Source: Erigeron canadensis (Eukaryota > Streptophyta > Magnoliopsida > Asterales > Asteraceae). From it: a stretch of DNA of 64,000 nucleotides. Location: positions 1-64,000 of the forward strand of contig NC_057769.1 in assembly GCF_010389155.1 (NCBI RefSeq), in the 5' to 3' direction. The notes under the pieces are model-generated. The model saw nothing but the letters and a program-made list of their open reading frames with translations, was not told the DNA's origin and made no database searches. A program made the translations under genes and the position numbers. Of this stretch, positions 1 to 64,000 are shown piece by piece (the stretch's first letter is position 1; each line of letters opens with the position of its first letter).

Positions 1-220
1 CCGGACCCCGGACCCCGGACCCCGGACCCCGGACCCCGGACCCCGGACCCCGGACCCCGGACCCCGGACCCCGGACCCCCCGGACCCCCGACCCCAGACC
101 CCAGACCCCCGACCCCCGACCCCGACCCCCGACCCGAGACCCGAGACCCCAGACCCCAGACCCCAGACCCCAGACCCCAGGCCCCAGGCCCCAAACCCCA
201 AACCCCAAACCCTAAACCCA
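1..220. repeat. Degenerate 7-bp telomere-like tandem repeat
   Basis: The first 79 bases are a near-perfect tandem of the 7-mer CCCCGGA. It then drifts through CCCCAGA, CCCCGAC and CCCCAAA types and ends with a single CCCTAAA near 210. The 7-base period and C-rich strand match the plant telomere unit CCCTAAA, in the orientation expected at a left chromosome end. The canonical unit lies on the inner side and the deviant units at the outer edge, the reverse of a normal telomere. This is either a variant telomeric or subtelomeric array, or systematic base-calling error on telomere reads. Confidence 0.75.
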
Positions 221-2276
221 AGCCCCCTTGCGGTGCTTTTGCCTATTACACCACGCTCACATTCAAATATTATATGTCCGTTGTGCCATAGCGCGACTAT
301 GCCGGACAGGGTTGTCAACCCCAAATAGTACTATTTATAATACTCGTGCAAATACAATTCTCGATTCAAGTTCACAGGGGATCATCAATATAGACAAACC
401 ATATAACAACATAAGCACACACAATCACTTGTGTCCATAAAAATTAGATTATTCCATATGGTGTGGACCTTTCCGAAACACCATAATAAAATGTAGCGTG
501 GGCCTCTCCGAATCACTACGATGATTTCCAAGATTTTTATCCATAAAAACTCTTTATGAAAATAATGTCGCCATGATAATAAATGTTTTCTCAAAGCAAA
601 ACTTGTAATCTCAAACCAAATTAGTTTCAAATCCTCAAAAGTTGAACAATGAGGCTTCCAGCCTAAACATAATATAAATATTTTGTGACATCAAATATTT
701 CTTGCAAAATAAAGTATATCACAATATAAACAATTTGAACATGTATTCTCACCCCAGAATGTAAATTAATTTAAAAAGGGGCTATGAGTCTCACCTTAAC
801 CGTACAGAAAAACACGATGACGAGCGAGCAATTAGTCATGATGGATGATATTCCCTATAAAAATTAGAGTTTGTATAGTTGTTAGACTATTATTCTATTT
901 CTATATTTGATTCTCCAAACAAAATGGCCAGATATGTTGATCGGGTTGCAGGATCCTTTCGTCACATGACTCTTGGTCAATGTAATTTCGGAAAATCCAA
1001 CAACCAACACCGATATGAGTTGACCCATCTTAGACACCATCCCATTTGGTTTAATATCTTTAGAATATTTAATTCTTTTATTTCTTATTATTCATTTCCA
1101 GTCATTTTACATAGCTTTTAGCTAAGTTTTACATGGTCGAATTCAATAAGGTGGGGCTTGGTATTTTTATTTCAAGAAGTTCTATGTGTCTAGTATTTTT
1201 GTAAATTTTTTCATAATTTATTAAGGTTGTTTACTATTTATCAAAATTCTTTAAAAAAAAGTGGTTAGAGTGGTCAGGAAGGCATAGTTTTGTGCAATGA
1301 AATCTGTTATTATAGTTTATGGCTTTAACAATTTTTATAAAATCCTTCAACTTTATTTAAACTAAAGACACATTAAACTTGTTTACTAATATAAACTTCC
1401 AGTTCTAAAAGGTTTAGAAGTTAAAAATCATCAAAATTGATTCAAAACTGTTTCTGAAACACAGCCTGACCACATCAGCTTTAAAAATCCATAACTTGAG
1501 TTCTACTCAGTGTTTTGATAAAGTTCCAGTTGGAGGTAAAACTAGACACATAAAACTACAACTTTCATGTTGAGCACTTTACCCAGTTCAATCGTTTTAC
1601 CCACTGTTTATTCCCCCCAAGTTCGATCACAGAAGCTGTCAACTTGCTGATCACAGCTTACATGCGTTGTCTTATCTAGTTCGTTATGCAATTGTTTAAC
1701 TTGTGTTTATAACTAGTGATATACATATATACTATCCTTAATTGAGAATAACTGAACAAGGTCTATAAGAGCTTACAAAGAGTGGAGAGTGCTTGTAATA
1801 GAGAATGAAAAGTAGGACGGCAGCTTGGCACGATTTCAAGTATGCTGGGATAGGAGCCGATTTGGAGAGCTACAAAGAGAATAAGGTGAGTTGTGAGATA
1901 TGGTAAATATACTGAGATTATATCATGTTTTGTTACCATTTCATGTGTGTCACGTTGTGTTATGCAGATTTTTGCAAAGATATGATCAATATGGGAGACA
2001 TTGAGTTGATGTAACGGTTGCGGGATTCTGCACTTGGTGGCTGCTGCTACTTGATGCCAAATACATTTTATATAGCTTGAATTTTTTTGAATGTCACATC
2101 TTTTCAGAATCCATGGCTTACAAACGCATTGTATGTTTGCTTGGAAGTTCAATATAGCTTGTTTTAATGTTAATTAAGCGTGCAGTTTATATTTTGCGTT
2201 TTGGGGTATTTGTATTCTTTTTGGTTGGATGTCTAGTATAAAATTGAAAATTGAAATTCTAAATGTGTAAAATGAT
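221..2276. other. Gene-free AT-rich spacer
   Basis: No convincing gene in about 2 kb. Short open frames, including a 129-codon minus-strand one at 1763-2152, show no recognisable motif or splice context. The composition is that of ordinary plant intergenic DNA. Confidence 0.4.
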
Positions 2277-2539
2277 ACTTTTAGTGACTGTATGTTCTGT
2301 CATTAAATGAGCTTTAATCCAAGGTGTTTTGAGTACTTTTACTGACTGAAGGTTGCAGTCACTATAGTGTTTGACATTTAGTGATTGATCGAAATTTAGT
2401 GTAGGAGTAGACTTTTAGCTACCGTTCTTTTAGTGACATTTTTTTTCCAGAGGGAGAAAGCCAAATTAGATTTAGTGACTGTTTTAATAGATTTAGTGAC
2501 ACTTTTATTCAGTCATTAAATGTCACTTATCTTGTAGTG
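2277..2539. mobile_element. CACTA-type transposon end (relic)
   Basis: The segment is packed with TTTAGTGAC and GTCACTAAA-type motifs in both orientations and ends at 2530-2539 with CTTGTAGTG. That is the complement of CACTACAAG, the typical terminus of plant CACTA elements. Dense subterminal repeats next to such a terminus are characteristic. No matching left terminus or transposase was found, so this is probably a deletion relic or a lone end. It lies about 150 bases past the stop codon of the DUF538 gene. Confidence 0.45.
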
Positions 2540-2696
2540 TTCATAATCTTTTTATATACGATTATTTTTCAAATGCTACGACATAAGAGCAAGAAGTCAT
2601 TTCACTCCACTTAGATACTTTGTAGGTAAACAAATATAAAAATATCACTTTGTACAGATATGTGTGTCGATATGTGTATATATATAGTATTAGTAT

Positions 2697-5600
2697 TTAG
2701 AACTTATCTACGGGTACTCCGTCTCTAATAACCTGATAGACTTTTCTTTCCCTGGTCTTCCTCAAGCCTGCTGCGAAATGCAACTTCGAATCTTCACCAA
2801 CAATGGATGTTACTTTTACCCATATCATCACTTTTGTTTTCAACCCTTCTATGTCGTTCAGTTTTCCTTTCTCAATATGGCATGTCACACTTGTTGAAAA
2901 CCTTAATATAGATGAGTCTCTGTAACTCACTTCACATATTGTTGGTACCGACACTGTTAGCTTTTTTGTTTCTTCATCAAACTCGTATTTTTTGACGTCA
3001 CGAGGAAAAATACCAGGTGGTAAGTCAAATTCCTGCAGCAGTTCACCCAGTGGTTTTTGTTTTTTTTCTGCATAACAAACACACTAATTGATAATTGATG
3101 TCTAAACTCTCATTCATAGCAAGATGTGCCTGGCGGGTTCAGTAGAATGTCAAAACATATATGTTTGGTTGGATTGTATTGTCTTACAAAGTTACAATAG
3201 GTATTACAATGTACGCAAAACATATTTTTCCATCCATATGTATCATTAGTAATTATTGTACTGTAATATTTATGATACCAACACATTGTCATGGGTTGGC
3301 CATAGTGCCACCATTTCTTATGGGCTACTCGGGTTAGATTATTGCCAAATGCAATGAATTGAAATAGTAGTTAACCTTGATACATTTCTAACATGGGGGT
3401 TTTGTAGGTATCAAAATGGGATTCCCATCAAATTACTCCTATTTATGATTATAACAATCGGTATAATTTAATCCAGATGACTCAACCCATTGACTGTGTT
3501 CACATTTTAGGTACCAAACTAACAGAAATAAAAGTTGCTTTCTTACTTTGAAAGTGAAAAATACCTTTTGCAACGACATTATATTGAAAGTGAAAAATAC
3601 TTTTTACGATGACATTATAGTTAAAAGCCCAATACTCATGATGGGTCACATTAAGTTAGAACATGCCCATTTGAACATGGTTAGATTGGATTGAGTCGCA
3701 CAATCAAGCCTGTTTGAAGTCGAAGGAGGTAAAACATAAATGATCGGGAGTACCGAGTCACTGTTTACTAATACTATCTTTTCTTTTATTATATTAAAGC
3801 ACAGTTGCTCTAATAACTTCTCGACCAATCACAACTCTCGATTATTCAATGTTGACTTTTGTTTTTAAATTTGACTTTAATTTACACTTTTTTGTTTCCA
3901 TCACAAATTTACACTTTTTACCTAATAATTTTAATATAATGAATAAATAATAATAGCTAATATATATCCGCTAGAATAATAGCTAATATCTATCCAATAA
4001 AATAATAATTAATATATATCCAATGGTTTTAGGTAAAATAAAACAAGTATTAAAGTAAAACAAATAAAACAATAGGTTTTTCTTTACTGAAAATCACCGC
4101 GCATCATGAAAATCATCGTGCATCAATTGCTTCGTGAATCTTCGTGCATCAATTTAACCATGATCCAAGAGTCAAGATTTTGTCATATTTGTTTTACTTT
4201 AATACTTGTTTTACAATAACCAACCCCTATATCCAATAATATGTTAACTTTTTACTATATATATATATATATAATTAAAGATAAATTAAACTTCGAGTTA
4301 AGTTGAGAAAATATGTGACAAAGACGAGAAGACAAAAAACAATATAACAAATTTCATCTATAAAGAAGTCTTTTAAATGATGAAGAAAGGTACGTGCATG
4401 CTTCCAATATTCTTTTATTACATTAGTTTTCTTTCTATTAGCTTAATATTCTTGGCATTTGAATTGAACACTTAGTATCTACTTATATCTTCAATTTCGA
4501 ACTTATAAGCTTTTATCAGTTACATGTATTAATATCTAACATTAATAGTGTCGTAAGTCTCATGTCCAGTGTTAGACACGGGTCTAAAATATAGTTAGTA
4601 CTAATAGTAGGTTTATTTTTCTATTATGGAAGTCACTTTCATGTACTTTATAGTTAGGGTTTCACCACGTGTTTAGAGATTTCACCATTCTCAAATTTAG
4701 GGCACCTATCCTGTAATTTCTTCATCGTTAATCAATCAATCAATCAAGCCCTTTTTAGTATCTATCAATTTTCATGTAACCCCACACCTCCCCTTCTTTT
4801 TTTAAGCGTGAAGTAGTCATGGTATGCTTCCTAATAACGGTGATGAAACTTAAATTTTATAACTCATATGCTATAAATCTCTATCTCTATATATATATAA
4901 TCTCTATCTCAAAGAGATGATGTGACATATCTCTGATCTCGCCACATCAGCTTTTGTCCTACGTGTTGTCTTTATAACGATTTGGTTTATGTTTTTGTCC
5001 TACGTGTCGTTTTTATATCAATTTGGTTTACATGTTTGCCACCTCACCTGCCACATCTACATATATTGAACATCTCAACGGTTATTTTAAAATAAAAGAG
5101 AAAAATGCACAACTCCAAAATGAATTTCAACAGCACCATAGAGTGCTAAACTCTTTTTTGAGAAGTGTTAGAACAATGGATCCTACAAGGAAAGAAGCGC
5201 GCATTTGCGCTACCAGAGAGCGCATAGAGGGTTTGGAGGAGAGGCAGCAAGCGCTGCTAGGAATTGATCCGACAACCTCATGCGTAAATTACAAATTGTC
5301 AAACCACCGAACCAATATTGTTGTTTGGTAATTTTCAATCTCATAAGCTATTAATTGTAGTTTCTAACCTCACTAAATTAACTTTCCTTTTTTAAATATA
5401 ATTATGATAATTGCCTTCCCACATATTACTTAAAATTCAAAGTAATATAAAGTGAGTTTATTATTATATATATAGGATAGCTTATTTTCATGATTTTTTT
5501 TTATCTAATATATGTAATATGTAATATTAATCTAATATAGGATAACTTAATTTTTTAATCTTATTTTCATTCCACATATTACTTAATTAAATACCAATAT

Positions 5601-8600
5601 GTAATGAATAAAATAATCAATTTTTATTTGATTTTCAAATTTATTTATTTTTATCTTTGTCAAATAAACAAACCTATTATTATTTATTTTCAAAACTAAA
5701 TAAAAAATCTATATATACCAATAGAAACTAAGGATGTAAAATTAAATACTTATAATCAATATTTATTACGTTATATCATATTTAAGTTTATTAAATTAAA
5801 TCTAAGTCTAAAAAAGTTTTTTAAAAAAAAAGAGTATATGACATTATCGTTTTAATCTAATAGTTCTAATTAAAACTTAAACTTTTTTTTAATGATCCAA
5901 ATTATTGAATTTTGAAATTAAGGTTTCTATTTTATAAATATTTAAAGATAAGTTGATTATGATTTTATTTTCAATTAATGTATACTACATTCTACTTTAA
6001 TTACAATATCAATTTAATTAAATAGTATCTAGGTAAAATAAAACAAGTATTAAAGTAAAACAAATAAAATAATAGATTTTCCTTCACTAACAATCATTGT
6101 GCATCATTAAAATCATCGTGTATCAATATATATATGTGAATCTCCGTGCATCAATTTTATCATGATCTAAGGGTCAAGATCTTGTCTTATTTGTTTTACT
6201 TTAATACTGGTTTTACAATAAATAACCCCTAATTAAATACCAATATAATATGAATAAAATAACTAACACTTATTTGTTTCCAATTAAGTAGTTGCTATCA
6301 ACTTTTTTTTATTTTTCTCAACCGAACAAAGTAATATTGTTATTTAATCTTAACTTAATGATATTGTCTACAAACCAACTTAATTCAATAAATAATTGAA
6401 AAAGACTCCTAAATAATTAAATATCATTGGTAAAATTAAAAAAAGTTATTCACAAATAATCAGAATAATCGTAAAGACATATGAATTTTATTTGTTTTAG
6501 TATTAAACTATTAATTGAGTTATTTTAATTATAATTACATGGTATGTTATATTTTTCATCCAATTTAATCAAATATTTTAATAATAACTAAACATACTTG
6601 CATTCTGTATAAATAGCACATTGAAGTTTTTTAATTTTTGCCAGTGGAGTTGTTGGCTTTGGTAAGGTCGAAGATCCATCTCGGTTTGAGCCACATTACC
6701 CACATTTATGGGGTGGATTAATATGGGTTTTCTGAGAGCCATAAGTTCGATTTTAGGCATTCATGTAATATAAGAATATGATTAGAAGAATATGTCGTTT
6801 AATTTTTTTTTTTTTTTGAAATTTATCGTTTTATTCATCGGTTATTTTATATACATTAAAATGGTAATATTCAAATTTGCTAAAAACTTTCATCAATGTA
6901 GACATACTCTTGATCAGCTTAACTAGGTTTTTGAACTTAAATCTATATCAACGTCTACTCTATAATATGTAATCATTCACTCAACTTTTACGGATTTACG
7001 AAAAATTATTATGAAATGAGATATAAACGTGCAACGCACGGGATATAAACTAGTTTTCAAACATGTGTAATTTTGGCGTGTGGTTTATGATGTTGATGTT
7101 GATGTTGATATAGTAGTCGGAAGATAGGTTTAAAGCAAGTTCCATTAGCGAAAATTTGTCCGAAAATATAGTAGGTTGCTATCTCGATTTAAAAGCAATT
7201 TTGCGACAACATCTCCGCTCAAAAAGTTTTAAACATTTATTTTTTATTTCTTTAATAGTAAAATTAAATTAAAAATGATATAGTGACAACTAGGGTCAAT
7301 AAAGGTAATTAGAATATACTAAACTTTTTATTATTTATTTATTTGATAAATAATTAATAATTGATATAGCAATGACACTCATCTCTAAGGCTGTATTCTT
7401 TAGTTTTTATTAATGTAGAAAGGAAAGGAATAGGGAGGGAAATTAAAAAAAAAAAAACATTCTTAAGTTGTTTTTAGTGTGGAAAATAATTGAGAGGGAA
7501 TGATTAGAGGGGGGAGTTACAAGTATTTTTTGTGCCAGATTTTTCTCTCCAATATTGAGATGATTAGTAAGGATTGTACCTTTTTTTATTGAAGTACTCT
7601 TTAACTTTTCTCGAGTTTTATTAGATTGGACCTTTTACGTTACTTTCCTTGTTGAAGTCTTGTTGGGTATTTGATCATATAAAAAATGTGTCCAAGCTTT
7701 GCTTCTCTTTGCAAAATTCTTTACAACTTTTGTTATATTTTGATTGTATTGATTCTTTATAGTGACTGTTTTCATGTCACTCTTAAAACTTTATATGCCA
7801 AAGCTAGTACATGGGAGGAGGTGACAAGATTGAAGAAAACATTGGATGAAATGGTGGTACTGAATACCTGGGCAGAGTTCGATCGGCTAGGTAAATTAGA
7901 AAGTTTTCATTTGTTTTAGATGGTTCAAGGTCCCATTCTTCACGTGGTATCGATGAATACCATACGCGACTGAAGTGATTTTACTGAAAATGCTATGAGC
8001 ACAAAGACAACATCATGTATTTTACTAGTAATTGGTGTTGATCAGCCATAATTGATACCATAGTGACAAGAAATATATTGCTATCAGGCATACACTCCAT
8101 GGTAACAAGCAATGATGTATGGAAATTGTTATAATCATTGACTAGTATTGTGAGAAACGACTTGTCTCAATTATGAATAAAAAATCTAGAAAGAATTACG
8201 ATAAATGCTATCAAGGGATTCGTATCTAGAAGAATTTGTTGAAGAGATGAAAAAGACAATTTGTTGAAAAGGGGAAGAAGACAATCGGGGTTTGTAATCT
8301 GAACAATTTTAGTGGTCATGTTCTCATGTTCTCTCCATTGTTAATGGTTCATTTTTTGGAGCAAAATTTATTTAACGAACTAACCATTGATATTTATTTG
8401 AAGACGAACGTAGTATAATACAAGAATGAATAATATGTTAGAAACACGATATTTTTTACTTTGATATATATAAAGGACACTATTGTAAAATTGTATTTTT
8501 TCTCTCTTTCTTTTCCTTTCTTCTCAACTTAAGAATACAAATGATTTATCCTTTTTTCTCTTTTCTTTAATTTTCTATGAAACTAAAGAATGTGTATAAA

Positions 8601-9755
8601 ACAACTATAATTTTTTCTTTTACTTTCATTTCATTCCCTCTCATTCCCTTTCCATCTATTATGAACTCAACAATGCAGTGTAAAAGTAATTAAAATATAA
8701 TCAATTATTATTTTAGTTTATTTAAAAAGTTACCTCATTTATGCGATGAAGTGGTTTTTCACCATACTCAGATGGATTAGTTTCAAAGCTTTGGGAGGAA
8801 TCTAAGAAACTCAGCTTTGTTTTCCTATATCCCATATATATATATAATATAATATATATATATATATATTTGCATTCTTTTGGTTTTTCTATGCCTTGCT
8901 AAATTGCTAGTAGTTATCGTATTGGAAATGTCATACTTTGAATATTTAAAGTATTTATTTTTAAATTTTGATCTTATATATATATATGTATATGTATGTA
9001 TATATATATACTTGTTATATAAAAATTGATGAAAATTATATAAATAAAAACACTTTTAAAACACAATTAATTTATATAAGTTTTATCAAATATTATCTAA
9101 TACAAAGATTTTTTTTAATGTTAAAGTAAAAAAGTTAGACCATAAATATACAAAATATGACATTTCTAATTGTATAAAGAAAGGATAGTTAAATAAAACA
9201 ATGTGAGAGAACAAAAATTTCATCCAAATAGTAATAATGTTTGCAACTCATAATTAAACCTGTTACTGAAGTGACCAATTTCTTTGCTCCTCCTTTAATA
9301 TTTTTCGGAACATTCTAGAACACAAAAGATGCAATATATATGTCAGGCAGCTTTGTACTAAATAATCTCACGAAATTACAACTAGCAAACCACAATCATA
9401 TCGAAATGTTGATTTGAGGTCCCATATATAACCTCAATACCTCATAAAACAAATAGAATAAAGTAAAATAGAATTAACTTTTTGGAAAAAGTATTCAACG
9501 TATCTAAAAAGCATGGAAAATTGTGCAAATAAAACGCAAAATACCTTTCCCAATTGAGGTTTGAGGAAAACCCAAAATAACCAAACCGCATGAACAAATT
9601 AGTACTACGGTTTCACCATTTTTATCACATAAATTCTCGAGCATACAAAAACTAAACCAACTTACATTGATATCCTTGCTGACGGAACCCAAATCTTGGC
9701 CGGCTTTGCTGTTACTAAACCAATAGGTTCCAACCTTGCCCATAATTTGATCCAT
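2697..9755 (-). CDS. DUF538 family protein, three exons
   Basis: The coding exons on the minus strand are 9755-9666, 9314-9260 and 3067-2697, giving 516 bases including the stop, or 171 aa. Exon 1 starts MDQIMGKVGTYWF, the usual start of one DUF538 subgroup, and ends at a GTAAGT donor. Exon 2 encodes KGGAKKLV and joins in phase 1 to exon 3, which begins in a run of eight A. Exon 3 carries the DUF538 core: LPPGIFPRDV, CEVSYRDSS, KTKVMIWVKV and a C-terminal VPVDKF. Length and motif order fit the family, which is a small beta-rich domain of uncertain function. Intron 1 is 351 bases. Intron 2 is 6,192 bases and contains a Helitron, two MITEs and a gene relic. No frameshift or internal stop is visible. 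Exon 2 was identified from phase, splice sites and similarity to the family as I remember it, so it is the least certain part. Confidence 0.82.
4032..4214. mobile_element. MITE, copy A (about 185 bp)
   Basis: The ends are inverted repeats of about 30 bases. The left side holds AACAAGTATTAAAGTAAAAC and the right end is its complement. The interior holds repeated CATCRTG motifs. A diverged second copy sits at 6032-6216. No coding capacity. It lies in intron 2 of the DUF538 gene, just outside the Helitron. The superfamily cannot be assigned from the ends. Confidence 0.65.
5032..5331 (+). CDS. Unidentified 99-codon ORF inside the Helitron
   Basis: This reading frame starts at an ATG (the frame extends slightly upstream) and encodes a charged, probably helical peptide rich in Glu, Arg and Gln in its middle, with stretches such as KIKEKNAQLQNEF and RERIEGLEERQQALL suggestive of a coiled coil. 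I do not recognise a family. Its position about 150 bases inside the Helitron's 5' end suggests a captured host-gene fragment, or a short frame open by chance. No splice signals were assessed with confidence. Confidence 0.25.
   Translation: MFATSPATSTYIEHLNGYFKIKEKNAQLQNEFQQHHRVLNSFLRSVRTMDPTRKEARICATRERIEGLEERQQALLGIDPTTSCVNYKLSNHRTNIVVW
6032..6216. mobile_element. MITE, copy B
   Basis: Second copy of the element at 4032-4214, with the same AACAAGTATTAAAGTAAAAC inverted ends and the same CATC-rich interior, diverged by many point changes and a short TA expansion in the middle. It lies inside the Helitron. Confidence 0.65.
7790..7978 (+). pseudogene. Possible pentatricopeptide (PPR) C-terminal relic
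   Basis: The frame ending at 7919 encodes LYAKASTWEEVTRLKKTLDE, then a TWAEF motif. This resembles the E-domain of plant PPR proteins, in which a final repeat is followed by SWIE. A stop at 7917-7919 interrupts it. A shifted frame continues with RSHSSRGIDEYHTRLK, like the family's SHP...EIY segment. The match rests on short motifs from memory. If right, this is a frameshifted fragment lying antisense in the DUF538 intron. Confidence 0.35.
8826..9030. repeat. AT microsatellite region
   Basis: Runs of (TA)n around 8833-8870 and (TA)n/(TATG)n around 8978-9010 within the DUF538 intron. The rest of 7979-9259 shows no gene. Confidence 0.6.
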
Positions 9756-11709
9756 TTTAATTAGTTAAATTGTTGATGTAAATTTATTTTGGATGATAAG
9801 ATTGGTTGATTTCTCCCTTTTACTTCTCCCACATTTTTTGAGAGAGATTATTTGGGCAGTTATCTTTTAGCGGAAGAGAAAAAATAAGATGGATTTACAT
9901 TTTTGTGTCCGAGTTTTTAGCATTTTCCAATGTCATAATTTCTTCTATTTCCATGGTTTTGTTTTGTGAGAAAAAGAGTACGCGCCGCTTTATTAAATTT
10001 TGTGGGTAAACATCAAACACCATTTTTATACTTGTGTTTATTGATTTTAATTTGGATTGATTTTTATGAACATCGCTACTGTCACCGGCGTAGCTACCAC
10101 CAACACCACAGTTTTCGTCACCACCTGTTGCCGCCATTGCCATCGCCATTAAACTGACATATCGCGTGGGCATATAGCTAGCAATAGGTGTCCAACGTAT
10201 CATTGATGTTGATCTTCTAATCTATACAACATTGTATACTTCAATGAATTAAAAAAGAGGTTAAAGATACATCTTGACTCGTTGATTCAAAGTTCTAGAT
10301 AGATGAGTAGAAAAACAACAAACAAACATTTGACAATTATGTCTTTAATCGGTTACCTTATCCATACTAAATTATAAAACATTCGTTCCTATTAAATTTT
10401 TTAATTTTTCAATTATAATATCCTTACAAGAAATCTCAGTCACTCATTTTCATCTCTCTCCTCAAATCTCAACCACTTATTTTTAATTCTCTCTATTCCA
10501 TAAATTATTTTATTCATTTAAATTATTTAAAAATTTTATCTGAAAAACTGTACATGCATAAATTTAAAAAATTATATGGGTGTTGTTAAAATTTCATAAT
10601 CTTTCATTAGAAAGTTCATTCAATATATATACTTTCGACGAATTTTTAAAACTGAGGACGGAGCCCATACCGTCGTACGGCCAAGGTATGTGGCTATCAC
10701 ACTCTATGACCTATCACCTCTTATGACATATCACCCTCATCATCTCACTGCCACAACGTCGGGTAATTTCTCTCGTGGTTAATTAACACTCTCATGTAAA
10801 TGTCATTTTGAGTTTGAAAATTGTCATTTTGCTTTTGAAGTTGTTGCACATTGTTTGAAGCAAGGGCCTTTGCTCATTTGTGTTGGTTATGTTTAGTTTG
10901 AAGTTGATTAAATTTGTCATGTAAATTTTCGAAATCATTTTAATACCCAATCCTTTTCCTCAGACAACCAAAAAATTTAGAAATCATTTACTGTAATACA
11001 CAAGCCTTTACAACACAAGGAATAAGACAAATATTGACAAGGTTAGTCGCATGTAACATGTACAAATAATGTTCTTATGTGTCGTACTTGTAACCAAGAA
11101 GGTCTTCTACTCTTCCAAGATCCGACCAAAAAAACAATTTCTTTGAAAGAAAATATTCATAATTAACTGTATTTTACCACCATCGTTTGATCAAATTAAT
11201 ATATTATAACAATTTAAAACATTTAGCTCAAGCTTTTTCTTGAGAAAATCCACCTCAACGCATACCCTTGCGACAACGGGTCGTGATGGGGGTGGGACCA
11301 TCTGGGTTCTACAGTGTGCTCCGTTACTATTATTACTGGCTTGGTTGTAACAGTATATGGCTTAGTTAAGCTTGGTAAGCTGGTATATGGTTAAGTCGGT
11401 TTAGTAGTTTTTTGCTTTTAATAAGAAGAATTTTAGATAACCCACATTTTATTTTTTAAGCTCAGTACGCCTCTCTTTCTCCCCGGTGTATTCCTTTGCT
11501 CCCCCAATCTTCTCCTTCATTATCTTAATTCACTGATTGGCTGATTTTTGTGGGTACATGCCACTCCTAGTTTTGTGCTTCGGTTCAAAAGGCGTTTTTG
11601 AAGAAATAACGATTGATTTTTGTGGGTAGATACCACTAGGCTAACCTTATTGATTCTATGTATATTTTTAATTCGTTAAGTTTGAATTTCATGTTAACAA
11701 CAAATAATA
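9756..11709. other. Intergenic spacer upstream of the DUF538 gene
   Basis: This should contain the minus-strand promoter and 5' UTR of the DUF538 gene, but I cannot place a TATA box with confidence. A 102-codon minus-strand frame at 9895-10203 and its plus-strand counterpart show no recognisable domain. Nothing else is supported. Confidence 0.35.
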
Positions 11710-11712
11710 TTA

Positions 11713-13282
11713 GGGGGAGGGAGTGGTCACCACTCCCCGAAAGTTTACCGCCAATCAAATTCATCCACCTCAATTTTTCACAATTTTTCCCCATCTTCTC
11801 CAAATCACTGGTGCCACTTTCCCCCAATCTCCATCTCATCATTTCTTTTCATTTATTTTTAATACCATTTCATTTATTTTTAGTGCTATATAATTTTAAA
11901 AACCAAAACATTAAAATTATTAAAACATCACATTTTATTAAAAATATTAAAAAGACATTACAACATACTAAATAAAAACATTATGACTTGCTTAAAAAAA
12001 AACATTACGACAAACTTAAAAATAAAAACATTACGACATGCTTAGAAACAAACTACTCATTAAGATATGGCAAGTCTTGAGCCGCGACATGCTCCGTGAG
12101 GTCGATTCGAAGACGGTGATGGACATCCTCATCTTGTATCTCGTCTTAGACATCACCGTTATACACTCCTTCCACCGGCGGATCCATGATATGAACCGGT
12201 AATATCGCCCTACCATCGCGCTTTATGATCATGTTATGCAAAATAAACACCGCATAGACATATTGACCAATTTTATCTTTGGTCATAGACCGGAAGAGTC
12301 TTCCATTTTTCTTTAAGCACACCGAAATGTTCGCTCCACATCTTTTCTTGACGCCTCTTGTAACCTCTTGAATTTCTTTTTTCCTTTGGGTCGGTAGGAT
12401 ACGGGTTCCAAAAAAGGCATGCCAAATCCACAAATCCTGTGACTCCGTAACCTCAAGCATAATAGTAGGAACACCATAGTCACCTCTCGTATATTGCCCT
12501 CTTAACGTTCTAGGATAATTCCTCTATTCGACATGGGTATAATCGATGCTACCAAGCATGTCGGAATGTGATGCTTAGCTTCATGGGCCTCGTATATGCG
12601 TGCAACATCGTGTTGAAAATATGAGAAGTTTGCTTCAATGTCGTCTACTATGGATAAAAACATGCTTTTATCCGTACGAAACTTGCAACGAAAATAAGCG
12701 TCGTCATACTTTGGTTCTTCAACAAACCAATCATTCATGAGAGTTTGAAAACCAACATCACGACCACAATCTATACTTTGACGAGGTCGGAAATCACTGA
12801 AGTTTGCGGTGTCTTGAAGAAATTTATGTGCTTTAAGCAAAAGTTGTAAAGAACTACCCATGGATTCGTCGGAAGAAGTATGATAATTTAATTCCTCAGA
12901 CGAAGAATCGGATGACATGTTTTTTTTATAAAAGGGATAAAAAATGGAAAAATGGTGAAATGGAAAAGAATGATATATTGTTGTTTAAAAATGGTGAAAT
13001 GGTTTTGGTTTATAGAGTAAAAGGTAAAATGATTAATAAAAAAAAATTATTTTTTTAGTTTGAACGGTCATATGGCCGTTAGTGGCGGGCCCTCACGCGT
13101 TTGACCAGCCAATCAACCACTTTCTTTCTCTCTCTTTTCCTCCCTTCTCTCTCTCCTTCTTCCCCCATTGATGAACAACCCCGAATTGCTCCCTCTCTCT
13201 CCTTCGGGGAACCGTCGGTGGCAGCGTGCCCATGCGGCCCCGCTAGCGGGAAACCCTTTCCCCGTGACCACTCCCTCCCCTT
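11713..13282. mobile_element. PIF/Harbinger transposon, decayed
   Basis: The left end has GGGAGGGAGTGGTCAC and the right end (13263-13282) its complement, so these are terminal inverted repeats. They are flanked by TTA at 11710-11712 and 13283-13285, the 3-base target duplication of this superfamily. The left terminus also folds on itself (arms GGGAGTGGT and ACCACTCCC). A broken transposase lies inside on the minus strand. Pieces of a related element occur at about 32475-32835 and 34840-34974. Confidence 0.75.
12146..12918 (-). pseudogene. PIF/Harbinger transposase fragment
   Basis: Two minus-strand frames, 12918-12502 and 12460-12146, are in different phases. The first has an acidic, Ser-rich N-terminus, then FRCKFRTDKSMFLSIVDD and NFSYFQ, as in Harbinger transposases, followed directly by a HEAKH-like segment. 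This implies an internal deletion before the first catalytic region. The second has MLEVTESQDLWIWHAFFG and KDKIGQYVYAVFILHNMII, both conserved family blocks, with another deletion between them. The catalytic DDE set is therefore incomplete and the protein cannot be active. It lies within the inverted repeats at 11713-13282. Confidence 0.75.
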
Positions 13283-13285
13283 TTA

Positions 13286-14337
13286 GCTAAGTTATATAAG
13301 TACATATATTGTATTATTATTTGTTAACTAATATCCTTTTAATCATTCACATATATATTTTGTAGGTAAATAATTTATGTGTGTGTTAAATGAAAAATAC
13401 GTATTCGATGGTTATTTTTGTTTATAAAATCAAAAAATGAAATATGATTGTCTATTAAGTAAAAAAGAAACGAGTCTTGATGCTTATGAGTCAAAATAAA
13501 GTGATACCCGCTCAATGGGGTGGCAGTGACGATGGTAGGTGGCGGCGGTGACGCCAACAACGGGTGTAAACTAATGGCAGACAAATATAAAAATCACCAA
13601 AACGGACAAATAACCGCACTTTATAGATAAACTTAAGTGCTTGATAGAGTAGCTAAAGCTTTAGATAAAAAGTATAAAATCACCAAAATAGACAAATATG
13701 TTTTGTACTAAACCCAATGAACATGTAAGATATAAATGAGGTTTGGGAGTATGTGGATGTTAGACACCCACATATCACATCTTGATTTTTAATCCATAAA
13801 AAATATGGGGTCAATCATTTGTATATATTTATGTAAGTGGTTTTATACCCCAAACTTAGGTGTCTAACGGCTAAGTACTCATTTTTCTGAATATAATATG
13901 AACAAATAATACATTATATATGGATGCTTTCTGGTTTTGTTAGATTAAAATTTATGTGGATCAAAACAAGACACATAAGCTTTATATGGCTTAAAAACCA
14001 AAACTTTCTTTGATATACACAATAATGTTTATTGCAGTAAAGGAAAGAAAGAAACTGCTCAGTGTCGTATCTTGTGGGTTTTGAGCTCCAATACCTAAGT
14101 AGAGAGACTGCTTCCATTTTTTATATAAATGGTAAAAAAGGTCCTCCAACCTTTACATGGTATGAGGATCGAACCTATGACCTCTGTCTTGAGAGGCCAT
14201 TACCACTAATCCAAACCATGCTGCTATATAAAGAAACTGTTGAATGTCGTTTTTCGCGAGTTTTAAGCCACAATACCTCGACGGTAATGTTTTTTGCAGT
14301 CTTTATATGTAATTCATGTGTTTTATTTTACTTACAT
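13286..14337. other. Gene-free spacer
   Basis: No gene seen. The phrase AAAATCACCAAAA plus a GACAAAT-type tail occurs twice near 13590 and 13675. A SINE-like segment lies at its right end. Confidence 0.35.
14118..14225 (-). mobile_element. Possible tRNA-derived SINE fragment
   Basis: On the minus strand a TTAGTGGTAATGG stretch (A-box-like, about 14201-14213) is followed about 25 bases later by GGTTCGATCC (B-box-like, about 14167-14176), the RNA polymerase III promoter layout of tRNA-derived SINEs. It does not fold as a tRNA gene. The 3' end and flanking duplication are not clear. Confidence 0.4.
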
Positions 14338-15398
14338 TGATGTGTAATTTCGAGTCTTAAAATTTATAACACGAATAACCTAGCGACTGACTACTATACA
14401 CTTGCGGGCAGTGTACCATTCGTATGCAGTATAGTTAACTTGGTAAATCCGAGGTGGAACACAAGGACTTAATTAAGTAATTGTTAATAATAAAATGATT
14501 CAAGTTAAAAGGGGGTTTTGTGGCCGAGTTGCCACGTTGCAAAAGTTAGTAGGAAAGTCAGTAATCCCTCAGGATTAATCGAAAAGATAATTTTGGTTGT
14601 AATTTATGACTCGAGAGATTTAAAAGTCATCCGTCTTGACCTCGCTCAACAACATGTTTGGATTGCACATTAATGAAGTTCAAATTCAAATTAAGTTGAT
14701 AAAGATAATCGTGACAAAATAAAGACACAAACTGGTACCACCAACGTTTGTAAAATCATTTAAATCACCTTATTAATCAGTTTCTTTATAAAAGCTGGTA
14801 CCACCAACGCTTAAAATAATTTCCCTAACCAACTAGTTTGTTTGGCTATCGAATTAACAATTGTACCTATGTGAAGATAACGTGGTACCACCAACCGTTA
14901 TATAACACGTTGATAAAATAACTCCTTTTATTAAATGACATTCACTATCATACCATGAACTAGTGATAATTGTTTATAGACAGACAATTAATAGAAAATC
15001 ACATATATATTCGACTAGTACCACTAACAAAGAACACATATGTCACCAAACATCAAATAATAATTAATAAGGAATTAAATCATCAAGATCTCGACACAAC
15101 GATAATTAAAATCAACTTTGATTTATACAATCGTCCAATCCTACATATTGAATCACTACATCAAGACGGATGATAGAGAATTTAGCTACTCATATTAAAA
15201 TAAATAAAACAAATAGGAATGGAAGAAATCATTTTATACCAATTAATTGAAGAAAATTCGGTAGCAACAATGATTGTAATCTAATGCTGAAAAGATGAAA
15301 AACCTAATAGCTTGTTTGCCTTAAAAATATTGAGAACACGAGTTATGCTAAGATAATCCCCAATAAAATTTGTCCATGAATGCAGAACCCTAATCGTC

Positions 15399-15406
15399 TA
15401 TATATA
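15399..15406 (-). promoter_or_regulatory. TATA box of Gypsy family B LTR
   Basis: TATATATA read on the minus strand, about 12 bases downstream of the palindromic array on that strand. Confidence 0.55.
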
Positions 15407-15417
15407 CAAAAACGCGT

Positions 15418-15598
15418 GTAACGGTCGTTAGTTGGCTAACTCTCGTTACGTTTGTACTACGCATGTAACCCCCGTTACTCAAGTAACGGTCGTTACCCTC
15501 CTTTGAAATTCTAACTGTCGTTATGTCAGTAACTGCAAGTTACAGATGAAACCCAAAATCCACTATATAACACCCGTTACAATAGTAACGGCCGTTAC
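15418..15598. repeat. Palindromic array GTAACGGYCGTTAC
   Basis: About eight copies in 181 bases, for example GTAACGGCCGTTAC, GTAACGGTCGTTAC, GTAACCCCCGTTAC, and GTAACT/AGTTAC around GCA. The arms are conserved and the centres vary. It lies directly upstream of the LTR TATA box, at the same place as the arrays in the other Gypsy LTRs. Confidence 0.85.
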
Positions 15599-15819
15599 AC
15601 CTTCCAAAATTTGTTTTCTTCGTCTTTCACTTGATTTCGTCCGAATCCTTCTCCCGTTTCTTCCATATATCATCAAAGTCAACCAATTCATTCGTCTAAT
15701 CAGTTTCCAATCGGAAAACACTTAACACAACCTTAAAGCATCAAAAGTTGGATATTAAATTATAGAAACAACGAATAATTGGTCCTAAACACGTGGAAAA
15801 TGGTATAAAATATGATACA

Positions 15820-17431
15820 TGAAATCCCCCCCCACTTAAGCTTTGCTTGTCCTCAAGCAAATGCAAGTTGAAAATCATAAAATTCCTTGGCACATTATGG
15901 AACCACATTTCAGTAATAAAAAAGAAGCTCAACCATAATAAAAAATGAGAATAAATGGTTAGGCAGTTTTAATCTTAAATAAAAACCGGAATGTTTGACA
16001 ATATTTGACTGATATACAAGCCTTAATAACACGACTAAGCACAAATGAAACGAATAAGTGATATATCGTCTATCCTACTCCAACTAACTTACTCTTGGGG
16101 TTGAATATTTGAATAATCACTCAATGCCAAGTCATGATGCATAATCTTTTAACCATAGGCTTGTACTAGGTTTGTTATTACATCGCCAAGGCGCTAGCGC
16201 CCTATAACGTCTATCAGAAGAGGACTTTAAGGGTTGTAACATATATGAGGCTTAACAGGGTAACTAAACAGGGTATGGAAATTTGGGTAAACAAATAATG
16301 TTAACAAAGAACTAACATAACATTAAACAGAGTTTTCACATATAGTCTAGTCCATAAACAAACCCATGTCATTAATTACCAACGATCCAAAACCCGAGAA
16401 GTTATCCTGACAATACCCCCAATAGAACGATTAAAAACCAACACCATTGTGGTGTATGACAATCAAACAACTTATCCTCCTAAACTACCCATGTTGGCTT
16501 AAACGAACGTGCCAACTAAAGAAAAAAATATAACTTAAAGGATATAGTATTGCAAAATCCTTTTCCGTTGGTTATAGATGTATACCAACTCAACTCTTAT
16601 AATTTGTAGAACATTGAAGCTTTTGTTGGTGTAATTGATGAACCAACTTCCAAAAATGATTTGACAAAAAGTGAGAAATATCAACTGACAGCCCAAGCTC
16701 ATTCTTTTCATTCTTTTCATTTTTTCTATTTTTTTCTCTTTTTCTGTTTTTCAAATCTTTTATTATTTTTATTCATTTTTTTTTGTGAGCTACTTTTACT
16801 CTGATTAATTGGTATTCTCTTAAATAATGTAGAAACAGTGACAAATCATTTGATAAAAATGTTAAGCTGAATAATCCAAACTTGATCCAAAGTCATGACG
16901 AAATCAAACTACCCCCATTAAATGAAAGTATCCCAACCCGACATAACACAACCAAACCCAAACCATCCACTAGCATAGGCAACCAATGACCTACCGGGAC
17001 TTCGACTATCGGTAAGGCTAAGAAAGGTGTATATTTTGGTGGATTTAATAACAAAGAACAGGCTAATGACAACATGTTTTCTATTGTTTCTTGCACTAAA
17101 AGTGAGTGCAACATAAGGGTTTTAAACGGGGAGTTCACTAACCAGTGTAGTTAGCTACTAAGCACATTACAAAACATGCCCATATAACAAATTTTTACGA
17201 AACAAAGGGTGAATAAACAAAGAATAAGGGTTTAAATCGTAATTTGCCTCTTCTTCATCTAGAAAACCACGGGACGATTAACCAGGACAAGTTCTAGAAT
17301 CAACACTATCACCGGCAAACTCATAGCAAATGAAACAATCCAGAAATAGAAAATCAACCTCAAACTTGCACATCATAGTTCAGAGCTCTAAAAGAGACCC
17401 TTACTTCTGGATAAATCCAAAAGCCTAAGAG
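15820..17431 (-). mobile_element. Internal 3' fragment of Gypsy family B
   Basis: Non-coding 3' internal region of the minus-strand Gypsy element. Short stretches match the 3' internal region of the plus-strand Gypsy element, such as a CACCATTGTGGTGTATGAC-type phrase near 16441 and the GATTAAAACTGC/TTGTCAAACATT segment near 15970. It ends abruptly at the Copia LTR. No coding domain is seen. Confidence 0.6.
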
Positions 17432-18099
17432 AGGTACCCTATTGTTGCTTGGATCGTAATAAGATGTGATTCGTTATGTCAAGAGTGCGGAATCCTCTTG
17501 AGATAACTAGATTGGTATTGCCTTTTGTCAATTAACAAGTAGTTAATCAACCTAAGGAGATGCACGAAGCTTATGGTTCATGTAGGAAGTCACACGAGCA
17601 ACAAGTAGCTTTAATTCGTAAATTCGTGAACAATTCCCTCAAAAGATCTCCCTAATTTCGTAGATTAGGTTTGTATTTATACTAGAATGATATTGGTTCG
17701 TGTGGGCTTCGACCTTAATCAAGGAATTAAGCCCGATTAGCAATAAACCAACCGACCTCGTGCTGACGTCAGCACGAGGGTAATCCTATGTGCTGATGAC
17801 GTTAGCACGAGGATCGTCCCTTTGGTCCTTTGCTTGACTTCGTTTGGCTCGTACACAACATCCAACCATCGTTTAAGTATTCTATGACACTTATAAACCT
17901 TGGTTCTATGTTCTTGTACCTGCAAAACAATATATAACACAAACACAATACAAAACATAAACATATATAATATTGAAGTTCAAACGTAATCATTAAATAT
18001 CAACACAAGTTCTTATTTCAATGATTACAATCATAGTTCCTAAAACATAAACGATAATCAAATCTATCTTGCGATTATCACAACGAATCTGCATCTACA
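17432..18099 (-). repeat. Copia 3' LTR
   Basis: 668 bases, starting TGTAGATGCAG on the minus strand and ending AGGGTACCT, so it begins with TG but does not end in CA. It pairs with 27022-27691. It contains a TATA box (complement of about 17670-17682) and a 24-base palindrome centred on TGACGTCA at 17756-17779, about 75 bases upstream of the TATA box. Confidence 0.92.
17756..17779. promoter_or_regulatory. 24-bp perfect palindrome centred on TGACGTCA
   Basis: Perfect inverted repeat around TGACGTCA, with outer arms CCTCGTGC and GCACGAGG. The core matches the target of TGA-type and CRE-type bZIP factors. A second imperfect copy (GCTGATGACGTTAGC) follows at about 17791-17808. Identical in the 5' LTR at 27346-27369. 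Confidence 0.75.
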
Positions 18100-19966
18100 G
18101 ACTCCCCCTTGACAGTTGCAACTAGATTTCTTTAAAGTCTTTGAACTTTAAAGCTATCCATTAAACAAAAGCCTTGTGCTATTCGCATGAATTCTCTCTT
18201 GTAAGCAATGTGCGAGAATGTTGCGATAGCGCCTTTCCTCAACTCAATGATGTTTAACTCAACAAATACAAACTTACATCAAAACATATTTAATGTATAA
18301 TGCATTAAACATACATCAAATTATCATATCGACAACCTATCACATTACATCTTAGGTTGTGATCTTGATAATACAAAAATAACCTATCACACTAAGTCTT
18401 AGGTTAATAAATACAAGGCAATCCATCCTTGTAGCACATTTCGTGCATAGATTGTTGTCCGTCTCAATACATATAAAATGAAATCTGCAACCTGCACACT
18501 TAACAAACTTCATCAATGCATCCAGATCAACAAAAACTACAAATATGCGAAACAATCAAAATCTTAACCTATCGATCAAAAATCTAAGTCAAGTCCAATC
18601 TTTGTCAAGCATACTTATCAACAAAAAACAATTGAAATTTCAAAAATTTACTTGAAACACATTCAAAAATATTTTGACTTTTCAATTTCAATTTCAAATC
18701 CATTTCATTTTCTAAATTAAACAACTTATGTATTAATTAGAAAATCCATCTTTTAAACACACTTACCATAAGCAACAAGACTCATATAATTCACTAAAAT
18801 TCATATTACTTCCTACAGAATCATTAGATGCTTATCAAATCTCTTGTGCAATAAGAACTAGTTTGACACACAAACTGACACTTATTAGTACACAAATAAT
18901 AAAAAAAACTAAAAAACGAAAATAAAAACTAAACTACATTATTTATTTAGAAGAAATTTTAAGTTTTTGCAGATTAGATCAGATTAGCATTTACATAAGT
19001 CTGAAAGTGAGAAATAATTCTCTTATTATTAGATATGAACAGTGACCCAACCACAATTACCGGTATATTTGTCCTCTTAAACACTCGGTACTTCCAGTTT
19101 CCTTTGAGTTGTAACATTTTCAACATACCCTGGCCAAGGACAGTCACTATGTAACCCAAGTAGCCTAATATGCCACTAAATAGTGTGCGAACTTATGTGA
19201 CCCACATTCAGATGTACTTCCGTAATCGATACAAGCACTAAGATAACAAATATTCAATATATATTCAAAAACATCCTTAAACAAATCATGAGACACTTTT
19301 TAGCTTACTAAATTTAATCACTCTGTGATTTAACATTATTTGCTTTTGCATTTCATTATTTATAAGGAACCCGTGATTTTCTATGAGACCCATGTAGCGA
19401 ACTTTCTGATAACCTATCCCAAGTTGGAAGCTTTAGGTAGGCTAGGTATACAAAGACACCCCGAGGACATACTTGTCTGAATCTCAAAGACCACATTAGC
19501 CCCTTAACTAACAAACAATATCACATTTAACTTTCATGCTCATGAGTTGTAGAGGTTTTTGCCTATACATTGAACAAATCCTATAGTAATGCTAGATCTT
19601 TCACAAAATTTAAGGACTAGATCAATTCGTTACTGAAAAACAAGCATTCTTAGCCATATATCTGAATATGTTTCCCACAAGAACATTGTATAAATTAAGT
19701 TCAGATTAAGGAAACCTTGCTACTTTGTGTCTACCAATATATCCCAAATTGTAATCACTGAACTAAGCAGTTATATTACGATTAAGCAGACTTAAAAGCT
19801 AAGTATCCGCACGTCTAATCATCTGATAGCATCAACTTAAATCTCTTCATATTTTTGTCATTTTCTGATTTTTATGGTTTTTTTTATGACACTAAGAATT
19901 CTTTTTGTATTTTATGACTCTAGCTATTTACAGACACAAACTTACAAAATTATTTCTTTGAGAGAT
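18100..19966 (-). mobile_element. Copia 3' non-coding region with polypurine tract
   Basis: The minus-strand purine tract AAGGGGGAG lies at about 18102-18110, immediately before the 3' LTR. The remaining 1.8 kb between pol and the LTR holds no coding domain. Confidence 0.7.
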
Positions 19967-22900
19967 TTAATATGAATCAGCATTCTTCATCCCATTGAGA
20001 AGAATTAACTTCTCAAATTGAGTCTTATCAAATGCTTTGGTATACAAATCGGCTAAATTATCATCGGTTATAACCTTTTCCAAATGAATTAACTTCTTTT
20101 GGGCACAATCACGCAAGAAATGATGTCTAATATCAATATGCTTGGTGACCATATGCATGACAGGGTTATTTGTAATGTCTATAGCTGACTTATTGTCTAT
20201 TCTAATAGGAGTATCAAGAAAATCCATACCGTAGTCACGAAGTTGTTGCTGAATCCACAATACCTGGGAACAACAGCTACCAGCAGCCATATATTCTGCC
20301 TCACATGAAGACTGAGCAACACATGTCTGCTTCTTACACTGCCACGATACTAATCTTCCTCCTAAAAACTGACAACCTCCAGTCGTAGACTTTCTGTCAT
20401 TGTTACAACCACCAAAGTTCGAATCAGTATATGCAACAAAATCAAACGTTCCTCCCATAGGATACCATAGACCAAGCCCTTGGTTTCCCTTAAGATAACG
20501 TAGAATACGTTTTGCTGCAGTCAAATGTGACTCTTTCAGACTAGCTTGAAATCTAGCGCAAAGACAAACAACAAACATAATATCTGGACGCGAAGCAGTC
20601 AGATACATCAATGAGCTAATAATAGCATGATAATAAGTTGCATCCACAAGTTCATCTTTCAGATCAAGAACTCCTAAACCATGATTTTGCTGAATAGGAG
20701 TACCATATGTCTTAGATTCTAACATTTGAAACCTCTCCAAGATGTCATCGACATACTTAGACTTGTGAATAAAGAATCCATCTTTCCTTTGATCAACTTG
20801 CAGTCCGAGGAAAAATTGAAGCTCCCCCATAGCACTCATTTCAAATTCATTTTTCATGCTCATTTCAAACTCTTTGCACATCTTTATATTAGATGACCCA
20901 AAAATGATATCATCCACGTAAACTTGTACAATTAGATAATCTCGCTTCTTCCACTTGATAAACAATGTGCTGTCTATCGATCGTCTTGTAAAATCATTTG
21001 TCAACAAATGTGTCGACAACTTTTCATACCACACTCTGGGTGCTTGATGCAATCCATTAAGAGCCTTATCCAGTCGATATGCTCTTCTTGGATAGTTCGG
21101 ATCTTCAAACCCCGGTGGTTGATGAACATATACTTCTTCTTTAACTTCACCGTATAAGAAGGCACTCTTAACGTCTAACTGATACACCTTTATACTTTTG
21201 AAACTTGCATAGGCTAAAAATAACCTTATAGCTTCAATCCTAGCAACTGGCGCAAAAGTTTCATTATAGTCATATCCTTCTCGTTGTGCAAACCCCTGAA
21301 CAACCAAACGTGCTTTATTTCTGGTAACAACCCCTTTGTCATCTCGTTTGCATTTATATACCCAACGAGTTCCAATCGGTTCTTTACCTCTAGGCACATC
21401 TATTAACTCCCAAATTCCAAGTTTTTCAAATTGAGCTAATTCTTCTTGCATAGCTTCAACCCAACATGGATCTTGAAGTGCTGCCTTAACATTTTTAGGT
21501 TCTACTTGTGAAATGAAACCAGAATATAAACACTCAGTTATCAATCCAGTGTCTTTCACTTCACAAAACAAACTGGTCAGTTCCTTATTCAACTGATTTC
21601 TAGTTCGAACAGGTTCTGTAGCATTACCAAGAATATTTTCAACTGGATGATCCTTATTAGCTCGATATTGAGGAACCGAGTCAACATTCAGACATTCTCC
21701 TAAATTCGTTTTAATCTGAAACTCAGGAGAGCTAAAATCATCTTCCGATTCTTCAGAGATAGGATCATCATCAGGTAGTGAAACCTTTGACGGAGTAAGT
21801 GGTGTAGTGTTCTCGGGTTCACTATCATCTAGATCTGTTGGCTTATTCTTGTCCTTACCACTTTCACCAACAACAGTAGTAGACTGAACTTTGGTTGGAG
21901 TAGTATCGACATTTCGAGTAGGCGGAGATGTAGGAGTATTATCCATGTGATCTCTTAAAATAATCACATCATCAACTGTCTCAGGATCTGAATAAGAAGC
22001 AGGACCGTGTAGTGAACTAAACACACTATCATAATCGAAATTTTTTCCAATTCCAAAATGAATAGCGGGCTTATGACTGACAATCTTGACATTTGTACCC
22101 AAGTCAACTTTGCCTGTCTGCTTGTTATAAACCCGTCGAATTGATGTTCCCGGTTTATAACCCATGAAAAATCCCTTTTCAACCTTTGGATCAAACTTTG
22201 ACTGGGGTCGATATTTCAAGAAAGTACACAGTACACCAAATGGTTCAACATTCTGTAAATTCAGTTTCTTCTTATGTAGAAGCTCATAGCATGTCTTGTT
22301 ATGACGCTTGACTACAGTAACCCTATTTATAATATGACAAGCTGTGTTCACTGCCTCCCCCCAAAACATAGTAGGAAGCCCTGAATCTGCAAGCATAATT
22401 CTGGCTGTCTCGATTAGAGTCCTAATCTTTATTTTAGCAACTCCATTCTGTTGTGGTTCATACGGCGAACTGTATTGATGTTGGATTCCCTTTGACAAAC
22501 AAAAGACATCCATCACATTATTCGTAAATTCAGTTCCGTTATCACTCCTGATTCTCTTAACGCGAACTCCATAAATATTTTTAGTTTCGATAAAGAAATT
22601 TAATAAAATCTGTGGAGTTTCATCTTTCGATTTAAGAAAGAATACCCATGAGAATCTCGAGTAGTCATCAGTAACCACCAAACAGTAATACATCCCACCG
22701 ATACTTCTTACATTCATTGGACCAAATAAATCCATGTGAAGTAACTCGAAAGGATTGGCAATAGAATTTTCTTGTTTCGGTTTATGTGCAGACTTTTGCT
22801 GTTTACCTTTCAAACAAGGTACACATTTGTCTTCCATTCCAAACCGTTTCATGGGAACACCGTCAACCAAACCATGTTTGACAATGTCATTCATCTTTCG

Positions 22901-23410
22901 AAAATTGATATGTCTCATTCTTCTATGCCATAGTAAAGATTCAGATTCGTTTGCTTTCGATAACAAGCAAACAGACTCCTTTGGATCATCAACACCTAAC
23001 ACAAGGCCATAGATGTCTCTCTTCCTAGGAGCTTTTAGCAGGATCCAGTCTTCAGGAATAACATATCCTGGTTTCAGAATAAGTGCTTCTTTCTCAGTAA
23101 AATGGACATTGTTACCCTTGTCACAAATCTGAGAAACACTCAATAGATTATGTGCTAACTGTTCCACATAATTGACTTTCTCCAGCGTAATCTTCCCATT
23201 GACAACATCACCTTGGCCCGAGATGTTGCCGCCCTTGGGACCTGCGAAACTAACATAAGAACCATTTACATATTCATAATTGGACAACACATTCTTATCC
23301 CCTGTCATGTGCCGAGAGCATCCACTGTCAACATACCAAAGACTGAGAGGCTTCCTTGGTTCTCCCTGCACATCAGACAATAAGATGGTTAGTTTCTGAA
23401 GGGAACCCAA
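19967..23410 (-). CDS. Copia pol polyprotein (PR-IN-RT-RNase H)
   Basis: An open frame of 1147 codons. The protease active site DSG is at residues 28-30. It is followed by an integrase zinc region and core (TDDYSRF, RSDNGTEF), where the motif that should read NGVAERKNR reads NGVAKIKIR: the catalytic Glu is Lys at residue 326 (codon at 22433-22435). The reverse transcriptase has ETFAPVARIEAIRLFLAYAS, QLDVKSAFLYG and YVDDIIFGS (about residue 830). RNase H has YTDSNFGG and SSCEAEYMA. The frame overlaps the preceding gag-side frame by 22 bases in another phase, so a frameshift or an upstream break separates it from gag. The element encodes an intact-looking RT but an integrase that should be unable to join DNA. 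Confidence 0.92.
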   Translation of the reverse strand: MGSLQKLTILLSDVQGEPRKPLSLWYVDSGCSRHMTGDKNVLSNYEYVNGSYVSFAGPKGGNISGQGDVVNGKITLEKVNYVEQLAHNLLSVSQICDKGNNVHFTEKEALILKPGYVIPEDWILLKAPRKRDIYGLVLGVDDPKESVCLLSKANESESLLWHRRMRHINFRKMNDIVKHGLVDGVPMKRFGMEDKCVPCLKGKQQKSAHKPKQENSIANPFELLHMDLFGPMNVRSIGGMYYCLVVTDDYSRFSWVFFLKSKDETPQILLNFFIETKNIYGVRVKRIRSDNGTEFTNNVMDVFCLSKGIQHQYSSPYEPQQNGVAKIKIRTLIETARIMLADSGLPTMFWGEAVNTACHIINRVTVVKRHNKTCYELLHKKKLNLQNVEPFGVLCTFLKYRPQSKFDPKVEKGFFMGYKPGTSIRRVYNKQTGKVDLGTNVKIVSHKPAIHFGIGKNFDYDSVFSSLHGPASYSDPETVDDVIILRDHMDNTPTSPPTRNVDTTPTKVQSTTVVGESGKDKNKPTDLDDSEPENTTPLTPSKVSLPDDDPISEESEDDFSSPEFQIKTNLGECLNVDSVPQYRANKDHPVENILGNATEPVRTRNQLNKELTSLFCEVKDTGLITECLYSGFISQVEPKNVKAALQDPCWVEAMQEELAQFEKLGIWELIDVPRGKEPIGTRWVYKCKRDDKGVVTRNKARLVVQGFAQREGYDYNETFAPVARIEAIRLFLAYASFKSIKVYQLDVKSAFLYGEVKEEVYVHQPPGFEDPNYPRRAYRLDKALNGLHQAPRVWYEKLSTHLLTNDFTRRSIDSTLFIKWKKRDYLIVQVYVDDIIFGSSNIKMCKEFEMSMKNEFEMSAMGELQFFLGLQVDQRKDGFFIHKSKYVDDILERFQMLESKTYGTPIQQNHGLGVLDLKDELVDATYYHAIISSLMYLTASRPDIMFVVCLCARFQASLKESHLTAAKRILRYLKGNQGLGLWYPMGGTFDFVAYTDSNFGGCNNDRKSTTGGCQFLGGRLVSWQCKKQTCVAQSSCEAEYMAAGSCCSQVLWIQQQLRDYGMDFLDTPIRIDNKSAIDITNNPVMHMVTKHIDIRHHFLRDCAQKKLIHLEKVITDDNLADLYTKAFDKTQFEKLILLNGMKNADSY

Positions 23411-24918
23411 ACCTTTTGAGGTTTAGGTTTTCCGAATTCATTTCTAATGATTAATTCGGTCCAATATCCATCGCTCTGTAATGGAGCCTTGGAATAAGAT
23501 GGTGTCACAGACTGTTTCTTAGGTGAAGTGAAACGAGTCTTAGGAGGAGAATTCCTTGGTGAGTGAGTACCAAATCTAGGTTGACTCCCTAATCGATCAT
23601 AGAATTTAGACGAACTATTAATTCTAGAAGAAGGTGATCGATTTTGTTGAGCCATCTTCCTAGGTGAATTACTCCTTTGAGGTGTACGAGAACGACTCGG
23701 ACTTCCACTACTATAAGTAGTATTCTGTAAAGATCCTTGTTGTTTTGGTGTCTTAGATCTATTGTCATGAGCAACAATGTCTGAGTCACTAGATGCTCCA
23801 GAGGACATACCCTTTTCTGGACATCTTCTTTTCCTATTAGGATAGCAACTATAAACGTGACCTACTTCATAACAATAAAAACAGGATTTTTAGCTCTTGC
23901 TTTCTTAGCTTTAACAACAAACTCAGCTGAAGTCATGCCTAAACATTCCTTAAGTTCAATTGTGGCTGACTCTTCTTTTGATAAACTAGTTGACTCATTT
24001 TTATCGGAAAAGTGTACTTTCTTTTGAGAATTCTTATGAGTCGAGTATGGAGTTAAGGGGACTCCACTAGATGTAGATTCATCCTTATTCCATACTTTAT
24101 CAATCTTGTCATGATCTATCTTTTCAAAATCAATTTTAGTGGATGTAAAAACAGTGTCACATCCCTTCATTGTAAAACATTTAATACTCTTATCAATAGG
24201 ACAAGTTGAATTCACTTGGCTAGACCCTATAGGAGCACTAGCATCATAAACTCCATTTTTTGGATCTACTGGTCTGACAAAAGAACTTTCCAGCTTATGT
24301 TTCTTGTTAAGCTATTTTATTTTATCAATTGAGCTTTTAGAGCTTTTAGGGGGTCTTAAGATCAACATTTTGATTTTCTGAGACAATTTGAGAAATTTCA
24401 TCAATATCAACCATCTCAGAAAGTTGTGTTAGAGACTCTGTGTAATTATCATTAAATGGACCTCTAGCTTCTTTATAATTCAAACCTAAACCACTTTTAT
24501 CTTTTGAATCCCTTAGTATAGGCTTTTGCATCTGCATTGATCTTATTAATTCAGATCCCCTAATTTGGTCCAATCTTGCATTAAGCTTAACTATCTCCAG
24601 TTTTGCATCAACTAATTCTTTCTCTTTCTTAGAAAAGTCTTCAGTTAGTTGAGCATATTGTTCATTTCTTACTTTTTCCATTAAAACTGACTCTTTTAAT
24701 TTTTCTTTCAAGGCAAGAATATCCTTATCAGATGCACGAATCTTATCTTGATAAAGACTTTCTTGTTTTACCAAACCAGAATTTTTGGCAAACAAAGAGT
24801 CGTTTTCTTTCTTAAACATGGAGTTTTGACTAGTTAAGTTAATAACAGACTTATTCAGAATAAACACCTCAAGTTTTATGTTTGACACCATTTTACAAAC
24901 GTCAATAATAGAAAGCAA
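23389..24918 (-). pseudogene. Copia central gag-pol region, frameshifted
   Basis: Three minus-strand pieces: 24918-24346 (coiled-coil-like, many Lys, Glu and Leu), 24215-23862, and 23808-23389 (Ser/Pro/Arg-rich linker with SRTPQRSNSPRK). The first and third share a frame and the middle one is shifted. Long linkers with coiled coils between zinc knuckle and protease are typical of Sireviruses. The shifts and stops mean no continuous gag-pol can be made. Confidence 0.7.
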
Positions 24919-24933
24919 AGAACAAGATACCTT

Positions 24934-25503
24934 CTAATCTGCAGCCTTGCAATCTGCCATGTATGCAAAAAAGTCCTCAGTTGTCATACCTTCAGGTATC
25001 ACGAAGTTCTTCATTTGATCTTCAATGCTCTTCTTGGAAATGTCATCAACAAGTATAGATGACTCTTCCATTTCTTCAGGTGCTTTCACAACTGTCATGG
25101 GTTCACTCTCAGATCTCACAGTCTCAGCAACAGTACGTACATTCTGCTTAACTATCTCAGATGCACTTTCTTCACTTGAGTATACAACATAATCAATTGT
25201 TGCAGCTACCTCATCATTTAAATCTACCATGTAGGCATGATTCGAGGTATCATCAGATTGTGTATCCCATTGATAAGTACCATCCGGATTCTGAACAACA
25301 ACGGCCTTTGACTCTAAAAATGGTGACGAAACTGGCTGTTGTGGAGTACCAAGAAATGTAATCATTGATTGAGTTTTCTTATTACTTGGAGTAATACCGC
25401 CTTGATTGTAATTTTGACGACCGGCAACGGTATTATCAATCCTCTTAGGTCGTTGACACTCTCTTGCAAAATGACCAAATCCATCGCAATTGAAACATTT
25501 CAC
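24934..25503 (-). pseudogene. Copia gag zinc-knuckle segment
   Basis: It begins KCFNCDGFGHFAREC, a CX2CX4HX4C nucleic-acid-binding knuckle. It is in the same frame as the upstream gag segment but separated from it by two TAG codons (25555-25557 and 25504-25506), and it ends at a further TAG at 24934-24936. Confidence 0.8.
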
Positions 25504-25554
25504 CTAGGATTTGTCAAAGCCCTTAGTGCCATTTCTTATAGGTCTCCTAGTTCT

Positions 25555-26667
25555 CTAAGTGAATCTTCTAACCTTAATAGTGAGCATAGCTAACTGCCAT
25601 TGTAGATCCATTTTTTCCAAATCATCAGGATCTATCTGATTGTAATCCTCATCAATCATTGCAAGATCAGTAATCTTTCCTCCGATAAATGCTTCATGAG
25701 CATTACAAAAGGCTGAGTAAACACTCATTCTACCTTCTGCAAAACTCATACTCATTGGCATAGAGTGAAAAGATTGTACATTGCTCTTGACATTCGTATT
25801 TGCATTGTTATAAGCAACATATCCAGCAAGACCTTCAGCATCTACTATTGGTGTAGCTTCAGCACCACTTAGAAATGCATTGTTCCCCGAGCTAGAACTT
25901 GCTAAATGAACAGACTTAGCATGATACAATGATGGATTTTGAGTGAAATCTGAGTGTGTATCTTTAATTCTTCTCTTCATATCTCTGTTCTTAAGCTTGG
26001 AAACCACCTTCTCAAAGTCCCATGAACTATATTCTTGATCATCTTGAAGTTGATGAACATACTCGGTCCATGAGTTAGGTAGTGAGTCCAAAAACTTATC
26101 AACTAGCTCAGTATCAGGATAAACAACCTCAAAATACGATAACTTAGTAGTCAAATGACTGAATCGAGTGATGATCTCATCAAGAGATTCTCCTTTCAGT
26201 CCGTTGAAGGCTTCATATTGACGCTTCAGAAGCTTGATGCGGTTTTTCTTCAAAGTTGCATCACCCTCGCAATATCTTTTGAGAGCGTCCCATAAGTCCT
26301 TTGAAGTAGTATACTTTTTGAACAAATGTATACTATCTTGAGGTAAGGCCATAGTAAGAGTGGACAAGGCCTTTCCCTCAACGGCGTATCTCTTTCTTTC
26401 TTCAATCGGCATATCAGCATAAGTATACCTACTGATCATACCGTTCTTTTCATATGAAGGCCAATCAAAACCTTGAGTTATCACGAGCGACATGTCCATA
26501 TCAGTGAGACGAATGTAGTCTTCAAATCGTCTCTTCCACATCCAATAGTTTTCCATACGAAATAACTTTGGAAGTATGTTTCCACGACCAACCTCATGAT
26601 CGTGCATGATCATCTGGCTGATGAGTAGGGCATTTGGTGAATTTGCGGCAGCTGGTATGGTAGTCAT
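25555..26667 (-). CDS. Copia gag N-terminal part (UBN2-type)
   Basis: 370 residues beginning MTTIPAAANSPN, with the gag hallmarks YWMWKRRFEDYI, LWDALKRYCEGD and LKRQYEAFNGLKGESLDE, the plant Copia gag domain (UBN2). It would form the particle shell. It starts about 350 bases inside the 5' LTR and ends prematurely at a TAG 55 bases before the zinc knuckle. Confidence 0.85.
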   Translation of the reverse strand: MTTIPAAANSPNALLISQMIMHDHEVGRGNILPKLFRMENYWMWKRRFEDYIRLTDMDMSLVITQGFDWPSYEKNGMISRYTYADMPIEERKRYAVEGKALSTLTMALPQDSIHLFKKYTTSKDLWDALKRYCEGDATLKKNRIKLLKRQYEAFNGLKGESLDEIITRFSHLTTKLSYFEVVYPDTELVDKFLDSLPNSWTEYVHQLQDDQEYSSWDFEKVVSKLKNRDMKRRIKDTHSDFTQNPSLYHAKSVHLASSSSGNNAFLSGAEATPIVDAEGLAGYVAYNNANTNVKSNVQSFHSMPMSMSFAEGRMSVYSAFCNAHEAFIGGKITDLAMIDEDYNQIDPDDLEKMDLQWQLAMLTIKVRRFT

Positions 26668-27021
26668 TTCGAATCTTTTGAAATCAAATCAAACGAAATA
26701 ACACAAAAGGATGCGTGGCACGAAGTCACACGAGGATCGCACGAAGTACACATGACACGAAGTAGACACGAAGTACAATTGTCACGATATGTAGCACGAA
26801 GAGAAGTTCGTGCAGACGTGGCACGAAGTGAACATGAAGTCACTGGATGACGTAAGCACGAACACAAAGTACACCTCGTGTTGACGTAAGCACGAAGTGA
26901 CACGAAGAAGATCACGAAAATGGTAAATAACACGAATTTCAAATCGAATTTGCAATCAATAGCAAATCAAACGATCTTACACCTTCTGGTAATCAACCTT
27001 AGGGCTCTGATACCACTTGTA
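26668..27021 (-). promoter_or_regulatory. Copia leader with primer-binding site and CACGAA cluster
   Basis: Next to the 5' LTR the minus strand reads TGGTATCAGAGCC (about 27002-27014), the usual initiator tRNA-Met primer site, offset about 7 bases from the LTR. Between it and gag, about 11 copies of CACGAA, mostly CACGAAGT, are scattered over 26710-26940, with two TGACGTAAGCACGAA phrases near 26849 and 26890. Confidence 0.75.
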
Positions 27022-27691
27022 AGGTACCCTATTGTTGCTTGGATCGTAATAAGATGTGATTCGTTATGTCAAGAGTGCGGAATCCTCTTGAGATAACTAG
27101 ATTGCTATTGCCTTTTGTCAATTAACAAGTAGTTAATCAACCTAAGGAGATGCACGAAGCTTATGGTTCGTGTAGGAAGTCACACGAGCAACAAGTAGCT
27201 TTAATTCGTAAATTCGTGAACAATTCCCTCAAAAGATCTCCCTAATTTCGTAGATTAGGTTTGTATTTATACTAGAATGATATTGGTTCGTGTGGGCTTC
27301 GACCTTAATCAAGGAATTAAGCCCGATTAGCAATAAACCAACCGACCTCGTGCTGACGTCAGCACGAGGGTAATCCTATGTGCTGATGACGTTAGCACGA
27401 GGATCGTCCCTTTGGTCCTTTGCTTGACTTCGTTTGGCTCGTACACAACATCCAACCATCGTTTAAGTATTCTATGACACTTATAAGCCTTGGTTCTATG
27501 TTCTTGTACCTGCAAAACAATATATAACATACAAACACAATACAAAACATAAACAGATATAATATTGAAGTTCAAACGTAATCATTAAATATCAACACAA
27601 GTTCTTATTTCAATGATTACAATCATAGTTCCTAAAACATAAACGATAATCAAATCTATGTTGCGATTATCACAACGAATCTGCATCTACA
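27022..27691 (-). repeat. Copia 5' LTR
   Basis: 670 bases, nearly identical to 17432-18099, with the same TGACGTCA palindrome at 27346-27369. Confidence 0.92.
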
Positions 27692-28106
27692 ATTGTATAA
27701 TTAAATAACGCATAAAACATATAAATAGTTATATATAAAATTTGTTTGAAGTTTGTACAACTTACTGTTATGAAATTTGTTGTCTTTGTTGTAGTGTTAT
27801 TGTTACTAATATTGTTTTGAAAACTTGTTGAAATTAATTATGGTGTAAATATACGGTAAAAACTTATAAACTTTTCAAGTTTATTTTAACCCAAACCACA
27901 AATAGTTAAAAACCGACTAAAACTGAAAAACCGAGCCGAAATAGACCCACAATATAAAAAACTGAAACCGAAAAAACCGAAACTTAATGGCTTTAGTTTT
28001 CAAAAACCGAATTATAACGGTTCGGTTTTAGTTAAATTATGATAAAATCAATCAAATTTTAACGTGATATAGCATTTTCCAATTTCCATTATTATATTAA
28101 TTATTA
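27692..28106. other. Spacer with CCGAAA/CGGTTT low-complexity stretch
   Basis: No gene. 27900-28035 is rich in ACCGAAA and CGGTTTTAG motifs in both orientations, a style common in plant hAT-type MITEs. No termini could be fixed. Confidence 0.35.
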
Positions 28107-29050
28107 CTAGAGTGGTGCCCACGCGTTGCAGCGGCGACGGTTTATAACGTTTTAGACACCGTAACGGTTTATAGCGTTTAGTTTACCTTCATGAGATGCA
28201 TCAATGCAGGATCTAATCGTATATATCATTCTAAAAATAAGTCGCGTATTAGGTGCAAAAAATAATGAAGTGCAAAGACTAACCATGAAAAATAACCACT
28301 TACAATTGTAGGGAGTAAACCAAAGCAATTAAAAAAAAATAAATAATCAAAGATTAAAATTTAATATGAATATATAAAGGATATAATTGGTTCGTAATTT
28401 CGTGAGTTATAGAAAGGTAATTATTGTTTAAACATTTTGTAATATAATTTATGACAACTAAGATATTTTTTTTATCCGTAACAATACTTTCAGCAATAAT
28501 TTTAGAGTTAATGGGATTTTATAACAATAGGGGTTTTAGGTAATTGTGGGGTTTTTTATTAAGGGTAATTTTGGAATTTCAAGGATAAGGTGTGTAGAAG
28601 TAATTTAAATGTAGAGGGTATATTAGGTAATTCAAAGATATAAAGTTAAATGGGGAAGGGGGTAGTACTTTCAGCAATAATTTTATAGTTAATGAGGATT
28701 TTATAACAATAGGAGTTTTAGGTAATTGTGGGATTTTTATTATATGTAATTTTGGAATTTCAGGGATAAGGTGTGTGGAAGTAGTTTAAATGTAGAGGGT
28801 ATATTAGGTAATTCAAAGGTAGAAAGTTAAATGGGGAAGGGGGTAGTACTTTCAATAATAATTTTAGAGTTAATGAGGATTTTATAACAACAGAGGTTTT
28901 AGGTAATTGTGGGATTTTTATTATATGTAATTTTGGAATTTCAGGGATAAGGTGTGTGGAAGTAGTTTAAATGTAGAGGGTATATTAGGTAATTCAAAGG
29001 TAGAAAGTTAAATTGGGAAGAAGGTAGTTTGTTTATATAGGTAGTATAGA
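28107..29050 (-). mobile_element. Non-autonomous Helitron with internal triplication
   Basis: On the minus strand it starts TCTATACTACC (29050) after an A and ends CTAG (28110-28107) before a T. A GC-rich sequence with hairpin potential (CGCCGCTGCAACGCGTGGG) lies just inside the 3' end. These are Helitron ends. More than half the element is a 3 x 181 bp tandem repeat. No coding capacity. Confidence 0.7.
28486..29028. repeat. Tandem repeat, 3 x 181 bp
   Basis: Copies begin at 28486, 28667 and 28848, each with ACTTTCA(G/A)(C/T)AATAATTTTA, and each ends in a GGGGAAGGGGGTAGT-type tract. Copies 2 and 3 are more alike than either is to copy 1, which suggests stepwise duplication. Confidence 0.9.
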
Positions 29051-29060
29051 TTATTATTAA

Positions 29061-29632
29061 CTAGAAATTTAAACGCATGCTATGCGGGCTGCAATAATCA
29101 TGGATACGTGATGCCGCAAGTAAATAAAAATATATTGATTTAAAGGCAATGTTACGACAACCTTAAAAAATGTTACTCCATTCAAGCCTGAAAAACATAT
29201 ATATGAAAAACCAAAAAGTAACTCGTGTTTGGAAACCCGAAAAAATGTGTCGTGGACGAATAGTAACGCGCCACATAGGCGGAAACTGTTCACGGTGGTG
29301 GATAAGTAGGCCTTTCTTGCAGACCGATCCCATTAAATACATAAATTTACTTTTTAAAAGAATCTAAAAAACAAAGCAAATAAAACTATTAAAAAAAATA
29401 TAGATGAGCAAAATCCAAAATAAGATAGCTGAAATCTAAAAAAACCTTAAACAATATGATAAACTCACTGAAACGTCTGACATATAAGTTTAAAAAAAAT
29501 AAAAATAAGCAAGCTAGTAGGCAGCTGCACAGCTATCTGGGAGCCTGCTTCACTATTCATCATTGTATTCGACGAATAGTAACACGTCACGTGGCGGCTA
29601 CTGTTCATTACTCCATCTCCATTAATATAGGA
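29061..29632 (-). mobile_element. Second short Helitron (probable)
   Basis: The minus strand ends with a hairpin (arms CGCAT and ATGCG, loop AGC) then AAATTTCTAG, followed by T, as expected of a Helitron 3' end. A candidate 5' end TCCTATATTAATGG lies at 29632, but the preceding base is G and not A, so that boundary is weak. It lies 10 bases from the previous Helitron. Confidence 0.45.
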
Positions 29633-30145
29633 CACGTGAAAATCAGTGACTAAAAATAATAATAACCTAGGAAACCAATTACGATTAAAAAATAAACTCT
29701 TGCAATTACCTTAATCGGTTGGAATCGCAGCATTCCCTTCACCAATGGAAACGAAAGCGAAGACAGTATATAACATACAACAGATATATATGAAATAAAG
29801 ATAAAGATTTTCCAATTATATTCCCCACTGTAAAAATCGTACACGTAGCAACACACCACTAATTCATCCCATATATTTGCCACCTAAACTTAGACTTTTA
29901 AGACAAGCAAATAATAAAAATGAGAGGCAAAGGACTTGATCCTGGGTCAATGCAAACCGGAACAAACCCCAAACCAACTAATCTAAAAACAGTTTTATTA
30001 AATTTTTTGTGTATTAAATACATACGCAAACTTTGTTTGACCACTGTTAATTTGATAATTAATTAATTAAGTCGGAAGGAAATAAAAGGAAAAAGGGTTG
30101 AATACAATACCATTCGGCGATCGAGATCGAGATCGAGATCAAGAG
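29633..30145. promoter_or_regulatory. Upstream region of the SELT-like gene
   Basis: A GATCGA repeat (about 30117-30141) sits just before the start codon, probably in the 5' UTR. No other gene is seen. An unambiguous TATA box was not found. Confidence 0.4.
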
Positions 30146-33100
30146 ATGGCAATGGATAAAGGTGCGGTGTTTCTGGTGGCGTTGCCAATATTTTTGTTCT
30201 GTTCGGATGTTTTCAATCTTTTTGCTCCTTCTTCTTCATCTGCTCCGGCCAAGTATCATCATCCTCCGCCATCAGCCTCCTTCCAACAACCGCCTCTTCA
30301 ATTCCCCACCCACCAGGTTCTCCTTCTCTTTCTCTCTATCTCTCTTTAGTTCAATGGATGGATTTAGGGTTTTATTATATTATTTTATAACTTTGACATT
30401 TTCAACAGAAGAAAGGCGGAATAGGGTTAGGAAACAGTGTGAATATCGATTTCTGCGCTTCTTGTTCTTACAGGTACACACTATCTTTCCCGTTACCGTT
30501 CATTCCTATTTCTGCTGCTGCTGCTATGGGCATTGCGTAGTGCTTTTTCTAGTATTTGTTACATAATTTATAATCTTTATTCTCAATTTTTAGTATTTGT
30601 TATCATAATCTATAATCTTTATTCTCAATATGTTGCTTCTTTTATTTTCAAGGCAACCAGACTACTATTCCTACTTTTACCTATTTCTAAACTGTAAAAT
30701 GTAAATTTTGATAGAGGGAATGCAGAGACAATGAAGAACATGTTGGAATCCGCTTTTCCGGGACTCAATGTTGTTTTAGCCAATTATCCACCCCCACTTC
30801 CAAAACGCTTGTTAGCCAAACTGGTACCAGTAGTCCAGTTTGGAGTCATAGGGGTTGTAATGGCTGGTGAGCATATTTTCCCAAGGTTGGGTTTTGCAGC
30901 ACCACCTCCTTGGTATTACTCAATGCGTGCCAATAGGTTTGGGACCATTTCTTCTACTTGGCTTCTTGGAAATTTCCTTCAAGGTTTTCTGCAGAGTTCT
31001 GGTGCTTTTGAAGTTTCATGTAACGGTGAACCGGTAAACTCACTTTTCTTATAACATATATTCAGGTTTTACCTTCGGCTACTCATTAGCTACTACTCAA
31101 GGTCTACTTGAGTGAAGCCTAAGCAAGCTTCAGCTGAGTTTGAGTTTAATTTATACTTCATAGCTCAAGCCCCAACTTTCTTAATACATACAAGCTTATG
31201 TAGTATGGTAGATTATAGCGGCATACTAGACAGAGCTGATTCTCGCTATGTTTTATTTTTTAATAGGTCAAATGAGTAAAAGATTTATAAATTGAAATAG
31301 GAAATGTGGTAAATGGTTTATAAATAGGCTGAGTCTTCCAAAGGATTATCATTTAAAATGAGCTTTTGCAATCGTAATTTTTGTTTTCTTTTTAAGGACA
31401 AATGTTACGCACATATCTACATACTTGTTCATGATAGGACTTTGAGCCCTAGACCCTTTTTATCTTAGGTAGGGCTGAGCTCGGGTCAAAATCCGGCCCG
31501 TTGAAGCCTGAAGACCGATTTTACAGAAAACTGAGAGTGAGGTCCGGAGCTGAAGTAGTATGTTCGTGCTCGGGTTTGGGCTAGTCGATTTGGCCCAAAT
31601 TGTAATATTCTTGTTTAGTTGGGTCTGGGCTCAATTGATGACAACATTATTAGACGTGCCAGGTTTGATATCCTTGACGTTATTAACCTGTTCGGATCAA
31701 AAGATCAAATGGGTATAAATGAATTCCAACATTCAAATAATAACAAACAAGTCATAACAAAAATCATATTAATTTATGCACAAATAGAGTTGCTGCCAAT
31801 GGCTATTGACCCCTTCGGTTAAAAGTCATATAACTTTGAAAATTAAAATTCCAAAAGACAATGGTAGTTTTCAACCAAAAGCTAACCAAAATACATGAAA
31901 GAACGAAACATGATATAAGTTCACAAGATACTATAATTAACATGAAAATAATTAAAATAATTCAAACATCTTCAATCAACTTGAAATCCTTTGCCTTTTA
32001 TACTCATATATCCAGGTTCTTCTTTCATTTCTACAAAAAAATTTATAAAACACACATAAATGATAATTATAAATCCAAAATTGATAGTGAGTAAAATTAA
32101 CTCTGGCAAAAACTTCATCTGTACTACTATATAATGATTACAACCCCTTGTTTAATATCACAATTTTGGGATATGAAAATTTACAAAACTACCACCCTCA
32201 ATGATTAAACTACACCATCGGTCCCTTATCTTCTAAAATATTTCCATTAACCTCTTTCATCGTTTATTTTAACATCAATTACCTACACCACTAGACGTCA
32301 CCGCCACCACTAACGGTCGCACCAACGCATTGTTGGGGTCGCATTCCGCGATTATCCCTTTAGTTTTTTTCTAAATTCATGTATTTTTATGTTAATCACT
32401 TTTCTAGACTTTCTTATATAATCTTGGGTGCATATCAACACCTTCATTATAGATTGGGATAACCTGAATCTTTAAGTCGGGAGGGGGATAGGAGAGAGAA
32501 ACACGAGGATTGGCTGGAGCGTTCAAAGAAGACGAAGTTGTAGAGGGCTGTTGGAATAAAGAAAAAAAAGTTGAAGATGGAGGTTCAAAGAAGAAGAAGG
32601 AAGAAAAGCAAAACAAATTCTATCTACAACTTAAAATTTTCATTTCAACCCCTGGAGTTTTAATTTATATAAAATTTAGATAAAAAAAATATCAAACTAT
32701 CTATATTAGTTAAGTTTTTTTTTTTAAAATGTCATGTTTTAATAATTTTAATGTTTTAGTTTATATAGTTTTTGAAATTATATAGTATTAAAAATAAATG
32801 AAAAAGAAATTATATAGTATTAAAATGAGATATGTCACCCGGGCGTTGTCCCGGGAGACATTACATTTGTTAATCGTAATAGAAAAGAATTATTCAAAAG
32901 ATAATGCGTTACAAATAGGTATGCGTTCATGGACCGAGGTTAAAAAACCACAAACTTTTTGAAGAAAACATGTATTATTCAAATAATCAAAAATAAAAAA
33001 AATGGACATTTGTCAGTTAGAAAATGATCAGTAAAAGTTTTGTGCGAGTAAAAGTAGTTCGCATAAAAGTTTAGTCTAAAAGTGTAAGAGGCTTCAATGT

Positions 33101-36100
33101 TGTGGTAAAATTAAAAGAAAATCAAAAAGTACAAAAATTCAGTGCTAAAAGTGTAAGGGGTTAAAATGTTGTGGTTAAAAAAAAAAAGAATAAAAAGGTT
33201 ACCCTTCTTTGCACTTTACAGTTAAAAAAACAGTAAAAGTTTTGTGTGAAAGTAAAAGTAATTCGCATAAAAGTTGAGTGCTAAAAGCGTAAGAGGCTAA
33301 AATGTTCTGGTGAATATAAAAGAAAATAAAAAAGTATAAAAGTTTAGTGCTAAAAGTGTAAGGGATTAAAATGTTGTTGTCAAAATAAAAAGAATAAAAA
33401 AGGTATTATTCTTTGCACGCGACAGTTAAAAAACAAACAGTATAATTTTTGTGTGAAAGAAAGTAGTTCGCATAAAAGTTTAGTGTTAAAAGTATAAGAG
33501 GCTAAAATGTTGTGGTTAAAATAAAAGAAAATCAAAAAACACAAAATTTTAGTGCTAAAAGTGTAATAGTTCAAATATTGTGGTGAAAATAAAATGAATA
33601 AAAAGTTTATTATTCTTTACACGTTTTCCCGTACATTTCTTTTTAATATATATGTTAAATAGTTTGTTGCTAAAGTGTAAGAGGCTAAAATGTAAAATGT
33701 TGTGACTAAAATAAAAGATTATCAAAAAGTATGAAAGTTTAGTGCTAAAAGTATAAAAAGTTAAAATATTGCGATGAAAATAAAAAGATTAAAAAGTTTA
33801 CTAAAAATTATTAAAGTTTAGTGCTAAAAATGTAAAGAGGGAAACTTTTGTGGTGAAAATAAAAAATATTAATCTTTACACGTTTTCCGAACTTTAAAAT
33901 AAAAGAAAATAAAAAAGTATGAAAGTTTAGTGCTAAAGTGTAAATAGTTAAAATATTGTGGTGAAAATAGAAAGAATAAAAAGTTTACTAAAAAGCATTA
34001 TAGTTTAGTGTTAAATGTGTAAAGTTTGAAACTTTTATGGTGAAAATAAATATAATGAAAAAGTATGCTATTATTTACTAAAAAGTATTATAGTTTAGTG
34101 CTAAAAGTGTAAATATTGAAACTTATGTGGTGAAAGTCAAAAGAATAAAAAGCTAAAAGTGTAAAGATTGAAACTTTTGCTGAAGATAAAAAGAATAAAA
34201 AATATACTTACTAAAATGTATTATTGTTTAGTGCTAAAAGTATAAAGATTGAAACTTATTGGTGAAAATCAAAAGAATAAAAAGCTAAAAGTGTAAAGAT
34301 TGAAACTTTTGTGGTGAAGATAAAAAGAATAGAAAGTATACTATTCTTTACTAAAAAGTATTATAGTTTAGTGTTAAAAGTGTAAAGATTGAAACTTATG
34401 TAGTGAAAATAAAAAGAATAAAAGAATAAAAAGTATACTATTATTTACTAAAATGTATTATAGTTTAGTGTTAAAAGTGTAAAGATTGAAACTTATGTGG
34501 CGAATATAAAAAAAATAAAAAGTATATTATTCTTTACACGTTGATTATGCAAGGATTATGATGGATGTATTGTACCGGCATCATATGACTCATACGTGGT
34601 GAGTTGATAGATATTCAATTGTGATACTGTGGCTAGGATTCCCTCCATTACCCTTATTTTTAAAATAAAAACTAAAAACTTAAAAACACAACTTACAAAC
34701 CCCAAAAATTTAAAAAGATTGATGGGTAGGGACAAACATTTAAAAACCAAAAAAGTAGGAAAAAGATATAGGCGAGGACGAAAAAAAAAATAAAAATAGT
34801 TACTGTAGTTTGCACGAAAACCAAAGATTTGTTTTTAATATATATATAAATTAAATGAAATAGAAATGATGAGGTGGAGATTTGGGGAAGTGGGGGAAGA
34901 AGATGGGGGTAGACTGGGGAAAATTGAGGTGGAAGATTTTGATTGGCGGTAAAGTTTGAGGGATCCCTCCCCCCTAAGGGTCAAAACATGACCACCCGTA
35001 GCAAAAGCGCACTTGGATGCAATGGTTGACACTTGTATCGCCAAAATATCTAATTTAAAATAAAGATAAGGACCAACTTCACCATTATCACAATATGTTA
35101 CATGTACTAAAAATAAAAAAGATTTACCTTTTACCATTTACTTTCCGCCAAACAAGGACATCAAACTTGGGATAAAGTTGTTGAGTTGCTTTTAAGATAC
35201 TTTTCTAGTTCGGATCAGATTTCATATGAGCCACCTAAAGTACCAAATAGCATGGTTGTAAATCTGGGTTATCTCGGTCGATATATCCCCGATATATCGC
35301 TTATCGGTGGTCGACCGAGATGATATATTCACTATATATCCCCGATAAATCCGATATATCTCTGATAAATCCCCAATATATCGCTTCGCTGGTCAACCGA
35401 GACGATACCGAAAAGCGATTTTTACAACCTTGCCAAATAGGATAACATTTACTACCGTAATGTGACATTGAGTTGATTCAACTTAATTTGAAGAATTGTT
35501 TTATGGCGTACTTAATTCGGATCCGATTCATATGAGCCACCTAAAGTAACAAATATGATAAAATTTCCCTCCCGATATCATCAATTTTATGACTATGAAG
35601 TCGTCAGTTTTTTTTTTCTTATGTAATACTCGATCATTATCAATAAAGCGTGCTGTTAAGACCATGTAGTTTCTTATTAGATTAGCCGATGTCTAAGTAT
35701 CTGATGTCAAGTGTACACCCTCGGTGGTGTGGTTTTATAACATATGTTTTTCTTTTTTCATCAACAAATTATTTTGTGACCTCTTTTGGTAACATATAAA
35801 CAAAGAGACAGTGCTTCAATTAATTCTATTAAAGCCTGGTGTCCAATTAAAGAAAAAGGTAACTCGGCTAACCCAAACAAATTTCCAACTGTACTCCTAT
35901 ATCTGCCAGCATCATAAACCCATTTCTGAACACTGCCACTGCCACCCTCTTCGTCCTCGTTATGTTTATTCAGTGTTGTAAATCTCGGCTGTATCGGCCG
36001 AGATATCGGGATCGTTCTTGGGGTCGGGCACTCAAGGAGACGGAATGGCTAGGATAGGGTCAGATATCTGCCCACAGCCGTCAACGACGGTCAACTGTCA

Positions 36101-37911
36101 AAACTGATCGACGGTGGTGGCGGTTGTTGGTGGTTATTAATGTTGGTGGGTGTGGTGGTTCATGGTGGATAGAATTTATGAGAGAAGATGGAAAGATGAG
36201 AGAGAGAGATATGAATATATGATGAGATGCTGTTAAAAAAAGGAGACATGATGGGAAAGGAAAAACCTTTTTATTAAATATTTACTAAAAGAGTTGTTCT
36301 TTGTACAATGGGTGTCTTTTAAATTTACAATAAAAATACAATTTTTTGTCTTGGAATGGCAAATAGACGAGAGCTAAAACATAAAATTCTAAGTCGCCCT
36401 CGCTTGTCTTTATTGTCATGCCTATTTATATTTTATATTATATAGATATATATATAATTATACTTGTATTCGTCTATTTTTTTAAACAAATTATATATGA
36501 ATACAATATTTATGAGTTGTTAATGTATTTCTAAATTTTTATTACATATAGTTTCATAAATTATTATTTTTATATATAAATTTCCCAATCCGATATCTCC
36601 CGGGTACCCCCCGATTCTTCAATCCCGATCCACGAGTTCTTCAACGTTGGGTTTATTAACAAAAATGTCACTTTGCTTGCTTGGAGCATTATTGACATTT
36701 TTTTGTACCCTTTTTCATATGGCTGTTCAAGGTAGGTCTGCTTACAATAGATATACCTTTCTACAAAGATACCATCTTCTCAATCCGTGAATGGATCAAA
36801 GTGATCCCAATTCCCACATGGTGCCTTCAAGTTATTCTTTCTTTTCTTGTCAATTTTAGTCTTGATTTTCACTATTTTATTCAACGTTTTCGCTTGTTTC
36901 TTATGTTTACTTTGACTGTCATTGTTTGATAGTTTGATGCTTGATCACACCCTACTGATTTGTTCCATGATGTCATGTGAATTTCATTCAAGTGTTGTTC
37001 ACCTTATACAACAAGAATATAAATCATATATGCAAAATAATAAATACAATAAAATAAAAAAATCTATTATTTTATACGAACATATACAAATAAAATAGAA
37101 AAGCAAATTTCACGCGGTAACCCAATAAAATGAAGTGTTTTAGGGTTTGTCTTTCAATGTCTAACGTAAATCGCAAATGTTCGTTTGTTGTTTACTTTCC
37201 AATCTAAAGCTACCTATTTGGTGAATCGACTGGTTTATGTATCATTTTCTTTGTGAATTCTCAGTAGTTTATGGATCTCCAAGTAGATTTAGTGATCTTG
37301 ATCATTCAATAGAGGTTTTTATTCTTAAAAATTATAGTTTCTGTAGCCATATTCCACATTAATCATTAAAAGAAAGAAAGAAGATTGTTTTGTGGCCTGG
37401 CTGTTAATGCCAACCCATTTGCACAGCCAAGACCTATTTATTATTCTTTCGTTACTTTCAAGCAATATCTTTAAACATGTGTAATCAAGTAAGATAATTT
37501 GTATTAGTTATTATAGAACGGTACCCGCGCGATGCGGCAGCGGTGGCGACGGTGATAGATGGTGGTGGCGTGCGGCGGCGGTGACAGGTGATGGTGGCGT
37601 GCGGCAGCGGTGACAGGTGATGGTGGCGCACGGGCGGTGTGGCGGCGGCTATTGGTGGTGGTGGTGGTGGTGGCGGCGGTGAGTAGTGTAAATTATTGAT
37701 GTAATGTGGTTTTGATGGATTGTTGAAAGTTGAAAATCGTATTTGCTTTATAATATGGTATAAATATATAGTTCTTGAAACTAATAGAGCTTCTGTATAT
37801 GGAATGTAGGTTTACTCTAAGCTGAGGGAGAAAAGATTCCCCGGGGAAATCGAGTTGCGAGACCTTATTGGCAACAAAATTGCAAATTCAAGAGTCTCAG
37901 ATGGGTTTTAA
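30146..37911 (+). CDS. SELT: Selenoprotein-T-like thioredoxin-fold protein, four exons
   Basis: Exons are 30146-30316, 30409-30473, 30715-31033 and 37810-37911, giving 657 bases including the stop, or 218 aa. All junctions are GT-AG and all phases agree. The N-terminal hydrophobic segment (about residues 7-24) fits an ER anchor. Residues 73-76 are CASC, the redox motif that is CxxU in animal selenoprotein T and Cys-only in plants. It is followed by SYRG, the family blocks ANYPPPLPKRLL and AGEHIFPRLGF, and in exon 4 RFPGEIELRDLIG. Two ATGs lie at the start (30146 and 30152), and the second matches the usual MDK start. The third intron is 6,776 bases and carries several transposons, so exon 4 is easily missed and replaced by a false read-through ending SLFL. 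It probably acts as an ER oxidoreductase. Confidence 0.9.
31455..31640. mobile_element. hAT-type MITE-like low-complexity segment
   Basis: Mixed CGGGTC, CGGGTTTGGGC and GGGTCTGGGC motifs starting at TAGGGCTGAGCTCGGG. This style is common in plant hAT-derived MITEs. Termini and target duplication were not resolved. In SELT intron 3. Confidence 0.3.
31641..32474. other. SELT intron 3, featureless part
   Basis: AT-rich intronic DNA. No gene or clear element seen. Confidence 0.35.
32475..32835. mobile_element. Harbinger-related MITE, left part
   Basis: It contains GATTGGCTGG near a G-rich end and an AT-rich core (GAAATTATATAGTATTAAAA, ATGTTTTAATAATTTTAATG) that matches the inverted copy in the Harbinger element at about 11850-11960. 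The matching right part resumes at 34840 after an inserted block. Confidence 0.45.
32836..34839. mobile_element. Degenerate Helitron-like insertion with AT-rich repeats
   Basis: Near its left edge is a strong hairpin (two CCCGGG arms around CGTTGT). About 33000-34540 is a degenerate array built on TTTAGTGCTAAAAGTGTAA, then ATTGAAAC and GTGAAAATAAAAAGAATAAAAA, with spacing of roughly 100-140 bases. The right edge reads as the complement of TTTATATATATATTAAA, like a mutated Helitron 5' end. Terminal CTAG and TC are not intact, so the class is tentative. Confidence 0.4.
34840..34974. mobile_element. Harbinger-related MITE, right part
   Basis: Read in reverse, GGGGGGAGGGATCC, then CAAACTTTACCGCCAATC and CCACCTCAATTTTCCCC match the left end of the Harbinger element at 11713-11840. 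It is flanked by TAA at 34975-34977, fitting a 3-base duplication. Confidence 0.6.
35253..35436. mobile_element. MITE with GGTTGTAAA ends and CCGATATATC repeats
   Basis: Inverted ends GGTTGTAAATC and GATTTTTACAACC enclose repeats of CGATATATC and CCCGATAAATC plus CTCGGTCGA/TCGACCGAG. No coding capacity. In SELT intron 3. Confidence 0.5.
35983..36650. mobile_element. Possible related element, GTTGTAAATCTCGG start
   Basis: It starts with GTTGTAAATCTCGGCTGTATCG and ends with CCCGATCCACGAGTTCTTCAAC, resembling the MITE at 35253-35436 in its ends and its CGATATC content. The interior is diverged. Boundaries are approximate. Confidence 0.3.
37515..37690. repeat. GC-rich minisatellite with Helitron-like end
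   Basis: It begins at GGTACCCGCGCGATGCGGCAGC, which resembles the inner face of a Helitron 3' end read in reverse. Two full 29-base units and a partial one of GGTGGCGTGCGGC(G/A)GCGG, then a (GGT)n run follow. It lies about 120 bases before SELT exon 4. Confidence 0.55.
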
Positions 37912-38642
37912 TGGATCACTTTGGTCTGGAGTGCGCATGTGGGTATGATCAACTGATGTTTCATGCTGTTTGTTTGCTTGTACCTTGTTAGCTTTAGAAA
38001 TGCCTACTTAAACTTAAAAGTCATAAGCTGGTGTTGCTTTATCTTATTTGTGATTCTGAACTATACCAGCTAACAGAGCTAGTATCATTGTGGGGTATCA
38101 GATAGAATCTAAATAAGAACATATATTTCACACATTAGTTAATGAGGGTCCAATTTAGGTTTGTTCTCTTAATATATTGTTTGGTTTACTAATATATTTT
38201 TTAGTACGAATTGGTCCACCCAACTCTATGATATATTCTTACAGATTTATAATCCTGACGTTTGAGCCTGTCTCAGCTGTAATTTAAATGTTAAACTTTA
38301 AGAGATGATATCAACACATTTTGTTTTGTTTACATACTGCTTTTTCCAATAAAGTGAAATGTCTAAATAATATCATAGGGTATAATATCATTATGTGTAG
38401 TTTTTGCGATTTCGTTCAACATGGAAATCTTGCAACTTACGATTATCAATTACTAACTTGAAATAGTTGCTTGTTGTTAGTCAGTACCGGGAACATGCGT
38501 CTATAATCTTGTTAATGAAGAATTCTTTCGAGATTTTAGCTAAAAGATTTTTGTTAAATTTGTTGCCAAATGAAAAACTTTGCACTTTATTAGATTGTAG
38601 AAAGTACAACCCATTGTTATGTTAGTGGGACTTCCATTGCCA
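37912..38642. other. SELT 3' flank
   Basis: Probably contains the SELT 3' UTR. No further gene seen. Confidence 0.35.
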
Positions 38643-38956
38643 GTCATGCCTTCGGATTGACTGTGGTGCTGGTAACATGGTCAATTTCTACCGGACAATG
38701 AAGAGGCAATGCCGCTGAGTCCAATTACCACTGCTGTTAAAAATAAAAAATAACAATAGTGTGTGTTTATTTTTTTCCTTTTCCTTTGTAGTTGTTTGAT
38801 TTCTTTGAATTTACTCTACTTTAATTTCCGCTCTTAACAATTTTCATAAATACTCATGTATAGCAAAAGTATTTAAATACAACTAATGTAGTTTTATTTT
38901 TATGTATGTACGTAGATACCTTTGAACCATTAAATACAAGTAACAACTAAAGTAAT
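38643..38956 (+). repeat. Duplicated segment, copy 1 (SINE 3' end plus flank)
   Basis: Matches 58713-59020 over about 310 bases, both in the SINE-like 3' part (GGATTGACTGTG ... CCACTGCTGTTAAAAA) and in about 200 bases beyond the A-run (TTCCGCTCTTAACAATTTTC, ATGTACGTAGATACCTT). Confidence 0.85.
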
Positions 38957-41900
38957 AATGTCTAAAGTTGGACATTCATTTTTGGACTCAAATGGGACTT
39001 AATAAATATTATAGCATGTGTAATGATAGGTTGTGGACGTGTCGAACTCATTTAACGTTTATAACTTCACTTTAACTCGTTCTAAACTGATTTTTGACTT
39101 CTCTAATGACCTTGTCAAGTCTCGGGAGTCGGTCAAAGTCCTGAGTCGTACTTAAAAACCTAATTAAAGTTTTGCTTGGAATATTGACATATATGCGATA
39201 CATATATTATATGTGCGGACTTGTGACGATCGCTGATCGCTTATAAATCATTCTTAAATTGCTATTGCCGATCAAGGTGAGTTCTGTAGTCCCCTACTCG
39301 ATTGAGATTCGGGCTGAAAGTGTACACGTGCTTGATTTATTGACTGATTTGATTGACGAGTTAACTTATTCTTTGTTGGATTATGCTTTCGATTTTGATT
39401 ATATGATGTGATTTGGTTAGTTTTACATACATGGAAGATGATAATATCTTTAATGAGTTGCAGGTGACCTTATAAGTATCTACGATTCCTTAAATGTAAA
39501 GTCATATGAAATGTATGTGCATTGTGATTTTGGATGATTCGTTGTACGTTGGACTTGTGATTGGGATTGGTTATGCACGTACTTGTTGATTGGTTCGACA
39601 AACTACTTGATGATTTGTGCTATGTACTCCCAGGTGTTATACACTTGATAATGTGGTTTTTGTAAAACGTACTCCCAAGTGTTCTACATGTTGAATCCCT
39701 ACCTAGGTCAGATGTAATACACGTTCACATCGGTTCAACTAGGAATTGGCAAGAAGTATCAATTATATATGTAGATCTGCTCTATGAAATCATTTTATGT
39801 TTTGTTTTGTAGAGCAGGATACTTTTATATTTATAAAATTTATTAATCTTCAATTCTATGTTTTTTGAATAAGATTCTATTTGGCTAAGCGTGATGATCA
39901 AAACTTTGATATGGTTAGTGTGAGAAAATCATTTACCCGAAAAAGAAAAAAAACCACCTTGAAATAGCATCACTGTTTGAGATTTATCGACAAGACACCT
40001 ACTTTGAAGAATGTACGTTGATATGGATATTGACTCAACCTTGTATCATAAAGTGAATTTGGAATATTTTTTACACTTTCATTGATGTAACCATTGTCCT
40101 CATCCGTAAAAAGGTGAAGAAGGATATTGGTTTGGTACAATTTTACATTTTTTTTCTTTTATTTTTTTAATGAGTTAGTAGTTAGCATTCGAGACACCAT
40201 AATAACATCCAAATGAACATTATGCGTAGTTCGAACCACGTGCCTGGAATGAAAACCATAATCCTTGAAAACCCTCCTAATAATGAACTCTTAGAAATAT
40301 AGAAAGTGAAATTCGAACATTGATAAATTTGACAAAGATATAAACCACACCGATTTTATAATATTTATTTCATAGAAATTTAACAAATGCAATATATTTT
40401 AATTTCAAAAGAATCTTTACTTAACAGACATTTAATAACTATCTAAAAAGATAATTACGTATACATAATATTATACGTAAATAATGACATAGATTCAACC
40501 ACTTGAGCCGATCTTAGACAAGCACCTCTCCTATATGTGTAATGGAGATCACCAATCTAGGCCATGGACCTTCTTGATCGTCCAGAGACCACGGGTAAAG
40601 TAATTTGTAAATTCCAAATTCTTAAGCATGTTGTACAACTTTTTTGAACTTTGCATTAAAAGATGACCGTCTAAATGTTTTTATAACTTGTTAGCTTGGT
40701 TTGGGTACATAAAAGAACACCAACTTGTATTTTAATCTAAGCCTTTTGAGTCGTTTTTGATGCTAAACTGTGGGAATGGAGAATACTTGTGACCGCAATA
40801 CTCATTTTTATCGTTTTCAGTGATTTTAATGTCTAAATCTTTTATCGTAGATGACCGTCTAGTTAATTGAGTTGGATAATTATGTCACGCCATTTTCTCA
40901 AGTAAAAGTCAATAATTTCAAGTCATAAATAGTCAACCGTTTTGCATTGCTTTATTTAAGTCAACCATGGTCATCGCAATGCGGGAAGAATTCGCCTAGC
41001 CAAACACTTTTGTTGATTATTGATTGTGTGATTATTTTCCTTGCTTTAGTTTATGTTTGCATTTGATTTTCGTAGTTTAATTAATCAACCAAAAATATTT
41101 CTTTTTAAATTTAACAAATTGCATTGCATCATCATTATAATTCGCATAAGATTTTCAATTCACCGTTTCCTTGTCGACACCCGAGTCATATTTGTCATAT
41201 ACTTGTGTATATGGTCAGATTTTGACTTTCCATCATTTCATCTCATATTCCAGCTCCATTATTATTAACCGCGGCCCGTTGATTTCCAACGAAGTCATTC
41301 GGGCCCGCGTCAAATACCTTTTGACTCTTTTCTATCCCCTTAAAATTTCTATCTTTTAATTTTTGCTTCAATTAAAGTTTTTGGTTTCAATATTTTGATA
41401 TCAAAATTTTGGATTCTCATATTTCAGTCAAACAATGTTGACTCTTTTACGGTTTTACCTTTATATATTCGGTTTTAATTATCTTTATCTATTTTGTTTC
41501 GTACAACATAATATGCAATAAATTTGATCGTCGTTAAGGATTTACATTCATGTAACGTTTAAAGGAAATATATTGCATCCCCATTGTCAAAATGTCATTA
41601 TTGCATTAATATTATACATATTATTATTCTTAGACGTTATTTTTATAATTGTTACATATTTTGTTGCTTTTCTATTTGTATTACACTAATGGCACAATAT
41701 AATGTTTATATCCAAAACTTCGTATAAATAGCATGTTTCACAAGAACATCCGGGTACAATGACTATTTAAATCTAAAAGGAATCTTTATATAATTCAGTA
41801 GGTATAGGATATCAATATTCTAAGATAACTCGAAAGTGTATTTTGATTATAAGCAAGAAAGAAAAAAATTCTTGTTTTTTAACCAGCGCTCCCTTTTAGG

Positions 41901-42005
41901 TATGCAGGTACTAAGAGTCCTCTCACTACCAACCAGCAGACATCATCTGGCTGGGTCTTGCCGGTATCAACAACGATAAAAAAACTACCAAATGGAAACA
42001 ATAAT
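38957..42005. other. Gene-free region, possible solo LTR remnant
   Basis: About 3 kb without a gene. 38960-39800 has features of a Gypsy LTR (GGTGAGTTCTGTAGTCCCCTAC, repeated ACTCCCAGGTGTTATACA-type phrases near 39630 and 39670), but no termini were fixed. The rest is featureless. Confidence 0.3.
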
Positions 42006-42274
42006 TGATGTGACTAATTTTATACCCATTATCGACATCCTTATTGGCCTATTTCTTATGCGTTTTAAGTATATTTTGTATGCATTTGGTGCGTTTATGG
42101 TGTTTGTTAGTGTTTACAGGCTCTAAACAGGTTACGCGTTCATTTGGTGCAATTACGAAGGGTTATTGGCCTAGAAGTTGATTTGAATGATTGAGAGTTG
42201 ATTTTTAAGTGGAAAAGACGGCGAATCTTGGCTTGTATTCGAGATCGAAAGAAGTTTGTCTTACACAAGCTATG

Positions 42275-42541
42275 ACTGCGCCGCAGTGGAGGGAAGCTAT
42301 GCCCACTGCGCCGCAGCCAAATCCCACAGAATGTTCTTGAACTAACCCCACTGCGTCGCAGGGGGGATGGCGATGAAGAGACTGCGCCGCAGTCAAGGAA
42401 GCAAGAAACCAAGACGTGGAATCAGACTACGCCGCAGTGGAGGGTTCGTAAGCCTACTGCGCCGCAGTCACCTTGAAGTCAAAATCAAAGCTACCTCACT
42501 ACGCTGCAGTGAGGGGAAGCACAACCCCACTGCGCCGTAGT
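42275..42541. repeat. Palindromic array ACTGCGCCGCAGT (LTR copy)
   Basis: Eight copies of a 13-mer, arms ACTGCG and CGCAGT around a central C, at 42275, 42305, 42350, 42381, 42426, 42456, 42498 and 42529. Several carry single changes such as ACTACG or GTCGCAG, consistent with C-to-T decay. The array ends 54 bases before the TATA box. Confidence 0.92.
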
Positions 42542-42594
42542 GGGTGCACGGGAGTCAAGGGTTTTGGACGTTTGCTGCATCAGATTTGGAAGAG

Positions 42595-42602
42595 TATAAA
42601 TA
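42595..42602 (+). promoter_or_regulatory. TATA box of the Gypsy LTR
   Basis: TATAAATA downstream of the palindromic array. The same box is near 57026 in the 3' LTR. Confidence 0.7.
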
Positions 42603-43656
42603 TGAAACAAACCCTAATTTCATTCGTTATCAAAATTCTTTTTAGGAGCTGTTCTACAAGGGTTCTTCAATCTCCAATCAAGATAATTTCTTAGGCGGAT
42701 TCATTGAAGATTCATGAGCACCCATCTAGATCGTATCTACTTACTGTCTTGCAATTTATTTTTCATCAAACGATTGGTACATCATGTTTCTTTTCTATTT
42801 TAATTATTATTGTGGAATGATCATGAGTGACTAAACGTTAAATCATCCACCTTGATGAAACTAGACGGATAATGTGATTGCAATATTTTTAATTCAAAAG
42901 AGTTTATTTAATTATCGTTGTTCTGTGATCTTGATGACTTTAATTCTTTTTATTAATTAATTTTGATATTGGTTGCATATGATTCTTCGTTGATGGTACC
43001 AGTTGAATGTGTATGTGATTTTAAAACGGTTACTTGTCTATGAGTAATTATCACTAGTTCATGGTATGATAGTGAATATCATTTTAAGAAAAGATTAACT
43101 TTGTCAACGTGATTGATATCGGTTGGTGGTACCACATTATTATCATTTAGGTTCAATTGATAATTTGATAGTCAATAAAACTGATTGTTGGAAGAATTGT
43201 CTTTGCTTTGGCGGTACCGGCTTGGGTAATTTAACTAGCAGTTAGGTGATTCGATATTTTGTTCACGGTTGGTGGTACCACGTGAGCACCTTAATCTTGT
43301 CACGATTATCTTTAAACTCTAGAGAATTTGTTTTTAATTAAATGCAATCACATTTGAAGTCGAGGGAAGTCAAGGTGGATGACTTTTAATTATATTGTCT
43401 GAAGTTCTTTACAAATTTATGCAATTATTTTGCAAACCAATTTTACTTTAATTGTCAAGAGGATTTTCAAAGCAACACCCGTTTTCCAAACCATTTCATA
43501 AGCAACTAGTCATTTCCAATCCCTGAGAACGAACTCAGACTTATCTCTTAACTATATTACAAACGATCAGGTCCACTGCCCGTGAGTGCGTAGTGGTGAG
43601 TTTTTAGGTAGTTTAAGTTTTATAAATTTAAAGTTCGATTTTGCACATCAAGTTTT

Positions 43657-43674
43657 TGGCGCCGCTGCCGGGGA
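43657..43674 (+). promoter_or_regulatory. Gypsy primer-binding site
   Basis: TGGCGCCGCTGCCGGGGA lies 6 bases after the LTR. It corresponds to the tRNA-Asp-type primer site described for Athila elements. Confidence 0.8.
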
Positions 43675-43787
43675 TTCTGTGCCGATTTAGTTGTTTATTT
43701 AGTGGTTTGATCCTTCCTCACGCGTGAGGAAGTTATTTGCTTTATTAGTTTAGTTCGTTTTCTTGGATTAACAGGTGCATTTAACGT

Positions 43788-45877
43788 GTGGTGTTAGCTG
43801 TGTTTTGCAGGATTGTTTCATATTTGATGATTTTGCGTTCTTCGGGGCGACCTCTTTTTAGTCCATTGAAAACTCCACCAAGACGCAGGATCAACTTTTC
43901 AGCACCACCAGATTCAGACGAAGAAGGCTTCTACCTCAAGGAAATCTTTAATCTTGCACTTGTCAAAGACGAAATGGGTGACAATCCACCACCGAGAGAC
44001 CCAAATGACATCCGGTATGGTGACCGAACCCGAACTATTCCTACGGCTCGTGGTTCCGTCATTAGACCACCAGGTGTTGATCAAAGTTTCAACTTGAAGC
44101 CAAACCATCTTAAAAGCAATGAAGAGCAAAAATTTGATGGTAAGAAGAAATGGGACCCTTATAAGCATTTAGAGAGGTTTGAGAAGTTAACACGGCTTTA
44201 TCAATATGGCCAAAACCAAATGAATGCCGTCAAACTTGAAACCTTTCCTATTACCCTCACCGGAGATGCCGAGGATTTGTTCAATGATCTCCCCGAGAAT
44301 TCGATTACTACTTGGGATCAACTTAAAGAAGCTTTCATTGGTGAGTTTATTCAGTTAGAACTCAAAGGCAATTGGAGAACTTGATAAGGTCCTTTGTGCA
44401 AGAAGATGGGGAAGATGTTGTTGATGCATGGATCCGATTCAAGGAGATATTGAGAAATTGTCCGGGACATGAGTTGACTAAGGAGAAGTATGCCGAATTA
44501 TTCTTTGATGGTTTGAATAAGGGTTCTAAAAGAGAAATGGGGTATGCTTTCGGTGGAAGTTTTAGCAAGATCACTCCAAATGAAGGTTATGACATTTTGG
44601 AGCGTATGGTGAAAGATAATGCGGCCATGGATAATAAAAGATTTTTGAAGAATGAGAGTCGATTTAAGCAAAGTAAAGTTGCAAGAGCCGATAGTAGTAA
44701 CAACTCTATTGTCATTGATGAGATTCAAGCTTTGTCTGCACGTATGGATAAGGGATTTGCAACTCAAGAGTCTCGTTTTGGTTATCTGGAAAGAGATGTT
44801 AAGGTTCTTGCCGATGGGTGTGATCACTGTGGAGAGACACACTATTCTGAAGAGTGTCTAAACCGGGGACCTGAAGATGTGAATTTTGTGCAGAATCAAC
44901 AAGGAGGTTTTCAGAGAAACACCGGTTTTCATAACCGGTCATCAGGTAACAATTCTTATAACTCTTCTTTTCATGCTAATACTTCTCGTTTTTCTGGTAA
45001 CAAGTGGCAAAGGAACAATTATCAAAGTCAGCCACAGCAGCAGGAGACTCAACAAAGCCAAGGATCGGGTTCTTCTTCTTCAACTACCGATCCTAATGCC
45101 GAGTTGAGAGAAATGATGAAGCAGGTGATGAGCAATCAGATGGAGACGAACACAAGTATCCAGAATATAAGGGAGGATACTAAGCAGTTGAGTGAGAGGC
45201 TGGATAGGATTAATGGTAAAGTGGAGATGAATGCCAAAAATCATGATATCAATTTCAAGGATCTTGAGAGTAGGATGGCTGCTATCACTAAGCCCCCCGA
45301 GGATGCTTTTCCTAGTAACACTCAGCAGAATTCGAAGCAGAATCAAGGGCCTAAAAATGGTAAGAAGTACACTCCACCGCCTGTTCCTCAGGAGCAAGCG
45401 AAAGCCATTACTACTCGTACAGGTAGATCCTATGACCCTCCTCCTAATCCTAATGATATTGTTTCAGATGTGCAGGATACAGGATATGATGGAGATGCTG
45501 ATGTTGATGAGGAAGTTGTGATGGAAGATAGACCGACTGTGAAGACTCCGGTTATTCCACCGAAACCGGCTGAGACACCCGAGGCTAAGCCATATAAGCC
45601 TAAGGTTCCATTTCCACAGCGGTTCAGGAAAGCTAAGCTAAAGGAACAGTATGATAAGTTTGTCAATATGATTAAAAATGTTCACATTAATGTTCCTTTA
45701 GTTGATTTGATCCAGGGAATGCCAAACTATGCCAAGTTTATTAAGGAACTTGTGACGGATAAAGGAAGGTTGGATAAGGTGAATGCTGCTTATTTGAATG
45801 TCGAGTGTTCTGCTATCTTGCAAAACCAACAGATTCCACCTAAGCTTGAGGAACTTGTAAGGCGCTTGCCGATTTAG
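43788..45877 (+). pseudogene. Gypsy gag, frameshifted
   Basis: Gag runs in one frame to 44384 and continues in another from about 44372 (ENLIRSFVQEDGEDV), so a small indel lies near 44355-44372. Blocks: FDGKKKWDPYKHLERFEKL and LKEAFIGEF (retrotransposon gag domain), then ILRNCPGHELTKEKYAELFF, a zinc-knuckle-like CDHCGETHYSEEC near 44818-44856, a Gln/Ser-rich linker and a TPPPVPQEQAKAITTRTGRS segment. It ends at a stop inside the start of protease, where several residues before the active site appear deleted. Confidence 0.85.
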
Positions 45878-46413
45878 GTGCTAGTATAAACTTGATGCCT
45901 TACTCGGTTTGGAGTAAGTTGGCTTCCGGAATTTTGAGACCTACTCGCATGAGTATTCGTTTAGCTGACCATTCTTTTTAATATCCCATTGGGATTGCTG
46001 AAAACATGACTGTCCAAGTAGGTCATATTGTTTTTCTTGTTGATTTTGTGATCCTCGAAATGGAGGAAGATACTAAGGTAACCTTGATTTTAGGTAGACC
46101 ATTCCTTAACACCGCGGATGCTATAATCCGGGTGAAAGATAAGGAAATTTCTTTGGGTGTGGGTACAGATAGGATTGTGTTTAATGTTGAAAGATCTATT
46201 AAGCATTCTTACTCTAATGATGAGTCTTGTTTCAGGATTGATGTCATTAATGATGCTTTGGATCAAAAATTTGAAGAAATGATGGAGACTGAGGTTGATG
46301 AAGAGCTCACCTGTTTAGGAGCTAGTGATATTGATGATGATGAGTTATTTGCAGAGGTTATGGCATTGAGTTTGGATGAGAGACCTCCAGAGGATGAGAG
46401 CTTTGAAAAGTAG
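45866..46413 (+). pseudogene. Gypsy aspartic protease region
   Basis: The active-site block ADLGASINLMP lies at about 45866-45898, then a TAA at 45979-45981 where homologs have an amino acid, then TLILGRPFLNTADA and an acidic tail. This is frame 1 relative to gag and RT, so at least one shift separates them on each side. Confidence 0.8.
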
Positions 46414-46427
46414 TTGCTGATGGAAGC

Positions 46428-47807
46428 TCAAGGGTACCAAATTCCGTTAAGCCATTGCCTGCCCACTTGGAGTATTCTTACTTGGCAGGTAAATCCTCTC
46501 TACCAGTTGTTATCTCGTCCTCACTTTCGAGTGACGAGAAAAATCTTCTTTTGGCCGTGCTCAAAGCTCATAAGCGGGCTTTTGCTTGGAAGACTACCGA
46601 CATTCCAGGTATTAGTCCTGATTTTTGCATGCATAAAATTGATTTTGTTGATGATGTGAAGCCCGTTGTCCAGCGACAAAGGAGGCTTAATCCAAACATG
46701 AAAGAGGTTGTAAAAAAAAAAAGTAATTAAGTTGTTAGATGCATGGATCATTTTCCCGATTGCAGATAGTTCATGGGTAAGTCCCGTCCACTGTGTGCCC
46801 AAAAGGGGGGCATGACGGTAATTGAAAATGAAAACAATGAACTTTTGGCTACTAGAACGGTTACGGGTTGGCGGGTTTGTACTACATTCACATGCCCCTT
46901 TGGTACTTTTGCCTACCGGCGAATGCCTTTCGGCTTGTGTAATGCCCCGGGCACCTTCCAAAGGTGCATGATAGCTATTTTCCAGGACATGCTTGAAACC
47001 TCAATGGAGGTTTTCATGGATGATTTCTCGGTATTTGGGGACTCTTTTCGAACTTGCTTGCATAATTTAGATAGTATGTTGACACGGTGTGAAAGGGCAC
47101 GCCTTGTCTTGAATTGGGAGAAGTGTCACTTCATGGTGACCGAGGGGATTGTTCTAGGTCATAAAATGTCTAGGGCCGGTATAGAAGTTGATAGGGCTAA
47201 GATTGATGTGACAGCCAAATTACCCCCGCCTTCCAATGTGAAAGGGGTTCGAAGTTTTCTTGGTCATGCCGGTTTCTACCGTAGATTCATTAAGGATTTT
47301 TCTAAGATTACTCGTACGATGACCCACTTGTTGGAGAAGGACGTTACTTTTGTTTTTGATGAATCTTGTTTAAGTGCTTTTCAAGTGTTGAAAGAAAAGT
47401 TGACCAACTCTCCCGTCATGGTTAGTCCGGATTGGAGTTTGCCTTTTGAGTTGATGTGCGATGCAAGTGACTATGTTGTTGGAGCCGTGCTTGGGCAAAG
47501 GGATGATAAGAATTTCAAGCCTATTTACTATGCTAGTAAAACCTTGAATACCGCCCAGCAAAATTACACTACTACAGAGAAGGAGTTGCTTGCGGTAGTC
47601 TTTGCATTTGATAAGTTTAGGTCATATCTAGTATTAAGTAAAACTGTTGTTTTCACTGACCATTCTGATTTGAAGTATTTGTTTTCTAAGCAAGATGCAA
47701 AGCCTAGACTTATTCGATGGATTTTGTTGTTGCAAGAGTTTGATATCGAAATCAAAGATAAGAAAGGTGCCGAGAATTTAGCAGCTGATCACTTGAGCCG
47801 GTTGTAG
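46428..47807 (+). pseudogene. Gypsy reverse transcriptase-RNase H, deleted
   Basis: The RT N-terminus (LLAVLKAHKRAFAWKTTDIPG) stops at 46730 in an A-rich run that looks like an insertion, and resumes from 46773. WRVCT is followed directly by [17 protein letters not shown], so about 70 residues, including the first catalytic Asp block, are missing in frame. The FMDDFSVFG active site and RNase H ([41 protein letters not shown]) remain. A TAG at 47805-47807 ends the frame after HLSRL. Confidence 0.88.
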
Positions 47808-49190
47808 GACCCAAACCGGGAGGAGTTTCAAGATGGGGAGATTAAGGATAACTTCCCCGATGAATACTTAAATGTCATTTCTAACTCTAATGAAGGACCT
47901 TGGTTTGCTGATATTGCTAATTATTTGGTTGCAGGTGAAATACCGAATGATTTCCCGGGTCAACAGAAGAAGAAGCTAATATCAGATGCTAAGCACTATT
48001 TTTGGGATAGCCCATATTTGTTTCGTACTTGTGCAGATGGTATGGTGAGAAGATGTGTCGCGGGAGCTAAAACTAGGGAGATATTGGATGCTTGTCATTA
48101 CGGGCCAACTGGAGGTCACTATGGTCCTTCGGTTACAGGTAAAAAGGTGTTTGATGCAGGTTTCTATTGGCCTACAATTTTCAAGGAGGCTCAAACGTTG
48201 GTCGAAACCAATGACATTTGCCAAAGACAAGGAAGCATCACTAGACGGGATGAAATGCCACAGCAAGGAATTCAGGTATGTGAAGTATTTGATATTTGGG
48301 GCATAGACTTCATGGGACCATTCCCACCGTCTAACAAGTTTCAGTGTATTCTAGTTGCTGTTGACTACGTGTCTAAGTGGGCCGAAGCCAAGGCTTTGCC
48401 TACAAACGACGCGAGGGTAGTCATTAAGTTTTTGAAACAGTTGTTTAGTAGATTTAGTTATCCTAGAGCCTTAATTAGTGACCGTGGTACACATTTTGCT
48501 AATCATCAACTAGATAAGGTTCTTAAAAGGTATGGTGTGTGTCATTATTTTTCAACTTCTTATCACCCACAGACCAGTGGTCAAGTGGAGAACACCAACC
48601 GGGCATTAAAAAGAATTTTGGAAAAAACAGTCGGGGATAACCCCAAGGTTTGGTCGAAAAAGCTAGATGACGCCTTGTGGGCATTTAGGACCGCCTTTAA
48701 GACGCCGATTGGCACCACGCCGTACCGGTTGCTTTACGGTAAGACTTGTCATTTACCGGTTGAGTTAGAGCATAAGGCGTATTGGGCGTTGAGAAATTTG
48801 AACCTGGATATGATGGAGGCCGGTGAACTTAGGTTGTTGCAACTTCATGAGCTCGATGAGCTTAGGTTAGGTGCATATGAAAACTCAAGAATTTATAAAG
48901 AGAAAACCAAAGTTTACCATGACAAGAGGATCCGTAGAAAGAAGTTTAAGGTTGGAGCAAAAGTCTTGTTATTTTTGTCAAAATTTAAAATTAAACAACC
49001 CAAATTGACTTCTAGATGGATAGGGCCTTTTGTGATTAAGCATGTTTATCCGTCCGGCTATGTTGAGCTGTTTAAAAGAAATGGAGACGGTTCTTTTATT
49101 GTGAATGGCCACAGGTTGAAACTTTATTTGGAAGAAGACCAAGAGGAGGGGATGGTTGAAGAAATCCCCATTTTTGATTCTGAAACTTAA
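47808..49190 (+). pseudogene. Gypsy integrase
   Basis: The open frame from 47925 has the zinc-binding HHCC region with a missing first Cys (NDIC where CxxC is expected), then a core with all three acidic residues in context: [18 protein letters not shown] and GQVENTNR. The C-terminal [19 protein letters not shown] module follows. The stop at 47805 separates it from RT, so the polyprotein is broken, although the integrase core is intact. Confidence 0.88.
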
Positions 49191-49403
49191 ACAATGGTCG
49201 AGTCTAGCTAACGACTCATAAATAAATTAAGCGCTTCTCGGGAGGCAACCCGTGTTTAATTTTGTTTTGTCAAATTTGATTTTCATTTTGTTAGATAGTT
49301 TTACTTTGTTTTGTCAAGAATGTGCAGGTTCAAATTCGGTGTGAAGCGAAGTGAGGTAAGTTCGTAGCAAAAACGAAAAAAATTTTTTTTGGAAAAGTCC
49401 CCC

Positions 49404-49597
49404 ACTACGCCGTAGTGCGGGTGGTGATCTTGACTGCGCCGCAGTCCAATTACTCGTCCAGTATTGACATTCACCCCACTGCGCCGCAGTGGGGGTGTGA
49501 AGAGCTGACTGCGCCGCAGTCCGAATGCTCGGCACCCAAATGCATTAGTCCTCACTGCGCCGCAGTGAGGGTACGTCTTTGCCCACTGCGCCGCAGT
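49404..49597. repeat. Palindromic array, internal cluster 1
   Basis: Six copies of the ACTGCGCCGCAGT core just after integrase, most with extended arms, for example GACTGCG/CGCAGTC, TCACTGCG/CGCAGTGA and CCACTGCG/CGCAGTGG. Confidence 0.9.
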
Positions 49598-50174
49598 GAG
49601 CAAGTTGACTGGTCATCAGGGGAGTGGGGTTTAAAGTAAAAAAAAAAGGAAAGACTGAATAGATTTTTCACCACAAAAATTCAAACCCTCTTATCTTTTT
49701 TTCTAAAAAGGAAAACGCAAAAACCTCTTCAAGAACCCCCTTTGCATCCGAAAACTATCCTCTAATCCACAAAAATCTTGCACTTTTCTTCTCTATCTTC
49801 TAGATTCTCATCTTTTCATACCTATCATGTAGTAAGATTTCTTGACTTATTTCTTTTTCTTTTCTTTAATTTTTGTTTTTCAATTTTTAGGTTGTAATTG
49901 TTAAATTGTTTGGTGGGTTTCGTTAGCTAAGGGGTATAGATGCTAATGTGATGTTTAATTTCACGAATCTAACACTTGTTCATCCGGATTTGAGTCAAAA
50001 TCAAACCTAGGGTTTCGAAAAATTAGGGCTTTTTGATGAACAAGTGTGTGGGAGGTTAATGGAAGAATTTGTAGTGTTAAATTGCTAAAAGACTGCTATT
50101 TAGTTGATTTGTTGCACCCCCTTAATCTGGAAATTCATGATGAACACCAAGAACATGCCCAGAAAAACTGTCCC

Positions 50175-50370
50175 ACTTCGCTGCAGTGGTGAAGGGTCTT
50201 GCTCACTGCGCCGTAGTGGGTGGCTGGTGACCCGCACGTGCCTAGAACCTCACTGCGCCGCAGTGAGGGTTACCTCAAACCACTGCGCCGCAGTGGGAAG
50301 CCACGTTCCAGTTTTGCTTTTGCCTCACTGCCCCGCAGTGAGGGGGTGTTGATGCCCACTGCGCCGCAGT
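50175..50370. repeat. Palindromic array, internal cluster 2
   Basis: Six copies of the core, one with 10-base arms (CCTCACTGCG and CGCAGTGAGG). It lies about 130 bases ahead of the extra ORF. Confidence 0.9.
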
Positions 50371-50500
50371 GGGGCACTTTCCTGCCTAAAATTTTATTTG
50401 TTTTCAATATGGTTCCCGGTTTGTATTCCTCGTGTAACATGTTTGTTTGTCTTATTGTTTGTGATTATAGGATGCTACTGGAGCTGACAAGAGGAAGCAG

Positions 50501-52427
50501 ATGGAAGTAGGTCAAGGTAGCGGGACCGCTGAAGTCCCTGCTAAGACGACTAGGCAAACAATGGAACCACCAGCTCTTACTTTTTGGCCTGGGAGTTTAA
50601 ATGAAAGGCATACCTGGCTGCAATTTGAAGGGGTAAGACAACCCCATGAGAACATCTATTTAAATAAGTTGTTCTCACTATACATGCAGGTTGTCTACCC
50701 GCCGAGATATCTTCATCATACGAGGGCTCGTTTGTTTGGGGTTGAAGCTGATGTGAATAGATGGTTTAGTATTCAGGTGCCCGTAGGTGATAGGGTAGTC
50801 CATGTTGATATGTGGCAAGAAATTTTTCTGAATAGGGAACCAGTGTACCATGAGATGTGCTTGGAATTCTATTCAACTCTGAAACTATCTAAGGAGTTGA
50901 ACAAGGTTAAAGATATTTTCGAGGAAAGATGTGTTTCATTTTACTGCGGGGGAACACAACGGAAGATATTGATTGCTCAATTTGGTTATTATATTGGTAT
51001 GTACTCACAGGACCAGTTGAGAAACAATGAATTCATGCAAGTGTTAAGAAGAGGATTGTATGTGAAGCAGGATCTTGGAGATAATGAGTCCATTGCACAA
51101 TATTGGACTCGAATTTCAGGAGGAGAAGCCTGGCTGACTGGTGGTTCAAGTACTGTTTCTAAAAATCAAGAATGTCAGGTTGAGGTTATTGCATCGGATG
51201 ATTGTTACATTTCTGGTCCAGCGGTCTACCCATTGGGATAAGGCATATCAGTTGGATCTCTGGTTGATGAAGTTGTTTAGTGAGGGGGCGCTGGGTAGGT
51301 TTGCTTTAGCTTCCATGGTTGTACTCGACAGGATGTGCAACCACAGTGATTCTATGTTGTGGCAAGCCCAGTATACAGGGACGGAGTTTGTGAGGTGACT
51401 ATCAGCGGCGTATGGATCAGGAGGTGACATGGTTAGGGTCGCAGCTGGCCCATACAAACTACACTCTTGATTATTACCAGCCGATGTGGCAAGCCCAGTA
51501 TACAGGGATGGAGTTTGTGAGGCCTGACCCAATTCCACCCTTCAGCCCACCACCTATTCGTGTTCCACCTTATCGACAGGATGGCGGTTCTTTCTTCTTC
51601 ACGCCTTCACAGATGACTCCATGGCCCCATGACTTGGAAGGATCTCCCCGAGGGCCGGTTCAGTTTGGTCGATATACAGGTGGTGATGCTGGAATGTCCT
51701 CGTCTATGCCTAGTTTCTTTGCAGGTACCAGCTCTGGGTTCGCTGATTTTGCTGGAGGCTCGGGAGGATTTGCTGCTGGTGGTTCTGGACAGGCAGATGA
51801 TCAGCTGGGAGGCGGCTATGTAGAAGCAATTTCTGAGAGGCTTTTATTGTCCGTCGCAATGCAATTCTATGGGCTGATTATGAAGAAGAAAAGATGTCTT
51901 CAAGGTCGTGATGACGTCATCATCACTTCGTGATGATGTCAGCACGAGGCAGCAGTTCGTGTGAAGATGTGCGCAGCCCACGAACGAGATGGAAGCTCAA
52001 CCCATGTAGGAGCCTATATATACTAGAATTAGGTTACAATTGTAGGTTAACGATCTTAGTTGCAACAGATTTCGTTCACAGCGCACGGGGTAGAGATCTA
52101 TACCCCGTGCCAGTCAGATGTATACTGATTTGGTGATTGTAATCTTATGATTAATGATATTCACGAGTTTTACATCTTTTCTTATCTCTTATTCTTCATT
52201 TAATTCGTGTTTATATGTCCATTAATTATACAGAAACCTCAAAGTTGATTATGAATGGATTCCGCACTTTCATAGTCGAATTGGTCACGATTTGAACGGT
52301 CCGACGTGTTTCAACGGGCTATGGCGGTTCACGTTCAGGAGGCACGCCAGAGCAGGTCACTAGCTGGGTGGATGATCTCTTTGACCCACCTGGTGCTCCA
52401 TATGGCTATCATGGGCAGCAGCAGTGA
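50501..52427 (+). pseudogene. Extra 3' ORF of the Athila-like element
   Basis: It begins MEVGQGSGTAEVPAK and contains WLQFEGVRQPHENIYLNKL and IAQFGYYIGMYSQDQLRNNE, resembling the ORF of unknown function found in Athila-type elements (Pfam ATHILA ORF-1-like, by memory). A shift near 51215 moves it to the frame with THWDKAYQLDLWLMKLF, and a stop follows at 51396-51398. A third segment from 51412 has a Gly/Ser/Phe-rich C-terminus. It is split at 51819 by a solo Copia LTR, and the frame resumes cleanly at 52322 and ends at 52427. No transmembrane envelope-like region was seen. Confidence 0.65.
51819..52316 (+). mobile_element. Solo Copia LTR nested in Gypsy ORF
   Basis: 498 bases starting TGTAGAAGCAATTTCTG, flanked by GGCTA at 51814-51818 and 52317-52321. 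It resembles the Copia LTRs at 17432 and 27022 in its start, its TGACGTCA palindrome (TGATGACGTCATCA at 51909-51922), its TATATATA box near 52015 and its GATTCCGCACT phrase near the end. Like them it does not end in CA. Confidence 0.85.
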
Positions 52428-53081
52428 TGACAGTGATGATGATGACCTCCATCCGGTACCGTGGGATGGGGTCATATGTTGATTGATATTCTCTCATTTT
52501 TTTTTGGTAGATGGATGACTGTACTTGATACATTATTTCTTATCTTTTCTCTTTATTTCTGTTGGTATCCACACTACGGGGTGATGAAACATTGTATTTG
52601 GTTATTTTTCTTTTTCTTTTGGTTTGTTGCATGAACAGTAGGTATAAGTATTGTTTGGAATTCGTTACGGTTTGTTTTGATGCAATATGAGCAGGTTGTT
52701 ACATTTGATAGCTATAGCGCAACTCAAGTGTGGGGGGAACCCCTTGGATTCTCTTCTCATCTATTATATGGCATCAGTGTGTTGATGGTGTGATGGTGTG
52801 CGTATGCTGGCAGTAAGTTCAGCGCCATATTTGTTATTGCTATGCTTGATGCACACACGACTCTCGCACCTTCCGTTTTGGTACAAGTTGTTTATCCCGC
52901 TAACCAAAGTATCCTTCCTACTTCGGAAGTGCCATTTTTGACACGGGGTCGATAACTTGTTTCAAAACGGAATGTGTCCTTATTCCGGTATGTGCTCTTA
53001 TTTTTCTATGTCGCTTACCCTATTTACTTTTGTTTGACCGAATATGGACATTGAGGGCATTGTCCATCTTAAGTGTGGGGG
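52428..53081 (+). mobile_element. Gypsy 3' internal region, part 1
   Basis: Non-coding. Two purine-rich phrases, AAGTGTGGGGGGAA near 52729 and AAGTGTGGGGGGTGG near 53071, resemble polypurine tracts. Confidence 0.55.
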
Positions 53082-53086
53082 GTGGC

Positions 53087-54541
53087 TGATGTGTGAAAAT
53101 CTAGTTAAATTAAAATCCTTAAAAATACTCCGAATCGAATACTACACACAATCGGGTAGTAGACCCGTTCGTATGCAATATAGATTAAAGTAAGTAAAGG
53201 TTCGTTCCACGGAGACTACAAAGAGCTAGCGAGTTTTAAGTAGTTAGAAAGATTTTGGTTTTTAAAGACACTACGTCATCTTGATTTTATATTAAAAAGT
53301 TAGTTGATTGAAAGAGTTAGAAATTCCTAAGAATTTATCGAAAGGAAAATTGTTTTATATCAAATAGGATGAGAAGATCATCCACTTTCGACTCCGTGAT
53401 ACACTAACTTAGGTTGCATTTAAATTGAGACCCAATCCAAATATGTTGACAAGATAACCTAGACTCGAACAAAGAAACTCACTTGGTGGCCGACAAGCTT
53501 ATAACTCTATTCAAACCCATTAACTAACTAGTTCAATCCTAGAAAATTGGCACTACTTGAAACTAATGTGACACCATCAACTATTAAAATCCAATTAACA
53601 AATCGTTTCCTATTACTATGCCGTTTACTATCACTCCATGAACTAGCACCAATTTACTTATAGACAAATAATTGAAATCAAACTTATATACTTCCGACAC
53701 AATCGACAAAGCATGTAAGAATCACCAACAAGCACAATAATATAGAACAAGAAAACGATTCATTAAGATTACGACATAACATTAATAAAATCAACTTGGA
53801 TTAAAAATATGCAACCATGGTCAATGTATTACTTCATCTCAGTGGATGACGAATTATTTAGCTACTCATAATCATAAACAAAGCACAAAGAGTAAAAGTA
53901 TAAGAGAACATATTGTACCAATGTGTAGAAAACAAGTAGAAGCTAAGAAAATCGATAACTGAATGCCTTGAAGCTCACGAACAACCCTTAGACCTTGATG
54001 GACGAAAAAGCTACTGAGTATTGCCCCAAAGAACCCTAAAATTGACTAGAGGTGATTGTATATCGAATGGGAGGGTTTTGGTCTTGTATTTATAGTGAAA
54101 AATCAAAAAACCTTCAGCCGACCTATTTTATGCGCCGCACATAAGTCCCATGCACCGCACAAACTCGCAGTTTCCATATTTCAGACTTTCCATGCCCGAT
54201 ATGCGCCGCATGACTCCTGTGTGCGCCGCACAGGAACTTTTGCTAAATTCCCTGACCAAAATTAGGTACTTCTGTGCGCCGCATACCACTTCTATGCGCC
54301 GCATAAGCTTCCATACTTCACGAAACTTGTATTTTTCAACTCGTCTTCACTCGTACTCGTCCAAGAATCATCCTAATGCATCTTTTAACCTTCCAAATGC
54401 CATTTCTAACCAATGTACCTGTCTAAGCCTGCAATTACTAACAATAGCATCAAAGCATCGAATATACATATAATTTGCACATTATTAAGCTTAAACCGAC
54501 TTATAAACGATATGGGAATATGCATATAAATGGACATATCA
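53087..54541 (-). mobile_element. Solo Gypsy LTR, family C
   Basis: 1455 bases from TGATGTGTGAAAATC to GGACATATCA, flanked by GTGGC at 53082-53086 and 54542-54546. Orientation is minus: the TATA box (complement of about 54086-54094) lies just after the palindromic array on that strand, and the order of conserved phrases matches the other Gypsy LTRs in reverse. Confidence 0.88.
54129..54305. repeat. Palindromic array TGCGCCGCA (family C LTR)
   Basis: Six copies of the core TGCGCCGCA in 177 bases, with paired outer bases: TATGCG/CGCATA and TGTGCG/CGCACA around a central C. It sits about 35 bases upstream of the TATA box on the minus strand. Confidence 0.85.
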
Positions 54542-54546
54542 GTGGC

Positions 54547-56440
54547 AAATAGGTTTAAGCAGGTTTAAGCTACCGGGTTTATCACTTTTGTTGTTTTGCC
54601 ATTAAGATTTCTATCAGTTTTGTTGATGTGTCCCTCTCGTAGGCCTTTGGATTCTATCTAGGGGTATGAGTTTCTATTTTGAGCTCTTAACTATGAGGTG
54701 CATGTTTAAAATTGGTGCTATCAATTTGGCGGAATAATAGAAGTTGATATGATTTTTAAGACTTGGGTTGAACTTGTCCTTGTGGTAAATTGCTTTTGAC
54801 ACTTAATTGATTACTTATTAAGCAATTTTACTACAAAATGTTTCCTTGACAAAAATTTTTAATTGGCGAAGTGTGTTCTGAACGGTTGTTTGGCTAGTCC
54901 TTTGGGATTGATAACATTACTTGCATACTCATATATATATCCAAAACACCCAATTGTGAGATTTCATCATTTCATATATAGTGTGTTAGGTGACGGTTTT
55001 GGTTTGTTTGCTTCGTAAATACGTCCCTCTCTTAGGCTCTTGGATTTAATCAGGAGTAAGGGTTTTCATTTTGATGCCCTGCACTAGGATGTGCGTGTTT
55101 GAGGTATTTTTAAGCCATTTCCGAGTTCTTCTCTTGATAAGAGTATACCGGTGATGTGTTGATTCTAGAACTTGGCCTGGTGATCGTGACGAGTACATTG
55201 GATGACGAATTGGCATTTAGGTTTAACCATATTTTTTCTTTCTTTCTTTTCACTTTTCTTTTGTATATCCATATCCCTATTATACAACCTTATACATATA
55301 CTTGTCTATATTCACACAATTTTCTTTCCTTGTATACCTTAGCAATATACACACATATACATCACTATAACTTTACCTTTTCCATTGTATAAATCCACCT
55401 ACTCTTGTAAACTTTACCTAATTATACCGATAGTCTAATCTGGGGGACCATTGATTGTCATTGGTTTGTTTGGATGGTTTGGGAGAGTTTCAGTGGGTTA
55501 ATTTGTGGAATATTCTTGTCTATGAGAATATGTGAATGGGTTAAGTTATTGAAGATTGTCTTGGATTGTTCAAACAAAGGAAATGAAGTGTTATAGGCAT
55601 GTTTATCATTGTAAGAGGGTATCTACTAGTAGAGTAAAAATGGTTCAAAAAGAATAAAAAGAATTGAAAAACTGAAAAATTAAAAAAGAAAAGAAAGAAC
55701 TTGGGCTACTAGTAGGCATTTCTTATGTTTAAATGTCTAGAAAGTTTGTTGTAACATTATTATGGAAGATTTGGTTGATTGTAAGTTGTTTGAAGTTGAT
55801 ACACCACAATGGTGTCGGGCTTGCTTGGTACTTTGGAGGTGTTCGCGGGATAGCATCTTATGGGTTAGTGGTTTGTTGGCAATCAATGGTATGAGTTGAT
55901 TAGACTCTTTTGTTCATATTTAATATAACTTATACTATCAATTCCTACCTTTCACTTTTAACCTATATAGTTCCCATACTTCATTGTATATATCCATATA
56001 TGCTTAGCCTTAGTTTAACTATACAACACCCTTAATGCCTATTTTGACGATGTACTTGATCCTTGCGCCTTAATGGTGGAGTGACGATCATGGTTCAAGC
56101 CTATGGTAAAAGAGTATACATCACGACTGAGCTATGAGTGATTCTTCATATATTCACCCTGAAAGTAAGATTGTTGGAGTAGAATGATATTGATAGGATC
56201 GTTTGTTTTCATTTATGCTTAGTTGATTATCGTGGCTTGCGGATTTTTCAGGTATTGTCAAACATTTCGAGTTTTCATTTAAGATTAAAACTGCTTCACC
56301 CGCTTTCTGTCATTTGACATGCTTGGTGTTGCTTCTTTTTGATACTTGTCACTTGTTTTGATAATTTGATTGTCAAGGATTACTTTTTCTTAAATTCCGG
56401 ATTTGCTTGAGGACAAGCAATGCTCAAGTGTGGCATGATT
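54547..56440 (+). mobile_element. Gypsy 3' internal region, part 2
   Basis: Non-coding. Two related phrases built on TTAGGCTCTTGGAT and GATGTGCGTG occur near 54640 and 55030, a diverged direct repeat. It ends with GAGGACAAGCAATGCTCAAG and AAGTGTGG before the 3' LTR. Confidence 0.6.
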
Positions 56441-58081
56441 TGATGTGACTAATTTATACCCATTACCCACATCCTTATTGGCCTATTTCTTATGCGTTTT
56501 AAGTATATTTTGTATGCATTTGGCGCGTTTATGGTGTTTGTTAGTGTTTACAGGCTCTAAATAGGTTACGCGTTCATTTGGTGCAATTACGAAGGGTTAT
56601 TGGCCTAGAAGTTGATTTGAATGATTGAGAGTTGATTTAAGTGGAAAAGACGGCGAAGCTCGGCTTGTATTCGAGATCGAAAGAAGTTTGTCTTACACAA
56701 GCTATGACTGCGCCGCAGTAGAGGGAGGCTATGCCTACTGCGCCGCAGCCAAATCCCACGGAATGTTCTTGAACTAACCCCACTGCGTCGCAGTGGGGAT
56801 GGCGATGAAGAGACTGCGCCGCAGTCAAGGAAGCAAGAAACCAAGGCGTGGAATCAGACTACGCCGCAGTGAAGGGTTCGTAAGCACACTGCGCCGCAGT
56901 CACCTTGAAGTCAAAGTCAAAGCTACCTCACTGCGCCGCAGTAAGGGGAAGCAAAACCCCACTGCGCCGTAGTGGGTGCACGGGAGTCAAGGGTTTTGGA
57001 CGTTTGCTGCATCAGATTTGGAAGAGTATAAATATGAAACAAACCCTAATTTCATTCGTTATCAAAATTCTTTCTAGGAGCTGTTCTACAAGGGTTCTTC
57101 AATCTCCAATCAAGATAATTTCTTAGGCGGATTCATTGAAGATTCATGAGCACCCATCTAGATCGTATCTACTTACTGTCTTGCAATTTATTTTTCATCA
57201 AACGATTGGTACATCATATTTCTTTTCTATTTTAATTATTATTGTGGAATGATCATGAGTAGCTAAACGTTTAATCATCCACCTTGATGAAACTAGACGG
57301 ATAATGTGATTACAATATTTTTAATTCAAAAGAGTTTATTTAATTATCGTTGTTCTGTGATCTTGATGACTTTAATTCTTTTTATTAATTAATTTTGATA
57401 TTGGTTGCATATGATTCTTCGTTGGTGGTACCAGTTGAATGTGTATGTGATTTTAAAACGGTTACTTGTCTATGAGTAATTGTCACTAGTTCATGGTATG
57501 ATAGTGAATATCATTTTAAGAAAAGATTAATTTTGTCAACGTGATTGATATCGGTTGGTGGTACCACATTATTGTCACTTAGGTTCAATTAATAATTTGA
57601 TAGTCAATAAAACTGATTGTTGGAAGAATTGTCTTTGCTTTGGCGGTACCGGCTTGGGTAATTTAACTAGCAGTTAGGTGATTCGATATTTTGTTCACGG
57701 TTGGTGGTATCACGTGAGCACCTTAATCTTGTCACGATTATCTTTAAACTCTAGAGAATTTGTTCTTAATTAAATGCAATCACATTTGAAGTCGAGGGAA
57801 GTCAAGGTGGACGACTTTTAATTATATTGTCTGAAGTTCTTTACAAATTTATGCAATTATTTTGCAAACCAATTTTACTTTAATTGTCAAGAGGATTTTC
57901 AAAGCAACACCCGTTTTCCAAACCATTTCATAAGCAACTAGTCATTTCCAATCCCTGAGAACGAACTCAGACTTATCTCTTAACTATAATACAAACGATC
58001 GGGTCCACTGCCCGTGAGTGCGTAGTAGTGAGTTTTTAGGTAGTTTAAGTTTATAAATTTAAAGCTCGATTTTGCACATCA
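56441..58081 (+). repeat. Gypsy family A 3' LTR
   Basis: 1641 bases, pairing with 42006-43650. The palindromic array runs 56706-56973 with eight copies. Differences between the two LTRs include several C/T and G/A changes inside CpG sites of the palindromes. Confidence 0.92.
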
Positions 58082-58550
58082 GCAACTAACTACGGCTCTT
58101 GGTGGGCCCATACAACGTCCTAGGCATAGGGGAGATCGGAGCATGGGTCTTCTCAAAGAGTCCGATCTCTGTTGTTATTCATTCTAGCGACTGTTTGACG
58201 GGCTTAGATCCATAGTGAAGGTCTGCCCACGGCACGGGATAACACAATAGCCAAACGAATGAACGAAAGACTACATAGAATGAAAGATAGCTTAATTCGT
58301 GCACACTATAACTTTTTGGGCATAATTTGTTTCATTCTGGCGCACTAAACCCATATATATATTATTTAATATAAAACAATTACTGATGTAAAACAGATAA
58401 AATAATAAGTTATTTTCATTGAAAATATCATGAATCATAAAAATCATGGTACATCAATATATAATCTTGCGATACGTGATATCATAATTTTTCCAGTATA
58501 CTAAAATCAAACCACAGAGACACAGAGTTCGATTTTACCAAGAAAAAATT
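58082..58550. other. Spacer with diverged MITE relic
   Basis: No gene. 58373-58500 shows the order GTAAAACAGATAAAATAAT, then CAT-rich motifs, like the MITE pair at 4032 and 6032, but is too diverged for certainty. Confidence 0.3.
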
Positions 58551-58812
58551 GGGATTTAGTTCAACTGGATATTTAATTCCTCTTATATCTTTCAGTCAAA
58601 TGTTGGTCACGGGTTCAAAACCTTTGAAAGACATATTAGGAAGCTTTTGCCAATGAGGTGGAGCATGGGGATTTTCTCTAGCATTAGCTAGTTTCCTCTA
58701 GAACGGTAGTGGGTCATGCCCTCGGATTGACTGTGTTGATGACGTGATCAATCTCTACCAGATGATGAAGATGCATGCCGCTAAGTCTAATCACCACTGC
58801 TGTTAAAAAAAA
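58551..58812 (+). mobile_element. tRNA-derived SINE
   Basis: TAGTTCAACTGG (58557-58568) and GGGTTCAAAAC (58611-58621) fit A and B boxes of a polymerase III promoter, 43 bases apart. The element ends in a T-A-rich run after CCACTGCTG. It is not a tRNA gene because the cloverleaf arms do not pair. Confidence 0.6.
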
Positions 58813-59020
58813 ATTAACAATAGTGTGTGTTTATTTTTTTCCTTTTCCTTTATAGTTGTTGATTTCTTTGAATTTACTCTACTTTAATTTCCGCTCTTAA
58901 CAATTTTCATAATTACTCTCATGTATAGCAAAAGTATTTAAATACAACTAAAGTAGTTTTTTTTTTATGTATGTACGTAGATACCTTGAACCATTAAATA
59001 CAAGTAACAACTAAAGTAAT
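58713..59020 (+). repeat. Duplicated segment, copy 2
   Basis: Pairs with 38643-38956. It covers the 3' half of the SINE and about 200 bases downstream. 59021-59995 shows no gene. Confidence 0.85.
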
Positions 59021-59995
59021 TTTCGTATGTATGACAAGGTTTACATATTAATTGTTGTCATTTAACGGATAAATAAGAGGTTTTCTTCCATGAAAATTTG
59101 AATGACATCCTGTCCGAAGGATGTATGTATGGACCGAAAGTGAGACGAACAGACGCTGACTATTAGAATATTTAAAAAATATTAACGTGTCGAATTTTAA
59201 TTTAACATTGAAGACTTTACTCTTATTTCTTGTTTATATATTTAATATAGTAATAGTAATATATAACATGTTGAAGTTGTGTTAGGTTCAACATCTTGTA
59301 TACAAATTTCTTCTTCTGTTATCATAACTCATAACTGTAGTTACAAGTCACAAGAGATAATGAGAGCCCACCTCAAAAAAACAAATTGCAAAATCCTTAA
59401 ATTAATTTAATACTTATAGTCAAAATTCCGAGTCGAGCCAATTAATATCAATCGGTCCATCCGTAGAAGTGAAATCCAAGCCACAAAAAAAAAAAAAAAG
59501 GCCGGAAGGGTTTATCAGGTTTCCAATAACTAATTACTACTCCCGTACTCCGTAAGTCCGTATTATATTATATTACTTGGTGCAAGACAAGACAAGAATA
59601 GTAAGTAGTTCAAGAGATTCTTTTAAATGAGTGTGAATAAATGAATCTTTTGTTGTAGTGAGAAATTAAGAAAATGGCCTTACAACTTCCTATCATATAT
59701 GTGTCGCAACTAATTTCGCACAGTGTAGCAGAACCCCGGCCAGCCTCCTCTATAAAGAAATGCGTTTCAAATGATATCATTCAAATGCAATGCTTTAGCT
59801 TCACTCCTACTCCAAACTGCCTTTACAAAAAAAAAACCCCTATAATTTTGCATTATTGCTAACAGATAATATATCATCATCTAACATATAATAATTAATG
59901 TCACACAAATCATTATTATAAGGCTCCATATCAGCTAGAAATTTTTGTTTTCATTCCTCATGAAATATACATGATAAAAAACTTTTTTATAATAT
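59021..59995. other. Upstream region of the TBL gene
   Basis: No gene supported. A 62-codon frame at 59674-59862 has no recognisable feature. It should hold the TBL promoter and 5' UTR, but no TATA box could be assigned. Confidence 0.35.
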
Positions 59996-62544
59996 ATGGG
60001 TATCGTTGCAAACCCTCCTCGTGTGTCTATCATAGCCGTGTTGTTCTTTTCCTTGGCTTTCTTCATTCTTCTACTGTATACTGAGAGAATCAATTTGCTG
60101 TCTTCCCGGCCCAACGTTTTTAAGCCCAAGTCTTGCGCCAAAAGGGGTGCAGGAGGTTATTCCAAGTCCACAAACAAATCAACTCAAGGTATAGTACGTA
60201 CCTTGTATTTAATTATATTGATATATGTATGCATTACTGACTTGTACAGTCAGTTATAAAACTTGTACATTATGATACATAAATAAAAAATTGTGATACA
60301 TTTTTATCATTTCCCTTAATTATATGGAGCAACTCTTTTTTCTTTAACTAATGGATTTTCTAATTGTGACATTAGAGTGCATAAGTGAATTTTATGCACC
60401 TCGGAAAAAGATTAAAAAAAAAAAAAAAACTTTTTGGAAAATGCATTTCGATTTCAATTCCGGAGAAGAAATTTTTTATCTTTTTCAAATTTAATTAGAG
60501 AAAAATCTTGTAACTTCTGACGAAGAAATGTACATATATTGTTTGAAACAGATGGAAGTAGAATTGGTTCTACATCAGAATCATCATCATCATCAGATGA
60601 TGATATATTGAAGGCAATGGCGGTAGATGATAGGTTCATATTTGACCCAGATGAATGCAACGTTGCTCAAGGGAAATGGGTCTATAATCACTCATTTAAG
60701 CCCTTGTACACAGACCTCACATGCCCCTACCTTGATAGGCAAGTGTCATGCGTTAGGAATGGAAAGCCCGATTCTGATTATCGTCATTGGGAGTGGCAGC
60801 TTGATGATTGCATCCTTCCCAGGTTTGAAGTTTTAGGGATAAGTATCTTGTAATGTAACAAACTTTGAACGAATGTTTATAGTAGGAAATAACTAAAGTT
60901 CTGTGTATTATATGTAAACACCTCGAAAATAATGTTTATTGTATGTAGGAAAATGTATTCAACCAATTAAAATCAAACAAGTGGCACCTCTATATGGTTG
61001 TCACGTATGTTTTCTTACATATAATAAACATTTTTTAAAGTTGTTTACATACAATACACAAAACTTTAGTATTTCCTACTATAAACATTTGTCTAAAGTT
61101 TGTTACATTCCAGGATACTTATCCCGAAATTTTATATACTCATTTTCCATTTCTCCTTCTCGATCACCGTGTAATTATAATACTACTAGTTAGTTGACTA
61201 TTCTAGTCTGACGACAATAATTTAAATTATAAAGAAAATCCGTAAAAACTGCTAGGCTTCTACTGAATCAAGTTCAACAGATCACAACTAATTAATAGAG
61301 AGAGTTTATATATATTTGCATCAGGTTTGATGCAAAATTCGCCCTTGAGAAAATCCGAGGAAAGAGGGTAATGTTCGTAGGAGACTCGCTACAAAGAGGG
61401 CAATGGCAATCTTTCGTTTGTTTGGTCGAATTTCTTGTACCAAACGATCAGAAATCAATGAGACGTGGAAAAGTTCATTCAGTGTTTAAAATAAAGGTGC
61501 TCTAATTAAAAAACCTCAACCTTCATTATCTACATTTATATATAAGTATTTATTACTAATTTTTTACGTAACAAAAATCTTGGTTTTATGTGAACGCAGG
61601 ATCACAATGCAACAATTGAGTTCTATTGGGCGCCATTTCTAATAGACTCGAATACTGATGAAAAAATAATCGGAGATCCAAAGAAGAGAATATTGAGAGT
61701 GGATACCGTAGAAAAACATGCCAAACATTGGAGAGGAGTTGATGTCCTTGTTTTCAATACTTATGTTTGGTGGATGACTGGCTCCAAGATCAAATCCTTG
61801 TAACTAGCCCTATCACTTTATCTAATCAATCACATATCATATATATGTTTTGCTTCCTTTATTTCAAGATCGAATTGCTAATTTTGGCAAGTGATTATAT
61901 CTATTTGGGAGCACAGGTGGGGTTCATTTGCAAATGCAGAAGACGGGTATGAGGAATTAGATGCTCCGGTTTCCTATAGAATAGCTTTGAAGACGTGGGC
62001 AAACTGGATTGACTCGAATGTCAATCGAAACAGAACCCGAGTTTTTTTCACAACCATGTCCCCTACGCATCAAAGGTAAGACCGTTCTTACGTACCCTTA
62101 TTAAGATTCTAATAACCAAAACTTAATTTAGCAATGATAAGTCTATATAGGTTGAAATAAAAGTATTAACTTTATGTTTGTGCATTGATGGATGCTATAT
62201 ATATATGTAGGAGTGCGGACTGGGGCAACAAGGGAGGGATCAAATGCTACAACGAAACAGAACCAGTAAAGAAAAAAGGACATTGGGGCACTGGATCTGA
62301 TAAGAGGATAATGAACGTAGTCGGTAGTGTTGTGGGAAGAATGAAAGTCCCAGTTACTTTGATCAATGTAACCCAACTATCTGAATACAGAGTAGATGCT
62401 CATTCCTCTATATACACCGAAATGGGAGGCAAACTGTTGACCGACGACGAAAAAGCGAATCCCCTAAAATTCGCAGATTGCATACATTGGTGTTTGCCAG
62501 GAGTTCCTGATACATGGAATCAAATTTTTCTTGCATATTTGTGA
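59996..62544 (+). CDS. TBL: TRICHOME BIREFRINGENCE-LIKE polysaccharide O-acetyltransferase, six exons
   Basis: Exons are 59996-60188, 60552-60822, 61325-61496, 61600-61799, 61917-62075 and 62211-62544, giving 1329 bases including the stop, or 442 aa. All junctions are GT-AG and phases agree. A single N-terminal membrane helix (about residues 10-28) fits a Golgi type II protein. The Ser/Asp-rich stem is followed by the PMR5N domain (CNVAQGKWVY, CPYLDRQVSCVRNGKPDS). The catalytic domain has GDS at 174-176 and DCIHWCLPG with D421 and H424, the Ser-His-Asp set of this family. Similarity to the ESK1/TBL29 and related xylan acetyltransferases (FNTYVWWM, LSEYRVDAHSS) suggests acetylation of xylan, but the exact substrate cannot be read from sequence. 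No lesion is visible. Confidence 0.92.
60836..61125. mobile_element. Foldback MITE, Mutator-type, in TBL intron 2
   Basis: Inverted repeats of about 125 bases, ends GGGATAAGTATC and GATACTTATCCC, cover most of the 290-base element. It is flanked by 9-base direct repeats GAAGTTTTA (60827-60835) and GAAATTTTA (61126-61134), one mismatch. Long inverted ends plus a 9-base duplication fit a MULE-type MITE. Confidence 0.8.
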
Positions 62545-63440
62545 AAAATTCCATATAGCCATTGCCAAAAAAAACTTTACTTTTTCTCCCTTTTCATAGT
62601 TTTTGTTGCCTTTGTCAAAAAAAAAAAAAACGCGCATAGGTTTGATTGATTTTCTTTAAGTGAAGGAAATGAAAAAATTAATTGTACATGTGTTTTACAT
62701 AGTAACTTCTCTGTTTTTAGGAAATGTTACTTCGATAATTTTTTTTTTTTTTTTATCATGTAAACAAAATAATCTATCATATATAGGAACAACATGAAAT
62801 ACCGTAATCATATACAGGAACAATGTCAAACTATAATAATTGTAGGGTTAAATGCGAAAATCGTTTATGTGGTTTGTTTGTTTTGCAGTTTTCATTCCTT
62901 CAATAAATGTTTTTGGCAAAAATCATCCATATTGTTTGTATTTCGACATTAATAATGGTATAAATTTGATCAGAAGTTAAGGGGCAGGAAAACCAAACAA
63001 AAACTCAACAAAATCATTTTCTAAATCATCTAAGAACTTCCATTCTATCGGATCTTGCAAGCAAACAAGTTTTTTGGTAAGATCTCTTCAACAACGGGTT
63101 ATGATGGTTGGTTTTTTCGGCGGCTTATCCGGTGGGGTTCTCATGGGTGGTCGCAACCTGAACTTGTTGTAGTGAATCTGAATCGAATGACTGGTGGCTG
63201 CAGCACCTACCGCTGCAAACCTATAACCCATATCTTCACTTCTTTGTTAGGGTTTGTTTGTAGAGTGAAATATTGCGGTGGGGGTGCGTTCTGCTGGTGG
63301 CGAGCGACAGAAGGTGCATAGCGGTGGTGGAGTAGAGGAAAGAAGAAAAGTAAACATCAATATTGAATCTTAGAAATGTTTGTTTTGAATCAAGATGTGT
63401 GTGTTTGTTTTGTTGTTTTGTTTGAAGATGTATGTAGATA
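62545..63440. other. TBL 3' flank and spacer
   Basis: Contains the presumed TBL 3' UTR and several A and T runs (62615-62630, 62742-62755). The open frame at 63055-63321 shows no recognisable domain. Confidence 0.35.
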
Positions 63441-63445
63441 TATCT

Positions 63446-64000
63446 AGGGGTGTTGAAGATAACCAAACCCAAATAACCTGACCCAATCCGAATGGGTTTG
63501 GTTGAAATGGGTTGGGTTATTCGGTTTATGGGTCGTCATTTGGGTTAACCCAAATAACCCAATGCTTAAACGGTTTGGGTTACGGGTGAAAATTCAATAA
63601 TTTGGGTCAACCCAAATAACCTGAACAAGATGTTTGTTTCTTTTATATATACTAATATATAACACATCAAATTTGTTTAAAGTATATATTTTTGAATATT
63701 AACGATAAAAGAACTATCTTTTCATTCAAGAATTCAAAAAACACAAAATTATATGTGTTTCAACCGTTTTGGATATAAAAGTTTGTTAATCTAAATAAAT
63801 ATCAATATTATTTAAGTTTTTGAAATTAAAATTACATTGTTGCATAACTAACAAATCTTTTTAAGTTACACGTAAATTCATCAATCACGTTTATTTGGGT
63901 CACCCAAAACCCGACCCAACAAAAACTTGAACCCGAACAACCCAAACTCATAGAACCCAAAGCTTATTTAGTTCGGGTTACGGGTTGATTTATAATTTTT
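63446..64000. mobile_element. GGGTTA/AACCCAAATAACCC-rich segment, hAT-MITE-like
   Basis: It starts with CTAGGGGTGTTGAAG and is filled with AACCCAAATAACCC and GGGTTGGGTTATTCGG in both orientations at its left and right ends, with an AT-rich middle. This is the style of a common class of plant hAT-derived MITEs. It runs off the window, so the right terminus is not seen. Confidence 0.4.

Follow-up and report, generated by a model that had tools for sequence, protein, structure and literature searches.

Architecture of the element

The window, a 64,000-nucleotide stretch of Erigeron canadensis DNA (GCF_010389155.1, NC_057769.1, positions 1-64,000, forward strand), contains an LTR retrotransposon whose 5' LTR is 97.4% identical to the sequence at 56440-58081 (1646 aligned columns). 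Its gag-pol stretches match the Pfam families Retrotrans_gag, RVT_1, RT_RNaseH, rve and Integrase_H2C2, and since RT-RNaseH precedes integrase the element belongs to the Ty3/gypsy group. We take it to be probably Athila-like, a lineage in which an ORF of ATHILA or Transposase_32 type comes after the Gypsy gag-pol; the Pfam matches to such ORFs are weak and come from relatives. The features are as follows.

42006..43650, + strand: 5' LTR of the Athila-like Gypsy element (TG start read from the sequence)
42275..42541, + strand: LTR palindrome array of 8 units from a pattern search; centres 42281, 42311, 42356, 42387, 42432, 42462, 42504 and 42535; spacings 30, 45, 31, 45, 30, 42 and 31 bp
42595..42601, + strand: TATAAAT box of the 5' LTR, 60 bp past the centre of the last unit
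43785..49190, + strand: gag-pol stretches (gag, RT/RNase H, integrase), broken by stops and frame changes
49404..49597, + strand: internal palindrome array 1, 6 units, in the gap between integrase and ORF3; spacings 29, 45, 30, 46 and 31 bp
50175..50370, + strand: internal palindrome array 2, 6 units, in the ORF3 leader; spacings 30, 47, 30, 45 and 31 bp
50471..51933, + strand: ORF3 region, with open stretches at 50471-51241 and 51394-51933
53087..54541, - strand: nested LTR-like copy from a different Athila-like family, of class B
54129..54305, - strand: class B array of 6 units; centres 54299, 54279, 54226, 54206, 54155 and 54135; spacings 20, 53, 20, 51 and 20 bp
54094-54088, - strand: TATAAAT of the nested class B copy
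56441..58081, + strand: 3' LTR, aligned to the 5' LTR
56707..56973, + strand: 3' LTR palindrome array of 8 units, with spacings identical to those of the 5' LTR array
57027-57033, + strand: TATAAAT box of the 3' LTR

The nested class B copy aligns with L178 as two pieces of 94-95% identity. The leader stretch that holds internal array 2 is possibly intronic, with a candidate splice acceptor recognised by eye at about 50470.

A search for ACTGCGNCGCAGT with at most 2 mismatches gave 28 matches across the 64 kb, each of them reported on the + strand, against a chance expectation of 0.44 (sd 0.62; maximum of 2 in 100 dinucleotide shuffles). They are divided 8/6/6/8 among the 5' LTR, internal array 1, internal array 2 and the 3' LTR. 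The original prediction of about 28 palindromes at 42275..56973 is therefore borne out, with exact coordinates. It had further described one 13-mer as occurring eight times in each LTR and six times in each internal cluster; the counts stand, but only if mismatches are allowed, as the exact 13-mer with a central C makes up 15 of the 28 units and a version with a central T 1 more. The complementary arm pairs it had listed, with arms of up to 10 bases, are present, the 10-base arms being found at 49484, 49560, 50258 and 56788.

Palindrome arrays in several retrotransposon lineages

The original description placed the palindromes in one Gypsy element, which proved too narrow: the genome holds 2528 exact class A pairs (class A being that of the window element), and the sampled arrays fall in several LTR-retrotransposon lineages. 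The loci were picked through these exact class A pairs, so that core conservation is inflated in the sample. Athila-like families have the core TGC-N3-GCA in common and differ in arms and spacing (classes A to E, the loci of B-E being assigned by eye). The same core and geometry are found in the LTRs of chromovirus-like families (FAM0, FAM3, FAM4) and of family X; the latter is left unclassified because the surroundings of its locus L202 gave no match to the window proteins or to those of L143. A similarity between FAM1 and FAM4 was explained by sequence adjoining a neighbouring array. Outside this genome, a loose core pattern matched at least 120 stretches in IMG/VR, where an RT query found no relative, and the exact class A pair had 0 matches in viral_contigs and genome_contigs.

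Internal arrays lie between integrase and ORF3 in the window element and in its relatives. In 6/6 Athila-like families examined, the arms of the LTR units are the same as those of the internal units, and arms differ between sister families even though, over the piece compared, their integrases share 90-94% identity. Units within one array share an orientation. Pairs with inverted centres number 45 genome-wide against the 2528 direct class A pairs, a comparison of unlike patterns in that the inverted search demanded the core alone. Whole arrays occur in both orientations: in FAM0 and FAM3 LTRs the array is inverted while the promoter site is unchanged.

Spacing and position relative to the promoter

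Class A units alternate, with 29-31 bp followed by about 45 bp, and 231 of 240 class A spacings fall within 29-31, 41-42 or 44-47 bp. In FAM1 LTRs, identity is 92% in the palindromes, 65% in the spacers, 78% upstream and 87% downstream (14 of 15 LTR arrays, one diverged array being omitted). The spacers are thus less conserved than the flanks, while the palindromes and their spacing persist.

LTR arrays are located immediately 5' of a TATA box or an A-rich tract. In FAM1, 13 of 15 arrays have their TATA box 60-62 bp past the last unit, and none was found in the other 2. The corresponding distance is 62 bp in A', 41 bp in B and E, and 43 bp in D; in class C it is 37, measured after a degenerate unit.

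These observations bear on the idea that the arrays are a non-functional 75-bp minisatellite, spread by tandem duplication and homogenisation. Tandem arrays are common in LTRs, and some of the present arrays do carry tandem 75-bp duplications, as within the array of L131. Such a process does not account for palindromes and spacing that outlast their spacers, nor for the recurrence of similar arrays, with different arms and spacings, at the promoters of unrelated elements. Moreover, LTR and internal arrays of one family agree in class, yet fail to group together once the palindromes are masked. We regard the minisatellite as improbable, and as the least probable of the explanations considered.

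Dyad symmetry and base pairing

The original prediction held that positions outside the core vary in complementary fashion, and proposed a covariation test against shuffles. Among 113 units of the window's LTR family, pairing at ±7 does not exceed that of shuffled arms (47% vs 45%), while z is 1.7 at ±8, 3.5 at ±9 and 2.3 at ±10. For class A as a whole, 290 units were collapsed into 87 homology groups. Paired groups numbered 68 vs 60.2 in shuffles at ±7 (p 0.005), 51 vs 42.4 at ±8 (p 0.015), 49 vs 38.3 at ±9 (p 0.003) and 30 vs 23.4 at ±10 (p 0.07), with p-values from shuffles that ignore the family tree. When only the 28 groups with at least 2 units were used, ±9 alone remained below 0.05. 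Within homology groups, paired changes account for 50 of 97 double changes in the outer arms, where about a third would be expected at random. The predicted covariation is thus present as a modest excess in the class A outer arms, with ±7 in the window's LTR family as an exception.

Class B behaves differently. In its 43 units, ±5 is always a purine on the left and a pyrimidine on the right, and the two sides combine independently (AT 11, AC 11, GT 11, GC 10; Fisher p 1.0). In class E (20 units), pairing at ±5 is above shuffles (z 3.1). The centre of class D LTR units is GCA in 7/7 cases, so that ±1 never pairs. In the class A core, single changes show no wobble preference (A-C 40, G-T 35, other 9), and the 2 double changes, both paired, compare with 1.7 expected. 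The centre is C in 280 of 290 class A units.

Maintained dyad symmetry of the palindromes, for which the prediction had offered a protein-dimer site or a hairpin, is well supported. Of these options the protein-dimer site is the better one, and we consider the hairpin unlikely, whether the palindromes would be kept for transcript folding that the element itself needs or as substrates for small RNAs. The internal array does fold strongly as RNA (z -5.1), the class A outer arms pair more than expected, and palindromes of maize Sireviruses, interpreted through RNA structure, are reported to attract small RNAs (Bousios 2016, as cited in PMC10760457). In the present arrays, by comparison, pairing is mostly not maintained. 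The hairpin is disfavoured because class B sides are independent, class D units are mismatched at ±1, arrays occur in either orientation and the core has no wobble preference; in addition, core double changes are at the expected level and the LTR arrays lie 5' of the TATA box. What persists is symmetry and not, as in a structured RNA, pairing itself, the class A outer-arm excess running counter to this.

Binding-site arrays as the preferred interpretation

We propose, with a probability of roughly 0.75, that the palindromes are arrays of symmetric sites for a sequence-specific DNA-binding protein, dimeric or pairwise symmetric, and that they act as promoter-proximal operators or enhancers. Each site would comprise two half-sites around TGC-N3-GCA, with the arm bases determining the class, and the sites lie mostly in close pairs at a class-specific spacing. 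The arrays would serve the LTR promoter and, presumably, a second, internal promoter or a leader for ORF3, and binding would raise transcription or counter silencing. In favour of this proposal are the rigid spacing across diverged spacers, the position at the promoter, the coupling of class between LTR and internal arrays, and the occurrence of both orientations. The independence at ±5 in class B fits the logic of half-sites and not that of pairing. On the other hand, a perfectly symmetric dimer need not impose a near-invariant central C or a uniform direction of units, and half-site independence alone fails to predict the pairing excess in the class A outer arms and at class E ±5.

If the proposal is correct, a plant genome contains element-specific recognition codes in which arms and spacings can be exchanged around a single symmetric core. 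These codes would match within a retrotransposon family and be common to several lineages. How LTR retrotransposons secure expression under silencing would then become testable.

Comparison with known systems

Among the papers listed, titles and abstract openings yielded no account of such arrays in Gypsy elements, and a search with the core as a word, judged by title, yielded nothing on plant transposons. The statement that no named element of this kind exists nevertheless does not hold, a close precedent being the RM boxes of Sireviruses. As described in the available part of PMC2829016, which treats the motif as specific to Sireviruses, the palindromes number 8-32 copies and cluster in the LTR's upper half a short way 5' of the TATA box; elements that have an ENV gene carry more of them 5' of that gene, and the flanks are diverged. 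The window element is similar in having 8 palindromes per LTR with TATA 60 bp after the last, and additional arrays before a post-pol ORF (two between INT and ORF3, likewise in relatives). It differs in its core, TGC-N3-GCA instead of CGG-CCG (Tnd-1 being an exception among Sireviruses), and in being Ty3/gypsy and not Ty1/copia. That part of the Sirevirus account mentions neither a match between LTR and internal classes in sister families nor a fixed spacing of paired units, nor does it describe the motif as shared by Gypsy elements. In maize, Sirevirus palindromes cluster in the cis-regulatory part of the LTR and are also found in Helitrons (PMC10760457, citing Bousios 2016). Our proposal would extend the Sirevirus palindromes into the Gypsy superfamily.

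Repeated or symmetric activator boxes within an LTR promoter are also a feature of Tnt1 and Tto1. In these Copia elements the U3 repeat boxes are few in copy number and serve as binding sites for stress factors of the host. The symmetry of box I in Tnt1 is mentioned in PMC2829016.

Candidate binding proteins

Two kinds of protein may be considered as the binder. The first, to which we give somewhat less than even odds, is a host transcription factor family, with each retrotransposon family using the sites of a different paralogue. The core would be common to unrelated lineages because all use the same host protein family, and the identical core and geometry of Athila-like, chromovirus-like and family X LTRs are in keeping with this. 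One strand of the core includes GCGGC, a core of the LOB-domain type, which makes LOB-domain factors a possible host binder. Near-identical Sirevirus palindromes likewise occur in distant monocot and eudicot elements (PMC2829016). Paralogues would, however, have to explain a concerted change of arms and spacing, in LTR and internal arrays alike, between elements with integrases 90-94% identical.

The second candidate, about one chance in three by our estimate, is the ORF3 product, acting on its own family by raising transcription or removing silencing, with elements that lack ORF3 hijacking it. The model here is VANC of the VANDALs, which are Mutator-like DNA transposons. Arrays lie 5' of ORF3 in 6/6 Athila-like families, and ORF3 diverges far faster than integrase, coinciding with the change of arms (C-D pair: INT 94%, ORF3 52% identical; B-E pair: INT 90%, ORF3 49%). 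Elements A and A' are an exception, both having class A arrays with ORF3 just 50% identical. Since INT and ORF3 trees agree, the arms cannot be ascribed to ORF3 as opposed to the whole element.

Pfam gave no family at E 1e-3 for the window ORF3 region and no convincing DNA-binding domain in ORF3. Weak matches were seen in relatives: ATHILA PF03078 in P0001 (E 0.17), PF20167 in the class D relative L200 (E 0.001, below the cut-off) and a nucleic-acid-binding family in L203 (E 0.002, also below it). A protein search with ORF3 found one relative, and a structure predicted from two sequences had a mean pLDDT of 32.5. A short pattern seen by eye had suggested kinship to DUF1985, the domain that marks VANC-type proteins. 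A Pfam scan of 9 ORF3 pieces with E up to 10 found no DUF1985, and hhalign, comparing 8 ORF3 rows with 8 DUF1985 matches out of the genome's 18, gave a probability of 0.4% (E 0.15), so that the kinship is unsupported.

As described by Hosaka et al. 2017 (PMC5735166), VANC targets are arrays of short motifs, located in introns and other noncoding DNA, which vary from one related TE to the next, the extra protein evolves fast, and VANC6 acts also on the unrelated AT9TSD1, which has the same targets. The present arrays share these traits of layout and variation. The main text of that account does not use the word palindrome, and binding and demethylation, demonstrated there for VANC, are putative for the Athila-like arrays. 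It is conceivable, at odds again near one in three, that the Athila-like ORF3 encodes a family-specific regulator, a retrotransposon counterpart of VANC co-evolving with its own LTR and leader arrays, and that chromovirus-like elements and family X exploit it through acquired arrays of differing classes. If so, the role of Athila's unexplained extra ORF would become directly testable, as would the theft of one element's regulator by unrelated elements. In sunflower, the extra 3' ORF of Athila is predicted to be nuclear (PMC11728184), in agreement with such a role.

Palindrome Arrays in the Window

A pattern search allowing up to two mismatches found 28 matches to ACTGCGNCGCAGT, grouped 8+6+6+8, against 0.44 expected from shuffled sequence. 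This agrees with the original count of eight copies per LTR and six per internal cluster; that count of the 13-mer holds, however, only with mismatches allowed, since the exact form with centre C accounts for 15 of the 28 copies (one more has centre T). The copies lie in both LTRs of a Gypsy element and in two internal clusters placed after integrase and before an additional ORF (ORF3); stops and frame changes break up the element's gag-pol. The finding holds up, and it extends beyond what was stated.

Features of the element:
about 42006-43650 and 56441-58081, LTRs, 97.4% identical to each other
53087-54541, minus strand, nested LTR-like copy belonging to a different Athila-like family
54299-54135, minus strand, class B array in the nested copy, six units, core TGCGCCGCA, arms A/G-T/C

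One of the six nested units has a mismatch in its core, and TATAAAT begins 41 bp after the array. By eye, the spacers of 30-bp pairs often start GGG and finish CCC, giving longer arms (window 49484-49560; loci L131 and L138), and some class A 30-bp pairs carry an extra small near-palindrome, GAGNACTC, mid-spacer.

Genome-Wide Occurrence and Settings

Exact 13-mer pairs 10-40 bp apart occur 1174+1354 times in the 426-Mb genome holding the window, where reversed-pattern control pairs gave none; core pairs 9-13 bp apart occur 366+431 times. We sampled 40 regions within the initial 10 Mb of contig C1, taken as the first-listed places of the exact-pair search, so that each holds at least one exact pair by selection. 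Adding the four arrays of the window brought the total to 50 arrays, with 240 spacings: 29-31 bp in 137 cases, 44-47 bp in 81, 41-42 bp in 13 and some other value in 9. With palindromes masked and links above 100 bits, the arrays fell into seven groups (FAM0-FAM6) of 20, 15, 6, 4, 2, 2 and 1. Weaker links joined FAM0 with FAM4, FAM2 with FAM6 and, on the opposite strand, FAM0 with FAM3. A FAM1-FAM4 similarity was rejected as array kinship, its source being sequence beside a neighbouring array. The links thus define independent settings: the window LTR (FAM1), the internal region before ORF3 (FAM2 and FAM6), LTRs of another Gypsy lineage (FAM0, FAM3 and FAM4) and a further family, X (FAM5). The arrays are therefore not confined to one Gypsy element, contrary to what had been proposed.

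The FAM0 element, which we take to be chromovirus- or Tekay-like, encodes a pair of zinc knuckles, and its RT shares only 40% identity with that of the window element; no chromodomain match was found in it. A TATA-like word lies 10-17 bp past the last centre in 11 of 20 FAM0 arrays, the other nine mostly having an A-rich tract in its place, and in L143, judged by eye, the end of the LTR and the primer-binding site come some 60-70 bp later. The four FAM3 arrays occupy the same LTR site, ahead of an A-rich tract. On the sense strand the centre is G in FAM0 and C in FAM3 (the FAM3 strand assigned from the gag and primer-binding site of L151), so the array is inverted between related LTRs.

Seven family X loci have LTR-like flanks in common (73-80% over 62-146 bp), beside which arrays stand in either orientation and in different classes: A (L140, L152), D (L180), C-like (L182), ATGCG (L198) and E (L194, L202). 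On either side of its array, L140 (class A) has flanks like those of L202 (class E), which match at 67% and 66%, and like those of L152; for the remaining loci a single flank was compared. No coding match was found around the class E-like L202. From these alignments, exchange at one site seems to have involved whole arrays, their arms, spacing and orientation included.

LTR and Internal Arrays Share a Class

Further classes were sorted by eye from short pieces around 20 core-pair places and larger contexts.

Array classes beyond class A (arms; spacing in bp; the class C tally includes two overlapping loci)
B: RTGCG..CGCAY; 20/52
C: TTGCG..CGCAA; 18/32/52/76
D: GCTGCG..CGCAGC; 18-20/32
E: GGTGCG..CGCACC; 21-22/31 and others

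Internal arrays lie between integrase and ORF3, as two clusters each in B, C and D and one three-unit cluster in E. In the pieces compared, the adjoining integrases are 67-79% identical to the window's, and ORF3 26-34%. LTR and internal class agreed in all six families (A, A', B, C, D and E), LTR and internal array being assigned to one element by strand and distance. The downstream LTRs of A' (L149/L208), B (L199/L209), D (L200/L207) and E (L203/L206) were fetched after this expectation was set; those of A and C (L171/L174) were already known. The match rests on two LTR units in class B (the L199/L209 element) and two exact units in class C, and one of five A' LTR units differs in its left outer arm. 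This coupling of arms makes the identity of a binder testable.

In family B, the LTR array of L209 (C1:9742400-9746400) has centre G on the sense strand and the internal arrays (L199) centre C, so orientation differs within one element. In class D the central trinucleotide is GCA in the LTR units of L207 (C1:22286500-22293000, minus strand) and GCC in 10 of 12 internal units of L200.

Pairing, Half-Sites and Constraint

The paired arm changes originally reported exceeded shuffles in some places and not in others. At ±5 in class B the sides are independent, purine on the left and pyrimidine on the right (AT 11, AC 11, GT 11, GC 10 among 43 distinct units; Fisher p 1.0). Positions ±5 to ±9 in classes C and D all fell within z 1.9 of shuffling, and since the class D LTR centre is GCA in 7/7 units, ±1 never pairs there. 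Pairing was above shuffles in class E at ±5 (z 3.1, 20 units) and ±8 (z 2.4), and in the class A outer arms at ±7 to ±9 (p 0.003-0.015, 87 collapsed groups), ±9 alone staying below 0.05 when only the 28 larger groups were used. Within groups, the outer arms showed 97 double changes against 42 expected, and 50 of the 97 were paired, above the third or so that we expected at random; the largest group, 59 units joined by single linkage, may mix positions. In the class A core, double changes numbered two against 1.7 expected, and both were paired. On this evidence the symmetry comes mainly from two half-sites that are read alike; classes A and E show some additional pairing, possibly a product of shared ancestry.

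Single changes in the class A core (40 C1 regions and the window) show no wobble preference: A-C 40, G-T 35 and other 9. The 75 of 84 that are G-T or A-C are of the kind expected if methylated copies decay from C to T. In 14 of the 15 FAM1 LTR arrays (one diverged array omitted), identity is 92% for palindromes, 65% for spacers, 78% upstream and 87% downstream; selecting loci by exact pairs inflates the palindrome figure and leaves the spacer-flank contrast unaffected.

Comparison with Known Systems

ORF3 of loci L171-L203 is far more diverged between sister families than integrase (112-128 residues compared): C and D are 94% identical in integrase and 52% in ORF3, B and E 90% and 49%. A and A' share a class despite ORF3 identity of 50%. 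No conflict was found between the integrase and ORF3 trees. A relationship of ORF3 to DUF1985 was not supported by profile comparison. The product of a 3' extra ORF of sunflower Athila is predicted to be nuclear (PMC11728184), and the influence of such ORFs on Athila methylation is called an open question in a later paper (PMC12844716).

From sequence, the arrays are most likely promoter-proximal sets of symmetric, putative protein-binding sites. Originally no named element of this kind was recognized, but the Sirevirus RM boxes (PMC2829016) are palindromic and resemble the arrays in copy number, symmetry and position, before the TATA and before a post-pol ORF; they differ in their CGG-CCG core and Copia hosts. 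The VANC targets (PMC5735166) are likewise family-specific motif arrays with a fast-evolving extra gene adjoining, and they too are carried by an unrelated hitchhiking TE.
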